A stretch of DNA of 64,000 bases, taken from Synechococcales cyanobacterium C42_A2020_086. Its GTDB lineage: Bacteria > Cyanobacteriota > Cyanobacteriia > Elainellales > Elainellaceae. The position numbers were made by a program, and so were the translations under genes. The notes under the pieces are model-generated. The model saw nothing but the letters and a program-made list of their open reading frames with translations. It did no database searches and was not told the origin of the DNA. This document shows, in pieces, positions 1-64,000 of this stretch (positions are counted from its first letter, which is position 1; each line of letters starts with the position of its first letter). Location of the stretch: positions 1-64,000 of the forward strand of contig JACYLU010000031.1 of the NCBI GenBank assembly GCA_015272325.1, written 5' to 3'.

Positions 1-41
1 GATGGCTCCGTTAAGTCCAACCTGCGGTCCCTTTTTCATTC

Positions 42-944
42 ATGCAACAACGCCAGACTTCTGCTCAAGAAGCAGTAACACTTTTTAATGGTATTGGATT
101 ACCTTTAGCAATTCTTGGAGAGCCAAAACCTGCTCAAACTCGTTTCTACACAGCAAAGGACAAAAAGGGTACACCCATTGAGCAAGGAGCAGCAAAAGAA
201 TACGGTTACGAAACCTCAGAGAGAGGTTTGCGGGGTCGTAAGGTTTATCCTCATCACGCTACATTACCCGAAGGCTATTGGGCTGACCCAACAGAAGATC
301 GAACCAATCAACAAATCAATGGTCATTACCAAGAATATCGTCGTCCTAGCGGTGAAAAAGAACGCGATTCTCAAAATAAATCTATCAAAGGCTGGGTTAA
401 TCCGCAGACTGAGTTCAGCTTTGATGTCGATGTAGTGAATTTATCTACCGTTGAATTAGGAGCTTTACTCTGGCTGTTGAGTTTGCCAGAAAATGCTTAT
501 CATCGACTAGGCGGAGGAAAGCCACTTGGTTTTGGCAGTGTTCGTCTTGATATTGACTGGGCAAAGAGTGATTTACGCAGTGGAGCAAATTGGCAGCAGT
601 TCTATCAAAACCTGACCAGTACCACTAAGCCTGCTATTAATCCAGACGAAGTTATAAAAGAGTATAAAAATTCAGTTGAATCTGCTTACAAATCTGATTT
701 TGATAATGTTTCTTTCATCGCTGCATTTTGCCGTTATGCCAAAGGTTTTGAAGATGGCTTGCCTGTTCACTATCCTCGTATCAGTCAGCAAATTGACCCA
801 GAAGGGAAAAACTATGAATGGTTCACCAATAATGAAGCTGGTGAAGGTTTGAGTTTACCTAGTCTAGTTGATGATAAGAGCCTATTGCTAAATCCACGAT
901 CGGGCAAGAAATCTAATCCATCAAATAGAGCTTTGCAACGATAG
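42..944 (+). CDS. CRISPR-associated RAMP protein, C-terminal part (TIGR03986-like)
   Basis: The product (300 residues from this ATG) resembles the C-terminal half of type III CRISPR RAMP-superfamily proteins of the TIGR03986 kind, which bind crRNA or line the effector complex backbone. The visible sign is the glycine-rich RAMP loop LGGGKPLGFGSV at residues 156-167, preceded by a GEPKPAQTRFY stretch near residue 26. Family members are usually about twice this long, and the same frame is closed by a TAA at 12-14. So the N-terminal half is missing, frameshifted, or encoded outside the window. The CARF gene 47 bp downstream on the same strand fits a type III locus tail. The coding sequence is AT-richer than the housekeeping genes further right, which fits an acquired module. 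Family placement is from motif memory and is moderately sure; whether it is functional is open. Confidence 0.65.
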   Translation: MQQRQTSAQEAVTLFNGIGLPLAILGEPKPAQTRFYTAKDKKGTPIEQGAAKEYGYETSERGLRGRKVYPHHATLPEGYWADPTEDRTNQQINGHYQEYRRPSGEKERDSQNKSIKGWVNPQTEFSFDVDVVNLSTVELGALLWLLSLPENAYHRLGGGKPLGFGSVRLDIDWAKSDLRSGANWQQFYQNLTSTTKPAINPDEVIKEYKNSVESAYKSDFDNVSFIAAFCRYAKGFEDGLPVHYPRISQQIDPEGKNYEWFTNNEAGEGLSLPSLVDDKSLLLNPRSGKKSNPSNRALQR

Positions 945-990
945 CTAGTACACAGCAGTATTAATTTCTGTATACCAGTAGGTAAACATT

Positions 991-2103
991 ATGGCTAAAA
1001 CAATTATTTGCTCGGTTGGCACCAGTGCATCAAAGAAGCTGGGGATTCATCCCAAAAAATTAGAGGATTGGGTGAACCAACAGGACAACCTTGAAGATGC
1101 TGCCCAAAAGATGTTTCAAAGCTTCGCCAGTTTTGAGCCAACGGATGAGAATTTGAGAGACAATCTTTCAGCCGAAATCCACTCATTAGTCAGAATCGGT
1201 ATTGATGTCAGCGATCGCGTTCTTTTATTTGCTTCAGAAACTCCGGATGGGCATTGCTGCGCTCTGGCTGTGAAGCATTACTTGGAGCAGTATTGGCCTA
1301 GAACGATCGTTGAGGTTGAACCTATCAACGGCTTACAAGTTAACGATGCTAGCCGCTTTAGGAACCAGGGCGTTGTAGAGTTTATCAAGAAAGCCCTCGC
1401 CGCTATTGATGCTTATGGCAATGTGATTTTGAACCCAACTGGTGGATATAAGGCACTGGTTCCCTATACCGTTCTGCTTGGCATGATCAAAGGGGTCAAG
1501 TGTGACTATATCTTTGAACAATCAACCAGTTTGCTGGAGTTACCGCCTTTACCTTTAGAATTTAACAAATCCCAATTTGAAGCTTATAAAGATCTCTTTG
1601 AAGATATTGAGCGTGATAGTGCTGTCTCAAAATCTAAATGGGAACAGCGTGTCCCCTATGAAGAGCGTCCCTGGTTTGAGCCGTTAGTTGAAATCAGTGG
1701 TGATAATGTCACCCTTTCTGCGGTTGGCTTTCTATTCTTAGATATCATTCGCAAACCCACGGCTTTAGTCCCGTTCCTTTCACAAAAAGCGATTAAAGAG
1801 ATTTTTAAAGATCTGGCACCTCTTGATGATTGCGATCCTTTCCGTTTCTTGCTGCGAGTTTCTCAGTCCGATCAGGCGTTTCAACAAGCTGTTCATCTTA
1901 ATCAAGACTCTGGGCTTTACTGGCTCAAACCGGGGAGAACTACCGATCGCTATTTAGTCTCCAAGGAAGGATGGCGATTGCTCGTTTGGAGGGCGATTCG
2001 CGAAGATCAGATTGGAGCGCAATATCCCGCTAAAGTTGTGGTGAACCCTGATAGGGACAGAAGTAACTATGCACCCTTTATGCGAATGGAGTATGTGAAC
2101 TAA
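991..2103 (+). CDS. CARF-domain CRISPR accessory protein (APE2256/TIGR02619-like)
   Basis: A 370-residue protein with an N-terminal CARF (CRISPR-associated Rossmann) fold. It opens with a beta strand (KTIICSVGTS) and carries the signature NPTGGYKAL at residues 148-156, the segment that contacts cyclic oligoadenylate in this family. CARF proteins are ancillary effectors switched on by the second messenger made by Cas10 in type III interference. No R-x4-6-H HEPN ribonuclease motif is visible, unlike Csm6/Csx1. The last ~100 residues contain GRTTDRYLVSKEGWRLLVW, whose pattern recalls RelE/ParE toxins, so a CARF-RelE mRNA interferase is possible but unproven. It lies 47 bp after the RAMP fragment and probably shares its transcript. 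The start ATG is the natural N-terminus of the Rossmann strand. Confidence 0.8.
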   Translation: MAKTIICSVGTSASKKLGIHPKKLEDWVNQQDNLEDAAQKMFQSFASFEPTDENLRDNLSAEIHSLVRIGIDVSDRVLLFASETPDGHCCALAVKHYLEQYWPRTIVEVEPINGLQVNDASRFRNQGVVEFIKKALAAIDAYGNVILNPTGGYKALVPYTVLLGMIKGVKCDYIFEQSTSLLELPPLPLEFNKSQFEAYKDLFEDIERDSAVSKSKWEQRVPYEERPWFEPLVEISGDNVTLSAVGFLFLDIIRKPTALVPFLSQKAIKEIFKDLAPLDDCDPFRFLLRVSQSDQAFQQAVHLNQDSGLYWLKPGRTTDRYLVSKEGWRLLVWRAIREDQIGAQYPAKVVVNPDRDRSNYAPFMRMEYVN

Positions 2104-2152
2104 CTGTGGTAAAGTAGCTCGATTTTTTTATTTCACACCTGGAGCATCAGCC

Positions 2153-2812
2153 ATGACAGTCACAATTGGAGAGATTATCCGCAATGGGGTGCTACTCGAT
2201 ATGAAAAGCTCGACCAGTCAATCAATTGATGCCCATCCCTTACCAACATGCAATGCTATGTCAACTGCGACTAAACTCACCTTCGACGAATATCTCCGTT
2301 ATGAAGACGGCACTGATAGTCGGTATGAACTAGAAGATGGAGACCTGATCTTAATGAATCCACTGATCGGTCTTCATGCTCTCATCATTCGCTTTCTCAG
2401 CAACACACTGGAGGCTGAAATCAAGCGCCTCAATCTTCCCTGGGCCGCCTTACAGGTTCTCGGCATTCGGACAGCCCCCCGGCGATCGCGCTTGCCTGAT
2501 TTATCGGTTGTGCCCCTGGAGGTGGTGCGGGAATACCGAGATCAATCGGTGGTTGTTGAAGCGGGCGTTCTGTTAGTGATTGAGGTGGTCAGCCCAGAAT
2601 CCAGTAAACGAGACTGTCGCTTCAAGCGAGCAGAATATGCAGCGTTTGGCATTCCTGAATACTGGATTGTTGACCCGATGGAACAAAAAGTGACCGTACT
2701 GCAATGGGTTGAGGGACTCTATGAAGATCAGGCGTTTCAAGGAGAAGATTTGCTTCACTCAATGCTATTCCCTGAATTGTCTCTTGCACCAAATCAAATT
2801 TTTTATCAATGA
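2153..2812 (+). CDS. Uma2 family (DUF820) putative restriction-like endonuclease
   Basis: The 219-residue product shows the Uma2/DUF820 pattern common in cyanobacteria: TFDEYL, then YELEDGDLILMNP, RLPDLSVVP, LLVIEVVSPESSKRD and AEYAAFGIPEYWIVDP. The central D...E-V-x-S block matches the PD-(D/E)XK nuclease fold; cellular role is unknown for the family. Start 2153 has a GGAG ten bases upstream. An internal ATG at 2258 (MSTATKLTFDEYL) is where most family members begin, so the first 35 residues may be an extension or untranslated. It sits 50 bp after the CARF gene, but Uma2 genes occur everywhere in cyanobacterial genomes, so no functional link to CRISPR should be assumed. Confidence 0.88.
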   Translation: MTVTIGEIIRNGVLLDMKSSTSQSIDAHPLPTCNAMSTATKLTFDEYLRYEDGTDSRYELEDGDLILMNPLIGLHALIIRFLSNTLEAEIKRLNLPWAALQVLGIRTAPRRSRLPDLSVVPLEVVREYRDQSVVVEAGVLLVIEVVSPESSKRDCRFKRAEYAAFGIPEYWIVDPMEQKVTVLQWVEGLYEDQAFQGEDLLHSMLFPELSLAPNQIFYQ

Positions 2813-2913
2813 TTGCGGTCTTTGGGCGAGTAGATTTGATGAATTTGGGCGATGGTCCTCCGCACCGTCCGGAAGGCGATCGCGTTTAGAGTGGGTGAAG
2901 CAAAATAGATGAT

Positions 2914-3081
2914 ATGCCAAGTAAACAGCCAACAAACAAACAGGAAGAGAGCAGGCAACAGGTCATGATTGCTATTGCCTAGTGTTTTGCCTGGGGAGGC
3001 GAGCGCGAGCCTCAGTTCTCACTTTCGACTCTCCAACAAATGGTGCAGGCATTACGAGCCGGAGAGCCAGATCCTGATTGA
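2914..3081 (+). pseudogene. Small broken ORF truncated by IS insertion
   Basis: One reading frame runs from an ATG at 2914 to a TGA at 3079-3081, interrupted only by a TAG at 2980-2982. The first part encodes MPSKQPTNKQEESRQQVMIA, and after the stop the frame continues with a basic/acidic stretch ending QQMVQALRAGEPDPD. The terminal stop codon lies inside the left inverted repeat of the adjoining insertion sequence, so the original 3' end was replaced by the element. I do not recognise the family. The even codon use after the internal stop suggests decayed coding DNA rather than chance, but this is weak. Confidence 0.35.
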
Positions 3082-4363
3082 CTGACAAAACTGCTTAGGG
3101 GTGAAACGTAGATTGGGAGGGAAGCAGAGCTTGATTTAGGCTGGTAAGTAACTACACAAATCAGTCAAATCAATGGCTCGTACTTCCCGACTCTATGATG
3201 CGTTGAATGATTTTCTGCGTCAATGTGACATCCAATGGCAAGATATCCGTCACCTGAAAACGCTTCGCTGGATGATGGTCGGTATGATCCAAAGCCAGAA
3301 TGTCCATCTCAATGGGTTTGGAGTGTATGTAGTGAGTCGCACCCAGTTCCCTCAGTCCCACCAACGACGGTTTCGACGGTGGCTGTCGAATCGAAGAATG
3401 GATGTGGTTTCTGCCCATCACATCCTGATCCAACAAGCACTGTCCCAGTGGACGTGTGAACGACTGTATTTGAGCTGAGATACAACTTTGGTGTGGAATT
3501 GTTTCTGTATCGTCTGGGTCGGGGTGGTGTATCGGGGCAGGACGGTTCCGGTGGCTTGGCGAGTCGTGGTGCAACCGAGTAGCCCAGTACGACTATGGAC
3601 GATTCAAAGAGTATTGCGGCAAGTAGAACGCTTGATGCTGGATGACGTTGCCATTGTATTGCTGGCAGACCGAGGCTTTGCCGATGGCAAGCTGATGACG
3701 TATTTACGGGAGAATCTGGGTTGGCATTTTCGGATTCGCATCAAACGCTCGTTTCAGTTTCAACTAGAGGGAGAGTGGCGCAAGGTATCGTCGGTGCAGT
3801 TGCAACCGGGGCAAGCTTACTTCACTCCACAGGTATCTGTGGGTAAAACCAAACTCTATGCCAACATCTATCTTGCCTTGGCCCATGACAGGCCAAGTGA
3901 TGAAGACTGGGTGATTGTCAGTGACGAACCAACGACCCTGCAAACTTTCGCTCAATATCGCTTGAGGGTTTGCGTGGAAGAATCATTTTTAGACCTCAAG
4001 TCCAATGGTTTCAACCTTGAAGCATCCAGACTACGAGACAAGTTTGCTTTATCTCAACTATGTGGTGTCATTGCCCTGACAATGTTGTTTCTGGTGCTCC
4101 AAGGTGTGCAAGTCGTCGTATCCGGCAAACGCCGTCAAGTCGATGCTCACTGGAATAGGGGCATGAGTTATCTCAAAATGGGTTGGAACTGGATTCGCCT
4201 TGCCATCACCCAGCAACGGAAGATACAGGTTTATCCGTTCCTCTCAAGTCTGCCCGACCCTCAACCTGCTATTGCTTCCAAGCGACAACACAATCATGCC
4301 TTCGAACGTGAATTCACCGTTCTCAGCCGCTTTCCAGCTTCTTAGTTTTGTCAGTCAAGCAGG
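3073..4363 (+). mobile_element. IS4-family insertion sequence (decaying)
   Basis: The element is bounded by imperfect 20-bp inverted repeats, 3073-3092 and 4344-4363, reading CCTG[A/C]TTGACTGACAAAACT from both ends (the inner 15 bp TTGACTGACAAAACT are identical). Between them is a single transposase frame with the IS4 Y-x2-R-x3-E-x6-K signature. No convincing target-site duplication flanks the repeats, so exact ends are uncertain by a few bases. The left end cuts into the small broken gene at 2914-3081. Confidence 0.8.
3173..4345 (+). pseudogene. IS4-family transposase with internal stop codon
   Basis: Two open stretches (3173-3478 and 3479-4345) are in the same frame, separated only by a TGA at 3476-3478. 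Read through, they give a ~390-residue DDE transposase: the first catalytic Asp is in DTTLVWN directly after the stop codon, the second in LLADRGFADG, and the Glu lies in YRLRVCVEESFLDLK, a perfect Y-2-R-3-E-6-K IS4 signature. The stop falls one codon before the first catalytic Asp, where relatives have Leu-Asp, so a TTG-to-TGA-type change is likely. The N-terminal piece would be a DNA-binding fragment without catalysis. Probably inactive unless read through or complemented in trans. Confidence 0.85.
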
Positions 4364-4943
4364 CCCCTGCCCTGTTTGGGCTTCGAGCGACGATAAGCCA
4401 AACCCCTCTCCTGGTAAAGCGTTCAGAGACTTTTGCGTAATGCATAGCCCAGAGCGGGAGAGGGGCTTTGAGAGACCAAGCTGTTTTAGGTTGTGGAGGC
4501 TCCTGTGTTTTACAGCCTCTCTCCCAGAGTAGGAAAGGGGCTTTGAGAGACTCCGAGGTTCACTCCCCTGCTCCCTAGGTGCTATTGAGTGAATATTTAG
4601 AAAGATTTAGAAATAGAAAAGATTGAGAGAGCTGCCGGCACTGTGACAGTTCCCAGAGAACTAATCAAGAGAACTCGAAAGAGGCAGAATCTTCCGATGC
4701 ACCTTGTCGGTTCTCCTCGGCAGACCTCGTATTAAGAATCATACTGGCGCGTCAATCTCCCAAGACTCAGGCTCTAGAATTGAGATGGAGACAGGGACGG
4801 ATCTCCAAAACAGGTGGTCTTTTAACTCGACGATCTTTTGACTCGGCAACGCATCAGAAGCGAATCAAGAGCGCATCAAATCAAGTTGGCAGCAACTGTG
4901 ACTGTTCGGAACAAGACTCTTTGAAACAAAAAAGGAGATAGCG
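4364..4943. other. Non-coding gap after the IS element
   Basis: No supported gene. The left part contains a cyanobacterial-style palindromic dispersed repeat (see 4448-4550); CCCCTCTCC near 4402 can pair with GGAGAGGGG near 4458. The remainder (about 4560-4930) shows no recognisable RNA gene or coding frame; it must contain the promoter of the small gene at 4944. Confidence 0.5.
4448..4550. repeat. Two copies of a 28-bp dispersed intergenic repeat
   Basis: CCCAGAGCGGGAGAGGGGCT plus TTGAGAGA at 4448-4475 recurs with a few changes at 4523-4550, 75 bp later. The GAGAGGGG core is complementary to CCCCTCTCC upstream, giving a hairpin. It resembles the palindromic intergenic repeats common in cyanobacterial genomes; function unknown. 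Confidence 0.6.
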
Positions 4944-5120
4944 ATGAAATCCATTCAGTTGAAACTTCTGGTTTATTGGAAAATCCTGAGATACTTCTTT
5001 GATGGGCTGCTGCAATTTTTGGGTGAGCCGATCGGTAGAATCTTTGGTCCAGACGACAATTCCTATCCCGAAATTGGTGTACAGCCCTATGAAGGGGAGT
5101 ATTACTCCCAATGGGAATAA
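4944..5120 (+). CDS. Small conserved-looking cyanobacterial protein, 58 residues
   Basis: A short frame with a strong ribosome-binding site AAGGAG at 4932-4937, six bases before the ATG. The product begins MKSIQLKLLVYWKILRYFF, an amphipathic or membrane-associating N-terminal helix, and ends with an acidic, aromatic tail containing YPEIGVQPYEGEYYSQWE. Short cyanobacterial hypotheticals with a Y-P-x-x-G-x-Q-P-Y tail exist, from memory; their function is unknown. It precedes the TIGR03792 gene on the same strand by 48 bp and could share a transcript. Confidence 0.7.
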   Translation: MKSIQLKLLVYWKILRYFFDGLLQFLGEPIGRIFGPDDNSYPEIGVQPYEGEYYSQWE

Positions 5121-5127
5121 GCGACGT

Positions 5128-5155
5128 TTGGGAGATACTGATTGGGAGATACCGA
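5128..5155. repeat. 14-bp tandem duplication
   Basis: TTGGGAGATACTGA is followed immediately by TTGGGAGATACCGA, one mismatch, in the gap between the 58-residue gene and the TIGR03792 gene. It is one of many such short duplications in this window. Confidence 0.85.
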
Positions 5156-5168
5156 TAGGAAATACCGC

Positions 5169-5630
5169 ATGATAGCAACACCTTTAATCCATCACCTCAA
5201 GCACTTGCGATTTTGGAACAGAGAGCTTTGTTGGGTCGCGTTGTTAGTTGGGGTGGTGCTGGAGGTGCTTTTGTGTCCTGCTGTTGCCTTAGCTCAACCC
5301 ATAGACCTTTCTGATACCGTCCCTGCGATCGAGTGGCTCAAGTTCTCAGTTCCCTCAGAGCAGCAGGCTCGGTTTATCGAGCAAGATGCCGCTATTTGGA
5401 CGCCGGTCTTGGCTAGCTATCCCGGGTTTGAAAGCAAAGAAGTCTGGACGAATCCTGATCGTCCCGATGAATTAGTGCTGGTGATTCACTGGGCCAGTTT
5501 TGAGCAGTGGCAGGCAATTCCCGCGGATGTTCTCGATCGCACAACGCAGCAATTTCACCAAGCTATGGGAACGGAATACAGTCCAGAATCAGTTGGATTT
5601 CGGTTAGCGTGGTCTTCAGAGAAACCATAA
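5169..5630 (+). CDS. TIGR03792 family cyanobacterial protein
   Basis: From the ATG at 5169 the product is about 153 residues. An N-terminal hydrophobic segment ending ...LCPAVALAQP looks like a cleavable signal peptide. The mature part (AIEWLKFSVP, RFIEQDAAIWTPVLASYPGF, EVWTNPDRPDELVLVIHW, QWQAIP) matches the TIGR03792 family of uncharacterised cyanobacterial proteins, which resemble small ferredoxin-fold (ABM-like) domains. A start nine codons upstream at 5142 would place charged residues before the signal and is less likely. Exported or lumenal location is inferred from the signal; no biochemical role is known. Confidence 0.82.
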   Translation: MIATPLIHHLKHLRFWNRELCWVALLVGVVLEVLLCPAVALAQPIDLSDTVPAIEWLKFSVPSEQQARFIEQDAAIWTPVLASYPGFESKEVWTNPDRPDELVLVIHWASFEQWQAIPADVLDRTTQQFHQAMGTEYSPESVGFRLAWSSEKP

Positions 5631-5736
5631 AAGAAACCATAGCTGTACTGCCTTGCCTTCAGAATTGAATTCAAAATTTAGTTGAATTCATTGGATTAAA
5701 AGTTTACGAGCCGCTTGCTGCGGTGTTGGTCCTACA

Positions 5737-8700
5737 CTACACGGTTACGCCTTCTAGGGCTTCGTCGGTGAGGTCATAGAGCTGGCGGAGTCGTTCGAGT
5801 TTGTCGGGTTCGGGATGCCAGTAGCCGCGACCGTGAGCTTCCAGCATCCGGCCGACAATATTGCGAAAGGCCTCGGGATTGGCGCGGCGGAGCTTCTCGG
5901 CCATGGCTGGATCAAGCGCATAGGTGTCTGCTGCCTGATCGTAGACCCAGTTGTCTTTGAACTCGGCCGTACCCGCCCAGCCAATCAGTGCCGTCATTCG
6001 CTGCGAGATTTCGTAAGCACCGCCCGAGCCTTGGGCCGCCATCGCCTCTGCCCACTTGGGGTTGAGCAGTTTAGTGCGGTATTCCATGCGCAGCAGATCT
6101 TCCAAATTGCAGGGCGTCGTGTCCTTCGAGAAGCTTTCCACAAAGCTCGCTGTGACTTTTTTGCCGCGCTGCATTTCGGCGGCTTTCTTGAGTCCACCCG
6201 TATTGGCGTAGTATTCTTGAATATCCGTTAAGCCATATTCGACAGAGTCGATCTGCTGCACAACCCGCTCGCAGCTTTGCAGCAAGGTCTTCAGCACTTC
6301 CGGTCGAGCTTGTCCCTTATCGTGCCGACCATAGCTAAAGGTATTGCGCCCCTGCCAAGTTTCCCCTAGCTCCTCACCCGATTCCCAGTTGGCATCCACT
6401 ACGCGATCGTTCACCAGAGAACCAAAATCGCCGGCCGGATTGGAGAACAAGCGAGCTGAAGTATTCTCTACTCCCTGCATCTGTAATGCTAACGCATGCT
6501 TGCGAATAAAATTCAGATCTTCAGGCTCATCGGCTGTGCTAGCCCGCTGAAATAAATCATCTAGTAACTCGATAATATTCGTAAAGCTGTCGCGGAAAAT
6601 CCCTGAGAGATTCGCCAAAACATCAATGCGGGGATGATCCAATTCCGACAACGGTTTTAGCTCGTAGCGTACAATGCGCCCTGTACTTTCTTTGATGGGT
6701 TCCGCACCCACTAATTCCAGTAGGATTCCCAAGGATTCTCCTTTGGTTTTGATGGCATCGAGTCCCCAGAGCATCACAGCCACGGTTTCTGGAAAGGTGC
6801 CCTGCTCTTCTAAATGTTGAGTGATGATCTTGCGGGCAATCTCACGGCCGCGTTCGTAGGCAGCGGGGGAAGGCATGCGGTAGGGGTCGAGGGCGTGAAT
6901 GTTGCGTCCTGTGGGCAGAACGCCAATGCCATCGCGCAGCAGGTCACCACCGGGTGCAGGCGGAATGTATTCACCGTTCAAGCCGCGCAGTAGGTTTGTC
7001 AGCTCATCGGTGGTTTGGTTGAGCAAGCTCCGGATGGTGAGGGCTTCATCGATCTGAGCTACTCGATCTGCATCGAGGTGAGTATCTGATCGGCCGCGCC
7101 GCAGATGGGTTTCGTAGGCAGCCAGTGCCGTCGCCTGATCACCGCCATTGGCAATTGCGGACAGTACGCCCTCGGGCAGTGCTTCTCCAAAGTAAGCCTG
7201 CAAATAGCGGTACAGTTCATCGGGCGTTGGTGGTTCTCCTAAGACATGCAGCCCCGAGGAAAACAGGCGATTTTCCAGAACTTGCAGGTAGTCGTAAAGC
7301 TGCACTAAGTAATCATTAAAAGCGTGTTGGCTAAACAGGCGAATGTTTTCTAAAGAGAACTCGATGCCCAGCCGCTTAGCCTCACCGAAGGGGCAATCTG
7401 CCTCTAGACCCGTATCCAAAATCTTCTTGCAAATCGCCTCCTTGAGGGCATAGTTTTTCTCCGGGTCTTCGCGGTACTCGCTGATTAGCTCGCGTAGGGC
7501 CACCAGCTCTTTGTAAAGCCCAGCTCGACCGTAGGGCGGCACATTGTAGGAGATCAGCGTTCCGTAACCGCGCCGCTTTGCCAGAATCGACTCCGAGGGA
7601 TTGTTGGCGGCGTAGAGGTAGAGATTGGGCAGATTACCCAGCAAAATATCCGGCCAGGAATAGCCTGTATTCCCCAGAGGTGAGCCGGGCAGCCACTCGA
7701 CGGTGCCGTGCATACCGAAGTGAATCACCGCATCGGCTTGAAAGTCGTTTTGCAGCCATTTATAGAAGGCAGCATATTGAGGATGGGGGGTCAGATCGCG
7801 TTCGAACATCAGCCGCATCGGATCGCCGGCCAGTCCTAGGGGGGGTTGGACGCCAATCCAGATCTTGCCCAGCGACACACCGCCGAGCAGATACTGCGAC
7901 TCCTCGGGAGCATCGCCATTTTCTAGCGTGCGAATGCCGGTTTTGCTGAGCGACTGCCACTGGTGCTGAATGCGGGACGTCAGCAGGTAGCCCAGCCAGT
8001 GCTCTAGGGTTTTGACAGTCACCGTTGTCGTGGCGGCTGGATTGGAGGGATCCGGCAACCGCTCGTCTGCGGCTTTCACCTGCTGAATCAGCTCCTCGCC
8101 GTCGCTGGGAATCTCGCCCACATCGTAGCCTTGGTCGCGCAGCGCCTGCAGCAGGTTGATCAGCGACTTGGGTACATTCAGTAATGCAGCCGTTCCCGTT
8201 GCCCCATAGCCCGGCGGAAAACCATAGAGGAGAATGGCAATTTTGCGCTCTGAAGGGGGCTTCTGCCGCAGAGCAACCCACTGCCGCACCCGCCTCGTCA
8301 GCCGCTGCACCCGTTCCGGCACCAGATAAATCCGGTCGCCCACCAAACCTCCTAGGGGAATGGTATCGATGGCTCCATCTAGCTCTGGCAGGGCATACAA
8401 CACCACGCTCTGCAAACCGCCGACTCCTCGCCGCGTCCAGGAATAGATATCTTGAATCAGCAGTGGAGCCGCCACGAAATAGGGGACATTCTTGGCACTG
8501 AGGATGCGCTTGGCTACTTCTACCTGCCGTCCAGCCTCCATTGATCCTGCCGGACCACCCACCAGCGGAAAGCCGATCGTGGAAACAATGGCATCCACCG
8601 AAACTGCCTCTGCCGACAAAGAGGATACCTCCACCGTACCTTGCCGCCGCTGCTGCTGTTCGTAGTCGGTCGTCAGCCAATCTCGCACTGCCACATGCGC

Positions 8701-9525
8701 TTCAACACCATTGATGAAGATGGGCAGCGGTAGTAGTCCTGCTTGCTCGAACGCCCGGATTAGTTGGGGAATATAGGGCTGCTTCGTGATCACATGCTTG
8801 CGGTAGAGCAGCAGAGCAATCACCGGACGGGGTTCGCTCGTCTGGAGATATTGATTTCTGTACCACTGAAGATATCGCTGCGGCGAGGTAAAGTAGCCTT
8901 GATACTCAGGATGCAGCAGCCCCATGTTGGGGGTCTCTAGCGGTTCGGGGATCGGTCCGACGCTCAGCCCCAGATATTTTTCGGCTAGAAACCAAAACAG
9001 CGCCGCTACGTTGTCGGCACCGCCAGCGTTCCAGTAGCTGTAGATGATCAGCCAGTGGCGCAGATCCTGGACTTTGCCAATGGGCACAAACTTGAGCAGC
9101 TTTGGTCCCGCTTTCAAAAAGCTGAGGTAGCCAGCAAGCTTGTCTTCCTCGCGACCGCTGCTAAATTTATCGAGGATGAACTTGACGGGCTTGGGCATGC
9201 CCTTAGGCTTGTCGCCGATCGCAAACTGGCCGAGCTGCGTCAGGCTCATCAGCTCCAGCGCCGACTCAAAAATCAGCCGAATTGGGATTGATTGCACCCG
9301 TTGCCGCAGCCACAGCACTTGGTCGTAGTCGAAGATCAGGCTGGCAAAAAAGACATCTGCCTGCTGCAGGGCAGCCTCGATGACATCTGGCTTAGCGGCT
9401 AGATCGCGGTCGCTAAACACCTCTATCGCCAGCTCGGGGCATCGTGCCTGTGCCTGCTTGGCCGCCTCTCGATAGAGATCGGCATTGAACGATTCAAACC
9501 CAGCAATCAAAACAATCCGCTTCAT
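5737..9525 (-). CDS. chlH: Magnesium chelatase subunit H (ChlH/BchH-type, CobN superfamily)
   Basis: A 1262-residue protein of the large porphyrin-binding chelatase subunit family, which holds protoporphyrin IX while the ChlI/ChlD AAA+ partners drive Mg insertion, the first committed step to chlorophyll. The N-terminal ~160 residues are a DUF3479-like domain (KRIVLIAGFESFNADLY), followed by the CobN/Mg-chelatase core with HFGMHGTVEWLPG, YSWPDILLGNLPNLYLYAANNPSE and LWGLDAIKTKGES. It is somewhat shorter than the ~1330 residues usual for cyanobacterial ChlH, so it may be the shorter paralogue many cyanobacteria carry; metal specificity cannot be decided here. Met at 9525 (MKRIVLIAGF) is preferred over the one at 9540 because the family begins there. 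hemB lies upstream on the same strand, 132 bp away, so two tetrapyrrole-pathway genes are adjacent. Confidence 0.93.
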   Translation of the reverse strand: MKRIVLIAGFESFNADLYREAAKQAQARCPELAIEVFSDRDLAAKPDVIEAALQQADVFFASLIFDYDQVLWLRQRVQSIPIRLIFESALELMSLTQLGQFAIGDKPKGMPKPVKFILDKFSSGREEDKLAGYLSFLKAGPKLLKFVPIGKVQDLRHWLIIYSYWNAGGADNVAALFWFLAEKYLGLSVGPIPEPLETPNMGLLHPEYQGYFTSPQRYLQWYRNQYLQTSEPRPVIALLLYRKHVITKQPYIPQLIRAFEQAGLLPLPIFINGVEAHVAVRDWLTTDYEQQQRRQGTVEVSSLSAEAVSVDAIVSTIGFPLVGGPAGSMEAGRQVEVAKRILSAKNVPYFVAAPLLIQDIYSWTRRGVGGLQSVVLYALPELDGAIDTIPLGGLVGDRIYLVPERVQRLTRRVRQWVALRQKPPSERKIAILLYGFPPGYGATGTAALLNVPKSLINLLQALRDQGYDVGEIPSDGEELIQQVKAADERLPDPSNPAATTTVTVKTLEHWLGYLLTSRIQHQWQSLSKTGIRTLENGDAPEESQYLLGGVSLGKIWIGVQPPLGLAGDPMRLMFERDLTPHPQYAAFYKWLQNDFQADAVIHFGMHGTVEWLPGSPLGNTGYSWPDILLGNLPNLYLYAANNPSESILAKRRGYGTLISYNVPPYGRAGLYKELVALRELISEYREDPEKNYALKEAICKKILDTGLEADCPFGEAKRLGIEFSLENIRLFSQHAFNDYLVQLYDYLQVLENRLFSSGLHVLGEPPTPDELYRYLQAYFGEALPEGVLSAIANGGDQATALAAYETHLRRGRSDTHLDADRVAQIDEALTIRSLLNQTTDELTNLLRGLNGEYIPPAPGGDLLRDGIGVLPTGRNIHALDPYRMPSPAAYERGREIARKIITQHLEEQGTFPETVAVMLWGLDAIKTKGESLGILLELVGAEPIKESTGRIVRYELKPLSELDHPRIDVLANLSGIFRDSFTNIIELLDDLFQRASTADEPEDLNFIRKHALALQMQGVENTSARLFSNPAGDFGSLVNDRVVDANWESGEELGETWQGRNTFSYGRHDKGQARPEVLKTLLQSCERVVQQIDSVEYGLTDIQEYYANTGGLKKAAEMQRGKKVTASFVESFSKDTTPCNLEDLLRMEYRTKLLNPKWAEAMAAQGSGGAYEISQRMTALIGWAGTAEFKDNWVYDQAADTYALDPAMAEKLRRANPEAFRNIVGRMLEAHGRGYWHPEPDKLERLRQLYDLTDEALEGVTV

Positions 9526-9657
9526 GCTTGCCAGCCACAAAACTTAGCTCTGTTTTGATCTTAGGCTGGATTCTACGGATTTCGCTGGGCTAGATGCGTT
9601 CCATGGATGGCGCGGCAGGGAAATGCCCCTCTCTCTTCTGCCGGTTTATTGGATACC

Positions 9658-10638
9658 CTACTGCAACCAGCGAGCCGCATCCTTGGCGTGGTAAGTGAGG
9701 ATCAGATCGGCACCGGCCCGCTTGAAGCCAATCAGCGTTTCCATCACCACGCGCTGTTCATCGATCCAGCCATTGAGGGCTGCTGCCTTAATCATGGAAT
9801 ATTCGCCCGAGACGTTGTAGGCGGCTACCGGCAGATGAGTAGCCTGTTTGACGCGCCAGATAATGTCCATATAGGCAAGCGCTGGCTTCACCATCAGCAT
9901 GTCTGCCCCCTCGGCGATATCCAGCTCAATCTCTTTCAGGGCTTCTCTGCCGTTCGCTGGATCCATTTGGTAGGTGCGGCGGTCGCCAAATTGGGGAGCC
10001 GATTCAGCCGCATCCCGGAATGGCCCATAGTACGCCGAGGCATACTTAGCAGCATAGGACAGGATGGGAATGTCCTGGAAGCCTGCCTCATCTAGTCCTG
10101 CTCGAATGGCCTGCACGAAGCCATCCATCATCCCGGAGGGCGCAATGATGTCTGCTCCCGCCTTAGCCTGAGACACGGCCGTTTTCTTCAGCAGTTCCAA
10201 GGTCGGATCGTTGAGCACCCGTCCGGTGAGGTCGCCCACTTCTAGGTAGCCACAGTGACCGTGGGACGTGTATTCGCACAAACACGTATCCACAATCACA
10301 ATCAGATCAGGCACCGCTTCCTTTACGGCCGTTGCCGCCACCTGCACAATTCCATGATCGTGCCACGCTCCAGTGGCTTCTGTATCCTTATCAGCGGGGA
10401 TGCCAAACAAAATGATCGCCGGAATGCCTAGGTCATAGACCTCCTTGGCTTCTTCCACGATCTTGTCCACCGAGAGCTGATACACCCCTGGCATCGATTT
10501 CACTTCCTTGGCAAACCCTTCACCAGGCACCGCAAACAGCGGATAGATCAAATCATTGGTAGTCAGCACATTCTCTTGCACCATCCGACGAAGCTGGGGA
10601 TGGCTACGCAGGCGACGCGGGCGTTGAATCGGAAACAT
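9658..10638 (-). CDS. hemB: Porphobilinogen synthase (delta-aminolevulinic acid dehydratase)
   Basis: The 326-residue length is normal for HemB, which condenses two 5-aminolevulinate molecules to porphobilinogen in the cytosol. Both Schiff-base lysines are present: Lys198 in [18 protein letters not shown] and Lys251 in [12 protein letters not shown]. The metal site reads [14 protein letters not shown] with Cys119, Cys121 and Cys129, i.e. the zinc-type cysteine triad rather than the Asp-rich magnesium variant. It is transcribed toward chlH on the same strand. Confidence 0.97.
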
Positions 10639-11092
10639 AGGTCTACCAGAGTTTACTAAAGCAGAGTACTAGCAAGCCGCAATTGCAGGTAACTATTGCA
10701 GATTCTTACCAGTCTACGGCGTTGGCTACCCCTCTTACTCACGCAATACATTACAGACTGTAAACATTCGGAAAGCCTTCAGGACAGCCTCTCCGCTTCA
10801 ACCGCAGGGCAATCGAGAGAACCATAAATCACCTTTTTCATTACTAAGTTATTCACTTAGTTGTTTCTATTAAAATTCTATTTAGAATTCAATTTTTTCT
10901 TTATAAGATTCTCACATCTGCGACAAAACCATTCGTAGAATACAGTCCTCATGGAAAAGCGACTCCTGATCCAGGAAATCCCCCCTGTCCCATTCGGCGA
11001 TTGCCCTTCTGTAACCCCCTCCTCCACAGTATGCTAGAAAACAGCGACCTCCTGCCCCACGCTCACCGTTCTATAACCGTTCCAACTGTGCT
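10639..11092. other. Divergent intergenic region between hemB and uvrC
   Basis: Promoters for both flanking genes must lie here. Around 10840-10910 the DNA is strikingly AT-rich and has two close palindromes: CTAAGT-TATTC-ACTTAG (10844-10860) and AATTCTA-TT-TAGAATT (10874-10889), followed by a T-rich stretch. They could be operators or folded leaders. A 28-codon frame from an ATG at 10950 has no coding character. No RNA gene recognised. Confidence 0.5.
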
Positions 11093-13030
11093 ATGCCCTC
11101 CAAACTGGTGCCCCTCCTCAAAGACCCCGACCGCCTCGAAGCTCGCCTCAAGGAGATCCCACCCGAGCCGGGAGTCTACTTCATGCGAGACACCACCGAC
11201 CAGATTTTGTACATCGGCAAATCCAAAAAGCTGCGGTCCCGAGTGCGCTCCTACTTTCGCGATGACCCCGACCGCAACCCCCGAATTGCCCTGATGGTGA
11301 TGCAGATTGCGGAGATCGAGTTCATTGTCACTGATACTGAAGCCGAAGCGTTGGCACTGGAAGCCAACCTGATCAAGCAGCACCAGCCCCACTTCAACGT
11401 GCTGCTGAAGGACGACAAAAAATATCCCTATCTCTGCATCACCTGGAGCGAAGAGTATCCGCGGATTTTCATCACCCGCAAGCGGCATCTCGGCAAGTCC
11501 AAAGACCGCTACTACGGGCCCTATGTCGATGTGTTTGCCCTCCGCAGCACCCTGCGGCTAATCAAGCGAATCTTTCCGCTGCGGCAGCGGCCTCAGCCGT
11601 TGTTCAAAGATCGACCCTGCCTCAACTACGACATTGGCCGCTGCATGGGCGTCTGCCAGAAGCTGGTAACCGCCGAAGACTACCGCAAGATGATCCAGAA
11701 AGTGGCGATGATCTTTCAGGGACGAACCAAAGAGCTAGAAGAAGTGCTGACGGCGCAGATGGAAAAAGCCGCCGAAGAGCTGAACTTCGAGTATGCTGCT
11801 CGGCTGCGGGATCAGATTAAAGCTATTCAATCACTGAACGCCGATCAAAAAGTGGCGCTGCCTGATGACACCGTTTCCCGCGATGCCATTGCTCTGATGG
11901 CCGACGATCACCATGCCTGCGTGCAGCTCTTTCAGGTACGGGCAGGGCGCTTGGTGGGGCGGCTCGGATTTGTGGCCGATGCCCAGTCGGGAACGCCAGG
12001 CGCAATTTTGCAGCGGGTGCTAGAAGAGCACTTTGCCACAGTCGATCCGGTGGAAATTCCGTCTGAAATTCTCACGCAGCACGAGCTGCCGGAAGCCGAA
12101 ATGCTGGCGGCCTTTCTGTCGGAGCGCAAAGGTCGCAAGGTGACGATTGACGTGCCGCAACGCCAGACAAAAGCAGACCTGATCGAAATGGTGGAACGCA
12201 ACGCCGGCTATGAATTGGCTCGCACCCAGCGCTTCGCCGATCGCAACAACCAAGCCATGCTCGATCTAGCGACAATCCTGGATCTGCCCGATCTGCCGCA
12301 CCGCATTGAAGGCTACGATATTTCCCACATCCAGGGGTCCGATGCAGTAGCCTCCCAGGTCGTATTTATCGACGGCTTGCCAGCGAAGCAACACTATCGC
12401 CACTACAAGATCAAAAACCCCAGCGTGCGGGCCGGCCACTCCGACGACTTCGCCAGCCTAGCTGAGGTGATTCGCCGCCGCTTCCGCAAGTACGACAGAC
12501 GCCAAACTGCTTCTGGATCCAGCAGCTCGGATGCCAAATCATCGGTGCTGGCGTCGGACCAAGGGGACTTTCCCGATCTGGTGATGATTGATGGCGGCAA
12601 AGGGCAGCTTTCTGCCGTCGTAGACGTGCTGCGGGAGATGAATTTGCTAGAAGAGGTCAAGGTGGTGAGCTTGGCGAAGCAGCGAGAAGAGATTTTCTTG
12701 CCGGGTGAATCGTTGCCGCTGCCCACCGAAGCCGAGCAGCCAGGGGTGCAATTGTTGCGACGATTGCGGGATGAAGCCCACCGCTTTGCTGTTAGCTTCC
12801 ACCGCCAGCAGCGGAGTGACCGGATGCGCCGCTCTCGCCTGGATGAAATTCCCGGACTGGGGCACCATCGCCAGAAGCAGCTTTTGGCTCATTTCCGCTC
12901 CATTGACTATCTGCGGGAAGCCACCCCGAAGCAAATCGCCGAGGTTCCGGGCATTGGTCCCAAGATGGCGCAGCAGATCCACGACTACTTTCATCCACAA
13001 GCAGTAGCTGAGGAAACAACGCCGGTTTAA
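11093..13030 (+). CDS. uvrC: Excinuclease ABC subunit C
   Basis: UvrC makes both incisions flanking bulky DNA lesions after UvrA2-UvrB recognition. The 645-residue product has an N-terminal GIY-YIG nuclease ([26 protein letters not shown] split across residues ~25-50), a UVR motif that binds UvrB ([28 protein letters not shown] region), the RNase H-like C-terminal nuclease ([29 protein letters not shown]), and tandem helix-hairpin-helix motifs ([25 protein letters not shown]). The serine-rich stretch near residue 470 ([12 protein letters not shown]) is a linker typical of cyanobacterial copies. Length matches the family. Confidence 0.97.
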
Positions 13031-13363
13031 CCCGATTTTTCTGCTCTAACGGACTCATTCCCCCATTCCGCAGCTCATGAGATAATTGGAATAGTGCTTC
13101 AGAGAACAGTGCTTTGGAATAGTGCTGCCGGTGAAAGTGGCGGTAGCGTGGGTAGAGTGTTAGCAGCGTTACAGAGCGGTCAATACTAATATTAATTTTT
13201 GTTTGTATGGCGCTAAGTGGCGTGTTGGTGTGCCAGGCTAGCGGTAGTAATTGCCTGAAATAATTGCCCAAAGTAATTGCTCAAACATCGGGATTGCCGG
13301 AACAATGACCTAAACGGTTGCCCCACCGCTTACTGAATTGTCTCTTCGCTAGCAGCCTAATTC
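13031..13363. other. Repeat-bearing gap upstream of the NfeD-flotillin genes
   Basis: No gene. TTGGAATAGTGCT occurs at 13086-13098 and again at 13114-13126. Three tandem 13-bp units occupy 13248-13286 (TAATTGCCTGAAA, TAATTGCCCAAAG, TAATTGCTCAAAC). The latter lie about 80 bp before the NfeD-like start and could overlap its promoter. Confidence 0.6.
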
Positions 13364-13699
13364 ATGACCAGTCCCCTCTTGACCGTTGCGCTGATTGCTC
13401 TTGGAGTTGGTCTCGTTTGTGGTGCCATTATTGTGCTGTTGATCCAGCTATGGCGACGTCGAGAGGTTGTAGACAGTTTAGTTTCGCCAGAGCAGCTAGT
13501 TGGCATGATTGGCGTTGTCGAGGTTCCCTTTGACCGTGCGAGTCGCGGTAAGATTCGCATTGTCTTCAAGGGGTCCACAATGGAGTTGAGCGCGTTTACT
13601 GATGATATCAATCCACTGTCTAAAGGCAGTCGCGTTTTGATCACTGAGGTCAGTAAAAATCGTGTTTGGGTAACATCTACCGATATGTTAAAACAATAG
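13364..13699 (+). CDS. NfeD-like membrane protein
   Basis: A 111-residue protein with one N-terminal membrane helix (LLTVALIALGVGLVCGAIIVLLIQL) followed by basic residues and a small beta-rich domain (VGMIGVVEVPFD, GKIRIVFKGSTMEL, SKGSRVLITEVSKNRVWV) that matches the OB-fold NfeD C-terminal domain. NfeD proteins are partners of stomatin/flotillin (SPFH) proteins, and the next gene encodes exactly that. It is the short form that lacks the protease domain. Confidence 0.82.
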   Translation: MTSPLLTVALIALGVGLVCGAIIVLLIQLWRRREVVDSLVSPEQLVGMIGVVEVPFDRASRGKIRIVFKGSTMELSAFTDDINPLSKGSRVLITEVSKNRVWVTSTDMLKQ

Positions 13700-13781
13700 T
13701 TTGTCAGTTCTGCTTGAGCTGATTTGATATCCGTTTCTGTTTTAAGCAATTGAGTCGTTGTTATTTACTTCTTTCAGTTCT

Positions 13782-15203
13782 ATGACATATGCTTGGTCTG
13801 CTCAGAATACGGTTTCTGTGCCATTAGCTCAAATTGAATCAGTTCCGCCATCGGCATTGCAACCCGCCAATCGGGTGGAGGGGGTTGTGGCGACAACTCT
13901 ACCGGTTGCTCTAGCCCTGTTTGCGGGCGTGATGGGTATTTGGTTTATTCGCTCTTTTCTTTGCATTTGTAAGCCCAACGAAGTTGTGATTTTGTCAGGA
14001 CGTAAGTGGAAGACCCCCGAAGGGCATGAAATTGGCTATCGTGTCCTGTCGGGCGGCCGCGCGATTCGAATTCCCATTTTGGAAACCGTCAGGCGTATGG
14101 ATGTCACGACCATTCCGCTGCGCCTAGAAGTGCGCAATGCTTACTCCAAAGGCGGTACACCGCTGAACATTCAAGCAATTGCCAACGTGAAAATTTCTAG
14201 CGATCCAGCCGTCGTCGGGAATGCTATCGAGCGCTTTCTCGACTGCGACCGATCTGAAATTGCCCGCGTTGCTCGGGAAACGTTGGAAGGCAATCTGCGG
14301 GGCGTTGTGGCGACCCTCACCCCCGAACAAGTCAACGAAGACCGACTGCAATTTGCCGAGCGCATTGCTTCAGATGTGCAGCATGATTTGATCAAACTCG
14401 GATTGCAGATCGACACGCTGAAGATTCAAAACGTATCCGATGACGTAGATTACCTGCGCTCAATTGGGCGCAAGCAAATTGCCCTAGTGATTCGCAATGC
14501 CGAAATTGCCGAAGCCGAAGCCGTGGGACAGGCAGATCGCATTGAAGCCGAGTGTGAGCAGCAGGCGCAGGTGGCACAAACCCAGAACCGGATTGTGGTT
14601 CTAGAGCAGGAAAATGACTTGCGTACTGTGAAGGCCAAACTCGAGCAGCAGGCTCGCTCGGCCGAAGAAGTCACCACTGCCACTGTTGAAGAAAGCCGCG
14701 CCAAGTTTGAACAAACCCTGCAAGCAGTACGTACAGAGCTAGAGCGGTTGCGCCTCGAAGCCGATACGGTGCTGCCTGCTGATGCTCGTCGCCAATCTCA
14801 AGAGCTGAAAGCCCGTGGAGCGGCAGCCCCCTTGGCTGAAAATGCCAAAGCCGCGGCGCTGGTGAACGAGATGCTGGCACAGGTGTGGCAGGACCTAGGA
14901 GCTGATGCCGCCGAACTGTACTTGATCCAGCAGCTCGAAGCCGTTTTGCAAGAGGTGGTGCAAATTCCCAAGCGACTCCACCTCAACGAAGTCAGTGTCG
15001 TTGATAACGGCGATGGTCAATCGTTGGCAAGCTTGGTGCGCGTCTATCCTGAGGTGCTGCAGCAGTTTTTGCTCAGCGTCAATCAAACCCTGGGAATTGA
15101 TGTCGTCGGCTTGCTGAATACCAAACTTCAGAGTGCGCCTGCAATGACAGCAATGAAAACAGCTGATGACATCCGAGAAATAAATGCTTCTAGTGATGTC
15201 TGA
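13782..15203 (+). CDS. Flotillin-like SPFH/band 7 protein (copy 1)
   Basis: From the ATG at 13782 the product is about 473 residues. After ~40 residues comes a membrane segment (TTLPVALALFAGVMGIWFI), then an SPFH domain starting CKPNEVVILSG, with EIGYRVLSGGRAIRIPILETV and a NAYSKGGTPLNIQAIANVKI block. A long Ala/Glu-rich coiled coil (AEIAEAEAVGQADRIEAE...) typical of flotillins follows, and a C-terminal oligomerisation region. Flotillins scaffold membrane microdomains. Relatively long N-terminal leader before the helix; the upstream TTG at 13758 is an alternative start. Same strand as the NfeD-like gene and the second flotillin. Confidence 0.9.
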   Translation: MTYAWSAQNTVSVPLAQIESVPPSALQPANRVEGVVATTLPVALALFAGVMGIWFIRSFLCICKPNEVVILSGRKWKTPEGHEIGYRVLSGGRAIRIPILETVRRMDVTTIPLRLEVRNAYSKGGTPLNIQAIANVKISSDPAVVGNAIERFLDCDRSEIARVARETLEGNLRGVVATLTPEQVNEDRLQFAERIASDVQHDLIKLGLQIDTLKIQNVSDDVDYLRSIGRKQIALVIRNAEIAEAEAVGQADRIEAECEQQAQVAQTQNRIVVLEQENDLRTVKAKLEQQARSAEEVTTATVEESRAKFEQTLQAVRTELERLRLEADTVLPADARRQSQELKARGAAAPLAENAKAAALVNEMLAQVWQDLGADAAELYLIQQLEAVLQEVVQIPKRLHLNEVSVVDNGDGQSLASLVRVYPEVLQQFLLSVNQTLGIDVVGLLNTKLQSAPAMTAMKTADDIREINASSDV

Positions 15204-15340
15204 GATAAAAGGCGATCAGGGAATTGAACATTCGCGAAGACAATTTAAATGGAAAAAAGATTGCTGTATTTCTGTGTACCTCGAAAACATATATGCGGTA
15301 TGCATGTGATGACGTTTCCTGAGAGCTTCATGCTCTTGAT

Positions 15341-15380
15341 ATTGAGGCATATTGAGGCATATTGAGGCATATTGAGGCAT
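15341..15380. repeat. ATTGAGGCAT repeated four times
   Basis: Four perfect head-to-tail copies of the decamer ATTGAGGCAT between the two flotillin genes, starting 138 bp after the first stop codon and ending 66 bp before the second start. The period is close to one helical turn, so all copies face the same side of the DNA. Confidence 0.97.
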
Positions 15381-15446
15381 AACGATTGTTGCTTCATCCA
15401 TAGAACATCAGAACATCTAGACAACCACGAACAACACGATAGACCC

Positions 15447-16694
15447 ATGATAGAAACCCTTGTGATTCTGCTCGGTATTTTTGGGATGGGTACGGGCGCG
15501 GGTATGTGGGTGATCCGCAATTTCTACCACATCTGTCAACCCAGCGAGGTGCTGATCTTCGCCGGCAGCAAGCGCCAAGTCGCCGGACGACGGGAGGTTG
15601 GCTATCGGTTGGTGAAGGGAGGCAGCAGTATTCAAGTGCCGCTGCTCGAACAAGCCTACCGCATGAACCTGACCAACATGATTATTGAACTGAAGGTCGT
15701 GAATGCCTACTCGAAGGGCGGCATTCCGCTGACGGTGGAAGGTGTCGCTAATATTAAAATTGCTGGCGAGGAGCCAACGATCCATAATGCGATTGAACGT
15801 CTGCTAGGCAAGAGCCGCAAAGAGATTGAGCAGCTTGCCAAAGAAACGCTAGAAGGCAATCTGCGGGGAGTGCTGGCCAGCCTGACGCCCGAGCAGGTGA
15901 ACGAAGATAAAATTGCCTTTGCCAAGAGCTTGCTCGACGAAGCTGAAGATGATTTAGAGCAGCTCGGGCTAGTGCTCGACAGCTTGCAGATTCAGAATAT
16001 TTCAGATGACGTGCGCTATCTAGATTCAATCGGACGCAAGCAGCAGGCTGAACTGCAACGCGACGCCCGCATTGCCGAAGCCCGCGCCAGAGCTGAATCG
16101 GTGATCAACGCCTCCGACAACGAGCGCCTGACCGCTCTGCGGCGAATTGAACGCGATCGAGCCATTGCCGAAGCCGATGCCGAGCGGCGCATACGCGATA
16201 CCCTCACCAAGCGGCAGGCTCTAGTGGCGGAAGTCGAAGCCGAAGTGGGTACCCAGATTGCCCGTACCCAGGCAGAGGTGCGCGTGCAAACCGAGCGAAT
16301 TGAGCAAGTGAGAAATCAGCTCCAGGCAGATGTGATCGCGCCGGCAGAAGCGAACTGCAAGCAAGCCATTGCCCAGGCGAAAGGTGCTGCCGCTCAAATT
16401 GTGGAAGATGGGAAAGCCCAAGTTGAAGGGATTCAACAGCTCGCGCAATCCTGGCAGGCTGCAGGCAGCGACGCCAAACAGATCTTCTTGCTGCAAAAGC
16501 TGGATGTGCTGCTGCAGGCGCTCGTGGCGAGTGTCCCTGAGGTGGCGGTGGAAAAAGTCACGGTGATCGACGCGCAGCAGGGCAACCGGGCTACCCAAGT
16601 TGCGGCGTTCTTAGAACAATTGCGCCAGACAACGGGTGTGGATGTAACCCAGGTGGTTAAGCAGTTGAGCGAGGGCAAGCCAGAGAAGGCCTAG
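15447..16694 (+). CDS. Flotillin-like SPFH/band 7 protein (copy 2)
   Basis: A 415-residue paralogue of the preceding gene: membrane helix directly at the N-terminus (MIETLVILLGIFGMGTGAGM), SPFH domain with ICQPSEVLIFAGSKRQVAG, VNAYSKGGIPLTVEGVANIKI and TLEGNLRGVLASLTPEQVNEDK, then a long coiled coil (RIAEARARAESVINASDNER onward) and a C-terminal tail. It lacks the ~40-residue leader of copy 1. The TTG frame that could extend it upstream starts inside the decamer repeat and is not convincing. Two different SPFH subunits beside one NfeD suggests a hetero-oligomer. Confidence 0.9.
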   Translation: MIETLVILLGIFGMGTGAGMWVIRNFYHICQPSEVLIFAGSKRQVAGRREVGYRLVKGGSSIQVPLLEQAYRMNLTNMIIELKVVNAYSKGGIPLTVEGVANIKIAGEEPTIHNAIERLLGKSRKEIEQLAKETLEGNLRGVLASLTPEQVNEDKIAFAKSLLDEAEDDLEQLGLVLDSLQIQNISDDVRYLDSIGRKQQAELQRDARIAEARARAESVINASDNERLTALRRIERDRAIAEADAERRIRDTLTKRQALVAEVEAEVGTQIARTQAEVRVQTERIEQVRNQLQADVIAPAEANCKQAIAQAKGAAAQIVEDGKAQVEGIQQLAQSWQAAGSDAKQIFLLQKLDVLLQALVASVPEVAVEKVTVIDAQQGNRATQVAAFLEQLRQTTGVDVTQVVKQLSEGKPEKA

Positions 16695-16810
16695 GGTCAG
16701 TAGGCAGGGGTAGGGTTGGGCAGTCCTGCCGCCGCGATCGATGCATCGCTTCAGCTCTAACGCTAGACTCTAAAGGAGACTTGCTGACCTGCTGAGTTCT
16801 GGCTAGCCCC

Positions 16811-18859
16811 ATGCCTAACCGTCTTGCCCAAGCTCAAAGCCTGTACCTGCGGAAACACGCAGATAACCCCATTGACTGGTGGCCGTGGTGCGATGCGGCC
16901 CTAGAGAAAGCGCGACAGGAGAACAAGCCGATTTTTCTCTCGATTGGCTACTCGAGCTGCCACTGGTGCACCGTCATGGAAGGAGAAGCCTTCTCGGATG
17001 CCGAGGTGGCAGACTACATGAATGCCAACTTTGTGCCAATCAAGGTGGATCGCGAGGAGCGCCCCGATCTTGACAGCATCTATATGCAGGCGCTGCAGCT
17101 TATGACAGGGCAGGGCGGCTGGCCGCTGAATGTATTTCTCTCCCCTGAGGACCGGGTTCCGTTCTATGGTGGCACTTATTTCCCGCTAGAGCCAAAATAC
17201 GGTCGCCCAAGCTTCCTGCAGGTGCTACAGCGAATCCGCCAATTTTATGACACCGAAGCGGACAAACTGCAGTCCGTGAAAGATGAGATTTTGCAGCGGC
17301 TGCAGCAGTCTGCGTCCCTGGTAGCAACGAATGAGTTGCCTGCCGATTTGCTGCGGCTAGGGTTGGAATACAGCGCGGGCATTCTGGCGTCGGGCGGGAT
17401 GGGACCCAGCTTTCCGATGATTCCCTATGCGACGACAGCGCTGCGCGGCAGCCGGTTTCAGTTTGCCGAAGCTCGCTACGATGCCACCACAGTCTGCAAA
17501 CAGCGGGGGCTGAATCTGGCGCTTGGGGGCATCTATGACCATGTGGGTGGTGGCTTCCATCGCTATACTGTAGACCCTACCTGGACCGTGCCCCACTTTG
17601 AGAAAATGCTCTACGACAACGGGCAAATTGTGGAGTACCTAGCTGATCTCTGGGCGATGGGTATTCAGGAACCTGCCTTCGAGCGAGCTATCACAGGAAC
17701 GGTGCGGTGGCTACGGCGCGAGATGACCGCTCCTCAGGGCTATTTCTATGCGGCGCAGGATGCTGATAGCTTTGTCTCGCCTGCAGATCAAGAGCCAGAA
17801 GAAGGCGCATTCTACGTCTGGACCTACACCGAACTCGCCTCGCGGCTGACTGCTGAAGAGCTGAGCGAACTCAGCGAGCGGTTTGCGATTACTTCCAACG
17901 GCAACTTTGAAGGCAAGATTGTGTTGCAGCGTCGCCATCCGGGGCAACTGTCAGCATCGCTGGAAGCGGCGCTCGCCAAACTCTTTGCCGGACGCTATGG
18001 CGCTGCTCCCGAAGCAGTGACTCAGTTTCCACCGGCTCGCAATAACCAAGAAGCAAAGCAACTCTGGCCCGGTCGCATCCCGCCTGTGACCGACACTAAA
18101 ATGATCGTCGCCTGGAATAGCCTGATGATCTCGGGGCTGGCTCGTGCTGCCGCTGTGTTTCAGCAGCCTAGCTATTTTGACCTAGCCGCCGCAGCTGCTC
18201 GATTCATTCTGGAGCAGCAGCAGTCCCAGGGACGATTCCATCGCCTGAATTACGACGGACAGCCGTCGGTCATCGCTCAGTCGGAAGACTATGCCCTGTT
18301 CATCAAAGCCTTGCTGGATCTGGATCAAGCCGCTTTAGGACTGGGGAAAACCGCGTCGCCTTGGCTAGAGGTGGCCGTGCAGCTCCAGAGCGAATTTGAC
18401 GAACACCTGTGGAGTATTGAGTTGGGTGGCTACTACAACACCGATGCCCGTGCCGATCTGGTGGTGCGCGAACGCAGTGCCGACGACAACGCCACTCCCT
18501 CGGCCAATGGCATAGCTATTGCCAATCTGGTGCGGCTGTTTCTGGTAACTGAAGACACCGCCTATCTCGATCGCGCCGAGCAAGCGCTACATGCCTTCAG
18601 CACACTGATGCAGCAAACGCCTCAAGCCTGTCCTAGCTTGTTTGCGGCATTAGATTGGTTCCGCAACGCCACGCTGGTCCGCACATCGGCTGCCGCCGTT
18701 CCCTCGTTGATAGCGCGCTACTCGCCCACTGTCATGTATCGCGTTGAGCCTGAGCTGCCCGAGGGCACGGTAGGACTAGTGTGCCAAGGGTTGAGCTGCC
18801 GAGAGCCAGCTCGCTCGCTGGAGCAAATGCAGCAGCAGATTCAAGATAGTTCAAGATAG
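16811..18859 (+). CDS. Thioredoxin-domain protein of the YyaL/SSP411 (DUF255) family
   Basis: The 682-residue product starts with the DUF255 thioredoxin-like domain: YLRKHADNPIDWWPWCDAA, IFLSIGYSSCHWCTVMEGEAF (redox pair Cys50 and Cys53) and VKVDREERPDLDSIYM. The rest is an (alpha/alpha)6-barrel, N-acylglucosamine-epimerase-like region (GGIYDHVGGGFHRYTVD, WTVPHFEKMLYDNGQ). The family is widespread and its substrate unknown. Full length. The last two codon triplets overlap a 10-bp tandem duplication (TTCAAGATAG at 18840-18849 and 18850-18859) that ends exactly at the stop codon. Confidence 0.93.
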   Translation: MPNRLAQAQSLYLRKHADNPIDWWPWCDAALEKARQENKPIFLSIGYSSCHWCTVMEGEAFSDAEVADYMNANFVPIKVDREERPDLDSIYMQALQLMTGQGGWPLNVFLSPEDRVPFYGGTYFPLEPKYGRPSFLQVLQRIRQFYDTEADKLQSVKDEILQRLQQSASLVATNELPADLLRLGLEYSAGILASGGMGPSFPMIPYATTALRGSRFQFAEARYDATTVCKQRGLNLALGGIYDHVGGGFHRYTVDPTWTVPHFEKMLYDNGQIVEYLADLWAMGIQEPAFERAITGTVRWLRREMTAPQGYFYAAQDADSFVSPADQEPEEGAFYVWTYTELASRLTAEELSELSERFAITSNGNFEGKIVLQRRHPGQLSASLEAALAKLFAGRYGAAPEAVTQFPPARNNQEAKQLWPGRIPPVTDTKMIVAWNSLMISGLARAAAVFQQPSYFDLAAAAARFILEQQQSQGRFHRLNYDGQPSVIAQSEDYALFIKALLDLDQAALGLGKTASPWLEVAVQLQSEFDEHLWSIELGGYYNTDARADLVVRERSADDNATPSANGIAIANLVRLFLVTEDTAYLDRAEQALHAFSTLMQQTPQACPSLFAALDWFRNATLVRTSAAAVPSLIARYSPTVMYRVEPELPEGTVGLVCQGLSCREPARSLEQMQQQIQDSSR

Positions 18860-18973
18860 CCTAACCCACGAGGGGATTGATAGAACTACTGATAGAACGT
18901 TTGAGATGAGCCGCCGCAGGCAACCTAGAACACCCATCAGATAACCTCTCGGCGGCCGGTGTGCCCTTGAGAA

Positions 18974-19128
18974 TCTACAGACACCTCCCCCTTTTTTCGG
19001 TGGTCTTCACCGATTGCGAATCAGCAATGACTACCAATGCCCTAGCTGATTCCTTGGAGCAATCGCCGATGTGGCAACCGATGATTTCTCGGGTGTCTGC
19101 ATCCATCGCCACCCCCACCCACTGCTGA
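18974..19128 (-). pseudogene. Mosaic transposase fossil (IS1-like fused to IS5-like)
   Basis: On the minus strand an uninterrupted ~50-codon frame reads QQWVGVAMDADTREIIG, then CHIGDCSKESARAL, which matches the DDE-core of IS1-family transposases. It then continues without a break into IADSQSVKTTEKRG, which is the catalytic-Asp region of IS5-family transposases, and stops at 18974-18976. Neither enzyme can be intact. A recombination or nested-insertion scar joining two element types in frame is the simplest reading. Family assignments are from motif memory. Confidence 0.55.
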
Positions 19129-19132
19129 AGCG

Positions 19133-19298
19133 TCTACCGAAAATCACGTTCGTTCATTTCCTCGAAAAAGAACTCCTCGCTTTGAGTTGCCATTCGTAAT
19201 GCTATGCGGTCTTGTAGAATTCTTGAATTAAAGTTGCTACGAATTTCCTCATCCACACGATTGAGCAAAAATGGTATTTTGTATCCGGCATGATTGAT
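19133..19298 (-). pseudogene. Possible gene fragment
   Basis: A minus-strand frame of about 55 codons between stops contains YKIPFLLNRVDEEIRSNF, then ILQDRIALRMATQSEEFFFE. Composition is protein-like but there is no start codon except an internal ATG, no ribosome-binding site, and I recognise no family. It abuts the transposase fossil, so it may be the broken target gene. Low certainty. Confidence 0.2.
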
Positions 19299-19482
19299 CT
19301 AGCAGTCATTATGCGAAGCGTATTTTCTAGCCTAACGAGTTAGACAAAGGCTAAACACCAGCCCAGCGACGGTTCACTGGTCTCCATTGAGAACTGCATG
19401 GGAGTCTAAATGCTGCTTTGCTATAGATCCACTCTAGACAAGCAAATCTATAGCTAAAGCTCTCGTGCCTCTTCGTCAGCTA

Positions 19483-19506
19483 GGGGTCACATCTGGGGTC
19501 ACATCT
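19483..19506. repeat. GGGGTCACATCT tandem duplication
   Basis: Two perfect adjacent copies of a 12-mer, 42 bp before the stop codon of the minus-strand gene at 19548-19985. Confidence 0.95.
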
Positions 19507-19547
19507 GATGAATATGAATCCTGAATGATTGACCCAGACTAAAATGT

Positions 19548-19985
19548 TCACCCCTGCGCGTGGCGATTGATGATTTTTGCGAGATCGGGGACCGCATCTT
19601 CTACGTCGCTTTTAACGGACTTGCGGAGCTTACTGTAGGCACCGCGCACCACACCGTTATTGGACTTTTCAATTCTGGCATCGGTGACACTGAGCACCAT
19701 ATCTGCCGTACGCGAGCGGTTTTGCGCTAGATGCTCCACCGGATTGCCCGTCTGCATTCCTTCATCCCAGATCGGATCGAGGGCATTCAGCACATCGGGG
19801 AGAATTCGCTCGATTGCACCAGACACATAGTTCGCGCCAATGCCCTTGACGACTCCGTAGGTTGCCTTTAGGGCCAGCCCTGAAATACCGTTCTTGGCAG
19901 CGACCTGGTCATCGATCAGTTTGGTGCAGTCGGCAACTAGGTCAGCCTTGGTTTGCTGCGCTTTGATTTGGTCGTTCAGTCCCAT
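19548..19985 (-). CDS. Conserved hypothetical protein (DUF6918-like)
   Basis: A 145-residue soluble, mostly helical protein. The pattern ADLVADCTKLIDDQVAAKNG, ISGLALKATYGVVKGI, then LSVTDARIEKSNNGVVRGAY and SKLRKSVKSDVEDAVPDLAK resembles the DUF6918 family, which I know mainly from other phyla such as actinobacteria; function unknown. It is flanked on both sides by 550-690 bp of gene-free, transposon-scarred DNA, consistent with horizontal acquisition. The ATG at 19985 lacks a strong ribosome-binding site, but no later Met fits. Confidence 0.6.
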   Translation of the reverse strand: MGLNDQIKAQQTKADLVADCTKLIDDQVAAKNGISGLALKATYGVVKGIGANYVSGAIERILPDVLNALDPIWDEGMQTGNPVEHLAQNRSRTADMVLSVTDARIEKSNNGVVRGAYSKLRKSVKSDVEDAVPDLAKIINRHAQG

Positions 19986-20754
19986 AGCAGTTTTTTCAGC
20001 TTTCTCAGCATCAACGTCGCATCTTGATTATTGAAACATTTTGCAGAAATGCAATGCTTCCCAGGAATCTTTCGACATTACTTAACAGAACTATAAATAT
20101 TCGGCAACCGGGGAACCCGGAATTCATACGGGAGGCGGCTTGTTCAGTACCAATGTCAGGGATCTGCGGTACTGGTCTTTTCATTAGTGAGATAATTAGC
20201 GAGAACTGCAAAGCCACGTGAATTGAGGCATTCTTTCATCTTGATGGGTCGTTGGGCAAACTCCATCGCCATTGTCGGAGTCATGGGCTTGCCTAACCGC
20301 CAAGACCGTCGGCTTGAGAGCCGGTCACCCACAACGGGCTGAACTCTTTGGCAGTAGGATTTTCCCTAGTGAGGGAATGGGACGGGGAGCAGTCAATGTA
20401 AAATTTTTCAGGGGATGCCGCATTTTCTGCGGATGATGCCACAGAGGATATGAATAGTGAGCCAGGGGTCTAGTAACTGTAAAAGGTCGCTGTCGAGACG
20501 AGTTCGCTCAACCCGTGCGGCGACTTGCAGAACACGACCGAAGCCAATGACAAGTGCTACAGTAGGTTTGAAGCCAATCCCGTGGTTGGTGCCTCGCTCC
20601 GTTGTATTAATTCCCTGTTAAATCATTATTCTGACCAGATGAAGACCGAGCTGGCTGAGACAAGGGGCCAGTTCCACAGCAGTAACAAGCCGCTCCAAAC
20701 TGTTTTATCAACTTCTGTATACTAATATCTACCCAATGGAAACGCTGATTTTTG
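19986..20754. other. Gene-free gap with folded segment
   Basis: No supported protein gene in 769 bp; the short frames here have no ribosome-binding site or recognisable product. It contains the structured segment at 20290-20378 and a CCGCA-TTTTC-TGCGG hairpin at 20418-20432. The stretch nearest 20754 must carry the promoter of the DnaJ-TPR gene. Confidence 0.5.
20290..20378 (+). ncRNA. Candidate structured RNA or mobile-element end
   Basis: An outer helix can form between CCTA at 20292-20295 plus GCCAAGA at 20299-20305 and TCTTTGGC at 20345-20352 plus TAGG at 20355-20358. It encloses a hairpin CGGCT-TGAG-AGCCG (20310-20323) with a further GAC/GTC extension. Directly 3' is a second hairpin TTCCCT-AGTG-AGGGAA (20362-20377). 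This nested layout recalls RNAs at the right ends of IS200/IS605-type elements, but no tnpB gene is present. It is not a tRNA: the T-loop and acceptor stem are missing. Strand is a guess. Confidence 0.3.
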
Positions 20755-21672
20755 ATGTCACAGACCTCTTTTCCCCCAGAATGGCTGCATCAGTTTTCTG
20801 ATCCCTATGCGGTACTGGGCTTATCTGTGGCTGCGGATGAACGCCGAGTTTTGAAACGCTATCGTAGTGTTGCCAAGCGGTTGCATCCCGACAGCATGTC
20901 AGCAGCCGATGCCGCCCTGAAGACCCTAGCAAGTCAACTCCTGACTCGCTTGGTGAATCCTGCTTATCAGCGGTTGAAACAAGACAAAGACCGAGCAGAA
21001 ACGCTGGCAACGCTGCGTCTGCGGGTGCGGCAAATGAACCGAGACGAGCCGCTGTCGCCTCAGAGTACGGTGGCGCAGAAGCTGCTGAAGCTGCCTCTCC
21101 ACGAAGCTGACATTCATTATGAGCAAACCGTCGCTGAGCTGGCAGAGCTGCAATATCAAGACCTTGATCTGGGGCTAAGCCAGTTTGAGACCGTTACGCG
21201 ACAGCTGGCAGAATTGAATCTGGCATTCCTGCACCTGAAGATGGGTGAGCTGGTGATTCGTGAAAAACGAGCCGGTATTGTTGCCGCCAAGCAGGCACGA
21301 CCACTGCAGTTTGCGCCGAGCCAAACCGAAACGGCTCAAGTGGCTGTCAGCTACGCCCAGCGACACTTTCAGCGAGCGCAGGAATACGCCAAGAAGGCAA
21401 ACTGGCCGCAGGTGGTAGCCGAACTACGGGATGCGATCCGGTTGGAACCTAACCGCAGTGAATACCACTCGCTGCTGGCAAAAGCCTACTTGATGCAAAA
21501 CTTGGTGGGTATGGCAAAGGTGCATTTTCGGCAAGCCTTGAAGTTCAATCCCAAGGATCCGTTGGCAGTTCAGTATGCTGCCCGGCTCAATCTCAGCTTA
21601 GAACCAGCGGCGGAGAAGTCTCCTCGCAGTTCCGGCGGTGGGCTGTTTAGTCTGTTCAGCAAAAAGCGATAA
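20755..21672 (+). CDS. DnaJ-domain protein with C-terminal TPR repeats
   Basis: About 305 residues from the ATG at 20755. An N-terminal J domain (DPYAVLGLSVAADERRVLKRYRSVAKRLHPD) retains the Hsp70-activating HPD triad at residues 44-46. A middle helical region follows, then tetratricopeptide-like repeats (AQRHFQRAQEYAKKANWPQV, LRDAIRLEPNRSEYHSLLAK, HFRQALKFNPKDPLAVQYAA). The tail is basic and serine-rich (SGGGLFSLFSKKR). Likely a co-chaperone or assembly factor. The gene ends nine bases before pyrB, so the two probably form an operon. Confidence 0.88.
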   Translation: MSQTSFPPEWLHQFSDPYAVLGLSVAADERRVLKRYRSVAKRLHPDSMSAADAALKTLASQLLTRLVNPAYQRLKQDKDRAETLATLRLRVRQMNRDEPLSPQSTVAQKLLKLPLHEADIHYEQTVAELAELQYQDLDLGLSQFETVTRQLAELNLAFLHLKMGELVIREKRAGIVAAKQARPLQFAPSQTETAQVAVSYAQRHFQRAQEYAKKANWPQVVAELRDAIRLEPNRSEYHSLLAKAYLMQNLVGMAKVHFRQALKFNPKDPLAVQYAARLNLSLEPAAEKSPRSSGGGLFSLFSKKR

Positions 21673-21681
21673 GCAGCATCC

Positions 21682-22695
21682 ATGGCTACCGCTCCTTGGA
21701 CTCGCCGCCACATTCTCTCTCTGGCTGATTTCCAGCCCGAGGAATATGACACAGTGCTGCAAACGGCCGCTAGCTTTCAAGAGGTGCTGTCTCGCCGCAC
21801 TAAGAAAGTGCCCGCCCTACAGGGGCAGGTGGTGGCAAATCTCTTCTTTGAGCCTTCAACCCGCACCCGCAGCAGCTTTGAGCTAGCGGCAAAACGCCTC
21901 TCGGCAGATACGCTGAATTTTGCACCCGGTACCTCGTCCCTCACGAAGGGGGAAACCATCCTGGATACTGCCAAAACCTATCTGGCGATGGGGACCGACA
22001 TTATGGTGGTGCGGCATCGGGAAGCGGGCGTGCCTCACGCGATTGCAGAAGAAATGGATCGCTTGCAGTCGCGAGTGGGAGTGTTTAATGCAGGTGATGG
22101 TCAGCACGAGCATCCGTCGCAAGCGCTGCTCGATCTGTTTACTCTCTGTACGCTGCTGGATCCCGAAAAACCGCGGCTATCGCTGCTGAACGGCAAAAAA
22201 ATTGCCATTGTTGGCGACATTCTGCACTCGAGAGTAGCCCGATCTAATATTTGGAGCCTCACGGCGAGCGGGGCTGAGGTGCATCTAGCTGGACCGCCCA
22301 CACTGTTGCCGAAGCTATTTGCCGATTTTGTTCAAACGAAGTCTGCCGCCCTGAACCGCCAGCTAGTTCTGCACTGGTCGCTGGAACCCGCTTTGCAAGA
22401 CGCTGATTTTGTGATGACGCTGCGGCTGCAAAAAGAACGGATGACGAACCATCTGCTGCCCAGCCTACGAGAGTATCATCAACGGTTTGGGCTGACGCAC
22501 GAGCGGATCAAGCTCTGCCGCCCTGAGGTAAAAGTTCTGCATCCGGGGCCGGTGAACCGAGGCGTTGAGATCAGCTCAGAATTGATGGACGATCCGCAGA
22601 TTAGTCTCATTTCGCAGCAGGTTACAAGTGGCATAGCCGTGCGCATGGCGCTGCTGTACCTCATGGGTAGTGGTAAACAGAAAGAAGAATCCTAG
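21682..22695 (+). CDS. pyrB: Aspartate carbamoyltransferase catalytic subunit
   Basis: Catalyses carbamoyl phosphate plus aspartate to N-carbamoyl-aspartate in pyrimidine synthesis. The phosphate-binding motif STRTRSSF is at residues 59-66; [15 protein letters not shown], the [12 protein letters not shown] switch and [11 protein letters not shown] are all in place. At 337 residues it is slightly longer than Escherichia coli PyrB but usual for cyanobacteria. Start ATG at 21682 directly follows the DnaJ-TPR gene. Confidence 0.97.
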
Positions 22696-22728
22696 GCTGT
22701 TTCCTGCCTGCTGCGTAGTGCACTCGGT

Positions 22729-22752
22729 CGAGATAGAGCACGAGATAGAGCA
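22729..22752. repeat. CGAGATAGAGCA tandem duplication
   Basis: Two perfect adjacent 12-mers in the gap between pyrB and the glycosyltransferase gene. Confidence 0.95.
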
Positions 22753-22864
22753 GTCCATCTTTCGTTACTCTTATTAACCACATGGGAACGCTAGCGAGTG
22801 AATGCCAGTGCGCTGGCCGGATTGCTTGTTCTTGTTCTATCTACTCTGCTGTAGAAGACATCCC

Positions 22865-23791
22865 ATGCCGGAACCCCAAATTTCTGCCATTATTTGCACC
22901 CATAACCGCGACGCCTATTTGGGTACTGCCATCGATAGCGTGTTGACGCAAGCCTTTCCCGGCGAATTCGAGCTGATTGTGGTCGACAATGCCTCAACGG
23001 ACTCCACCCGCGAGATCGTTGAAGCGCGGCAGCCGCACCCTCGTCTGCATTATCTCTATGAGCCAGTTACAGGACTATCGGTAGCTCGCAACAGCGGTGC
23101 CAAGCTCGCTCGTGCCCCGATTCTGGCTTACCTAGACGATGACGCAGTGGCGAGTCCCGGCTGGTTAGCAGCTCTCTACGAAGCATATCAACACAACGAC
23201 CGATTAGCGATTGCGGGCGGCAAAGTGACGCTGCTCTGGGGAGATCAACCACCGCCGCGCTGGCTGTCTGCGGGGTTAGCCGGCAATTTGGGAGCCTACG
23301 ACCTTGGAGACGCAATGGTATGGATCGATCGTCCTAGCCTCACGCCGCGCGGTCTCAACTATTCGATTCGACGGTCGTTTCTAGAGCAAGTCGGTGGATT
23401 TGATCTCAATCTGGGGCGCATCGGCAAGACGCTACTCTCCAACGAAGAACTGCGGATGACCGAGCTGGCGCTGGAACAAGGTTGGCAGGTTGCTTATCTA
23501 CCAGAAGCCCTTGTGGCGCACCATGTAGCGGCAGAGCGGCTGCATCCTGCCTGGTTTTTGAATCGTGGCTGGTGGCAGGGCATCAGTGAGTGCTACCGCG
23601 AACAGTTGGCGGGACGAGCCGGGCTAATGCAATTGGGTCGCGGAGGTGAGCGACTCTTACGAGGGTTGTACCGCTCATTGAAGTACTGCTACGACCCAGC
23701 GCAGCGCTTCGACAATTTTGCCTACGCCTATGGGCAAATCGGCTATCTAGCGGCTGTGGTGCAAGGAATGCTGAAGAAGCAGCCGAAGTAG
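22865..23791 (+). CDS. Family 2 glycosyltransferase (hormogonium-polysaccharide type)
   Basis: About 308 residues from the ATG at 22865 (MPEPQISAIICTHNRD), where the GT-A fold begins; the ATG at 22802 would add a cysteine-rich leader with no family match. Motifs: ELIVVDNASTDSTREIV for nucleotide binding, AYLDDDAVASPGWL as the DxD metal site, LNYSIRRSFLEQVGGFD and a NEELRMTELALEQGWQVAYLP region. It probably transfers a sugar from a nucleotide donor at the cytoplasmic membrane face. Clustered with a second GT2 gene and an HpsU-like acetyltransferase, suggesting exopolysaccharide synthesis. Confidence 0.9.
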   Translation: MPEPQISAIICTHNRDAYLGTAIDSVLTQAFPGEFELIVVDNASTDSTREIVEARQPHPRLHYLYEPVTGLSVARNSGAKLARAPILAYLDDDAVASPGWLAALYEAYQHNDRLAIAGGKVTLLWGDQPPPRWLSAGLAGNLGAYDLGDAMVWIDRPSLTPRGLNYSIRRSFLEQVGGFDLNLGRIGKTLLSNEELRMTELALEQGWQVAYLPEALVAHHVAAERLHPAWFLNRGWWQGISECYREQLAGRAGLMQLGRGGERLLRGLYRSLKYCYDPAQRFDNFAYAYGQIGYLAAVVQGMLKKQPK

Positions 23792-23912
23792 CCATCCAAT
23801 GGGCTTTGGCAAACGAATGTATTGAGAGAGCGTTACGGTTGGCGCTGAGCTGACAGTTTTCCATGTTATCCACTCTGGTTATCTATTCTGCTGAATTCCG
23901 AGTCTGAATCCT

Positions 23913-24857
23913 ATGAACTCCATACCCTCCAAAGTGCCGGTCTCGGTTTTGATTCCCGCCAAAAACGAGCAAGAGAATCTGCCCGCCTGCCTTGCTAGCG
24001 TCGCCTGTGCCGATGAAGTGTTTGTCGTCGATTCGCAAAGCAGCGATCGCTCGGTGGAAATTGCCGAGCAGTATGGAGCACAGGTGGTGCAGTTTTACTT
24101 CAATGGCCGCTGGCCAAAAAAGAAAAACTGGTCGCTGGACAATCTGCCCTTCCGCAACGAGTGGGTCCTAATTGTAGACTGCGACGAGCGGATCACGCCC
24201 GAGCTGTGGCAGGAGATCGCGATCGCGATCCAAAATCCCAATTACAACGGCTATTATCTGAATCGGCGCGTTTTCTTCCTGGGGCAATGGATTCGCCACG
24301 GCGGCAAATACCCCGACTGGAATCTGCGCCTATTTCGCCATGCTCAGGGGCGCTACGAAAACCTCAACACCGACGCGATTCGCAATACCGGGGATAACGA
24401 AGTCCACGAGCATGTGGTGCTAGAGGGCCAGGTGGGTTATCTGAAGAACGACATGCTGCACATCGACTTCCGCGATATTTTCCACTGGCTAGAGCGACAC
24501 AACCGCTATTCCAATTGGGAAGCACAGGTCTACTACAATCTGCTGACCGGCATGGGTGAAGGCGGCACGATTGGCGCCAATCTGTTTGGAGACGCCGTGC
24601 AGCGCAAGCGCTTTCTCAAGAAAATCTGGGTGCGGCTGCCGTTCAAGCCGTTGCTGCGGTTTGTGCTGTTCTATATCGTTCGCCTAGGCTTTCTAGACGG
24701 CAAAGCGGGGTATATGTATGCGCGGCTGCTCAGCCAGTACGAATACCAGATTGGGGTCAAGCTCTATGAGCTGCAGTACGGCGGGCGACTCAACAAGCGT
24801 TCCGAGGTGGATACACCACCTTTGCCCTTGGACGCCGTCCCTCAAGCCGACGTTTAA
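23913..24857 (+). CDS. Family 2 glycosyltransferase (WaaE/KdtX-like)
   Basis: 314 residues: PVSVLIPAKNEQENLPACLA, VFVVDSQSSDRSVEIAEQYG, EWVLIVDCDERITPELW (DxD-type site), then NRRVFFLGQWIRHGGKYPDW and a C-terminal region with LRFVLFYIVRLGFLDG, possibly membrane-associated. The short arrangement matches WaaE-like transferases that add glucose or heptose to surface glycans. Neighbouring GT2 and acetyltransferase genes on the same strand indicate a common polysaccharide pathway. Confidence 0.9.
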   Translation: MNSIPSKVPVSVLIPAKNEQENLPACLASVACADEVFVVDSQSSDRSVEIAEQYGAQVVQFYFNGRWPKKKNWSLDNLPFRNEWVLIVDCDERITPELWQEIAIAIQNPNYNGYYLNRRVFFLGQWIRHGGKYPDWNLRLFRHAQGRYENLNTDAIRNTGDNEVHEHVVLEGQVGYLKNDMLHIDFRDIFHWLERHNRYSNWEAQVYYNLLTGMGEGGTIGANLFGDAVQRKRFLKKIWVRLPFKPLLRFVLFYIVRLGFLDGKAGYMYARLLSQYEYQIGVKLYELQYGGRLNKRSEVDTPPLPLDAVPQADV

Positions 24858-24945
24858 TTTCTCATAATTCCTGAGCTGAATGACTACAGCCTTGTTGCGT
24901 GAGCCGCTTCTCTAGCCCTTTTAGCGTAATGACCTGCCAGTTGCT

Positions 24946-25563
24946 ATGACCTCTTCCCCTTTCTCCGGCGATATTCATCTTTCCTCTCCCATGCTGGAGT
25001 TGTCTGCTCCAGCGCTAGTCGATCTGGGTCGTTACGATCAGTCCTGGTTTGATCGCGGGCGGCCAGGCTGGCTGATTCTGCTCTGGTGGCTCGTGCAGGC
25101 GATTATATTTCCGCTGACGCCCCATTCGCTGCATGGACCGCGCGTAGCATTGCTGCGGCTATTTGGGGCTACGGTCGGTCACGGCGTCAGCATCCGACCT
25201 ACCGCTCGCATTACCTATCCTTGGAAGGTCAGCATTGGCGACTATAGCTGGATCGGGGATGATGTAGTGCTCTACAGCCTCGATCGAATTACGATTGGCA
25301 AGCACTGCGTGATCTCGCAGAAAAGCTACCTCTGCACTGGCAGCCATGACGTTCAAGATCCCACCTTCCGGCTGCAAACTGCGCCCATCCGGATTGGTAA
25401 CGGCGTCTGGGTCGCGAGCGACTGCTTCATCGCGCCGGGGGTGATGATTGGGTCCAATGCTGTTATTGGCACCCGCAGCACAGTCTTACGCTCGATGCCC
25501 GCCCAACAAATTTGCTGGGGCAGCCCCTGTCAGCCGCGCTACCCGCGAGAGATATCTGCCTAG
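24946..25563 (+). CDS. hpsU: WcaF/HpsU-type O-acetyltransferase
   Basis: A 205-residue left-handed beta-helix acetyltransferase. Hexapeptide repeats run from about residue 75 on (GHGVSIRPTARITYPWKVSI, IGDYSWIGDDVVLYSLD, ITIGKHCVISQKSYLCTGSH, IGNGVWVASDCFIAPGVMIG). The N-terminal part has RGRPGWLILLWWLVQAIIFP, a membrane-associating segment. It matches the proteins annotated as hormogonium polysaccharide acetyltransferase HpsU. Its TAG stop shares the tetranucleotide CTAG with the stop codon of the convergent gltA gene. Confidence 0.85.
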   Translation: MTSSPFSGDIHLSSPMLELSAPALVDLGRYDQSWFDRGRPGWLILLWWLVQAIIFPLTPHSLHGPRVALLRLFGATVGHGVSIRPTARITYPWKVSIGDYSWIGDDVVLYSLDRITIGKHCVISQKSYLCTGSHDVQDPTFRLQTAPIRIGNGVWVASDCFIAPGVMIGSNAVIGTRSTVLRSMPAQQICWGSPCQPRYPREISA

Positions 25564-26738
25564 CCACTGACCAATCCCAGCAGCGCCTGATCCTGAGCGG
25601 ACTGCCGCTTTTCGATGGGCACATAGGGAGCATTGCGCGCTCCAGTGTAGATCTGGGTAGGACGAAAGATGCGGTTTTCGCCAAGCTGCTCTTTCCAGTG
25701 GGCAAGCCAACCTGCGGTGCGAGCAATAGCAAAGACAGGTGTAAACAGATCCGTTGGGATGCCCAGCTTGCGGTAAACCAAGCCGGAGTAGAAGTCCACA
25801 TTGGGATAAATGCCTTTGTGTCCTAAACGCGCTTCCACGGCTTTTTCTAGCGCTACGGCAATGTCATAGTATTCATCTTTGCCGAACTTCTCGAAGAGTT
25901 GCTCGGCCAGCTCCTGCAGGATAGTCGCCCGCGGATCCTTCACTTTGTAGACGCGGTGCCCAAAGCCCATGATCTTGGCCTTACGCTCCAGACAGCTTTC
26001 TAAGTAAGGCTCCACGTTGTCAATCGAGCCAATTTCCTCCAGCATCAGGATCACTTCTTCGTTGGCACCGCCGTGTAGTGGTCCGGCCAAAGTTCCTACA
26101 GCCGAAGCAATGACACCGTAGGGGTCAGTAAGGGTAGAGGCGGTAACCATTGCGGAGAAGGTTGAGGCGTTGATCGTATGCTCAGCGTGGAGGGTGAGGC
26201 AGACGTCAAAGATGTGGGCGGCGAGGGGATCAGGCTCCTGCTCCTTCAGCATGTAGAGAAAATTTGCCGCGTAGTCAAGGTCATCGCGGGGCTGCACCGG
26301 ATCGTTGCCCTTCCGCATCAACTGAAACGCCGCCACCATCGTCGGGATTTTAGCCAGCAGCCGCACCACGGCATCCCGAATATACTCCGGGTTATCGAGG
26401 GCACGCCGAGAATAGAACAAGCCCAAGGCCGCGGCACAAGCTTGTAGCGCATCCATCGGGTGGCCGCTTTCGGGAAAGCACTTCATCATGTCCCGGATGC
26501 GATACTTCAAGCGCCGGTGGTAGCGAATCTCATGTTCAAAGTCTGCCAGTTCCTCACTAGAGGGCAAATGCCCCCAAATCAGCAGGTATGAGGTTTCCAG
26601 AAACGTACTGTATTTGGCTAATTCTTCGATGTTAATGCCGCGATACTCTAGAATGCCCCGTTGCCCATCGACAAAGCTAATGCTGGACTGCGTAGCCGGG
26701 ATTCCTTCCAGACCGGGTCTGTATTCGCAAAATGTCAT
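25560..26738 (-). CDS. gltA: Citrate synthase
   Basis: The 392-residue product catalyses oxaloacetate plus acetyl-CoA to citrate, the entry to the branched TCA pathway of cyanobacteria. Catalytic regions are visible: LHAEHTINASTFSAMV, the GPLHGGANEEVILML histidine and MGFGHRVYKVKDPRA with the second histidine and arginines. The N-terminus (GLEGIPATQSSISFVDGQRG) matches the short type-II-like bacterial form rather than the long hexameric one. It converges on hpsU and the stop codons overlap by two bases (25560-25563). Confidence 0.96.
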   Translation of the reverse strand: MTFCEYRPGLEGIPATQSSISFVDGQRGILEYRGINIEELAKYSTFLETSYLLIWGHLPSSEELADFEHEIRYHRRLKYRIRDMMKCFPESGHPMDALQACAAALGLFYSRRALDNPEYIRDAVVRLLAKIPTMVAAFQLMRKGNDPVQPRDDLDYAANFLYMLKEQEPDPLAAHIFDVCLTLHAEHTINASTFSAMVTASTLTDPYGVIASAVGTLAGPLHGGANEEVILMLEEIGSIDNVEPYLESCLERKAKIMGFGHRVYKVKDPRATILQELAEQLFEKFGKDEYYDIAVALEKAVEARLGHKGIYPNVDFYSGLVYRKLGIPTDLFTPVFAIARTAGWLAHWKEQLGENRIFRPTQIYTGARNAPYVPIEKRQSAQDQALLGLVSG

Positions 26739-27147
26739 AGTCTCACCGTGTGCCCAAAGTAACTTGTGCTGAGCGAAAGATCGATTGTATTAGATTGGCA
26801 TACTCCCTCATTTCAGTTTTGTCAGTTTTGAACTAGTCCTGCGATCCGGTCCTGCCGTGCAGCGTCATGATGGAGGGGAAGGTGATTGAGTTAGGTAATT
26901 GAGTGACAAGATAGATGCTGCTTCTGTAGACATCTGTAGACAGACCTCTGTAGACAAAGGAGGGATCGGTTCAGATCATCCCTATGAATGATAAATGCAT
27001 CTGTGAATCAACCCGAGACCCAGTGTGAGCAGCAGCCGACCGAACCATAGCTATCATAGATGTCTATGATACAAGTCAATTTGCCCTAGCAGCCTGAAGA
27101 GAGCCTAAAGAACCGTGCCCTTAGTGCGCAACCGACTTTGAACAACT
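26739..27147. other. gltA upstream region with repeats and a palindrome
   Basis: No gene. TCTGTAGACA occurs three times (26923-26932, 26933-26942, 26947-26956). A perfect 8-bp inverted repeat TATCATAG-ATGT-CTATGATA lies at 27052-27071, between the end of recN and the gltA promoter region; it has no T-run, so it is more like an operator than a terminator. Confidence 0.65.
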
Positions 27148-29007
27148 TTATCCCTGAGATTGCAGCGTTTTACTACGTGAGGCTTTGGACGGCAACTTGG
27201 TCGCCATTCTGCCAGATTGAGTAGCAGATTGAGCTATTGTGTGTCGAGCATGGGCTGCCTGCGCCAACAGCGAATCGGCAAAGGCCATAGCGTCTTGGTC
27301 CGACTTACCACCTGCGAGCTGTGCCAATTCTTCGCGGCGTTGCTGCTCATTCAACAATGCAACCCGGACCACCGTTCGTACTTCAGACGAACTCTGGCCA
27401 ATGGCGTCTGGCGCATCGTCGCGTTTTTTGCTGCGTCCCTTTTTGCCAGCGGCTGGATCAATCACCTGCTTACCGACTCGGAAATGGGAATCAGCCATGG
27501 CAGCTACAATCGGCTGGTGAGTGACGCAGATCACCTGATGTCGTTGACTCAGCTGGTGCAACTTCTCGGCAATGGCTTGGGCTACTCGTCCGGATACACC
27601 TACGTCGATTTCATCGAAAACCATCGTGCCTACGGAATCGACCTGCGAGAAGCAGGCCTTCAGCGCCAGCAGAAAGCGACTCATCTCTCCACCGGAGGCA
27701 GTTTCCGAGAGGGGTTGCAGCCCTTCACCCGGATTAGGGCTAAACAGAAACGTAATTCGATCGGCACCGGTTGGGCTAGGCTGGCTCGGCGCAATATCGA
27801 CTTTAAATTGGACTTTATCCATGGCTAGCGGCTTCAGCTCACGCACCAGTAAAGCTTCTAATGCTTGGGCTGCCGCCTGCCGCAGTTCTGTTAGGCGAGA
27901 ACAGTCCCGAAGCAGCTCGGCTTGCCGCTCCTGGTAATTTTTCTCCAGGACGTCGAGCGATTGACCGCTGCTGCTGAGTTCCTCTAGCTCGCGCTGCACC
28001 CGCTGACTGTGGGCAATAGCTTCCGCCAGAGTGGGGCCATATTTGCGGCAAATTTGCTTGAGCTGCACAATTCGTTCTTCTACGGCTTGCAGGCGCTCGG
28101 GGTCGGTTTCTAGGCTTTCGCCATAGGCGTTAATCTGCCGTCCTGCCTCTTCCACTTGGGCCAAGGCATCGCTGACAAGATCCAGCACCGGCTGAATTTG
28201 AGGATCGTAGCGCAGCATATCCGAGAGAATGCCTTCCGCTGTACCCAACAGATCGGCGCAGGCGTCGGCTCCGCTGTCGTTTTGATAGAGTGCCTGATAG
28301 ACCTGGTAACTCTGCTGCTGGAGTTCAACGCTATGGCTGAGGCGCTGTCGCTCCTGTTCGAGTTGCTCTAGTTCATCCGGCTCTTGCAGGTTGGCTGCAT
28401 TCAGCTCCTTTGCCTGATACTCAAACAAATCGAGCTGCTGCAACCGCTGCTGCTCAAACTGGCGACGCTTCTCTAACGCCTGAAGCGCCTGCTGAGTCGC
28501 GCTGTAGGCCGCCGCCACCTTTTCTCGCTGCTGAATTAGCTCTGTACCGCCAAAACCATCAAGCCACTCGCGCTGCAGAGCCGGCTGACCAAGCAGCATT
28601 GTCTGCCCTTGGGCGGTAATTTCCAGGAGCCGGTCGCGTAACGACTCCATTTGCTGTTTGTTCACCAAGACGCCATTCACGCGGGAGCGGCTGCGCACGG
28701 TGCCTCGTCCGGCAATCACCTCACGGCTGCACACCAACGTCATGTCATCTACTAATTCGATTTGCTGCTCCGACAGCCAGGTAATTAGCGATGGATCGAG
28801 ATCAAAGGTGGCTTCAACGAGTGCTCGTTCAGCGCCCGCCCGAATCGCCCGCACGGTTACCCGTCCACCAAGAGCGGCATCCAGAGCGTCAAGCACAATC
28901 GACTTTCCTGCTCCTGTTTCTCCGGTGAGCACGTTAAGCCCGGTCCCAAATTCCAGGTCTAGCTGGTCAACCAAGGCGAAGTTTTCAATTTGAAGGGAGA
29001 TCAGCAT
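27148..29007 (-). CDS. recN: DNA repair protein RecN
   Basis: An SMC-like ATPase acting early at double-strand breaks. Walker A GETGAGKS at residues 29-36, long central coiled coil (residues ~150-380), ABC signature LSETASGGEMSRFLLAL, Walker B MVFDEIDVGVSG and the ICVTHQPIVAAMAD switch are all seen. Total 619 residues. Two cyanobacterial-style basic insertions are present: AAGKKGRSKKRDDAPD before the last strands and a Lys/Ser-rich tail. Upstream gap 29008-29307 separates it from the divergent UbiB gene. Confidence 0.96.
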   Translation of the reverse strand: MLISLQIENFALVDQLDLEFGTGLNVLTGETGAGKSIVLDALDAALGGRVTVRAIRAGAERALVEATFDLDPSLITWLSEQQIELVDDMTLVCSREVIAGRGTVRSRSRVNGVLVNKQQMESLRDRLLEITAQGQTMLLGQPALQREWLDGFGGTELIQQREKVAAAYSATQQALQALEKRRQFEQQRLQQLDLFEYQAKELNAANLQEPDELEQLEQERQRLSHSVELQQQSYQVYQALYQNDSGADACADLLGTAEGILSDMLRYDPQIQPVLDLVSDALAQVEEAGRQINAYGESLETDPERLQAVEERIVQLKQICRKYGPTLAEAIAHSQRVQRELEELSSSGQSLDVLEKNYQERQAELLRDCSRLTELRQAAAQALEALLVRELKPLAMDKVQFKVDIAPSQPSPTGADRITFLFSPNPGEGLQPLSETASGGEMSRFLLALKACFSQVDSVGTMVFDEIDVGVSGRVAQAIAEKLHQLSQRHQVICVTHQPIVAAMADSHFRVGKQVIDPAAGKKGRSKKRDDAPDAIGQSSSEVRTVVRVALLNEQQRREELAQLAGGKSDQDAMAFADSLLAQAAHARHTIAQSATQSGRMATKLPSKASRSKTLQSQG

Positions 29008-29307
29008 GGGTCATGATGGACCAATATCATGGCGGACGGCTTACCTTCTATTCAGTTTAGTCGCAGTTGCTCGTCTCTGAAGGGATCTCTCGCTTTAGAA
29101 ATACCGACGATTGGAGATTCCCGAATTCCTGCCAAATCCGTAGGTTTGACCTTCCGGCAGCCCCTAAGAGCAACCGCGAAACAGCAACGAAGCAGGCTGA
29201 GACCAAGCTGAGACCAAAGTGAAGCGGGTTAGATTGCAGCAGAATTCGCTAACGTTTCGCTAAGAAAGGAGGATCAAAAGTTCGGATTTGAGCACTCCGG
29301 TAGAGCC
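29008..29307. other. Divergent promoter region recN / UbiB kinase
   Basis: About 300 bp without a gene. GCTGAGACCAA is duplicated in tandem (29196-29206 and 29207-29217). AAAGGAGGATC near 29265 is a perfect Shine-Dalgarno-like string but is not placed before any supported start. Confidence 0.55.
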
Positions 29308-31407
29308 ATGCCCCCTAAGAGCAACTGTTACAATGCTTTACAGCTGAGTGCCCTATCCCAATCCAATTTAAACTCTATGCCGTCCTTACCTTCTGCTAGC
29401 GTCGAGCCAACTCCAGGGCTTGTTATTGAAAGCGAGCTGCATCCCGCTCCTGAACAGCATTTGAAATCTATGCGGGTCACCGAGGTGGAAGCGCCCCGCT
29501 ATGATCCCGAAGTGATCGCTCGCCAGTATCGGCGCAAACCGCTGCAGGTGTGGGGCAGGATGGTACTGATTTTTTGGACTTTTTCTGTTTTCCTGACGAA
29601 ACTCTGGTGGGACCGGCGAACCCAACAAGTGGAACAGCACGAAGCGAAACGGGCAGTGAATCTGCGAGAAATTTTGACGCGCCTCGGTCCAGCCTACATC
29701 AAAGTGGGGCAAGCGCTCTCCACCCGTCCCGACTTGGTACCACCAGCCTATTTAGAAGAGCTAGCCCGCTTGCAGGATCAGCTACCGCCGTTCCCGAATG
29801 AGGTGGCCTTTCGCTTTATCGAAGAAGAGCTGGGTGAACCGCCCGAGCGCATTTACGCCGAGCTTTCGGAGCAGCCGTTGGCGGCGGCCTCGCTGGGGCA
29901 GGTCTACAAAGGCAAGCTAAAGACCGGTGAGACGGTGGCGGTGAAGGTGCAGCGGCCGGACCTGGCGCAAAGTATTACCCTTGACCTCTACATTCTGCGG
30001 CAGTTGGCAAGCTGGGTGAGCAAACGTTTCAAGCGCATCCGCAGCGATCTGGTGGGCATCATGGATGAGTTTGGGGCACGCATCTTTGAGGAGATGGATT
30101 ACACCCAGGAAGGCCGCAACGCCGAACGCTTCGCCCAGCTCTACGGGCACTTACCCGATGTCTATGTGCCGCGCATCTACTGGCAGTACACCAACCGCCG
30201 CGTGCTGACAATGGAGTGGATTACCGGCACTAAGCTGACGCAGGTGCAAGACATTCGCAATCAGGGCATTGACGCCGGCTATCTTGTGGATGTGGGTGTG
30301 CAGTGCTCGCTGCGCCAGCTATTGGAACATGGCTTCTTCCATGCCGATCCCCATCCGGGCAACCTGCTAGCCACACCCGACGGCAAGCTGGCCTATCTCG
30401 ATTTCGGCATGATGAGCGAGGTCAAGCCCCACCAGCGCTACGGGCTGATTGAGGCGGTGGTGCACCTAGTCAATCGCGATTTTGAATCGCTGGCGCAGGA
30501 CTATGTGAAGCTGGAGTTTCTGACGCCAGATACGGACTTGACGCCGATTGTGCCTGCCTTTGCTAGCGTATTCGGCAATGCGCTGACCGGAACAGTAGCA
30601 GAAATCAACATCAAAAGCATCACCGATCAGCTCTCGGAAATTATGTACGAGTTTCCTTTCCGAGTGCCTGCCTACTATGCGCTGATTATTCGCTCTTTGG
30701 TGACGCTGGAAGGCATTGCCATTAATGTTGATCCAGAGTTCAAGGTACTCAGCAAAGCCTATCCCTACGTAGCCAAGCGGTTGTTGACCGATCCGGCTCC
30801 TCAGCTCCGCGCCTCGCTGCAAGATCTGCTGTTTAAAGACGGCAGCTTTCGTTGGAACCGGCTAGAGAACTTGCTGCGCAATGCTCGCGATAGCCAGGAT
30901 TACGACATTAATCAAGTTTTGGATCAAACCATCGAATTTCTGTTCTCAGAACGCGGCGAGTTTATTCGTGAGACTTTAGCCGATGAAATCATTAAAGGCA
31001 TTGATGCTGCTGGTCGCACTGCTCTTGAACAGATCACGTACAACATCCGGAGCTGGATGGGGCTGAACGGTTCTACCCCTCCTCCGGCGGCAATTAGCAC
31101 GGAATCGAAAACGTTAGAGCATGTGCTGCGAGTGATCGCTCTGCTGCGGGAAACGCCAGGCTTTGATCCCCTACAGTTGGTGCCGCTAGTGCCGCGAATT
31201 CTGGCCAAACCGGAAACCCAGCAGTTTGGTCAGCAGATCGTGGGTGGCTTAGCCCAGCGGATAGCTGCACGTTTAATTCGCGAGTCACTACTGCGGGATA
31301 ATACAAACTCGCAAGTACAGAATAATGCTCACTCCAACTCCAACGCTCCTGAGTCTGCCTATCCGCGCTCATTGCCGAGTGCTACTAGTGCCACGAGGAC
31401 TTGGTGA
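29308..31407 (+). CDS. ABC1/UbiB family atypical kinase
   Basis: A 699-residue UbiB-family protein, involved in quinone/isoprenoid-lipid metabolism in relatives. The KxGQ motif lies in YIKVGQALSTRPDLVPP; the A-rich nucleotide loop in AAASLGQVYKGKLKTGE; the catalytic Lys is Lys213 in VAVKVQRP; HADPHPGN spans residues 345-352 and the DFG-like YLDFGMM follows. Cyanobacteria have several paralogues. Start choice is uncertain: ATG 29308 or ATG 29377 (MPSLPSASVEP); neither has a clear ribosome-binding site, and the first 55 residues are low-complexity either way. Confidence 0.93.
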   Translation: MPPKSNCYNALQLSALSQSNLNSMPSLPSASVEPTPGLVIESELHPAPEQHLKSMRVTEVEAPRYDPEVIARQYRRKPLQVWGRMVLIFWTFSVFLTKLWWDRRTQQVEQHEAKRAVNLREILTRLGPAYIKVGQALSTRPDLVPPAYLEELARLQDQLPPFPNEVAFRFIEEELGEPPERIYAELSEQPLAAASLGQVYKGKLKTGETVAVKVQRPDLAQSITLDLYILRQLASWVSKRFKRIRSDLVGIMDEFGARIFEEMDYTQEGRNAERFAQLYGHLPDVYVPRIYWQYTNRRVLTMEWITGTKLTQVQDIRNQGIDAGYLVDVGVQCSLRQLLEHGFFHADPHPGNLLATPDGKLAYLDFGMMSEVKPHQRYGLIEAVVHLVNRDFESLAQDYVKLEFLTPDTDLTPIVPAFASVFGNALTGTVAEINIKSITDQLSEIMYEFPFRVPAYYALIIRSLVTLEGIAINVDPEFKVLSKAYPYVAKRLLTDPAPQLRASLQDLLFKDGSFRWNRLENLLRNARDSQDYDINQVLDQTIEFLFSERGEFIRETLADEIIKGIDAAGRTALEQITYNIRSWMGLNGSTPPPAAISTESKTLEHVLRVIALLRETPGFDPLQLVPLVPRILAKPETQQFGQQIVGGLAQRIAARLIRESLLRDNTNSQVQNNAHSNSNAPESAYPRSLPSATSATRTW

Positions 31408-31510
31408 TTGGTCTACGATGGTGATCCACGCGGGCAATCCCATCAATTGGTTTCAATGGGTTTAAGTGGGGTTCAAGGCCTTGTAGGTTACGAATGTAAG
31501 ATACAGGCGC

Positions 31511-32017
31511 TTAAGCTTCGCTGTCTCCGTTGGGCGGCAGCGTATCCGGATGGAAGGTGCCATTTGTGTTGTCTTTCAATTGGGCAGCGAGCGACTCAAG
31601 CCTTTCTTTCTCTAGCTTCAAATTTTCTACTAGTTCCTGAATTTGTTCACGCCGGGCTTCCATTTCTAGCGTGCGGCGTTGTAGCTCCTGGCTTTTGAGC
31701 GTCAAAGACTGCCGCCATTGCTCGGCTCGCTGCACTTCCTCATGCAGGACGGTGGGGGTAATGCCAATGCTGAGATACTGCTGAATCACCTCCAACACCC
31801 ACGGCGTTGCATCCTGGATGTGCTGAAGCTGGCGTTTGGCAGTCAACTCCACGAGCACCCAGGCACCCTCCGAGTAGTCAACGGCTGAATCGAGCCACAG
31901 AGTTCCCTCATCCTCGGGAATCGTCGCCCATGCGTGTTCTGCCTTCTGCTGCGCCAGCAGTTGCAGTTGAACCCTGCCCTCAGGGTCTTTCGTTTTCACC
32001 CGAGCCAGATGCATCAT
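31511..32017 (-). CDS. Hypothetical protein with C-terminal coiled coil
   Basis: 168 residues, not recognised. The first ~85 residues look like a small mixed domain (RVKTKDPEGRVQLQLLAQQK, DYSEGAWVLVELTAKRQLQ); residues ~105-150 form a heptad-rich helix (LQRRTLEMEARREQIQELVE). It converges on the UbiB gene and is 87 bp downstream of valS on the same strand, so it may be cotranscribed with valS. No signal or membrane segment. Confidence 0.7.
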   Translation of the reverse strand: MMHLARVKTKDPEGRVQLQLLAQQKAEHAWATIPEDEGTLWLDSAVDYSEGAWVLVELTAKRQLQHIQDATPWVLEVIQQYLSIGITPTVLHEEVQRAEQWRQSLTLKSQELQRRTLEMEARREQIQELVENLKLEKERLESLAAQLKDNTNGTFHPDTLPPNGDSEA

Positions 32018-32104
32018 GAGGACAAAAGGTGAACCAATCCTTGAGAAAGTATATCTTTATTCTTTCACTCGGTGCTGTTATCTCACTCACGCCAATGCCT
32101 TACA

Positions 32105-35100
32105 CTACAAGCGAGACAGGCGATCCCGCAGGATCTCGGACTGCTTTTCTGCCTCAGCCAATGCTGTTCTTGCGCCCTGCACCACCTCCGCGGGGGCTTT
32201 ATCGACAAAGCTGGGATTGCTGAGCCGCTGGGAGAGGGATTGAATTTCCGCCTCCACCTTACTCAGATCCTTCTGAAGCTTGGCCCGCAGCACCTCGACA
32301 TCGACTACGCCCGCCAGCGGAATTAGCACCTGCACCGTGCCTACCACGCCGGCAAAGAGCTGCCCCTGGGAGGGGGTGGGCTGAGGGGTCTGCTGGGTAG
32401 GCAGTTCGGAGATCGATGGCAACTGCAGCGGTACGGCTGAAGCCGGTGGAGTTGTTGGCGATTCACTTGACTCTGCTATGGCTCCAGCAACTTGAGTTTT
32501 GAGCTGGTTGAACTGGTCTACCAGAGCACGACGTCGATCGGCTTGCAGCAAGAACCGATAGAGAAACCAGCCAGTGTAGCCAATGCCAATCAACTGCAGC
32601 AGCGGCGAGATCAGGAACAGACTATCCAAGGCGTTTACCATTGCCAGCAGCACTTTAGCCGTTACCAACGCCACCCCAATAAATCCCAGTGTGACCGCCG
32701 GCTTTTTCCAACGGCTCCAGTCTACAGTGGTTAGAACTCGATCGATGGCATCGAATCCAGTTTGCAGCGGGCGAGCTGTTTCCACGGGCGCAGAAGACGG
32801 CGCAGGAGTTTCGTCGGCAACCTCTTGAGCTTTTTGAGGAGCGATAAGCCCTAGCTCCGGTTGCTCAATTGTCAACTGCTCGACGCGGGCCAAATCTTGG
32901 ATGTAGGCTCGTCCTGCCGAGAGAATCTGCCGCTCGCGGTCATTTTCGGTTTGCAGAATCACCTGAATTTTAACGCCAGGCTTGATGTCGGCTTCAGCTC
33001 GCAGGTTGCGAATCGTGCGAATTGTGCCGATCAGCAGCTCGAACTGGTCCTCCAATCCGGGGTTGATCAGGCTACTGTCTGCCACTGGGTAAGCTTGCAG
33101 CGCTAGGGTTTCGACTCGATCGGTCGCTTCGCCAATCTGATTGAGAGTATGCCACACCTCCTCGGTGATATGGGGCATAAACGGATGCAGCAGCCGCAAA
33201 ATCCCTTCCAGAACCTGTGCCAGCACCTGCTGGGCAACGCGGCGAGTCGGCGTTCCGGGTTGCTGCAGCCGGGACTTTACTAGCTCGATATACCAGTCGC
33301 AAAAATCGCCCCAGATGAATTCGTATAGCCCTTTGGCAGCTTCGCCTAGCCCGTAGTGATCGAGGTAGTCGCGGGTTTGCTGCACCACCCGGTTGTAGCG
33401 TGACAAAATCCAGCGGTCGCTCAACTCCAGGCTAGCGGGATCGGGTTGCCCAAGCTGAGCGGGTGTCTGCCCATCCAGATTCATCATCACAAATCGGGAG
33501 GCGTTCCACAGCTTGTTGGTGAAGTTGCGCGACGCCTCCACCGAGGGCGACTCGTCGGTTTTGCGGTTATATTCCAGCTTAATGTCCTGCCCAGCTCCTG
33601 CCACTTCCTTCACCAGGGTGTAGCGCAGGGCATCGGTGCCGTACTTGTCAATCAAAATCAGCGGATCGATGCCGTTATTGGCAGACTTAGACATCTTTTT
33701 GCCGGTTTCATCCCGTACTAGCCCGTGGATATAGACAGTTTTGAAAGGCATTTTGCCGGTGAAGTGACCCGCCAGCATCGTCATCCGCGCCACCCAGAAG
33801 AAGATGATGTCAAAGCCAGTTACCAGCGTCGTCGTGGGATAGTAGGTTTCCAGGTCGCGGGTTTGGTGCGGCCAGCCCATCGTCGAGAAGGGCCAGAGTC
33901 CTGAGGAAAACCAGGTATCGAGGACGTCGGGGTCCTGTTCCAGCTGCACGTCCGGTCCAAATTGGGCGATTGCCTGTTCGCGGGCGGCAGCTTCGCTAGT
34001 AGCGACGAAGAAGGGGGTCTCGTCGGTAATTTCACCGTTTGTTTCGCTGACGGCATACCACGCTGGGATTTGATGCCCCCACCAGAGCTGCCGGGAGATA
34101 CACCAGTCACGCAAGCTCACCAGCCAGTCGCGATATACCTTCGTCCAGCGTTCGGGCACAAAGACGGGCTGATGCTGCTGATCGAGGAATTCCAGCGCCT
34201 TTTCGGCCAACGGGCGAATCTTGACAAACCACTGGGTTGAGAGCAGTGGCTCCACAGGCACCTTGCCGCGATCGCTGTAGGGGACAGTGTGCTTATAGTC
34301 TTCCACCTTCACCAAGAAGCCCTCCTCCTCCAGCCGCTTTACGACATTTTTGCGGGCTTCAAAGCGGTCTTGCCCCTGAAAGTCGCCGGCATTTTCGTTG
34401 AGGGTGCCGTCTTTGTTCATCAGGTTGATCATCGGCAGGTTGTGGCGTTGCCCCATCTCGAAGTCGTTGGGGTCGTGGGCGGGGGTGACTTTAACACAGC
34501 CGGTGCCAAAGGAAGCGTCCACATACTCATCGGCAATGATCGGAATCTCACGGTTCATGATCGGCAGGCGCAGGGTTTTGCCAATCATATGGGCATAGCG
34601 TTCATCGTTGGGGTTCACCGCTACCGCCGTATCGCCCAGCATGGTCTCCGGGCGGGTCGTGGCCACTTCCACATAGCCCGAGCCGTCGCTGAGCGGGTAG
34701 CGAAAGTGCCAGAGATGGCCATCTACCTCTTTGTTTTCCACCTCTAAATCAGACACGGCCGACTGACTATCTGGGCACCAGTTCACCATGTATTTGCCGC
34801 GGTAGATCAGCCCTTCCTGATAAAGCCGGGTGAAGGCGGTGAGTACGGCTTCCGACAAGCCCTCGTCCATCGTGAAGCGCTCGCGAGACCAGTCCACCGA
34901 GACGCCTAGCCGCCGCAGTTGCCTGACGATCGTACCGCCAGATTCGGCTTTCCACTGCCAAGCCCGCTCTAGAAATGCCTCACGCCCGATGTCATGGCGG
35001 CTCTTGCCCTGGGAGCGCAGCTCTCGCTCTAAAATCGTTTGCACAGCAATGCTAGCGTGGTCGGTGCCCGGCAGCCACAGCGTGTTGCGTCCTAGCATCC

Positions 35101-35320
35101 GGTGATAGCGCACCAGCGTATCAATCAAAGCGTTCTCGAAGGCGTGCCCCATGTGCAGACTACCCGTGACGTTGGGCGGCGGAATCACGACGCAGTAGGG
35201 TTCGCCTCCGTGGTCAGGGTTTGCCTGAAACACGTGATGATCTTCCCAAAATTTCTGCCACTTAGCTTCGGTGGCGAGGGGGTCATACTGGCTGGCAAGC
35301 GTCGGAATCGTGGCAGTCAT
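32105..35320 (-). CDS. valS: Valyl-tRNA synthetase with inserted CAAD membrane domain
   Basis: Charges tRNA-Val. Class I motifs HMGH (residues 56-59, in [12 protein letters not shown]) and [11 protein letters not shown], the editing domain and anticodon-binding domain are all present. Residues ~826-984 are an insertion absent from most bacterial ValRS: a Pro/Ser linker, two hydrophobic helices (about 874-895, [17 protein letters not shown]; about 901-925, [20 protein letters not shown]), and another Pro-rich linker. The usual C-terminal coiled coil ([18 protein letters not shown]) then resumes. This matches the CAAD domain known in cyanobacterial aminoacyl-tRNA synthetases, which anchors them to thylakoid membranes. 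Total 1071 residues versus ~880-950 without it. Confidence 0.97.
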
Positions 35321-35536
35321 GGGGCAAAACTAGTAGCAGAACAAATGCGGGTGCTGGTGTAAAGATATCTAAAATTCTGACATGTTGGTGTGAGTCAGCG
35401 GGAGAAATTGGCAAAATCAAGCGGGGGAGCGAGAACAACTCCGTTCCCAAACTCCTTTCTCAAACAGCGTTGCTGCCGATACCCAACCCCTTCGCCCTGA
35501 TCTACCTTGAACGCCACTCTCAAAAATCCCTTAAAG

Positions 35537-35572
35537 TATCCTGAGAATTGTCCTTAGGATTGTCCTCAGGAC
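35537..35572. promoter_or_regulatory. Three tandem 12-bp operator-like palindromes
   Basis: TATCCTGAGAAT, TGTCCTTAGGAT and TGTCCTCAGGAC are consecutive 12-bp units, each with a TCCT-N-AGGA dyad core (the first one degenerate). The same unit recurs upstream of the regulator gene at 36397-36482. An AT-rich TTAATAT immediately follows (35576-35582), so the array sits in the promoter of the short transcript that ends at 35827. Confidence 0.75.
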
Positions 35573-35580
35573 ATGTTAAT

Positions 35581-35676
35581 ATGGTCGAGACAGAGAAAAA
35601 GACTGGAGGGTCCAAGGAGAATCGCCTCCACTGGTGGGTTAAGCTCCTGCTGGCGAACCAGAGCCAGAGCGGCTAA
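35581..35676 (+). CDS. Possible 31-residue peptide in the operator-controlled transcript
   Basis: ATG at 35581 with AGGA nine bases upstream (inside the last operator). The frame encodes MVETEKKTGGSKENRLHWW, then VKLLLANQSQSG, a basic amphipathic peptide, and ends at a TAA. The frame resumes after the stop (MTSAVATPAAEPAA) and another frame stays open to the terminator, so frameshift decay of a longer gene or a non-coding RNA are both alternatives. Confidence 0.3.
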   Translation: MVETEKKTGGSKENRLHWWVKLLLANQSQSG

Positions 35677-35800
35677 CAGTCCATGACCTCCGCTGTTGCA
35701 ACCCCTGCTGCTGAACCGGCTGCAGCTTGTAAACAGCGAAGGTGATGCCAGTGCCAAGACCAACATCACCTCTAACAACGCTAACGCTAACGAGACACTT

Positions 35801-35827
35801 AGCCAGCCGCAATAGCTGGCTTTTTTA
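35801..35827 (+). terminator. Intrinsic terminator
   Basis: Seven-base-pair stem AGCCAGC / GCTGGCT (35801-35807 with 35815-35821) and a 7-nt loop, running into TTTTT on the plus strand. It ends the short transcript starting near 35580. On the other strand there is no T-run, so it does not serve the convergent regulator gene. Confidence 0.85.
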
Positions 35828-35833
35828 TTTAGT

Positions 35834-36391
35834 TTAAGCCTTAGAGACTCTCCAGGCTACCTCTCCGCCGGCCCGAAATCCTGCCCGGGTGAACACAAAG
35901 CCCGCCTCTGAAAAGCGCTCGCCGTAATATTGAAACTCGGAGATTGGCAAATCCAGCAGTTCGGCAATTTCGGACGTGCGCAGCAGCCAACCGTTTTGAG
36001 CGGCTTGCTCTAAGGTTTCGTAGTAGGCGAAGGGGTCCGATTCCGGCAGAGCCGGCTGAAACCGGGAGGCGACCTGAGCGGCAATTTCGCTAACGAGCTG
36101 TACAAGTCCTGGCTGTACAGTGGACAATCCAGAGGACGAATCAAACGCTTCGGCTTTTGGGCGACTCATGCCGCGCTGATCGAGGAATTCTGCCGTGGTG
36201 CCGCCCGATTTAATAAACTGGTGCAGATCATCAAGGAGTTGGAGCTGCTGAGCCGACACATAGGCTTTGTTGCCAATTCGCGTAGGCTGAATGCCCAGCG
36301 CCTCCATGCGAGTATAGACCGCGCTTCTAGCCAGATTGTATCGCTGCATGAGCTGGTTAACGGGCAGCCGGTCGATCTCGCCGCTGTTCAT
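35834..36391 (-). CDS. Helix-turn-helix (MerR/excisionase-like) regulator
   Basis: A 185-residue DNA-binding protein. The N-terminus PVNQLMQRYNLARSAVYTRM, followed by EALGIQPTRIGNKAYVSAQQ, is a winged helix-turn-helix of the MerR/excisionase kind. The C-terminal half (FAYYETLEQAAQNGWLLRTS, EIAELLDLPISEFQYYGERF) contains a second helix-turn-helix-like motif. Its own upstream region holds four 12-bp units of the operator described at 35537-35572, one overlapping the AGAGG ribosome-binding region, so autoregulation is likely. It converges on the short transcript that carries the same sites. Family name unknown to me. Confidence 0.75.
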   Translation of the reverse strand: MNSGEIDRLPVNQLMQRYNLARSAVYTRMEALGIQPTRIGNKAYVSAQQLQLLDDLHQFIKSGGTTAEFLDQRGMSRPKAEAFDSSSGLSTVQPGLVQLVSEIAAQVASRFQPALPESDPFAYYETLEQAAQNGWLLRTSEIAELLDLPISEFQYYGERFSEAGFVFTRAGFRAGGEVAWRVSKA

Positions 36392-36396
36392 CCTGT

Positions 36397-36482
36397 TGTC
36401 CTCTGGACTGTCCTTAGGATATTAATAAAATACTAGTCATGCCGATTTCCCATCGAGCTGACCTGTGGACTGTCCTCAGGAT
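36397..36482. promoter_or_regulatory. Four 12-bp operator-like units upstream of the regulator
   Basis: Pair 1: TGTCCTCTGGAC (36397-36408) and TGTCCTTAGGAT (36409-36420). Pair 2, 62 bp away: TGACCTGTGGAC (36459-36470, degenerate) and TGTCCTCAGGAT (36471-36482). Between the pairs is AT-rich ATTAATAAAATAC, a plausible minus-strand -10 region. So one pair lies between promoter and start codon and the other upstream of the promoter. Confidence 0.75.
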
Positions 36483-36567
36483 ACTTTATTCAAGCAGGAT
36501 AGCAGCAACCGACAAGGCAAAAATTTGCCTTTTCTAGGGATTTTGGGAGTTTGCTGCCGTCATGACC

Positions 36568-37407
36568 TCAGAGTTGTCCTTTCGCCCGCACTTGCTCATA
36601 CAGCGTTTCCATTGCCGCAATAAACGAGTTATCCCGCGGCCAGAAGGCTGGAAAATCGCCCTGCTTTTTGACTGGAATCCCGGCTACTAAGGGCGGCGCG
36701 TAAGGCTCAATCGTCTGGGGCAGCCGTTTTGTGCCCTGCCAGAAGTTGCGCAGATTCTCGACTGGCGCTGGCACAGACTCTGGACGCGGGTAGTAGGAGG
36801 AGATCGGTCGAGGGGGCTGCTGGACCCGCCGCAATTCCGCCGACAGGGTTCGCCCCAGGGGTGACTTGGCTAGCTCCCGCAGCAAATCTGCCCGCGACAG
36901 ACCGCGCAATTCAAACAGCAGGAAGGGATCGCGGTCGAGTTCAGCCGCTACAAGATAGTAAACGCCGGCAATGTGCTTGCAGGGATTACTCCAGTCGGGA
37001 CAGGAGCAGTGAGACTCAAAATCCTTGTGGCTGTGAGGCAGCAGGTGAATATTCAGAATACCGAGGGCATCGTCGATGCTGTCGGGAATTTCGTTGAGTA
37101 ATAGCCGCGAGATCAGGCTGGCGCGGGAGGCGATCAGGGCAATAGCGGCCGCCCACTTAGCAGCGCTGATCGGCTGAAATTCAATCATAGTGGTGTAGAG
37201 CGGTTCTTTATAGACGCCGAAGTAGGGGTTGATCGAGCCGCGCACCCTGGCGGTCACCGTGCCACCCTGAATGCTAAACTCTTTGACTTTGCCCCCACTA
37301 GCATAGGAACGCCCTCGGCTCAGACGTCCTGCATCTGTGAGTGGCTCTAACGCAGCGATGAATTTTTGCCCCCACCAAGTCCGGCTAAACTTGCTCATTT
37401 GGCTCAT
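36568..37407 (-). CDS. SWIM zinc-finger protein
   Basis: A 279-residue protein with a SWIM domain CSCPDWSNPCKHI: Cys134, Cys136, Cys143 and His145 are the zinc ligands. The N-terminus SRTWWGQKFIAALEPL, RLSRGRSYASGGKV is the usual lead-in of bacterial SWIM proteins. These are commonly encoded beside SNF2/HepA-type helicases; here a SNF2 gene lies about 4.2 kb away (41656-44997) on the same strand with two plus-strand genes between. Role in nucleic-acid metabolism is inferred only from that association. Its start is ATG 37407; MSKF at residue 4 is an alternative. Confidence 0.88.
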   Translation of the reverse strand: MSQMSKFSRTWWGQKFIAALEPLTDAGRLSRGRSYASGGKVKEFSIQGGTVTARVRGSINPYFGVYKEPLYTTMIEFQPISAAKWAAAIALIASRASLISRLLLNEIPDSIDDALGILNIHLLPHSHKDFESHCSCPDWSNPCKHIAGVYYLVAAELDRDPFLLFELRGLSRADLLRELAKSPLGRTLSAELRRVQQPPRPISSYYPRPESVPAPVENLRNFWQGTKRLPQTIEPYAPPLVAGIPVKKQGDFPAFWPRDNSFIAAMETLYEQVRAKGQL

Positions 37408-37694
37408 CTGAAAGTAACCTCAGCAACGGGACGATGCAGTCATTCAACAGCGCCAGAGCTAACCCGGTCTCAATCTGCTAGCAGCTCAGCACAACCTGAT
37501 GACTTCAGCCTAAACCCTGAGGTTGGGTTTCTCAAGCCTGCCTCCCGAGTTCCCCTGTCGTCGGGCGGTTTGTCGAGCGATTTACAGATGGGATGAAGCG
37601 AATTCTAGAGCAGCAGTACAATAGAGCAACTCTGCCGAGCAACTCCGCCAACCGCTACGCGGACCCTCCTCATTCTTGTGCAAGGTGATCCACC

Positions 37695-38789
37695 GTGAAT
37701 CAGCCATCCCCTGCTGCCTCTCTACCTCTAGAAGTTTTCGCCTCGCGGCAGTTTGTGGAGTGGCTACAGGCGGAGCAGTTGAGCTTGGCACTGACGACCT
37801 ACCAAACTTCGCGATTGATTTTGTTGGGCGTCAATCCCAACGGGCGGATTTCTGGCTTCGAGCGGGTGTTTGAGCGAGCCATGGGGTTGTTTGCCGTTGG
37901 CAATTGTCTCTATCTCAGCTCTAGGTATCAGCTCTGGCAGCTCACGAATGTCTTAGAACCCGGGCAACAATACAACGGCTATGATGCTCTCTACGTGCCC
38001 CGCATCGGCTACACCACCAGCGACCTCGATATCCACGATCTGGTGCTGGATCAGACCGGGCGGATTGTGTTTGTTAGCACGCTGCTCAATAGCCTGGCTA
38101 CCGTCAGCAATCGCCATAGCTGCACGCCACTGTGGCAGCCGCCGTTTATCTCGCAGCTTGTGAATGAGGACCGCTGCCACCTGAACGGGCTGGCGCTGGA
38201 ATCGGGGATGCCGCGTTATGTCACCGCCTGTAGTCAATCCGACGTCGTGGACGGCTGGCGCGACAAACGGCATAATGGCGGCTGCGTAATCGATGTATTG
38301 ACCGACCAGATCATCTGCACCGGCTTGTCCATGCCGCATTCACCACGCTACTACGACGGACGCTTATGGCTGCTGAATTCTGGCACCGGGGACTTTGGCT
38401 ATGTTGAGCCTGCGACCGGCACCTTTGAACCGGTAGTCTTCTGTCCCGGCTATTTGCGGGGGTTGGCTTTCTGGAAGCACTATGCGGTCGTGGGTTTGTC
38501 GAAACCGCGTACGGAAGATAAAACCTTCGGCGGATTAGCGCTCGATCAGCGTCTAGTTGCTAAAGATGCCGAGCCGCGCTGCGGGCTGATGGTAATTGAC
38601 TTGCACACAGGCAGCATCGTGCACTGGCTGCGGCTGGAGGGCATTATTTCTGAACTTTACGACGTGCAAATCCTGCCCGGCTTGCAGCGACCGATGGCGC
38701 TGGGCTTTCAAACCGACGAGATTGCGCGGCTGCTCACCCTGGATGTGCCGGCACGACTGTTTCCACCAACAGCATCCAACGAATTGTGA
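37695..38789 (+). CDS. TIGR03032 family protein (beta-propeller-like)
   Basis: A 364-residue product starting at GTG 37695, preceded by AAGGTG. Motifs VNPNGRISGFERVFERAMGL, then DLDIHDLVLDQTGRIVFVST, CHLNGLALESGMPRYVTACS, GLSMPHSPRYYDGRLWLLNS and VVGLSKPRTEDKTFGGL match the TIGR03032 family of uncharacterised proteins, which look like six-bladed propellers. No signal peptide. Substrate unknown; relatives are linked to TPR or prolyl-hydroxylase-like genes, none of which is adjacent here. Confidence 0.88.
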   Translation: MNQPSPAASLPLEVFASRQFVEWLQAEQLSLALTTYQTSRLILLGVNPNGRISGFERVFERAMGLFAVGNCLYLSSRYQLWQLTNVLEPGQQYNGYDALYVPRIGYTTSDLDIHDLVLDQTGRIVFVSTLLNSLATVSNRHSCTPLWQPPFISQLVNEDRCHLNGLALESGMPRYVTACSQSDVVDGWRDKRHNGGCVIDVLTDQIICTGLSMPHSPRYYDGRLWLLNSGTGDFGYVEPATGTFEPVVFCPGYLRGLAFWKHYAVVGLSKPRTEDKTFGGLALDQRLVAKDAEPRCGLMVIDLHTGSIVHWLRLEGIISELYDVQILPGLQRPMALGFQTDEIARLLTLDVPARLFPPTASNEL

Positions 38790-39075
38790 AGCTTTAGGTA
38801 TTTCTCCGGAACTACCCACCCAAAAGCTGGAGTCTTATGGTACAAAGACTCTGTTAACCGGGACCGAACCTCGGCGTAATCCACGATATAACGACTGGAC
38901 CCTCGCTTCAGCGCTCTTTTGCCTGCCCAGCGATGGCTCAACCTTGCTCGACTGGTGAAGCAGTCCTCCCATTTTTTCTGCTTTTAAAATACCAACTTGT
39001 TTCTAACCCCGTCGTATTCTGTGTTACCGCGCCGTGCTGGTCCCGGTCGAATTTATTCACACGGGAGTACTATTT

Positions 39076-41364
39076 ATGGCATCGGGCACTAATCCTTCTC
39101 CGATTCTGTTTAATCCGGTTGCGGGATCTCCATTTCCGATCACCGCGCCAGCAGCCAATCTCTATTCGGTAGTCGTAGGGGATCTTAACGGAGATGGCAT
39201 CTTAGACCTGGTCACCGGGGACGGCAACACCCCCGGCACGATTTCAGTCTTTTTGGGCAATGGCAGCGGCGGTTTCGGCGCGGCGACCGTATTTCCGGTA
39301 GGGGGCGACGATTCTGAAACGTTAGCTCTAGCCGATCTGAACAAAGACGGCAGGCTAGATGTGGTGGTGGCCCACGAAGGCAACCCAGGGAGCGTCGCGG
39401 TATTGCTGGGCAACGGAGCCGGCGGCTTTGGCGCTCCAGTGACCACAGCGCTAGGAGCAGATTCACCCCACGGCATTGCGGTTGGAGACCTGAACGGCGA
39501 CGGCAACCTAGATGTGGTCACTGCCAATTATGGCAGCAACAATCTGTCGGTGCTGTTGGGCAGCGCTAGCGGTGCGTTGGGCGCTCCGACCAACCTGGCG
39601 GTTGGGGCAGGCACCGAACCCTACAGCGTGGTTTTAGCCGACTTTAATGGGGATGGTCGCCTCGATATCGCTAGCGCCAATCGCGGCACAAATAATATTT
39701 CCATTTTTCTAAACAGCGGCACCGGCAGCTTTGGGGCCCCGACCACCGTAGGACTAGGAACCGGCACCGATCCCTACGACATTGTGGCAGCAGACTTTAA
39801 TGGCGATGGCCGAATAGATCTGGCAACCGCCAATGAAAATAGCGATAACCTTTCGATTTTGCTGGGCAACGGCGACGGCACCTTTGCGGCTGCAACCAAT
39901 GTGGCGCTCGCCGCTGGAGCCAATCCCTACAGTGTGGTTGCCGTGGATGTGAACGGAGACGGGGTGCTGGATCTGATTACTGCCAATTCCGGCACCAATA
40001 ACCTATCGGTACTGTTGGGCAACGGCAGCGGTGGCTTTGGAACGCCGACCAACTTCGCAGTGGGAGACCGCCCCCGTGAGGTGGCCATTGGTGACTTCAA
40101 CAACGACGGCAAGGTAGACCTAGCAGCGGTCAATGGTGGAACCCCCGACAATGTTTCCGTGCTGCTGAGCCAGACGAATCTGGTGCTGCTGAACAACCCG
40201 ACTGTAGACGGTTCGCGGGAGCGGGTCGTGTCGCTGACCGCCGATCTGAACGCCGGCACGCTCGCGATCAACAGTGCGCCCCCGGTCAATGCCAGCGTCG
40301 TCGGCTTCCTGAACGTGATTGGCACCCAGGTCAACGACACCATCACCGGCAGTGCGGCCGCGAATACCCTGGACGGGCAAGCCGGCAACGATACGATTAG
40401 CGGCCTAGCCGGCGACGATACAATCAGCGGTGGCGTGGGCAACGATACCCTGTCCGGCGGCGACGGTAACGATGTGCAGAACGGCGATGCCGGGGATGAT
40501 ACCTTGTCTGGAGATGTGGGCAATGACACCCTCAACGGCGGCGAAGGCAATGATACCCTCAACGGACTATCCGGAGATGATCTGCTGATTGGCGAGGCGG
40601 GCAACGACACCCAAAACGGCGGTGAAGGCAACGACCGCTATGGCTTCACGGCTAACACTCCTCTGGGCAGCGACACCCTCACCGATGCCGCCGGCATTGA
40701 CACCCTCGACTTCAGTACCACAACCCAAGCTACCAGCCTGAATCTCGGTCTCACGACGGCTCAAGCGGTTAACAGCAACCTGACGCTGACGCTCAGCGCG
40801 GCCGACGCCTTCGAGAACGTGATCGGAGGCAGTGCGGCCGATACCATTACCGGCAATAGTCTGGCAAACGAGTTCAGCGGCAACGACGGCAATGATACTT
40901 TGTCTGGGCAGGCGGGCGACGATCGGCTGTTGGGTGGTGCCGGCGATGATGTGCTCTTGGGCGGTGCCGGCGATGACGATCTCACGGGCGGTGCTGGCTC
41001 GGATCGGCTGCGGGGTGGCCAGGGCGAAGATGGCTTTGTCTTTGACATGGATGCTCCCTTCAACCGCACGGTTATGGGAGTGGACCGGATCACCGACTTC
41101 AATCGCAAGTTTGATACTATCGTCCTCGATCGCAGCACCTTTACGCGCCTGCGCCGGCGGGTGTCCTTTGAGGCTGTAGAAACGCTGCGAGCCGCTAGAC
41201 GGAGCGACAAGCTGATTACCTACATCCGCTCGACGGGCAGCCTCTACTACAACGAGAACGGAGCGGCAGCCGGCTTTGGGTCCGGTGGACTCTTTGCTAC
41301 CCTCGACAACCCAACAGCCCGCAATCGACTCTTGACGGCATCTGAGTTTGCCACTCAGCTCTAA
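39076..41364 (+). CDS. Secreted FG-GAP/VCBS and RTX calcium-binding repeat protein
   Basis: About 762 residues from ATG 39076 (GGAG eight bases upstream; a GTG at 39034 is less likely). Residues ~25-355 hold seven FG-GAP blades, each with a D-x-N-x-D-G-x-x-D calcium loop (e.g. DLNGDGILDLVT, DFNGDGRLDIAS), forming an integrin-like propeller. Two RTX blocks of GGxGxDxLx nonapeptides follow (residues ~425-510 and ~590-650). The C-terminal ~110 residues (VDRITDFNRKFDTIVLDRS ...) are the usual capping region with type I secretion information. No N-terminal signal peptide, consistent with type I export. No transporter gene is nearby. Likely an extracellular or surface-layer adhesin. Confidence 0.92.
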   Translation: MASGTNPSPILFNPVAGSPFPITAPAANLYSVVVGDLNGDGILDLVTGDGNTPGTISVFLGNGSGGFGAATVFPVGGDDSETLALADLNKDGRLDVVVAHEGNPGSVAVLLGNGAGGFGAPVTTALGADSPHGIAVGDLNGDGNLDVVTANYGSNNLSVLLGSASGALGAPTNLAVGAGTEPYSVVLADFNGDGRLDIASANRGTNNISIFLNSGTGSFGAPTTVGLGTGTDPYDIVAADFNGDGRIDLATANENSDNLSILLGNGDGTFAAATNVALAAGANPYSVVAVDVNGDGVLDLITANSGTNNLSVLLGNGSGGFGTPTNFAVGDRPREVAIGDFNNDGKVDLAAVNGGTPDNVSVLLSQTNLVLLNNPTVDGSRERVVSLTADLNAGTLAINSAPPVNASVVGFLNVIGTQVNDTITGSAAANTLDGQAGNDTISGLAGDDTISGGVGNDTLSGGDGNDVQNGDAGDDTLSGDVGNDTLNGGEGNDTLNGLSGDDLLIGEAGNDTQNGGEGNDRYGFTANTPLGSDTLTDAAGIDTLDFSTTTQATSLNLGLTTAQAVNSNLTLTLSAADAFENVIGGSAADTITGNSLANEFSGNDGNDTLSGQAGDDRLLGGAGDDVLLGGAGDDDLTGGAGSDRLRGGQGEDGFVFDMDAPFNRTVMGVDRITDFNRKFDTIVLDRSTFTRLRRRVSFEAVETLRAARRSDKLITYIRSTGSLYYNENGAAAGFGSGGLFATLDNPTARNRLLTASEFATQL

Positions 41365-41638
41365 GGGACATTCTCTACTGGGCTGCCCGCTCCCGATTCG
41401 CGTTTAGCCGAGACGCTGAACCCCAAATTCTAGGAGTAGAGCCAGCCCAGCCTAGCGATAGAGAATGGCTGACAACCCACTGAGATCGACTTGAGAGCAG
41501 CAAGATAGGACAGGCAGGGCGATGGCTTTGTCTGTCCTTTACTGATGCAACTATTACTGGTGCAACTATAGTTAGTGCGGTTGGTGCGACCTAGGGCAAC
41601 GCTTCGCGGTTGAGTGGTGCTCCCGAAAAAATTACTCT

Positions 41639-41660
41639 AAAGAATCACTAAAGAATCACT
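41639..41660. repeat. AAAGAATCACT tandem duplication
   Basis: Two adjacent perfect 11-mers covering the 3' end of the SNF2 helicase gene (its stop codon is at 41656-41658). Confidence 0.93.
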
Positions 41661-44600
41661 CTAAAATTGCGCTCTTGTTTAACGCGATCAATTTCCTGAA
41701 GGCGTCGTTGTCGAGTTCGGTGAGCCACGATTCATCATTGCCTACAATCGAACCAGCGAGTTTTTTCTTATCCTCAATCATTTCGTCAATGCGTTCTTCC
41801 AGCGTTCCCATGGCCACAAATTTGTGGACGAAGACATTTTTCTGCTGCCCAATGCGAAAGGCGCGATCCGTGGCTTGGTCTTCCACCGCCGGATTCCACC
41901 AGCGGTCGAAATGAAACACGTGATTGGCTTTCGTCAGAGTAATGCCAACGCCACCCGCCTTCAGGGACAGCACAAACACCGACGGTTCGGTGTCCGGATC
42001 TTGAAATTCGCGGATCATCTGCTCCCGCTTTTGGCGCGTGGTGCCGCCGTGCAGATAGTAGGTGTTGTAAGTATGGCGCAGATACTTGGCTAGCGCTTCT
42101 CCTAGTTCGGTGAATTGGGTGAAAATCAGCAGGCTCTCGCCTTCATCGATCACCTCCTGCACCATTTCCGTGAGGCGCATCAGCTTGTGGGAGCGTTGCG
42201 GCGTGAACTCGCTGCCGTCTTGCAGAAACTGCATCGGGTGATTGCAGACCTGCTTCAGCTTGGTGAGCGTCGCCAAAATTAGCCCCTTACGCTGAATTCC
42301 TTCTACTTTCTGGAGCTGGGCTTCCACATCTTTAACGACCGCAGCATAGAGCGAGGCCTGCTCTTTCGTCAGGTTGCAGTAGAGCTTTTGCTCGACTTTA
42401 TCGGGGAGGTCTTTGATAATTGCCTGATCGGTTTTGACGCGCCGCAAAATAAACGGCTCCACCAAAGTTTTTAGCGTCGTAGCCGCCTGAGGGTTATTGT
42501 GTTTTTGGATCGGCAATTCAAAATTGCGGCGGAACTGGGTTTGATTACCGAGATAACCCGGATTGAGAAAATTAAAAATCGACCAGAGATCCAGCAGCCG
42601 GTTTTCGATCGGCGTTCCGGTCAGTGCTAGGCGATGGGGTGCCGTCAGTTTCAGGATCGATTTCGTCAGGTCGGCTTTCGGATTCTTGATGTTTTGTGCC
42701 TCGTCGAGCACAATCCGATGCCAATGAATTTCGCTGAGCAGCTTAATATCGTTTCTTACCAGCGTAAACGAGGTAATTACAATATCATTCTCGCGACAGG
42801 CTTGCTTAAAGTCCTTGCTGTCCTTGGAGCGCTGGTTGCCGTGGTGAATGGCTACCCGCAGCGACGGGGCAAACTTCTGGATTTCGTGGTACCAGTTGCC
42901 CACCACCGAAGTTGGGGCGATCAGCAGCGTCGGCGGTAGGGTTTTGATGTTCTGCTTCTGGGCCTGTTCCCGCTCTTGCAGCAATCGGGCGATCACCTGG
43001 ATCGTTTTGCCCAATCCCATATCGTCCGCGAGGCAGCCGTTTAGGCCAATCTGCTCCAGATATTCCAGCCAGGACAGGCCACGCTTCTGGTAGTCTCGCA
43101 GAGTGCCTTGCAGGTGTTGAGGATTATCGATTGGCTGGAGCTGGTTCTTGTCGTTTAGCTTCGTCAGCATCTGCGCTAGGGTACTGTGGCGATCGACCTC
43201 GACCTCTAGCTCATCGGAATTGCCCGCCGTCAGTTTTAGAAACTCCAGCAGGCTCAGTTCTGGGTTCTCTTGCTGCTGGGTTTTCCAGAATTCCAGCATT
43301 TGCCGCATTTTATCCTGGTCCAGCTCTAGCCATTGGCCCCGAAACTTGACGAGGGGCGTTTTGGCCTGCACCAGCTGCTGCCATTCCTGCTCACTGACCG
43401 CTTCGCCGCCGATGGCCAGCTCATATTGATACTCGACAATTTGCTCAAAGGAAAAGTATTTTTTGGTTTTGTCTTCACCGCCGCTCCGCGATTTACCCTT
43501 GGCTTTCAGTCGCACCTTGGCTCGCTGTCGTCCTTGCGGCGTCCACCAGGCGGGCACGATCACCTTGTAGCCAGCATTCTCCAGCACCCAGGCCGTTTCC
43601 TTGAGGAAGGCGAAGGCCGCCTCCAGATTTAGGACAATCCCCACGGGCTGATCGGTCTCTAAGCCGCGCCAGAGATCGGGATAGATGCGGGCCGCGTAGC
43701 CGAGATTCATCAGCAGATGTTGCTCAAAGGCATCCCCCATTTGATGCTGCACCTGCTGTTGCTGCTTGGGGCGCATCCGCCAGTAGTCGGAGAGAGCAAC
43801 CTGCAAAGACGGGTCGGATTTGGGGGCCACCTGAAATTGCAGCTCCCACGGGTCTTCTGGCTTGGCGGGGTCCTGTAGGCGAAAGCAGAGGTGAAATGGC
43901 TGATCGGTCTGGGTGCGCACAATCCGGTCGCGCCAATCTTGCCATTGCTGGTAGCGCTGCAGGGCATCGGCTCCTTTGCTAGGAGCACCGGGGGCAGCCA
44001 GGCTTTCCTCTAGAATCGAGCCGCTGATCGTTTTGGCGAAGGCTTGCGTTACTGGGATATGGGTCACGATATCGGTGAGTAAACACTCCGAGAAATGGCG
44101 CAGCAGCGTCTCGCGATCGTACAGTTCTGGCGTGCTGGACGGTTCAGCAAACCCTGCCCCGCAGAACAGCGGCATGAATTTCAGCGAATCGCGAATCAGG
44201 GTTTCGTACTCTTCGCCGATGAACTCCCAGCCTGCGTAGACTTCAAACGGTGGTGTTGCCGGTGAAGCTGCCAACACGTCTATGGTCTGGGTTACTGTCT
44301 GGGTTACTGTCTGGGTGACGGCCGTTTTTTTGGCTAGCCCTGCCGAGCGACGAGTCCGGGAAGCGGTGCGGCGTTTTGGTTCGGTCGCTGGCTGGGCGGC
44401 TGCCTTCTTCTCAGCAGTGGTTGATTGGCGCTTGGCAGATGCTGAAACGGGCAATTCCCGATATTTCAAAGCCGGGATATACTGGTCTTTGAAGATAATT
44501 CGCTTCAGCGCCTGGGTGTAGTGAAACCAAAACAGCAGCTCGGCACCCAACTGGACTTCAGCCAGATTGTGCAGCGCTAAAAAATGCAGATCGTTAAGCA

Positions 44601-44997
44601 ACGTGACGACGGTATTCACCATGCCGCCGCCTTTAGCCGGTCCAACCGTGGAGTAGCAGTCCACCTGCCAATACTGCAACTCAAAGGTTTCCGGCAGTTC
44701 TGCTTCTAAGTAGCGCGACAGCTCCAGCGAGGGCAGCGGCTGATCGTCCACGGTGGGCAGGAGAAAGAACTGGGGCTGGATGAACTCCTCTAGCTTGCGG
44801 TAGGGGCTGGGCGAGGGCACTCCTAGTTCATCCGTGAGCAGAGCTGCCAGATCGGGAGCAACGAGCTGCCAGGGATGCTGCTGACTCGGCTTGCGAAACC
44901 GCTTGCGCTCGCTGGATTCTGCCCACAAGACAAACGTACCCCGCTGGATAAAAGCGTCTCCAGCTTCAGGAATCCAGGTGCCGTGGAGAATCTGCAT
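41656..44997 (-). CDS. SNF2/HepA-family DEAD/DEAH box helicase
   Basis: A 1113-residue ATPase from ATG 44997 (MQILHGTWIPEAGDAF, the usual family N-terminus; the Met at 45024 only adds nine residues). The first ~600 residues include a DUF3670-like helicase-associated region. The SNF2 core shows Walker A LADDMGLGKTIQVIARL, LDEAQNIKNP as Walker B, LTGTPIENRLLDLWSIFNFL, and the C-terminal half LSLKAGGVGITLTKANHVFH and WWNPAVEDQATDRAFRIGQ. A 12-bp tandem repeat (44285-44320) encodes TQTVTQTVTQTI in the linker. Likely a DNA/RNA-polymerase remodeller of the RapA/HepA group. Pairs functionally with SWIM proteins in many bacteria. Confidence 0.94.
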   Translation of the reverse strand: MQILHGTWIPEAGDAFIQRGTFVLWAESSERKRFRKPSQQHPWQLVAPDLAALLTDELGVPSPSPYRKLEEFIQPQFFLLPTVDDQPLPSLELSRYLEAELPETFELQYWQVDCYSTVGPAKGGGMVNTVVTLLNDLHFLALHNLAEVQLGAELLFWFHYTQALKRIIFKDQYIPALKYRELPVSASAKRQSTTAEKKAAAQPATEPKRRTASRTRRSAGLAKKTAVTQTVTQTVTQTIDVLAASPATPPFEVYAGWEFIGEEYETLIRDSLKFMPLFCGAGFAEPSSTPELYDRETLLRHFSECLLTDIVTHIPVTQAFAKTISGSILEESLAAPGAPSKGADALQRYQQWQDWRDRIVRTQTDQPFHLCFRLQDPAKPEDPWELQFQVAPKSDPSLQVALSDYWRMRPKQQQQVQHQMGDAFEQHLLMNLGYAARIYPDLWRGLETDQPVGIVLNLEAAFAFLKETAWVLENAGYKVIVPAWWTPQGRQRAKVRLKAKGKSRSGGEDKTKKYFSFEQIVEYQYELAIGGEAVSEQEWQQLVQAKTPLVKFRGQWLELDQDKMRQMLEFWKTQQQENPELSLLEFLKLTAGNSDELEVEVDRHSTLAQMLTKLNDKNQLQPIDNPQHLQGTLRDYQKRGLSWLEYLEQIGLNGCLADDMGLGKTIQVIARLLQEREQAQKQNIKTLPPTLLIAPTSVVGNWYHEIQKFAPSLRVAIHHGNQRSKDSKDFKQACRENDIVITSFTLVRNDIKLLSEIHWHRIVLDEAQNIKNPKADLTKSILKLTAPHRLALTGTPIENRLLDLWSIFNFLNPGYLGNQTQFRRNFELPIQKHNNPQAATTLKTLVEPFILRRVKTDQAIIKDLPDKVEQKLYCNLTKEQASLYAAVVKDVEAQLQKVEGIQRKGLILATLTKLKQVCNHPMQFLQDGSEFTPQRSHKLMRLTEMVQEVIDEGESLLIFTQFTELGEALAKYLRHTYNTYYLHGGTTRQKREQMIREFQDPDTEPSVFVLSLKAGGVGITLTKANHVFHFDRWWNPAVEDQATDRAFRIGQQKNVFVHKFVAMGTLEERIDEMIEDKKKLAGSIVGNDESWLTELDNDAFRKLIALNKSAILE
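44285..44320. repeat. GTCTGGGTTACT repeated inside the SNF2 gene
   Basis: Two perfect 12-mers and a third with changes at its 3' end, in frame; produces the Thr-Gln-Thr-Val peptide repeat of the linker. Confidence 0.9.
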
Positions 44998-45175
44998 AGG
45001 CGAGAGTCCGCCGCATAAATGCACTTGGATTCAGCCTAGCAGAAGTTTCTCAGCGGCTCTAGCCCTACGACAATTCAGCTCCTCCAGCCACAACTCGCAA
45101 TTTCTGCCAGGTTCAGTAGAATAGGTAGCCATTTACGCTGAGCTGCTCACAGTTTCTACAGGCCCTTGACTTGCA

Positions 45176-46855
45176 ATGACGATTCCTTCCGACGCTGACG
45201 ATTTGCCTACTCAGTGGAGCGAGGCAGCCCGCCCGGTGCTGAGTGTGGTCACTTTAGTGGTTGTCGCTAGCGCCTTCTATCTCTCCTTCAACGGCTATGC
45301 CGGATTTTTGACCGTCAATTTCGACTCCGATCAAGCCATCCAGGTGTTAATGGCAGCCGATTTGCAGTTGCCCGCCGACTTATATTACTGGGGACAGCAG
45401 CGGGGCGGCAGCATTGTGCCTATCCTGGGGCGATTTTTGCTTGATCACAGCGATCTGTCGCCGATTCGTGCCGTTTCCTACGCCCAATACTTCATTTTGG
45501 GACTCGGCTACCTCGGGTTTGCCTGCCTGTTCCGAACTAACCTAGCGCGGCTGCTGTTTGCGCTAGCGTGGTTTCTGCCGCCGCAGCCCTTCGGCTTTTT
45601 GCTGATGCTGGGTCATCCCTACGCGGCTCAGCTTGGCTTTTTGGGGATTGCCGTTGCTCTGATTGCTAGATTGCCCAGAATGACCGGCTGGACCCAAATC
45701 ATGCTGCGTCATCTGCTGATCGTCGGGGCGGTGGTGTGTCTGTTTCTCAGCGTTTGGGCATCCGACTTCTCGGTGATTTCTTTAGCGCTCATGGCCGGCT
45801 TTGGCATGATTGGCATCGGCTATCAGCTTTGGCTAGCGCCTGTCACTCGCCTCTCCAAACAATTAACGTCTAAACATCTAACAATTTCATTGATTATTAT
45901 TTTAACTAGCTTGGAACTTATTACCCTTTTGATTGCCTCTCGCTACGGAATTCGATTCATTCGCTATGCCAAATCTCATGCAACAGCATCCGATGATGTG
46001 TTTAGCATCAATACTCTCAGCCAAACCAAAACTATGGTCGAACTGGTCTTCGGCACCATCCATCGAATCGTGACTTTTCAGAATCCTGATTTTGGGCTGA
46101 ATGTCTTCGGCTTTTCAGCACTGGTTTTTCTAGGCAGCGCTAGCGCCTTTTTGCTCATCTATGGTTTGGTGGTGGTGCTCCAGCAATGGCTGCGCCGCCC
46201 TGCTCCTCCGCATCTGGACATTTCTCCTTGGTGCTGGTTCTTTGTCTGCAATGCTGTCATCGGGACGGGGGCAATTCTGCTGTCGAGTTGGGTATACATC
46301 AATTCGATTCAGGATGGAGCTGGCAAGCGCTATTTCGTGCCGATTTATCTAATGATTTGGGTGGCAGCACTGCTGTTTACCGAAGGCATCCCGCAAGTTG
46401 CCGCCCGACCGCTCTGGGCCGTTTTACTCGTTGTCGCCTTGATTGGCAGTGCCACCTTACCGGCTTCAGTGTACGGGCTAGAAAAGTTTGAGCCGACAAT
46501 TCAGCGCTTACAGCCACTGCGCACCCTGGGAACTGCTGGATTGATTGGCAACCATTGGGCGTCGTACTTGCTGTGCAGTGTCAATCCGGATCAGCTTAGC
46601 TGCACCCAGTTTGATGAGTACGGGCAGCCGTATTGTTCTTCCCAGGAAGTTCCGCCGGTTCGTCGCCCTAGCGGTCGCTGTCCGCGCTGCGTCAATCGGG
46701 TGCTGGATGCGCCTCAAATTTATCTGGTGAAGAATCACTGGATAGATGAATTTCCAGCGGAAACCGAGCAGTTTGGCGAATGCCTCGTCAACATCGGCGA
46801 GCCGTTTGAATTGGCTGGCTATACGCTGGCTCCCTATCGGGTTCGCAGGCCGTGA
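45176..46855 (+). CDS. Polytopic membrane protein (GT-C-like), unknown function
   Basis: 559 residues with about ten hydrophobic segments and a ~110-residue soluble C-terminus. The first loop NFDSDQAIQVLMAADLQLP contains an Asp pair where GT-C glycosyltransferases have their catalytic acidic site, and the general layout (large first periplasmic loop, many helices) resembles the Wzy/PMT superfamily. The C-terminal part is cysteine-rich (SCTQFDEYGQPYCSS, RCPRCVNRVLD). I do not recognise a named family. Stands alone between divergently or convergently placed genes. Confidence 0.8.
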   Translation: MTIPSDADDLPTQWSEAARPVLSVVTLVVVASAFYLSFNGYAGFLTVNFDSDQAIQVLMAADLQLPADLYYWGQQRGGSIVPILGRFLLDHSDLSPIRAVSYAQYFILGLGYLGFACLFRTNLARLLFALAWFLPPQPFGFLLMLGHPYAAQLGFLGIAVALIARLPRMTGWTQIMLRHLLIVGAVVCLFLSVWASDFSVISLALMAGFGMIGIGYQLWLAPVTRLSKQLTSKHLTISLIIILTSLELITLLIASRYGIRFIRYAKSHATASDDVFSINTLSQTKTMVELVFGTIHRIVTFQNPDFGLNVFGFSALVFLGSASAFLLIYGLVVVLQQWLRRPAPPHLDISPWCWFFVCNAVIGTGAILLSSWVYINSIQDGAGKRYFVPIYLMIWVAALLFTEGIPQVAARPLWAVLLVVALIGSATLPASVYGLEKFEPTIQRLQPLRTLGTAGLIGNHWASYLLCSVNPDQLSCTQFDEYGQPYCSSQEVPPVRRPSGRCPRCVNRVLDAPQIYLVKNHWIDEFPAETEQFGECLVNIGEPFELAGYTLAPYRVRRP

Positions 46856-46975
46856 AGCCGGACAGAAGCTTGCAACTACTTACAGTCAGTATGTAGTCAG
46901 AAATGTAGCCAGAAAGGAGAGAAGGTCGAATTTAGTATCTGCCGTGGTGAAGCAATCTCCTGATGAACAATCAAC

Positions 46976-47500
46976 CTAGGGGCAACCTAGGGACTCTCGG
47001 GTATCGACTCCGGTGACAGGGTTGGTGCCGCTAGCGGTTTGGCAGAGGTGCAGTATCTGCTCGCGATCCAGCATGGCATCACTGAAATCAGCTCCGGTCA
47101 CCGTTGCGCCTCGGAAGTTAGACTTCAGCAACATGGCAGAGGTGAGAATGGCATCGCTGAGATCGGCGTTGGAGAGGTCACTAAGATAGGCAATGCCATC
47201 GCTGAAATTGACGCCATGCAGGTTAGCGCCGGTCAGGGCCGAGCCGTTGAAGACAGCGCCCCGCAGATCAGCGCCACTAAAGTCGGCGTCAGCTAGGCGA
47301 GCATTACTGAACTCCGCCCGCACCAAGTCTTGTCCAGCATAATTCTTAGTGGTGGCATTCACGTCATCGTAAGCGCGAATAGCGGCGGAGCTAGCAGCCT
47401 GAGCCGGTAGGGGAAGTAGCAGCAACAGACCGAGAAGCAGCCCAAAGAAGCAGGGGAATAAACGCATAGAGACCGTCTGAATCGAGGAGACTAACTTCAT
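46976..47500 (-). CDS. Exported pentapeptide-repeat protein
   Basis: 174 residues; start either 47500 or, more in keeping with a signal peptide, ATG 47467 ([20 protein letters not shown], cleavage after PAQAA). The mature part has about fourteen A-(D/N)-(L/F)-x-x pentapeptides ([37 protein letters not shown]) forming a right-handed beta-helix, and ends in a Cys-containing tail ([10 protein letters not shown] ... ESLGCP). Looks like thylakoid-lumen pentapeptide proteins such as TL20.3-type; location inferred from the signal. Confidence 0.88.
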
Positions 47501-48370
47501 TAAACTTAATACTCAACTTAGATTTTAAGGGGTGAAGGGGCTGCTTTACAAAGATTGTTAACGAAGGTCGATGCAGGGCGGGCGTTTTCTGACCTCCGTC
47601 CTAGAGGCAATTTCCCAAAATGGCTGATAGAATCTGCTGCAGTACACCGGGAGAGACGCGGCTGAAGTCCGCCTACCCGAGATTTACACCATTTCTATTC
47701 ACGATCGACCTGGCTTTATGCCATACTTCTCTATCTCTTGCAGCAAGATATGCGCTTGCTGCATCTTTGCTTATCCACCTACGACCGGGTTTTCGCAGGC
47801 ATGCCTACCCCCAAGCGCAGCAGTACTGAGCCTGCATGTCTTGGCTCTCGATACTAGACGAGCTACGCTGCTCACCTCCCCAAACCAGTGGGGCCCTAAT
47901 ATTCCTCCTTTGCTTCAGTTCACTTTCGATCCATAATGGTGCGATGATCTGATCCGCCCGGTGGATTGACCAATTGGTTCCCCTCATCCCTACATCCCTG
48001 CTCCTGCTGGTCACCCTTTTGGGGCGACGGGATGTCTACCCAACGTTGAACCAAAAGCCCCTTGCTTGCTCTAGGGGCTGAGGTGTAGCTTGCTGTTGCG
48101 GAGCAGTGGGCGGTTCAGTTGTGATCAGTCAACTCGCTAACAGCTCCATTAACGTGGGCACTTTCATTATCCAAATGGATTCTTTGTGTGGCTGTTGACC
48201 GTTTAGGCTAGCGAGGAGCACCGACGTAGAGGTCGGGCTATGGGTCATAAGCATCTACCTAATGGAAGCAGTAGACAGCAGCCGGTAAGAGAAGCCGGGA
48301 TCATTTTGCCAGGAGCGGACTCTACAGGCAAGCAAGCTAGGATAAGAGACGATTATTGTCACCCATCCCT
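47501..48370. other. 870-bp gene-free region before the hybrid kinase
   Basis: I find no supported gene, tRNA or mobile element. Frames of 60-75 codons exist on both strands but lack start sites with ribosome-binding sequences and recognisable products. A hairpin lies at 48056-48079; a CCGAC-GTAGAG-GTCGG hairpin is near 48220. Promoters of the kinase gene are presumably in the last 150 bp. Confidence 0.5.
48056..48079 (-). terminator. Possible minus-strand hairpin terminator
   Basis: AGCCCCT (48056-48062) pairs with AGGGGCT (48073-48079), 10-nt loop; on the minus strand it is followed by TTTTGG. No minus-strand gene ends here, so it may be relict or belong to an unseen RNA. Confidence 0.35.
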
Positions 48371-51300
48371 ATGCAGTTTTCTCTGTCTCAGGCGATTCAA
48401 TCAAATTCTTTGGTTCTCGCCGCCACAACGCCGATACAGGAGGCGATTGCGGCCATGAATCGACAGCAAACGAGCTATGTTCTGGTTGAGACAGATGCGC
48501 AGTTGGTTGGTATCTTTACCGAGCGCGACTTGGTGCGGGCGATTGCGGCGGAAACAATCGAAGACCAGATTCCTCTGTCGGCGCTGATGACTAGCCCCCT
48601 AATTACCCGCCAAGTCAACGACATTCACGATATTTTTTCGGTTTTAGAAATCTTTCAGCAGCAGCAGATCCGCCATTTGCCACTACTTGACGAGCAGGGG
48701 CATTTGGTTGGTGTTGTGACTCCCGAAACGCTGCGGCAGGTTTTGCAGCCCGAGCATTTGCTGACCTCGCGACGGGTTGGTGAAGTGATGACATCCGCTG
48801 TCGTTCATGCGCCGCCAGACCTGCCCCTAGCGCAGCTAACTCAGCGAATGGCGGAGCGGCAGGTGAGCTGTGTGGTGATTGTGGAGCCTGTGGAGCCGGA
48901 GCTGTCTCAGTCTGATCCGCTGGAAACAGCCTGGACTGGGTTTGCCACGTTCAATCCCCTGATGTTGCAGACGATGCCCACGGCTCCTGCTAGATCGGCA
49001 ACCTCCACCGAGCGGTGGCGACCGCTAGGCATCATTACCGAGCGAGATATTGTGAAGCTGCGAGCGTTACAGGTCGATTTTCAGCAGGTTCGCGCTGCGG
49101 ATGTCATGAGTGCGCCGGTGGCAACGGTGCAGGCATCCATTTCGCTGCTGCAGGTCCATCAGCAGATGCAAAGGCAGCAGATTCGCTGCTTGGTCGTCAC
49201 TGGAGAGTCGGGAGAACTGATTGGCATCGTGACTCAGTCGGATGTGCTGCGGGTGGTGAATCTGGTTGAGCTGCATCAAGTGATTGAATCGCTGCAACAC
49301 CTGATGCTGCAACAAACCGAGGCCTTGCAACAGCAAGTTGGCGAACGGCAGCAGTTGCTACGAACGCTGCAAACGAGCAAACTGCGCTACCAAGGCATGC
49401 TGAATAACTTGCCGGATGCGGTCTGCTGTTTTGAGGCGGATGGCACCATTACTTTTGCTAACCGGGCCTGCTGCCAATTTTTAGGGCAGTCCGTCCAGTC
49501 ACTGCTGGGGCGCAATTTTCTAGAATTGCTGCCTGCGACAGCTCAAATGATGCTGCGGCAGCAGTTGGTAACGCTACAGCACACCCACGGCAAGGTCACC
49601 TACGAGCATGAGGTGATCCGCGCCGACGGTTCGCTGCGGTGGATGAGCTGGACCAACTGCGCCATTTGTGACGAAGCCAACGAGCTGATTGAATTTCAAG
49701 CGATTGGGCAAGACATCACTGAGCGAAAGCAAGCCGAGGAAACCCTGCGGCAGAGCGAAACCCGCAATCGTGCCATCTTGAGCGCTATTCCAGATCTATT
49801 GTTGCGAGTTAAACGCGATGGCACCTGCCTCGACTGTATTTTTCCCAAAGATGCCGGGGAGAATCTGTACATGCCGGTACAGTCGCACATTGGTGAGGTG
49901 CTGGCACCCGAAACGCTGCGGCGCATCTTGTCGTCCGTCGAGCAGGCATTGGCGACCGGAGAACTGCAAGTCTTTGAGCACCAGCTCGTGAAATTTAACC
50001 AGGTCCACGATGAGGAAGTGCGAGTGGTGTCCTGTGGACCCGATGAAGCGCTGCTGATTGTGCGCGACATCACCCACCGCAAGCAAAGCGAGACCCAGTT
50101 GCGCCGCCTCACCGAAAACGTACCAGGCGTGGTTTACCGCTATGTGCTGCACCCCGATGGCACAGAGCAGTTTCCCTACATCAGCCGCCGTTGCCATGAG
50201 GTCTATGAAGTCGAAGCCGAGGTGTTTATGAAAGACGCTCGGCTGATTTGGAACATGATTCACCCTGACGATATTCCCCAAATGCGGGAGCGGATTGTGC
50301 TCTCTGCCGAGCACATGCAGCCCTGGTTTGCCGAGCACCGCGTCATCCCGCCATCGGGCAAGCTGAAGTGGATTCAAGCCGTCTCTCGCCCCGAACGACA
50401 AGCCAATGGCGATTTGGTTTGGGATGGACTGATCGTAGACATCACCGAACGCAAGCAGGTAGAAATTGCCCTACGCGATAGTGAGACTCGCTTCCGCACC
50501 ATTTTTGAGCAAGCTGCCGTCGGGATTACCCAAGCCACCCTCAACGGGGACTATATCCGCGTGAACCAGCGCTTCTGTGATTTAGTCGGCTACAGCGAGG
50601 CAGAACTGCTACAGCGCAATTTTATCGAGATTACCCATCCCGATGATCGCCAGACCAACCTACACTACACTCGTCAGCTGATTGCGGGAGAGATTAGGGC
50701 ATTCTCCATGGAGAAACGCTATCTCTGCAAAAATGGCGAACTGCGCTGGGTGCAGCTCTCGGGTTCGCTCGTGCTGGATGAACTCACCCAGCAACACTAC
50801 CTGATAGGCGTGATCGAAGACATCCAGGAGCGCAAGCAAGCCGAGTCCGAGGTGCAAAAACAACAAGCCTTTCTACGCAATGTGATTGACATTGTACCCA
50901 GCGCCATTTTTGTCAAGGATCGGCAAGGCACGATTATCATCGCTAACCATGCTGCAGCGGCGATGTACGGCGTTACCGTCGAGGAGCTGCTCGGCAAGCG
51001 AGATCACGAGCTGAACGCCGATGCCGCCCAAGTCGAGGAGTTCTTGCGCATCAATCAAGAAGTGATGACGAGCCGCCAACGCCAGGTGATTTCCTCACAG
51101 ACCATTCGGACCCAGCAGGGCGAGTTTCGCACCTATCGCACAACTATCAGTCCTTTTACAGATGCTCAAGGCGAGGTGCTAGGCATCATTGGCTCTGCAG
51201 TTGACATTACCGAACTCAAACAGGCCGAGGAAGCGCTGCGGCACTCTAAGGACACCGCCGAAGCCGCCAATCATGCCAAGAGTCAATTTCTGGCCAATAT

Positions 51301-52741
51301 GAGCCACGAGCTGCGGACACCGCTGAACTCGATTTTGGGGTTTGCACAATTGCTAAATGCCGATTCAACGTTGACACCAGAGCAGCGCGAGCAGCTAAGC
51401 ATCATTCTACGCAGCGGTGAACATCTGCTAGAACTCATCAATGACGTTCTGGAGATGTCTAAAATTGATGCAGGTCGATTAAGCCTGAACGAAACAGGAT
51501 TTAATCTGTATCAACTGCTGAATAATCTGCAAGATATGCTGAGCTTCAAAGCAGAAGCTAAAGGGTTGCAGTTGATCTTTAATCGCACTGAGGATGTGCC
51601 GCAGTACGTACGAACCGACGAAAGTAAACTGCGCCAAGTGCTGCTGAATCTGCTCAGCAATGCTATCAAGTTCACGCAAGTCGGCAGAGTGATGCTGCAA
51701 GTTAGCACTAAGCCCATCAGCTCTACCGAAGCCGCAGCGCCTACCCTCAGCCCATCCTCCCCGGTCATTCTCGCCTTTGAAGTGAGCGATACGGGTCCTG
51801 GTATTGCTCCCTCGGAGCTGAGCAGCCTATTCAATGCCTTTGTGCAGACCGAAGCCGGACGGCGGTCTCAGGAGGGAACTGGGCTGGGGCTGGCGATTAG
51901 CCGCCGCTTTGTTGAGCTGATGGGTGGCACAATTGGGGTGCGCAGTGCTCCTGGGCAAGGTACAACCTTCTGGTTCGAGATTGTCGCATCGCCCACGGAG
52001 CCAGAGGCAGCTCAACCAGAATGGTCCGGGTGGATCGTGGGCTTAGCACCTGATCAACCTTGCTATCGCATTCTGGTAGCCGAAGATCAGCTTAGCAACC
52101 GGATGCTGGTCGTGCGGCTGCTGGCTCAGCTAGGCTTTGAGGTGCTAGAAGCCGAAAATGGGCAAGAGGCCATTACCCAGTGGCAAGAACGGGCACCGCA
52201 TCTGATCTTGATGGATATGCGCATGCCGCAAATGGATGGATATGCCGCCACGCGGGAAATTCGCCGCCTTCAGAAGACGCAAGAGTTTGCTCAATTCCCT
52301 GAACCAAAAATCATTGCTCTCACCGCTAGCGCCTTTGAAGAAGAGCGGCTGCAGATTTTTGCGGCTGGGTGCGATGCCTGCGTTGCCAAACCGTTCAAGA
52401 TGGATGAGCTGCTGCTGACCATTGCTAACTATCTGGATATTCGCTATCGCTATGCCCACCAAGCAATGGACAATTCTCTTGCTCCCAAAACGGCTACAAC
52501 GACTGACAGCATGCCCCTGCGACCCGAAGATTTGCACCTGCTGCCCCATCCCTGGCGGCTTCAGCTCTATCGCGCGGCGGCTCAGCTCGATGCCAAACGC
52601 TGTGTAGAGCTGATCCAGCAGATTCCGGCCAAGGATGCCGACCTCATTGCCCCGCTGCTGGAGCTAGTGACTAATTTCCGCTTTGACCTGCTGATGGAGC
52701 TAACCCAAGCGGCAACATGCGAGCAGACCACCGAGGCGTGA
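48371..52741 (+). CDS. CBS- and PAS-domain hybrid sensor histidine kinase
   Basis: A 1456-residue multidomain kinase from ATG 48371. Domains in order: two CBS pairs (about residues 1-125 and 135-305, with VGIFTERDLVRAI and LGIITERDIVKLRAL), a coiled coil, five PAS/PAC units (about 345-955, each ending near D-I-T-E-R-K-Q), HisKA with phospho-acceptor His979 in NMSHELRTPLN, HATPase_c (DTGPGIAPSEL, GTGLGLAISRRF), then a receiver domain with Asp1282 in LILMDMRMPQMDGY and Lys in VAKPFKMDE. A C-terminal ~90-residue helical tail common in cyanobacterial hybrid kinases follows; no HPt histidine is seen in it. CBS pairs suggest adenosine-nucleotide sensing. Cytoplasmic, as no membrane helix is present. 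No response-regulator gene is adjacent. Confidence 0.95.
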   Translation: MQFSLSQAIQSNSLVLAATTPIQEAIAAMNRQQTSYVLVETDAQLVGIFTERDLVRAIAAETIEDQIPLSALMTSPLITRQVNDIHDIFSVLEIFQQQQIRHLPLLDEQGHLVGVVTPETLRQVLQPEHLLTSRRVGEVMTSAVVHAPPDLPLAQLTQRMAERQVSCVVIVEPVEPELSQSDPLETAWTGFATFNPLMLQTMPTAPARSATSTERWRPLGIITERDIVKLRALQVDFQQVRAADVMSAPVATVQASISLLQVHQQMQRQQIRCLVVTGESGELIGIVTQSDVLRVVNLVELHQVIESLQHLMLQQTEALQQQVGERQQLLRTLQTSKLRYQGMLNNLPDAVCCFEADGTITFANRACCQFLGQSVQSLLGRNFLELLPATAQMMLRQQLVTLQHTHGKVTYEHEVIRADGSLRWMSWTNCAICDEANELIEFQAIGQDITERKQAEETLRQSETRNRAILSAIPDLLLRVKRDGTCLDCIFPKDAGENLYMPVQSHIGEVLAPETLRRILSSVEQALATGELQVFEHQLVKFNQVHDEEVRVVSCGPDEALLIVRDITHRKQSETQLRRLTENVPGVVYRYVLHPDGTEQFPYISRRCHEVYEVEAEVFMKDARLIWNMIHPDDIPQMRERIVLSAEHMQPWFAEHRVIPPSGKLKWIQAVSRPERQANGDLVWDGLIVDITERKQVEIALRDSETRFRTIFEQAAVGITQATLNGDYIRVNQRFCDLVGYSEAELLQRNFIEITHPDDRQTNLHYTRQLIAGEIRAFSMEKRYLCKNGELRWVQLSGSLVLDELTQQHYLIGVIEDIQERKQAESEVQKQQAFLRNVIDIVPSAIFVKDRQGTIIIANHAAAAMYGVTVEELLGKRDHELNADAAQVEEFLRINQEVMTSRQRQVISSQTIRTQQGEFRTYRTTISPFTDAQGEVLGIIGSAVDITELKQAEEALRHSKDTAEAANHAKSQFLANMSHELRTPLNSILGFAQLLNADSTLTPEQREQLSIILRSGEHLLELINDVLEMSKIDAGRLSLNETGFNLYQLLNNLQDMLSFKAEAKGLQLIFNRTEDVPQYVRTDESKLRQVLLNLLSNAIKFTQVGRVMLQVSTKPISSTEAAAPTLSPSSPVILAFEVSDTGPGIAPSELSSLFNAFVQTEAGRRSQEGTGLGLAISRRFVELMGGTIGVRSAPGQGTTFWFEIVASPTEPEAAQPEWSGWIVGLAPDQPCYRILVAEDQLSNRMLVVRLLAQLGFEVLEAENGQEAITQWQERAPHLILMDMRMPQMDGYAATREIRRLQKTQEFAQFPEPKIIALTASAFEEERLQIFAAGCDACVAKPFKMDELLLTIANYLDIRYRYAHQAMDNSLAPKTATTTDSMPLRPEDLHLLPHPWRLQLYRAAAQLDAKRCVELIQQIPAKDADLIAPLLELVTNFRFDLLMELTQAATCEQTTEA

Positions 52742-52879
52742 GCGGCAGAGTGGCAGAGCGAGAAGGCTGCTCGCTAGCTCCTAGACCCAGCAAACTGGCT
52801 TTTTGAGCTGGAGTTAAACCTGTAGCCTGATTCAGGGTCATGCCTTCATAGGGTCGGGGGACCCGCAGCAGAGGAGTAG

Positions 52880-53086
52880 AGGAATGAGGCGTCAACCATC
52901 GGCCGCTGGATTGCCCCGACTGCCAGATATGAATGTCTGCTGGTGGAAGACTGCACCGAAAGCTATTTCCCCGAGTTTAAGCAAGCCACTCTAGAGATGG
53001 TGCGGGCGCAGGGTGGCATCGTTGGCTGGACGGCCACAACACAGGCGATTCTGCCAGTCTTAGAGCACTGGTGTGCCCCGGTCTAA
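52880..53086 (+). pseudogene. Cysteine hydrolase (isochorismatase family) C-terminal fossil
   Basis: A 69-codon frame without a start codon, opened after a TAG at 52877 and ending in TAA at 53084-53086. It encodes [18 protein letters not shown], then [17 protein letters not shown], matching the last helix-strand part of isochorismatase-family cysteine hydrolases (V-x-D-x-x-E-S-Y-F-P-E-F). The N-terminal two thirds, including the Asp-Lys-Cys triad, are absent, so it is a remnant. It lies between the kinase and the HEPN-like gene. Confidence 0.6.
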
Positions 53087-53158
53087 AGCCGCCACTGCAG
53101 GCGCAGGGTGAGCGATGTCCTATGGGTTAGACTGATCTCGGTGATTTGGTGAGATTGG

Positions 53159-53788
53159 TTGGTGTCCAAGAACTATCCGAAGGCATGGCCCCGTTTTGTT
53201 TCCCAAATCCGGGCATCGGAGGCTGGAGTTCCCGAAGAGCTGGCGCAGAACTTTGCTGCCTTAGCCAGATGGTCTGCCCGATTTCGCTTGGCCAAAAGCT
53301 TCAAAGGGCTAGATTTAGGCGATCATTACGCTGGGTCCAATACACCGCAACTCTATTCAGCAATCACTAGAATTTTCCTCGTCTATTCCGCGTTTGAAAC
53401 CTACTGTCGCATCATGGGCTGGAATCCGAGCCAAGAGTTGCAACTCCAGGTGCTGCAAGATGCGTATTCCCAAAAGAACGTTATTCAAGCCATTCGCGAC
53501 TTAGATCCAAAAAATGCGTTTTCTAGTTTCCTCGAAGCGCAACTTACTCATTCGAATCTTAAAAAGATGATGCGTGAATTTCAAGCTGGCAAAGATGTTA
53601 ACGTTAGTTTTTTGGCGAGATGTACACGTCATATCTTTGCTCATGGTATTTTAACAGCAAATTCATCCCGTCTGTCAGTAAAGCGATTTAGCCAAATATC
53701 TCAGATGATTTCAGATTTTCTGTTGCACTGTATGGACGAGGACTTTAATCAACGTGTGCCCGCTTATGAATTAAAGACAGATTCATGA
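53159..53788 (+). CDS. Hypothetical HEPN-like protein
   Basis: About 209 residues, all-helical in appearance. ARCTRHIFAHGILTANSS near residue 160 contains R-H-x3-H, the R-x4-6-H pattern of HEPN ribonuclease domains; earlier helices (SAITRIFLVYSAFETYCRIM) fit a HEPN bundle. Base composition rises in A+T toward the 3' half, unlike its neighbours, suggesting acquisition. Start is uncertain: TTG 53159 or GTG 53162, no clear ribosome-binding site. No MNT-type nucleotidyltransferase antitoxin is adjacent, so a toxin role is speculative. Confidence 0.5.
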   Translation: MVSKNYPKAWPRFVSQIRASEAGVPEELAQNFAALARWSARFRLAKSFKGLDLGDHYAGSNTPQLYSAITRIFLVYSAFETYCRIMGWNPSQELQLQVLQDAYSQKNVIQAIRDLDPKNAFSSFLEAQLTHSNLKKMMREFQAGKDVNVSFLARCTRHIFAHGILTANSSRLSVKRFSQISQMISDFLLHCMDEDFNQRVPAYELKTDS

Positions 53789-53913
53789 CATCACGGTTGC
53801 TTTCGCATTACAGACGCAATTGCAACGTCTTATAGGCATGGAGTTACCAACTCTACCATTGCAGTGGAGTTAACCTAGCGCTCTCTTGCTCGATGCTCTG
53901 CTGCCGCAGACTG

Positions 53914-53941
53914 CGAGAATAAGAGTACGAGAATAAGAGTA
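53914..53941. repeat. CGAGAATAAGAGTA tandem duplication
   Basis: Two perfect adjacent 14-mers ending 20 bp before the aminotransferase start codon, so within its promoter or leader. Confidence 0.95.
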
Positions 53942-53961
53942 AAATCGCCTGGTAGATATGA

Positions 53962-55143
53962 ATGGTTACCATGAATCGTGAATCACTGCGGATGCAGGCT
54001 GTGCAGTCGCCAATTATCCCCATTGTGGGAGAGCTGATCCGTAACCAGCCGGGAACCATTTCCCTAGGGCAAGGGGTGGTCTACTATGGCCCGCCGCCAA
54101 CTGCCATCGAGCGGATTGCTCAGTTTCTCGCTAACCCCGAGCACCACAAGTATCAAGCCATCGAAGGCATTCCTCCTCTTTTGGAAGCGATTCGCACCAA
54201 GCTGATCCGCGAAAATCGTATCGCTGTAGATGCCGGCAGTGCAATTGTGGTGACGGCAGGCAGCAATATGGGGTTTATGAATGCCATCTTGGCCATCCTC
54301 GATCCGGGAGACGAAGTGATCCTGCAAACGCCTTACTATTTCAACCACGAGATGGGTGTGCGCATGGCAAACGGTCAGCCGGTTTTGGTGTCCACCGACG
54401 ACCGCTATCAGCTGCGTCTAGAGGCGATTCAGCAGGCCATCACACCTCGTACCAAAGCCATCGTGACGATTTCACCCAACAATCCAACGGGCGCAGTGTA
54501 CCCTGAGGCAGACCTGCGAGCCGTCAACGAGCTATGCCGCCGCCACGGCATTTATCATATCCACGATGCCGCCTACGAATATTTCACCTACGATGGCACA
54601 ATTGCCTTTGCCCCTGGCTCGATTCCAGACAGCAATGCCCACACTATCTCTCTCTTTTCGCTCTCAAAAGCCTATGGCTTCGCTAGCTGGCGGATTGGCT
54701 ACATGGTGCTGCCCACCCAACTGCTGACGGCTGTGCGCAAAATTCAGGACACGATTTTGATTTGTGCTTCAGCAGTGTCGCAATATGCAGCCGTAGGGGC
54801 CCTAGAGGCCGGAGTGGACTACTGCCGACAAAAGCTAGAGTCTATTGCCCGCGTGCGGCAGTTGTGTCTGCAAGAACTCGCTGCCCTGCAAGACATTTGC
54901 ACGATACCGCCGGCCGATGGTGCCTTTTATTTTTTGCTGAAGCTGCACTTCGATCTTGACGCGTTTGAGCTAGTAAAACGGTTAATTCAGGACTATAAGG
55001 TCGCGGCGCTTCCGGGCACCACCTTTGGCATGGAGCAGGGCTGCTATCTGCGAATTGCTTACGGTGCTCTGCAGCAAGAAACGGTTGCCGAGGGGCTAGG
55101 GCGTTTAATTTCAGGGCTGCACCGCATCAAGCTAGAGCAGTGA
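53962..55143 (+). CDS. PLP-dependent class I/II aminotransferase
   Basis: A 393-residue fold-type I aminotransferase. Seen: substrate loop TISLGQGVVYYGPP, cofactor loop VTAGSNMGFMNAILAI, SPNNPTGAVYPEADL (cofactor Asn), HDAAYEYFTYDG, and the Schiff-base Lys236 in FSLSKAYGFASWRIGYMVL. Amino-group donor and acceptor cannot be told; closest by feel are aspartate/aromatic-type enzymes. Start ATG 53962 (MVTM); an internal Met three codons later is possible. Convergent with the minus-strand envelope cluster that ends at 55157. Confidence 0.9.
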   Translation: MVTMNRESLRMQAVQSPIIPIVGELIRNQPGTISLGQGVVYYGPPPTAIERIAQFLANPEHHKYQAIEGIPPLLEAIRTKLIRENRIAVDAGSAIVVTAGSNMGFMNAILAILDPGDEVILQTPYYFNHEMGVRMANGQPVLVSTDDRYQLRLEAIQQAITPRTKAIVTISPNNPTGAVYPEADLRAVNELCRRHGIYHIHDAAYEYFTYDGTIAFAPGSIPDSNAHTISLFSLSKAYGFASWRIGYMVLPTQLLTAVRKIQDTILICASAVSQYAAVGALEAGVDYCRQKLESIARVRQLCLQELAALQDICTIPPADGAFYFLLKLHFDLDAFELVKRLIQDYKVAALPGTTFGMEQGCYLRIAYGALQQETVAEGLGRLISGLHRIKLEQ

Positions 55144-55156
55144 AGCAGGCGGTAGG

Positions 55157-56509
55157 TTAGCGATCGAGATCCAGCAGTTGCTGCACGATGGGCAAATCGG
55201 GCGAAGCCGGCGGGGTTACAGGCGCATCGGACGCAAACAGCCCGACCACCTTTTGTGCGAACAGCCGCGCCACGGCCAGTTCTTCAGTAAACCAGCCAAT
55301 GGGCTGACTGCGCGAGGCAGCGGCAGCTATTTGCGGATCGTAGGCCCGAATGGCGCTAGCAATCGCCTCTATGCGGCGATTCTGGTCGTGGGTAATTCGG
55401 GGTTCGGTGTTGCCAAGGCCAGGCGCATTCCACCGTTGTGTTGCTGGATCAAAGAAGGAGCGCACTCGTGCCCAGAGAATCGCATCGCGGCCGGTCATGC
55501 CCTGCGCTCGCGCTTTGGCTAGCCAGTCAATGTAGCCATCGGTGTCAAGGGCTGCTTTGGGAGCCTGATTCGCTAAATCAATGCCGTTGAGCACCTCTTC
55601 TAGGCTGAGCTGTAGCCCTTTGGCGGCGGCTTTCTCTTGCAGGGTTTGCGCCTGCTTTTTCAATCGATTGAGCTGCTTGGCATCGGCTTCTTCGGGTGAG
55701 GCTGCCCCATGCTGATAAGAAAAGGTGCCCAAGTTCCAAACGCCGTTGCCGGGGTCTGTATGCCCGTAATAGCTACGATTGCGCCCACCCTCGGGAGTAC
55801 GGGTACCCTCGGCGCTGCCCACCGCCACTGCCACCAGCGATCCGGTCTCGCCAGCAAATAGCTGATCAAGCGTATAGTCTTGAGCCGGAACGGGTGGAGA
55901 TACTGGGGGCGGAGCATCGGGCGATGCAGACTGGAAAGGCGGTGGCTGCGACGCTGGAGCAGATTTGAAGGAGGGTAGATCGAAAGTTAACTCTACCGAC
56001 GGAGAAGATTTGGAGGGCAGCGGCGTGGCAGCAGGGAGTTTGGAGTCAGAGCGACTCGGACCATCGGCAGCTGAGTTGGGAGAAACGGGCACCTCTATGG
56101 GGGGCGGCGGGGGCGGCACCTCCTGCAGATCATCATCCACTCCCAATGGGGCTTCTGCTGCTTCCCAGGGAATAATCAGGCGCTGATCGGTTGGGGTGGG
56201 GGCAGGAGCCGCCGGCACGGCCGGCATCATAGGTACAGCCGCTCTATCAGTAGCTCCATCAGTAGCTCCATCAGTAGGGATAGTAGGAGGACTAGAAGGG
56301 ATTGCAGGGGGAAGGGGGTCAAACTCAAGGAAGGGCTGACTGGCGGCAGGGGTGGAGTGGGGTGCTGGCTGAACCGATCGAGACAAGCGAGGGGGTGGGC
56401 GGAGTGCTGAACTAGAAGCGCTAGAAACGGGATAGGAGGTCGCTGTGGCAGGCGATGCACTCAAAGCCAATGTTGCCATGCCCGTCAAATAGAGAAATGC
56501 TTTCTTCAT
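55157..56509 (-). CDS. Secreted Pro-rich protein, unknown (envelope cluster)
   Basis: 450 residues, unrecognised. Signal peptide MKKAFLYLTGMATLALSAS is followed by ~200 residues of Pro/Ser/Ala-rich linker with little order. After it comes a compact C-terminal domain of ~200 residues (LVAVAVGSAEGTRTPEGG, YGHTDPGNGVWNLGTFSYQH, LNGIDLANQAPKAALD, WARVRSFFDPATQRWNAPGL). The Gly/Asn/Trp-rich block vaguely recalls glycan-binding or lysozyme-like folds, but no catalytic motif can be named. Its ATG overlaps the stop of the upstream lipoprotein-like gene (ATGA, 56506-56509), implying translational coupling. A 12-bp tandem repeat at 56251-56274 encodes its Thr-Asp-Gly-Ala repeat. Confidence 0.75.
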   Translation of the reverse strand: MKKAFLYLTGMATLALSASPATATSYPVSSASSSALRPPPRLSRSVQPAPHSTPAASQPFLEFDPLPPAIPSSPPTIPTDGATDGATDRAAVPMMPAVPAAPAPTPTDQRLIIPWEAAEAPLGVDDDLQEVPPPPPPIEVPVSPNSAADGPSRSDSKLPAATPLPSKSSPSVELTFDLPSFKSAPASQPPPFQSASPDAPPPVSPPVPAQDYTLDQLFAGETGSLVAVAVGSAEGTRTPEGGRNRSYYGHTDPGNGVWNLGTFSYQHGAASPEEADAKQLNRLKKQAQTLQEKAAAKGLQLSLEEVLNGIDLANQAPKAALDTDGYIDWLAKARAQGMTGRDAILWARVRSFFDPATQRWNAPGLGNTEPRITHDQNRRIEAIASAIRAYDPQIAAAASRSQPIGWFTEELAVARLFAQKVVGLFASDAPVTPPASPDLPIVQQLLDLDR

Positions 56510-56964
56510 GGTGGTTGTAACAGTCGTTCCAGAATCGATCGAGAAGGTTCAACAAAGGTCCATGTGCCTTCGGGCTGTCTCCGCAGCGTCGCAAAATGCA
56601 AATAGGCACCTGCTCCAATGGCATCTCCCTGCCGCACTTCCCCCAGCCGCGGTTGCTTCAGCCCGCACAGGCGAAACAAGTAAGCCGGCACTTCAGGGCT
56701 AGAAAAGAGGACACACTGATGATCGGTAGGCTGAACTTGACCTGAAAAGGGGGCATACACCGTGCCTCCGTTTAGCTCTAGGGACACATCGCCGAGACCG
56801 GCCGCAATCCGGTATTCCCCCACTGAATCGCCCGACTGCAACTGCCAGGCTTGCTGAATTTGAATGGTTCTTAGCGGTACAGGAGCACGGGAGGTTGAAC
56901 AGCCAGCGCTTGCCAGTACAGCCCCAATGACTACACCATACTTTCCCCAGTTGACGCTACCCAT
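56506..56964 (-). CDS. Lipoprotein-like protein with degenerate M23/LytM-type domain
   Basis: 152 residues. N-terminus VIGAVLASAGCSTS with Cys22 gives a lipobox-like signal, so probably a membrane-anchored lipoprotein. Residues ~65-145 (TVYAPFSGQVQP, LFRLCGLKQPRLGEVRQGD, AYLHFATLRRQPEGTWTFVEPS) follow the M23 peptidase strand order. The HxxxD and HxH zinc ligands are absent (LHFATLRR instead), so a non-catalytic, EnvC/NlpD-like regulator or binder is more likely. Stop codon overlaps the start of the next gene. Confidence 0.7.
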   Translation of the reverse strand: MGSVNWGKYGVVIGAVLASAGCSTSRAPVPLRTIQIQQAWQLQSGDSVGEYRIAAGLGDVSLELNGGTVYAPFSGQVQPTDHQCVLFSSPEVPAYLFRLCGLKQPRLGEVRQGDAIGAGAYLHFATLRRQPEGTWTFVEPSRSILERLLQPP

Positions 56965-57192
56965 TGACTTACCAACGCCTCACCACAGAACTAAACCCCA
57001 TATATAGCATCAGAGACCTGGGGATGGTGGCAGCTCAAGCCAGACGGGATGGGTGACGTCAGCATTCAAAAATGGGAGTGCGAACTGGGGTTAGCAGAAC
57101 TAGGGTCAGCATCGGTTGGGGCAGCGCGGGCAGCGGCGAATAGCCACAAACCTGGCTGACCCCTGCTCGCTCATACCGTAGAGGACCAACGC

Positions 57193-57591
57193 TTAGCGCA
57201 AGACGTAGAATTGGTAGCCTGCATATTCTTCGCCCTCATACAGCACCACGAGCCAAGTCTGCGGATCGAAAGCCAGACGGTATACTGCTCGCTCAGCGGG
57301 TACACCAGCACGCACTTCCAGACTCGACAATTGGCAGTAGGGCGCTTGCAGAATGTTCTGCACGGTCGCCTTCGAGTCCCGTTCGGAAATCGTGAGGAAG
57401 GCGGCCAGTTGGTCGCGCGAAATAGTCGCGTCGGGTTGAATTTCTCCGGTGCAGTTGTCGGGTTGGCGCTCGGGACGCTGCCAGGATACCCCTTGCCGCA
57501 CATCCATCGTTAGAGCAGCCAGTACGGCGAGCGCCCCACCTAACAAAAACAGCCGCAATCCGATTTGCCCGGTATCAAGTGCCTTCGTCAT
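57193..57591 (-). CDS. Small membrane-anchored hypothetical (envelope cluster)
   Basis: 132 residues with one N-terminal membrane helix (GLRLFLLGGALAVLAALTM) and a soluble domain (DATISRDQLAAFLTISERDS, VLYEGEEYAGYQFYVLR). Preceded by GGGAGG six bases upstream of ATG 57591. Its first 17 bases overlap the end of the 33-residue ORF. Family unknown, though the tail is typical of a globular cyanobacterial hypothetical. Confidence 0.72.
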   Translation of the reverse strand: MTKALDTGQIGLRLFLLGGALAVLAALTMDVRQGVSWQRPERQPDNCTGEIQPDATISRDQLAAFLTISERDSKATVQNILQAPYCQLSSLEVRAGVPAERAVYRLAFDPQTWLVVLYEGEEYAGYQFYVLR

Positions 57592-57676
57592 GCTTGCCTC
57601 CCTTGCCGGTCAAGCCGATGGATGCACAGCAGGAAATAACGAACAAAATCCAGGCGGTTCCCAGTAACAGCATCAT
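57575..57676 (-). CDS. 33-residue single-pass membrane peptide (envelope cluster)
   Basis: ATG at 57676 with a perfect AGGAGG a few bases upstream; the Shine-Dalgarno lies within the last codons of the preceding gene and the ATG overlaps its TGA. The product begins MMLLLGTAWILFVISCCASI and ends GLTGKGGKHDEGT: one hydrophobic helix with two Cys and a charged tail. It ends inside the next gene (stop 57575-57577). Position, spacing and overlap strongly argue it is translated, though it is far shorter than gene finders accept. Confidence 0.6.
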   Translation of the reverse strand: MMLLLGTAWILFVISCCASIGLTGKGGKHDEGT

Positions 57677-58764
57677 AGTCTTCCTCCTAGCAGTAAGCCA
57701 ATCATGATGGCGAACAGGCGATAGCCCCAGGCAAAGCCAGCAGCAGGGGCAACGGTCGAGCGGTAGATAGCGATGGCGGCCGGAGTCACCATTAATCCCA
57801 GACTGGGCAACCACAGCGCCGGATAAGCCGCCACGACGACATCAAGCGCAACCCGCACCAGAGCCGCCCCAGCTAGCAGTTTTAACCCCTGCATCAGCGT
57901 GAAGGGGTGTTCTAGGGAGCGCTCTCCTGCGATCGGACGATGGCGACGGGATGCCAAGCGACCCGGTGACCGAACCGGCGACATGACTCGCAGCAGAGAC
58001 CACACCGGCTGCCATAGCCATCTGCCGAGGGTTGCCACTCCGAAGCGACGAGGAGACACCGTTCGCTGCCGCAGCACTTGCGCGGTCTCCGCGGCTTCCC
58101 GTTCTGCTCGATACAGATCCACGGGTCGGGTCGTCAGTACAAGTACGCCGTTGTCATTGCGCTCAACATGAGGCACCGCGGCATCCAGATATTCACAGAC
58201 CGCAGCGGAGCGACGCCGGCGGCGGGTTATGGACGACTGCGTTGTGGTTGACTGCTGCGCTGCGACTTCGGCAGCCAACGCTTTAAACTGCAAAATCGCG
58301 GTTTCTTGCAGAGCGGCTAATTGGTTGATGCGCTGCACCTGCACCTCTAGGGACTGCCATTGCCCAGGAAGCGAAGATTGACGCCACGCCTGGGTGGAGT
58401 GAAGCTGACGAGGCGGTTGTCCTTGCTGTTGCCTCCCCTGAGACGGCGAGACCCGGGTGGAGTGAGTTGCTCGATCAGCATGGGTAGAAGCGTTGGGTAG
58501 CGGAAAGCATGCTACTCTGCGCGGGGCATCTGTCTGAGAAGAAGATGGAGATTGGATGGGCTGCGGCGAACGAGCTACTTTCAGAGCTTCCGCTAACCCA
58601 ACCGGAGCAGACCGAGGTGAACTCTGAGTTGGGTGGGCTGGGACTGAACCAGCAGAATCAGTGGAATTAGGGGGATGCAGCAGGGTTACTGAGGCAGGGC
58701 GATCGGCCCGAATTGATCGCAGCTCAGCCTCAATGGCTTTCATTTCTGTCCGCGACTGTCTCAT
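57673..58764 (-). CDS. Membrane protein with long Pro/Ser-rich N-terminus (envelope cluster)
   Basis: About 363 residues from ATG 58764, which has AAGGAG seven bases upstream; the upstream ATG at 58824 lacks one. The first ~150 residues are low-complexity (Ser/Pro/Gln-rich), then a helical stretch (VQVQRINQLAALQETAILQF), an Arg-rich region (SSITRRRRRSAAV) and three C-terminal hydrophobic segments (LKLLAGAALVRVALDVVVAA, LPSLGLMVTPAAIAIY, FAWGYRLFAIMIGLLLGG). Family unknown. First gene of the coupled trio ending at 57193. Confidence 0.7.
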   Translation of the reverse strand: MRQSRTEMKAIEAELRSIRADRPASVTLLHPPNSTDSAGSVPAHPTQSSPRSAPVGLAEALKVARSPQPIQSPSSSQTDAPRRVACFPLPNASTHADRATHSTRVSPSQGRQQQGQPPRQLHSTQAWRQSSLPGQWQSLEVQVQRINQLAALQETAILQFKALAAEVAAQQSTTTQSSITRRRRRSAAVCEYLDAAVPHVERNDNGVLVLTTRPVDLYRAEREAAETAQVLRQRTVSPRRFGVATLGRWLWQPVWSLLRVMSPVRSPGRLASRRHRPIAGERSLEHPFTLMQGLKLLAGAALVRVALDVVVAAYPALWLPSLGLMVTPAAIAIYRSTVAPAAGFAWGYRLFAIMIGLLLGGRL

Positions 58765-58829
58765 GTCGTCTCCTTGGGGGCATGCCCAACTCGATGTGAC
58801 CAAGAGCGCTGATGAGAGATTCAATGATA

Positions 58830-58889
58830 ATGGTACTGATGTACTATCAACGCACTAGTATCCTAACATGAATAGTTCATATGTACTAT
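58830..58889. promoter_or_regulatory. Pair of 18-bp palindromic operator-like sites
   Basis: ATAGTTCATATGTACTAT (58872-58889) is a near-perfect dyad, and ATGGTACTGATGTACTAT (58830-58847) a related copy, with starts 42 bp apart, i.e. four helical turns. They lie 66-125 bp upstream of the start of the minus-strand gene at 57673-58764 and are placed to control the envelope cluster. Confidence 0.55.
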
Positions 58890-59261
58890 ATCTAGCGCAA
58901 ATTTTTTTGGGAAATGCCAAAATCCCCCGGCAGTCAATTCTCCGGCAGTACATGTGGGAAACGCCTTGGGCGACACTGCATGTTGACAGATCCAGCCTAG
59001 GGCCGGGCATCACGACGGCGGTTCGCGCTTCTCTGGTGAGACTGTACTAGGGCTATACCACTAGGGCTATCCCTGGTCAGGTGAGTGAAACGGCAGAGGC
59101 TGAGGTGTACTGGCCGCTGTACTAACTAGCGGCTGTACTAAGACGCTATCCGGCGACCCAACCTGCAGGCTGTGAATCTAGACGGACCCTATAGGCAGCA
59201 ATGGTGATGGATTCACTCGGTCAAGCGTTTGCCGCAACAGTCATTGCCTCCTCGGGACGGC
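58890..59261. other. Gap between envelope-cluster genes
   Basis: No gene found. Contains a 14-bp tandem duplication ACTAGGGCTATACC / ACTAGGGCTATCCC at 59046-59073, one mismatch. No clear terminator for the 308-residue gene upstream. Confidence 0.5.
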
Positions 59262-60188
59262 TCATAGGTCCTCCGGCGGTTCGGCAGAGGGTGCCGCTGG
59301 CGGTTCTACTGGCAACTCAGAGTGAGTGGCGTCTGGCTGAGGGGAAGCAGCAATGGTCTCAGGCAGTGGCTTTGTGTCGTCTTTGAATGGCACCGTATCT
59401 ACAATCTCGACGACGGGGGGATCTGCTTCTGGAGCGATGGGATCGGGTCGCTCGGCAGAGTTGGGATAGTCGGGATAGTTGGGGTACTCAGGATGATCGG
59501 GATAATCAGGATAATGGGGATGGTCGGGGTAGCCTGGATGACCCGGATGGTCTGGATGGGGATAGTGAGGTGGCACTGGATGGGGTACGGGCACCGGCAC
59601 GATTTCCGTCCTGCCGGGCACATGGATAATTTCAGTCTTTCCTGGCGTTTCAACGTAGCGGGTTTGCACAATCACCTGCGGTTTAGCAGCAGGCGGTTGC
59701 AGTGTTGCCAAGAATTCCGGGGCGAGGCGTTCTGTCGCAAATTTAATGTACGCTTCGCGGTTGTGCGCGTAGTCTCCGGCTACTTGGGTTCGATACATCT
59801 GATCAAACTGGGTGCGAACCTGCCAATAGTCGCAGCCTGCATGCAGCCAACTCGCAATTTGATGCCCGATGACAATCCGCTCGCGATCGCTGAGACGCTG
59901 GCGTTCACGCGGTTGCAGCGTTTGTGATAAATCGTAAAGATAATCGTTTTCGGCTGGCGTCCAGGCAGCGACGGGGTGGCTTGGCAGAGAACTGACGGGG
60001 CGGAAGGAGGAGTTGCCGGTATTCTCTTCGGCGGACTCAGAGAGATATTCATCGGCTTTCTCGCTAGTGCGGTTCACCTGAGCGGGTACAATTTGCTGCG
60101 ATTGCCGAAACACCGTAATCGCGCCGAATGATCCAGCCGCCATACCCAAACCAATCGCTATGCCCGCCACCAACTGTCCACACTGCAT
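59262..60188 (-). CDS. Membrane-anchored protein with Tyr-Pro-Asp-His repeat region (envelope cluster)
   Basis: 308 residues, unrecognised. N-terminal membrane helix (GIAIGLGMAAGSFGAITVF), then a helical region (VIGHQIASWLHAGCDYWQVR, FDQMYRTQVAGDYAHNREAY, somewhat like DUF732 domains). A conspicuous central region of His/Tyr-Pro-Asp repeats follows (PHPDHPGHPGYPDHPHYPDY), then an acidic Pro/Glu-rich tail. The repeat DNA at about 59465-59580 is a 9-12 bp periodic purine-rich array. The repeat could be a flexible spacer through peptidoglycan or a metal-binding segment (His-rich); neither is shown. Confidence 0.75.
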   Translation of the reverse strand: MQCGQLVAGIAIGLGMAAGSFGAITVFRQSQQIVPAQVNRTSEKADEYLSESAEENTGNSSFRPVSSLPSHPVAAWTPAENDYLYDLSQTLQPRERQRLSDRERIVIGHQIASWLHAGCDYWQVRTQFDQMYRTQVAGDYAHNREAYIKFATERLAPEFLATLQPPAAKPQVIVQTRYVETPGKTEIIHVPGRTEIVPVPVPHPVPPHYPHPDHPGHPGYPDHPHYPDYPDHPEYPNYPDYPNSAERPDPIAPEADPPVVEIVDTVPFKDDTKPLPETIAASPQPDATHSELPVEPPAAPSAEPPEDL

Positions 60189-60578
60189 AACCCTCTAGCC
60201 TCGATCGCTCAAGTGATAGTAGTACTTACCGGCGGGCTAAGGAGCCTTCAGGATAAAGTTTCGTTCCTGTTTAATCGCTGTTTTAGTTACTATATCAACG
60301 GCAATATTAATGGCAATATCAGTGGCAATATCAGTGGCACATGGGTCCTTGGCTTCCCTCCCCAGATAGATCGGCGTTTCTGTCGTATGGTGGAAAATGC
60401 CTTATAGCCGCTGCAATGGCATCTAGGTACAGTACAGACTACAGTGCAGAATACAGCGCCGAACCAGCCACCATGCATCAACCTATAGTCGTGTAGGGTA
60501 CCGTGTAGGTCCACACAATAGGTCAAGCATCTTGAGAAACCGTGAACGTGAAACCCGAGATGGAAGTAAAGAAACGAG
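60189..60578. other. Divergent promoter region with 12-bp repeats
   Basis: 390 bp between divergent genes. Three tandem 12-mers occupy 60300-60335 (GGCAATATTAAT, GGCAATATCAGT, GGCAATATCAGT). No RNA gene or ORF supported. Confidence 0.6.
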
Positions 60579-63500
60579 ATGGGAATAATGATGGGGCTTT
60601 GGGGCGGGCACAGCCAGATGCATCAGCGGCTGCAGCACTGGGATGGCTCTCATACCCCGCTGGGATCGGTAGACTCCTGGTCGCCTGAGTTGCGCTCGCT
60701 GGTGCGCTTCTGCTTAGATGCCGCTCAGCCCATGGAGCTGTGGTGGGGGGCAGAGCTAGCCTGGATCGGCAACGATGCCTACTGCTGCTTGGGCATTGCC
60801 CCGAGTCAGGAGCTTGGGCAGTCTGCGTATATGGGCGACTCGCAGCGCTGGGCTGAGTTGGGTCCACTGCTGGAGCACGTGAAAACAACCGGGCAAGCGT
60901 TGCAAGTTACCCATGAACGGCTGCTCCATCGCAACGGGCAGACCCTAACCACTTACTGGCACTGCATCTATACCCCCATTCGCGCTGAAGATGGCACCCT
61001 TGCCGGAATCGCTTGCACCTACCAGGACATCACCGATGCGGTGAGCAGTCAGCGGCGCTGGCAAATGCTGCAGCAGGTGTCGGCTCGTCTTGCTGCGGCT
61101 ACTGCCCCTAGCGACGTGGTTGCCGCGGCAGAAACGGCCCTAGCTGCCTTGAGGCAGCCGGATCTCTCGGGTCAGACCAAAGGGCGAATCCTGCTGTACG
61201 GAATAGACTGGCAGCGTCAGCAGGCTTACCTGCTCGCGGGACAGAATCCTGCGGCCCAGACATCGCCCTGGATCGATTTGAATGCTGCAAATGGGCTGGC
61301 CGCCGCTGTTCATACCCGCCAACCTCAGCAGCACCTTTGGTTTGAGAGAGGTAGCTGTTCCGAATCGTCTTCCGAATCGTCCCCAAGTTCAGAGCTGACG
61401 ATACTGCTGCCGCTCGCTAGTCCCAATCAACCCGTTTGCGGTGTGCTTGTGGTGGGTTGCTCGTCATGGGAAGAAGCACCAAACTGGGTGGATGAGTTTG
61501 GGGAATGGTTAGCTCCGCAGTTGGCACTGGCGCTAGACCGAGTCGTGCCGGCTGTCTCTGAATCCCTGCTGCCCCTTTACACCCAGATGGTGAATCAGTT
61601 GCCGTTGGGCATCGTGGTCTGGCGATTGGATGACCCCAGGGATCCCGGCTCCTTTCGGCTGCTGCTGGCCAATCCGGCGGCATCACAGGCAACAGGAGTC
61701 GATTTTGCGGCGCTAATCCACACCACCATGGCAGAAGACTTTCCGGCGCTGCTGCAATCCCCTCTGATTGAGCATTACCTAGCGGTGGTGCAGTCGGGTC
61801 AGCCCCGAGACTTGGGCAATGTTCTCTACGGTGAAGATGGCGTAACCCAGGGTGTTTATACGCTGAACGCCTTTGCTTTGCCAGATCGCTGTTTGGGGCT
61901 AGTGTTTGAGAACATCACCGCCCGCAAGCAGATGGAAGCTGCCCTGCACGAAAGTGAAGCTCGCTATCGGTTGCTGACCGAGACAGTGCCGAGCTTGATC
62001 TGGACCTGCGATATCGATGGCACTTGCGACTACGTTAACCCTAGCTACCAAGAGTTCACCGGGCGACCGCTAGAGCAGGCCCTGGGCAACGGGTGGTTGG
62101 CGATTCTGCACCCCGATGACCAAACTCGCTGCTGGGAGAGTTGGCAGCACGCCGTGGCAACGGGTGAACCCTATGAAGTCGAAGTCCGCTATGAACATCG
62201 CAGTGGCTCCTACCGCTGGATACTGGCTCGGGGTCTGCCGCTCTACGATGAAGCCGGCAACCGCATCAAATGGGTGGGAGCCTCCACCGACATCCACGAG
62301 CGCAAGCAGCGGGAACTCGATGCCTGCTTCCTGGCAGACCTCAGCGAGTGCATTCGCCGCAGTGAGGATGTGGAAGCGGTTTTAGCAACGGTTGCACCTC
62401 TAGTTGGACAGCATTTGCAGGTGTCTCGCTGCTTCTTCAGCGAAGTGGATCAAGCGCACAACCGAGCCGTCATTACCCACGATTACCACCAAGGAGTACC
62501 CTCTTTGGTGAGCGAACTGCGCCTAACGGACTTTGACCCTGACGATATTGCTACTCTATCGGCGGGGCAGACGATCGTTAACCGCGACACACAGCATGAG
62601 CCTCGGACCCGCGCCTTCTACACAACGGTCTACCGATCGCTAAGGGTAGGAGCCTTCATCGCCGTGCCGCTGCTGCGCCAAGGGGTCTGGATCTTTGCCC
62701 TCTGCGTCAGTGTAGAAACAGCTCGTGACTGGAGTTCAGAAGAAATTGCTCTGCTGGAGGTGGTTGCCGAGCGGGTCTGGTTAGCAATAGAGAAGCTGCG
62801 GCTTGATGCTGCCCTTCAGTCCAGCGAAACCCGCTACCGAATGCTGGTAGAAGCGGTGCCGCAGATGATGTGGATCAACGATGCGGCAGGCAATGCCGAG
62901 TATTTTAACGCCCGCTGCCAGGACTATACAGGCCGCACCGCCGCCCAACGGCAAGGCATCGACTGGCAACACGATCTGCACCCCGATGATCTGGCAGGTG
63001 TGATTGCATTGCGAAGTCAAGCCATTGCCCAAGGCGAAGCCTACGAAATCGAGTGTCGTCTGCGCCGAGTTGATCAGGTGTATCGCTGGCACTTGGCGCG
63101 GGTAGTGCCCCTAAAGAACGAGACCGGCGCGATCCTTTGCTGGTTTGGCACTGCTACCGATATTCACGATCTCAAACAGGCTGAAGTGGGGCAACGGCTA
63201 CTGGCCCAGGCGAGTTCGGTGCTGGTGAGTTCCTTGGAAGTGCAAGCGACCCTCAGCAGCATTGTGCAGCTGGTGGTGCCTACCTTGGCTGACTGCTGTG
63301 TCCTGGATTTATTGACAGCCGACGGCAAGATTAATCGGGTGGGGTGGCAGCACCGCGACCCAGCCCAGCGAGAGTGGTTCGGCCAAGTGCAGCAGTTTGC
63401 CAGCGCCCCGAACCGTCCACAACACCCCATGCAGCAGGCGATCCGGAGCAGCCGACCAGTTCTGATTCCCGATGTGACTGACGCTTTGCTGCAACAGATT

Positions 63501-64000
63501 GCCACCAGTCCCGAGCATTTGCAGTTCCTGCGGGGCTGCGAACCGGCCTCGCTGCTGGTGGTGCCGTTGGTAGCTCGCCAGCGCAAACTGGGGCTGCTGC
63601 ATCTCTGTTTCACCCGCTCCTCGCTGCGCCGCTACACCGAAGCCGACGTAACGCTCGCTGAGGAACTAGCCTACCGAATGGCGTTGGCCCTGGATAATGC
63701 CCAGCTCTATCAGCAAGCTCAAGATGCGAATCGCCTGAAAGATGAATTTCTGGCGGTGCTCTCCCATGAGCTGCGCTCGCCGCTCAACCCGATCCTCGGC
63801 TGGACGAAACTGCTGCAATCCCGCCAGTTTGATGCCCAAACCACCGCCCGCGCCCTGAACACTATTGAGCGCAACGTTAAGTTACAGGCTCAGCTCATCG
63901 AAGACCTGCTGGATGTATCTCGAATTCTGCGCGGCAAGCTAGCGCTGACGGTGGCACCGGTGAATCTAAGCACTACGATTGAGGCTGCCCTCGACACGGT
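60579..64000 (+). CDS. PAS/GAF sensor histidine kinase, 3' truncated by window end
   Basis: Open from ATG 60579 (in-frame ATGs at 60588 and 60591 are alternatives) to the window edge, 1140 residues visible. Domains: N-terminal PAS-like region (~1-140, starting MGIMMGLWGGHSQM), GAF (~165-330), PAS (~340-450), PAS with PAC (~460-580, ILHPDDQTRCWESW), GAF (~585-735), PAS (~740-865), GAF (~875-1040), then HisKA with His1063 in VLSHELRSPLNPILGW. HATPase and probably a receiver domain lie beyond the window. Soluble, no membrane helix. Divergent from the envelope cluster, whose regulation it might serve, but that is inference only. Confidence 0.93.
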   Translation, partial: MGIMMGLWGGHSQMHQRLQHWDGSHTPLGSVDSWSPELRSLVRFCLDAAQPMELWWGAELAWIGNDAYCCLGIAPSQELGQSAYMGDSQRWAELGPLLEHVKTTGQALQVTHERLLHRNGQTLTTYWHCIYTPIRAEDGTLAGIACTYQDITDAVSSQRRWQMLQQVSARLAAATAPSDVVAAAETALAALRQPDLSGQTKGRILLYGIDWQRQQAYLLAGQNPAAQTSPWIDLNAANGLAAAVHTRQPQQHLWFERGSCSESSSESSPSSELTILLPLASPNQPVCGVLVVGCSSWEEAPNWVDEFGEWLAPQLALALDRVVPAVSESLLPLYTQMVNQLPLGIVVWRLDDPRDPGSFRLLLANPAASQATGVDFAALIHTTMAEDFPALLQSPLIEHYLAVVQSGQPRDLGNVLYGEDGVTQGVYTLNAFALPDRCLGLVFENITARKQMEAALHESEARYRLLTETVPSLIWTCDIDGTCDYVNPSYQEFTGRPLEQALGNGWLAILHPDDQTRCWESWQHAVATGEPYEVEVRYEHRSGSYRWILARGLPLYDEAGNRIKWVGASTDIHERKQRELDACFLADLSECIRRSEDVEAVLATVAPLVGQHLQVSRCFFSEVDQAHNRAVITHDYHQGVPSLVSELRLTDFDPDDIATLSAGQTIVNRDTQHEPRTRAFYTTVYRSLRVGAFIAVPLLRQGVWIFALCVSVETARDWSSEEIALLEVVAERVWLAIEKLRLDAALQSSETRYRMLVEAVPQMMWINDAAGNAEYFNARCQDYTGRTAAQRQGIDWQHDLHPDDLAGVIALRSQAIAQGEAYEIECRLRRVDQVYRWHLARVVPLKNETGAILCWFGTATDIHDLKQAEVGQRLLAQASSVLVSSLEVQATLSSIVQLVVPTLADCCVLDLLTADGKINRVGWQHRDPAQREWFGQVQQFASAPNRPQHPMQQAIRSSRPVLIPDVTDALLQQIATSPEHLQFLRGCEPASLLVVPLVARQRKLGLLHLCFTRSSLRRYTEADVTLAEELAYRMALALDNAQLYQQAQDANRLKDEFLAVLSHELRSPLNPILGWTKLLQSRQFDAQTTARALNTIERNVKLQAQLIEDLLDVSRILRGKLALTVAPVNLSTTIEAALDT

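Follow-up and report, generated by a model that had tools for sequence, protein, structure and literature searches.

Five of the six genes flagged in the original prediction (P2-P6) form an operon which is conserved across many filamentous cyanobacteria, is preceded by LexA-type operators and ends in a gene for an exported, muramidase-like protein. The explanation that we favour as a whole, with a probability of about 0.5, is that this operon encodes a wall-breaching module under SOS control. The computed support comprises the conservation of the operon, the muramidase-like fold of P6 and the phage contexts in which it occurs, the loss of the metal loops from an M23 relative (P5), and the LexA-type operators. 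Features of the locus within the 64 kb stretch of DNA analysed here (the window) are collected in the table.

Table. Features of the P2-P6 operon, its upstream region and the adjoining gene P1.
Feature	Position	Strand	Description	Basis
P1	59262..60188	-	flagged gene outside the operon	
Promoter-like TTCCCA-17-TATAGT	58885..58913	-		consensus scan, 9/12 positions; weak evidence alone
Second LexA-like site AGTACATATGAACT	58874..58887	-	one mismatch; overlaps the -10-like hexamer	read from sequence
LexA-box palindrome AGTACATCAGTACC	58832..58845	-	68-81 nt before the P2 start	
P2	57673..58764	-	Pro-rich cytoplasmic region, then two or three C-terminal membrane segments	relatives and hydropathy
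P3	57575..57676	-	33-residue single-span membrane peptide	overlap with P2 and P4; short relatives
P4	57193..57591	-	membrane helix and BLIP/BamE-like domain (~57196-57459)	AlphaFold2, Foldseek
P5	56506..56964	-	lipoprotein-like degenerate M23/LytM protein (domain ~56536-56832)	hhalign
P6	55157..56509	-	signal peptide, long Pro-rich linker, C-terminal muramidase-like domain	relatives, contexts
P6 muramidase-like domain, residues 215-387	55349..55867	-	invariant E234, H250, D252	AlphaFold2, Foldseek, alignment

All six open reading frames were found at the positions and on the strand originally given, with the overlaps P2/P3 (57673-57676), P3/P4 (57575-57591) and P5/P6 (56506-56509), and hydropathy supported the membrane segments proposed for P1, P3 and P4 and for P2, where two or three lie close to the C-terminus. 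The TTG at 58824, first taken to begin P2, is probably not the true start, the ATG at 58764 being the one that follows AAGGAG. Searches of Pfam, NCBIfam and PHROG gave no above-chance family match for any of the six products. The order P2-(P3)-P4-P5-P6 on a single strand recurred in the majority of 80 related loci, drawn from named cyanobacteria mostly of filamentous genera, and this clustering is far beyond chance. Operon-bearing laboratory strains include Leptolyngbya sp. PCC 7375 and Nodosilinea nodulosa PCC 7104. Relatives of P6 were present in all 80 loci and those of P2 in 55, where P2 stood first every time; short relatives occupied the P3 position in at least 15, and P4 and P5 are fused in some species. 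A lack of conservation of the neighbourhood had been set beforehand as refuting the original prediction; the neighbourhood proved to be conserved, although as a unit of five genes and an upstream operator rather than of six genes. P1 was rejected as a sixth member since none of 44 related neighbourhoods held a relative of it and, in the five relatives that carry P1, the operon and P1 are on separate contigs. The other gene families shared near the operon in related loci were scattered. A prophage remnant was also considered and rejected, as the conserved neighbours include no phage structural genes and some relatives share chromosomal neighbours. The co-occurrence of three inner-membrane proteins (P2, P3 and P4), a lipoprotein-like one (P5) and an exported one (P6) supports an envelope system acting on peptidoglycan, and the five products may form one complex. 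The trans-envelope system first proposed, a multi-protein set with a non-catalytic LytM protein and co-travelling genes, holds in outline, while the enzyme and the LexA-type operators had been overlooked.

The exact palindrome AGTACATCAGTACC is the sole match to RGTACNNNDGTWCB within the window, and 5.9 Mb contain 13 strict palindromes, this one included. In 36 of 69 relatives an exact box stands before the operon, many of the remaining 33 loci having a site with one mismatch or a truncated contig, and in 12 of 33 non-redundant relatives the exact box directly follows TAT, giving TATAGT. Across the relatives' loci, 40 boxes fell in 46.6 kb of upstream DNA as against 5 in 880 kb elsewhere. The boxes before the operon, whose flanks are unalignable, imply that its expression is controlled by DNA damage. 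The single lexA gene of the genome has a box of the same class upstream, GGTACAAATGTTCT, as do 28 of 30 lexA promoters in relatives with at most one mismatch; the forms differ slightly (AGTAC-N4-GTACT at the operon, GGTAC-N4-GTTCT at lexA), and the nearest box to recA is a one-mismatch site some 350 nt upstream. Genome-wide counts gave no enrichment, either for the pattern (50 matches, the reversed control giving 59) or for strict palindromes (13 against 11), so that the case for LexA rests on the position and conservation of the boxes. On these sequence grounds LexA-type control of the operon appears highly probable, and LexA itself would be the repressor.

P6 had been described as a secreted protein with a long disordered linker, and it does have a signal-peptide-like N-terminus and a linker of variable low-complexity sequence; that description missed residues 215-387, a strongly conserved enzyme-like domain. 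The AlphaFold2 model of this domain (pLDDT 89.4, pTM 0.84) was compared with solved structures using Foldseek, and the ten best matches were all muramidases or phage endolysins, with probabilities up to 0.98 but E-values of about 0.1 and TM scores of 0.3-0.57; its viral matches were lysozymes. One of the weak fold matches is a pesticin-lysozyme hybrid. The modelled fold appears nearest to the GH24 phage lysozymes, in which the catalytic motif is Glu-8 residues-Asp/Cys-5 residues-Thr. This spacing is absent from P6, where the invariant E234 and D252 stand 18 apart and H250 is invariant too. A search of 16 diverse family members gave no relevant Pfam match to the GH24/Phage_lysozyme profile, even at E 10, and a PDB sequence search with P6 found no match. 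The C-terminal domain represents a muramidase-like family, not described before, that occurs in cyanobacteria as well as on their plasmids and in their phages. P6 is very likely to be an active muramidase.

The claim that P5 is M23-like and devoid of zinc ligands was borne out. In hhalign comparisons with four M23 domains from plasmids and phages (three above and one below the Pfam PF01551 cut-off), P5 matched the catalytic plasmid domains with a probability of 97-98% and E-values of about 1e-11 to 1e-12, whereas the ligands H...D and HxH are missing and both loops are deleted or replaced in all aligned P5 sequences. By alignment, P5 is a true M23 relative from which deletion has removed both metal loops. 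At residue 22 a Cys is present in 90% or more of relatives, although the lipobox to which it belongs, S-A-G-C, is weak; a PDB sequence search with P5 gave no match. The AlphaFold2 model of P4 (pLDDT 83.5) matched BLIP and BamE in Foldseek with probabilities of 0.98-1.00 and E-values of 0.008-0.02, while Pfam, NCBIfam and PHROG returned no BLIP/BamE sequence-family match; relatives of P4 share two invariant Cys. Small P3 and the membrane/lipoprotein pair P4-P5 invite comparison with a holin and a spanin pair, although their families are unmatched and P5 is M23-like.

Relatives outside the chromosomal operon place the P6 domain in lysis-like contexts. In phages, P6-type genes adjoin terminase or, in one phage, amidase and M23 genes, and the domain also stands at the end of a LysM virion protein. 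The muramidase-like domain is common to P6 and these phage genes, as for an endolysin-type enzyme of phage lysis cassettes. On plasmids and phages of cyanobacteria, this muramidase has catalytic M23 versions as neighbours. Four such clusters (L031, L033, L034 and L158) resemble the operon in having the muramidase domain with M23 and small membrane proteins immediately upstream, and differ from it in that their M23 zinc ligands are kept and several include a P-loop ATPase, weakly classified except for an FtsK-like one in L158. LexA boxes were looked for upstream of the muramidase genes in these four clusters and at phage copies of P6-type genes, and none were found. A phage origin of P6 was considered and rejected: in the P6 tree, three phage sequences (L155-157) fall inside the cellular clade, suggesting host-to-phage transfer, although support is moderate and the length of the remaining phage branches prevents their placement.

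In the mechanism that we propose, LexA would hold the operon off by binding palindromes that overlap the promoter or lie immediately downstream of it, and DNA damage would release it through RecA-stimulated cleavage of LexA. P6, exported by Sec, would cut peptidoglycan glycan strands in the manner of lysozyme, E234 being the likely acid and the long linker extending the range of the enzyme. P5, as a former M23 enzyme, and the membrane-anchored, BLIP-like P4 may act with P6 in the periplasm, holding, placing or switching it, with P2 and P3 tying the module to the inner membrane. With a lysozyme-like enzyme exported from an operon that LexA appears to hold off, damaged cells may open their walls locally or burst, and we put the chance that breach or lysis is the purpose at about even. 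The fuller proposition is tentative and somewhat less probable: a non-prophage, vertically kept SOS death or breach machine of filamentous cyanobacteria, in which LexA directly represses all five genes of a trans-envelope module, a new muramidase family is paired with a pseudo-M23 activator, and phages took the enzyme as a lysin. If true, it would provide a molecular basis for damage-induced sacrificial lysis in multicellular bacteria. P2-P5 would be elaborate for simple suicide, and vertical retention fits a controlled function at least equally.

Such control is central to the strongest alternative, an SOS division checkpoint or wall remodelling, in which septation is halted or cells are cut apart at sites of damage (filament fragmentation) with no general lysis; the membrane parts would act like SOS-induced division inhibitors and P6 would trim septal wall under P4/P5 control. 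Small SOS-induced membrane division inhibitors are common (YneA, SidA, SosA; PMC13396833, PMC4211646, PMC6851548), degenerate LytM proteins activate septal hydrolases (PMC5533458), and long vertical retention, several membrane partners and mostly filamentous hosts all fit. However, P6 is phage-lysin-like and phages use P6-type genes beside terminase, known degenerate LytM activators target amidases rather than muramidases, and no divisome gene adjoins the operon among its conserved neighbours, and we consider this checkpoint unlikely. Less probable still is SOS-induced DNA release or transfer, the wall being opened for DNA exit or entry by a chromosomal offshoot of the plasmid muramidase, M23 and P-loop ATPase clusters. 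The plasmid and phage relatives do bring the P6 domain together with M23, membrane proteins and P-loop ATPases, whether FtsK-like or not, and the damage-induced lysozyme of H. pylori promotes DNA donation (PMC2912397); yet no ATPase, relaxase, coupling protein or pilus gene recurs next to the chromosomal operon, and the plasmid ATPases are, L158 apart, poorly classified. The original prediction envisaged a standing trans-envelope structure on peptidoglycan, structural rather than stress-induced; five membrane or secreted products do stay together, but the LexA-type operators before the operon speak against it and the P6 domain resembles a hydrolytic enzyme, not a structural component, and we consider it very improbable. 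Least credible is an SOS-induced bacteriocin, with released P6 attacking neighbours and P4 and P5 as immunity proteins, for although a muramidase-like domain follows a long linker, a pesticin hybrid is among the weak fold matches and P4 resembles the inhibitor fold BLIP, P6 has no visible receptor-binding or translocation domain, its linker is variable low-complexity sequence, and it carries a Sec-type signal, which typical colicins lack.

In filamentous cyanobacteria, regulated cell death and filament breakage are known morphologically, as necridia. Neither endolysin, holin nor SOS is named in a review of the subject in cyanobacteria from 2022 (PMC9415839), and in the radiation papers on Arthrospira, which has no lexA, lysozyme appears only as a reagent. 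The operon, combining a LexA-type operator with an exported muramidase-like protein, offers a concrete, testable set of genes through which DNA damage could lead to an opened wall, to the release of DNA or to filament fragmentation.

Wall-cutting enzymes under DNA-damage control have precedents, among them the endolysin Lys of Pseudomonas aeruginosa, whose SOS induction leads to explosive lysis (PMC4834629). Lys is part of a prophage-like pyocin cluster, through which it comes under SOS control, whereas the cyanobacterial operon is stand-alone and chromosomal, has LexA-type boxes at its own promoter, and combines a Sec-exported enzyme with pseudo-M23 and BLIP-like partners. The T4-like lysozyme HPG27_320 of Helicobacter pylori is likewise chromosomal and induced by DNA damage, but is a single T4 lysozyme homologue for which M23-like or membrane partners were not described (PMC2912397). 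NlpD and EnvC, with their Ami amidases, are comparable to the lipoprotein-like P5, an M23 relative free of zinc ligands paired with a peptidoglycan hydrolase (PMC5533458). P5 differs in that it has no LysM or coiled coil, its metal loops are deleted and it goes with a muramidase-like protein instead of an amidase; catalytic relatives of P5 are moreover still found beside the same enzyme. P6 shares with GH24 phage lysozymes and endolysins the predicted fold, the phage lysis contexts and an invariant Glu, and differs in its long Pro-rich linker, its spacing of acidic residues and the lack of any detectable sequence match.

The six minus-strand open reading frames that the original prediction had grouped into one envelope cluster (P1-P6) were all present as described, and searches of Pfam, NCBIfam and PHROGs gave no family match better than chance for any of them. 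For P2, an ATG preceded by AAGGAG was favoured over the listed TTG at 58824, which is a less likely start. The P2/P3, P3/P4 and P5/P6 pairs overlap, which is compatible with translational coupling. Conservation of gene order was confirmed for P2, P4, P5 and P6, which kept the same order and strand across 44 related neighbourhoods. P1, however, was absent from all 44 and was found in the closest genera only, on a contig different from that of the operon; its inclusion in the cluster was thus mistaken, and the conserved unit is P2-P6. P1 is a His/Tyr-Pro-Asp repeat protein; the window's genome encodes a paralogue of it (G000:C6:233918-234370), and its relatives are unlinked to the operon.

Positions in the window of the six genes, the candidate LexA sites and a neighbouring gene
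Feature	Position	Strand	Remark
P1	59262-60188	minus	
P2	57673-58764	minus	ATG start
P3	57575-57676	minus	
P4	57193-57591	minus	
P5	56506-56964	minus	
P6	55157-56509	minus	
Exact LexA box	58832-58845		68-81 nt before P2
One-mismatch LexA-like site	58874-58887		overlaps TATAGT -10-like hexamer
Aminotransferase-like gene	53962-55143		named by reading; directly adjoins P6

Of 97 other genomes from the window's family and class, 59 had a relative of P6. Named genomes, when scanned, yielded 80 loci, all cyanobacterial and predominantly from filamentous genera (including Leptolyngbya, Elainella, Nodosilinea, Myxacorys, Phormidesmis and Stenomitos), with P4 and P6 together in 68, P5 in 64 and P2 in 55, several contigs being cut. 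Within a phylum-wide set of 386 genomes, P6 was detected in 23 and P4 in 10; all 10 also carried P6, adjacently in nine. P4 and P5 form a single fused gene in three loci (L058, L063, L064). In three relatives (L040, L048, L049) the operon likewise has the aminotransferase-like gene next to it, indicating a partly stable chromosomal site. In L048 (G023:C6:4009478-4011457) several partial, inverted or repeated P4/P6 fragments alongside an intact operon are a sign of local rearrangement.

The cyanobacterial LexA box consensus RGTACNNNDGTWCB, as quoted in PMC3091678, had its only exact match in the 64-kb window upstream of P2. An exact box occupied the matching place in 36 of 69 relatives holding P2, P4 or P5, and many loci lacking one had a one-mismatch site near the start or were cut by contig ends. 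Across all 80 loci, 40 boxes fell within 46.6 kb of upstream DNA versus 5 in 880 kb of the remaining DNA of those loci (odds ratio about 150; P = 1e-46, relatedness ignored). The flanks of the boxes in 33 non-redundant examples showed a pairwise identity of about 0.30, hardly above random DNA, and thus the recurrence of the box is not simple sequence carry-over; the high identity within boxes was built in by the search design. A single lexA gene is present in the window's genome and is preceded by GGTACAAATGTTCT; the genome also carries an AGTAC-N4-GTACT box, 88 nt ahead of a gene named ssb-like by reading. Among 30 lexA promoters from this genome and its relatives, 19 had an exact box and 28 a box with no more than a single mismatch, where 0.014 and 0.06 per promoter were expected; operon and lexA boxes differ slightly in sequence. 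A distant stand-alone P6 from another taxonomic family (L057:9605-12728, in genome G053) carries an exact box some 30 nt upstream of its start; an ssb-like gene is about 1.6 kb away from it and an mreB-like gene is close by, and in the window's genome an ssb-like gene with a LexA-type box (L192) likewise adjoins an mreB-like gene. The sequence of the box suggests LexA as the operon's repressor. A second LexA-like protein, encoded in G008, G009, G016, G019, G028 and other genomes and directly beside lexA in G019 and G028, could be the regulator that in fact acts on the operon.

P6 is likely the enzyme of the operon. Its original description as a secreted protein with a linker overlooked a muramidase-like domain at residues 215-387, strongly conserved among operon copies, in which E234, G235, H250, D252, N259, S264, D276, D311, Q315, R348, Q376 and R379 are among the residues invariant even in very divergent copies. 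The AlphaFold2 model of the domain was confident and mostly helical (pLDDT 89.4, pTM 0.84), and its ten best solved-structure matches were all muramidases or phage endolysins; since their E-values were weak, the domain is predicted to be a distant relative at most. Among viral models, the top match was to the C-terminal end of a virion protein with LysM (E 7.5e-9), and lysozymes and endolysins came next. The domain was not assigned to GH24, given the weak E-values against solved structures, the lack of a Pfam match to the domain and the absence of the Glu-8-Asp-5-Thr catalytic spacing.

Secreted P6-type proteins were also encoded on three viral contigs (L155-L157), immediately upstream of terminase (profile match), portal and capsid-like genes (reading and position). 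Since these copies branched among those of cellular operons, close to the P6 of the window and with moderate support, the phages probably took the gene from their hosts; no LexA box was found at phage copies. In a Microcoleus phage the P6-type gene adjoins amidase, LytH-type and M23 genes, and in a Krakvirus the domain forms the end of a LysM protein. The phage contexts speak indirectly for an ability of the exported domain to open cell walls. The same domain occurs near residues 1572-1742 of a 2486-residue protein (L059:4039-11499, genome G022), apparently a tail or virion protein of a phage. Five plasmid or phage-like clusters (L031, L033, L034, L074, L158) combine it with small membrane proteins, catalytic M23 proteins and P-loop ATPases (FtsK-like in L158) or ParM-like actin, and possibly represent a system for DNA transfer or of the envelope that has not been described before, carried by plasmids that were typed as non-mobilizable. 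The ATPases of these plasmid relatives suggest a rival reading of the operon itself as a DNA-release or transfer module.

The M23 proteins accompanying plasmid and phage P6 relatives have intact zinc motifs, and P5 aligned with them over 93-99 columns (hhalign probability 97-98%, from a P5 alignment of low diversity, Neff about 3.5). Neither the loop that bears the first zinc ligands (H...HxGxD) nor the one preceding HxH was present in P5, and Gly stood in place of the catalytic His. The alignment thus identifies P5 as a pseudo-enzyme arisen by deletion, bearing out the predicted degenerate LytM domain without zinc ligands. In P4, a single membrane helix accompanies a domain in which two Cys are invariant; the model of this domain matched BLIP and BamE (probability 0.98-1.00). 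Because BLIP inhibits an enzyme and BamE serves as a scaffold, P4 may either hold P6 in check or place it.

We propose that the operon would be repressed by LexA until DNA damage lifts repression, whereupon P6 would be exported and cut glycan strands, held or switched by P4, P5 and the membrane proteins P2 and P3. Wall opening or, as we infer, lysis of damaged cells is the likely outcome; the functions given to P2-P5 and the choice of a catalytic residue in P6 are putative. Alternatively, the operon might serve as a division checkpoint in the SOS response or cut filaments. P5 resembles NlpD and EnvC, which are degenerate LytM activators (PMC5533458), but has no LysM domain and a partner of a different kind. 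For damage-induced wall opening, the nearest working parallels are an endolysin that P. aeruginosa makes under SOS induction (PMC4834629) and a lysozyme that damage induces in H. pylori (PMC2912397).
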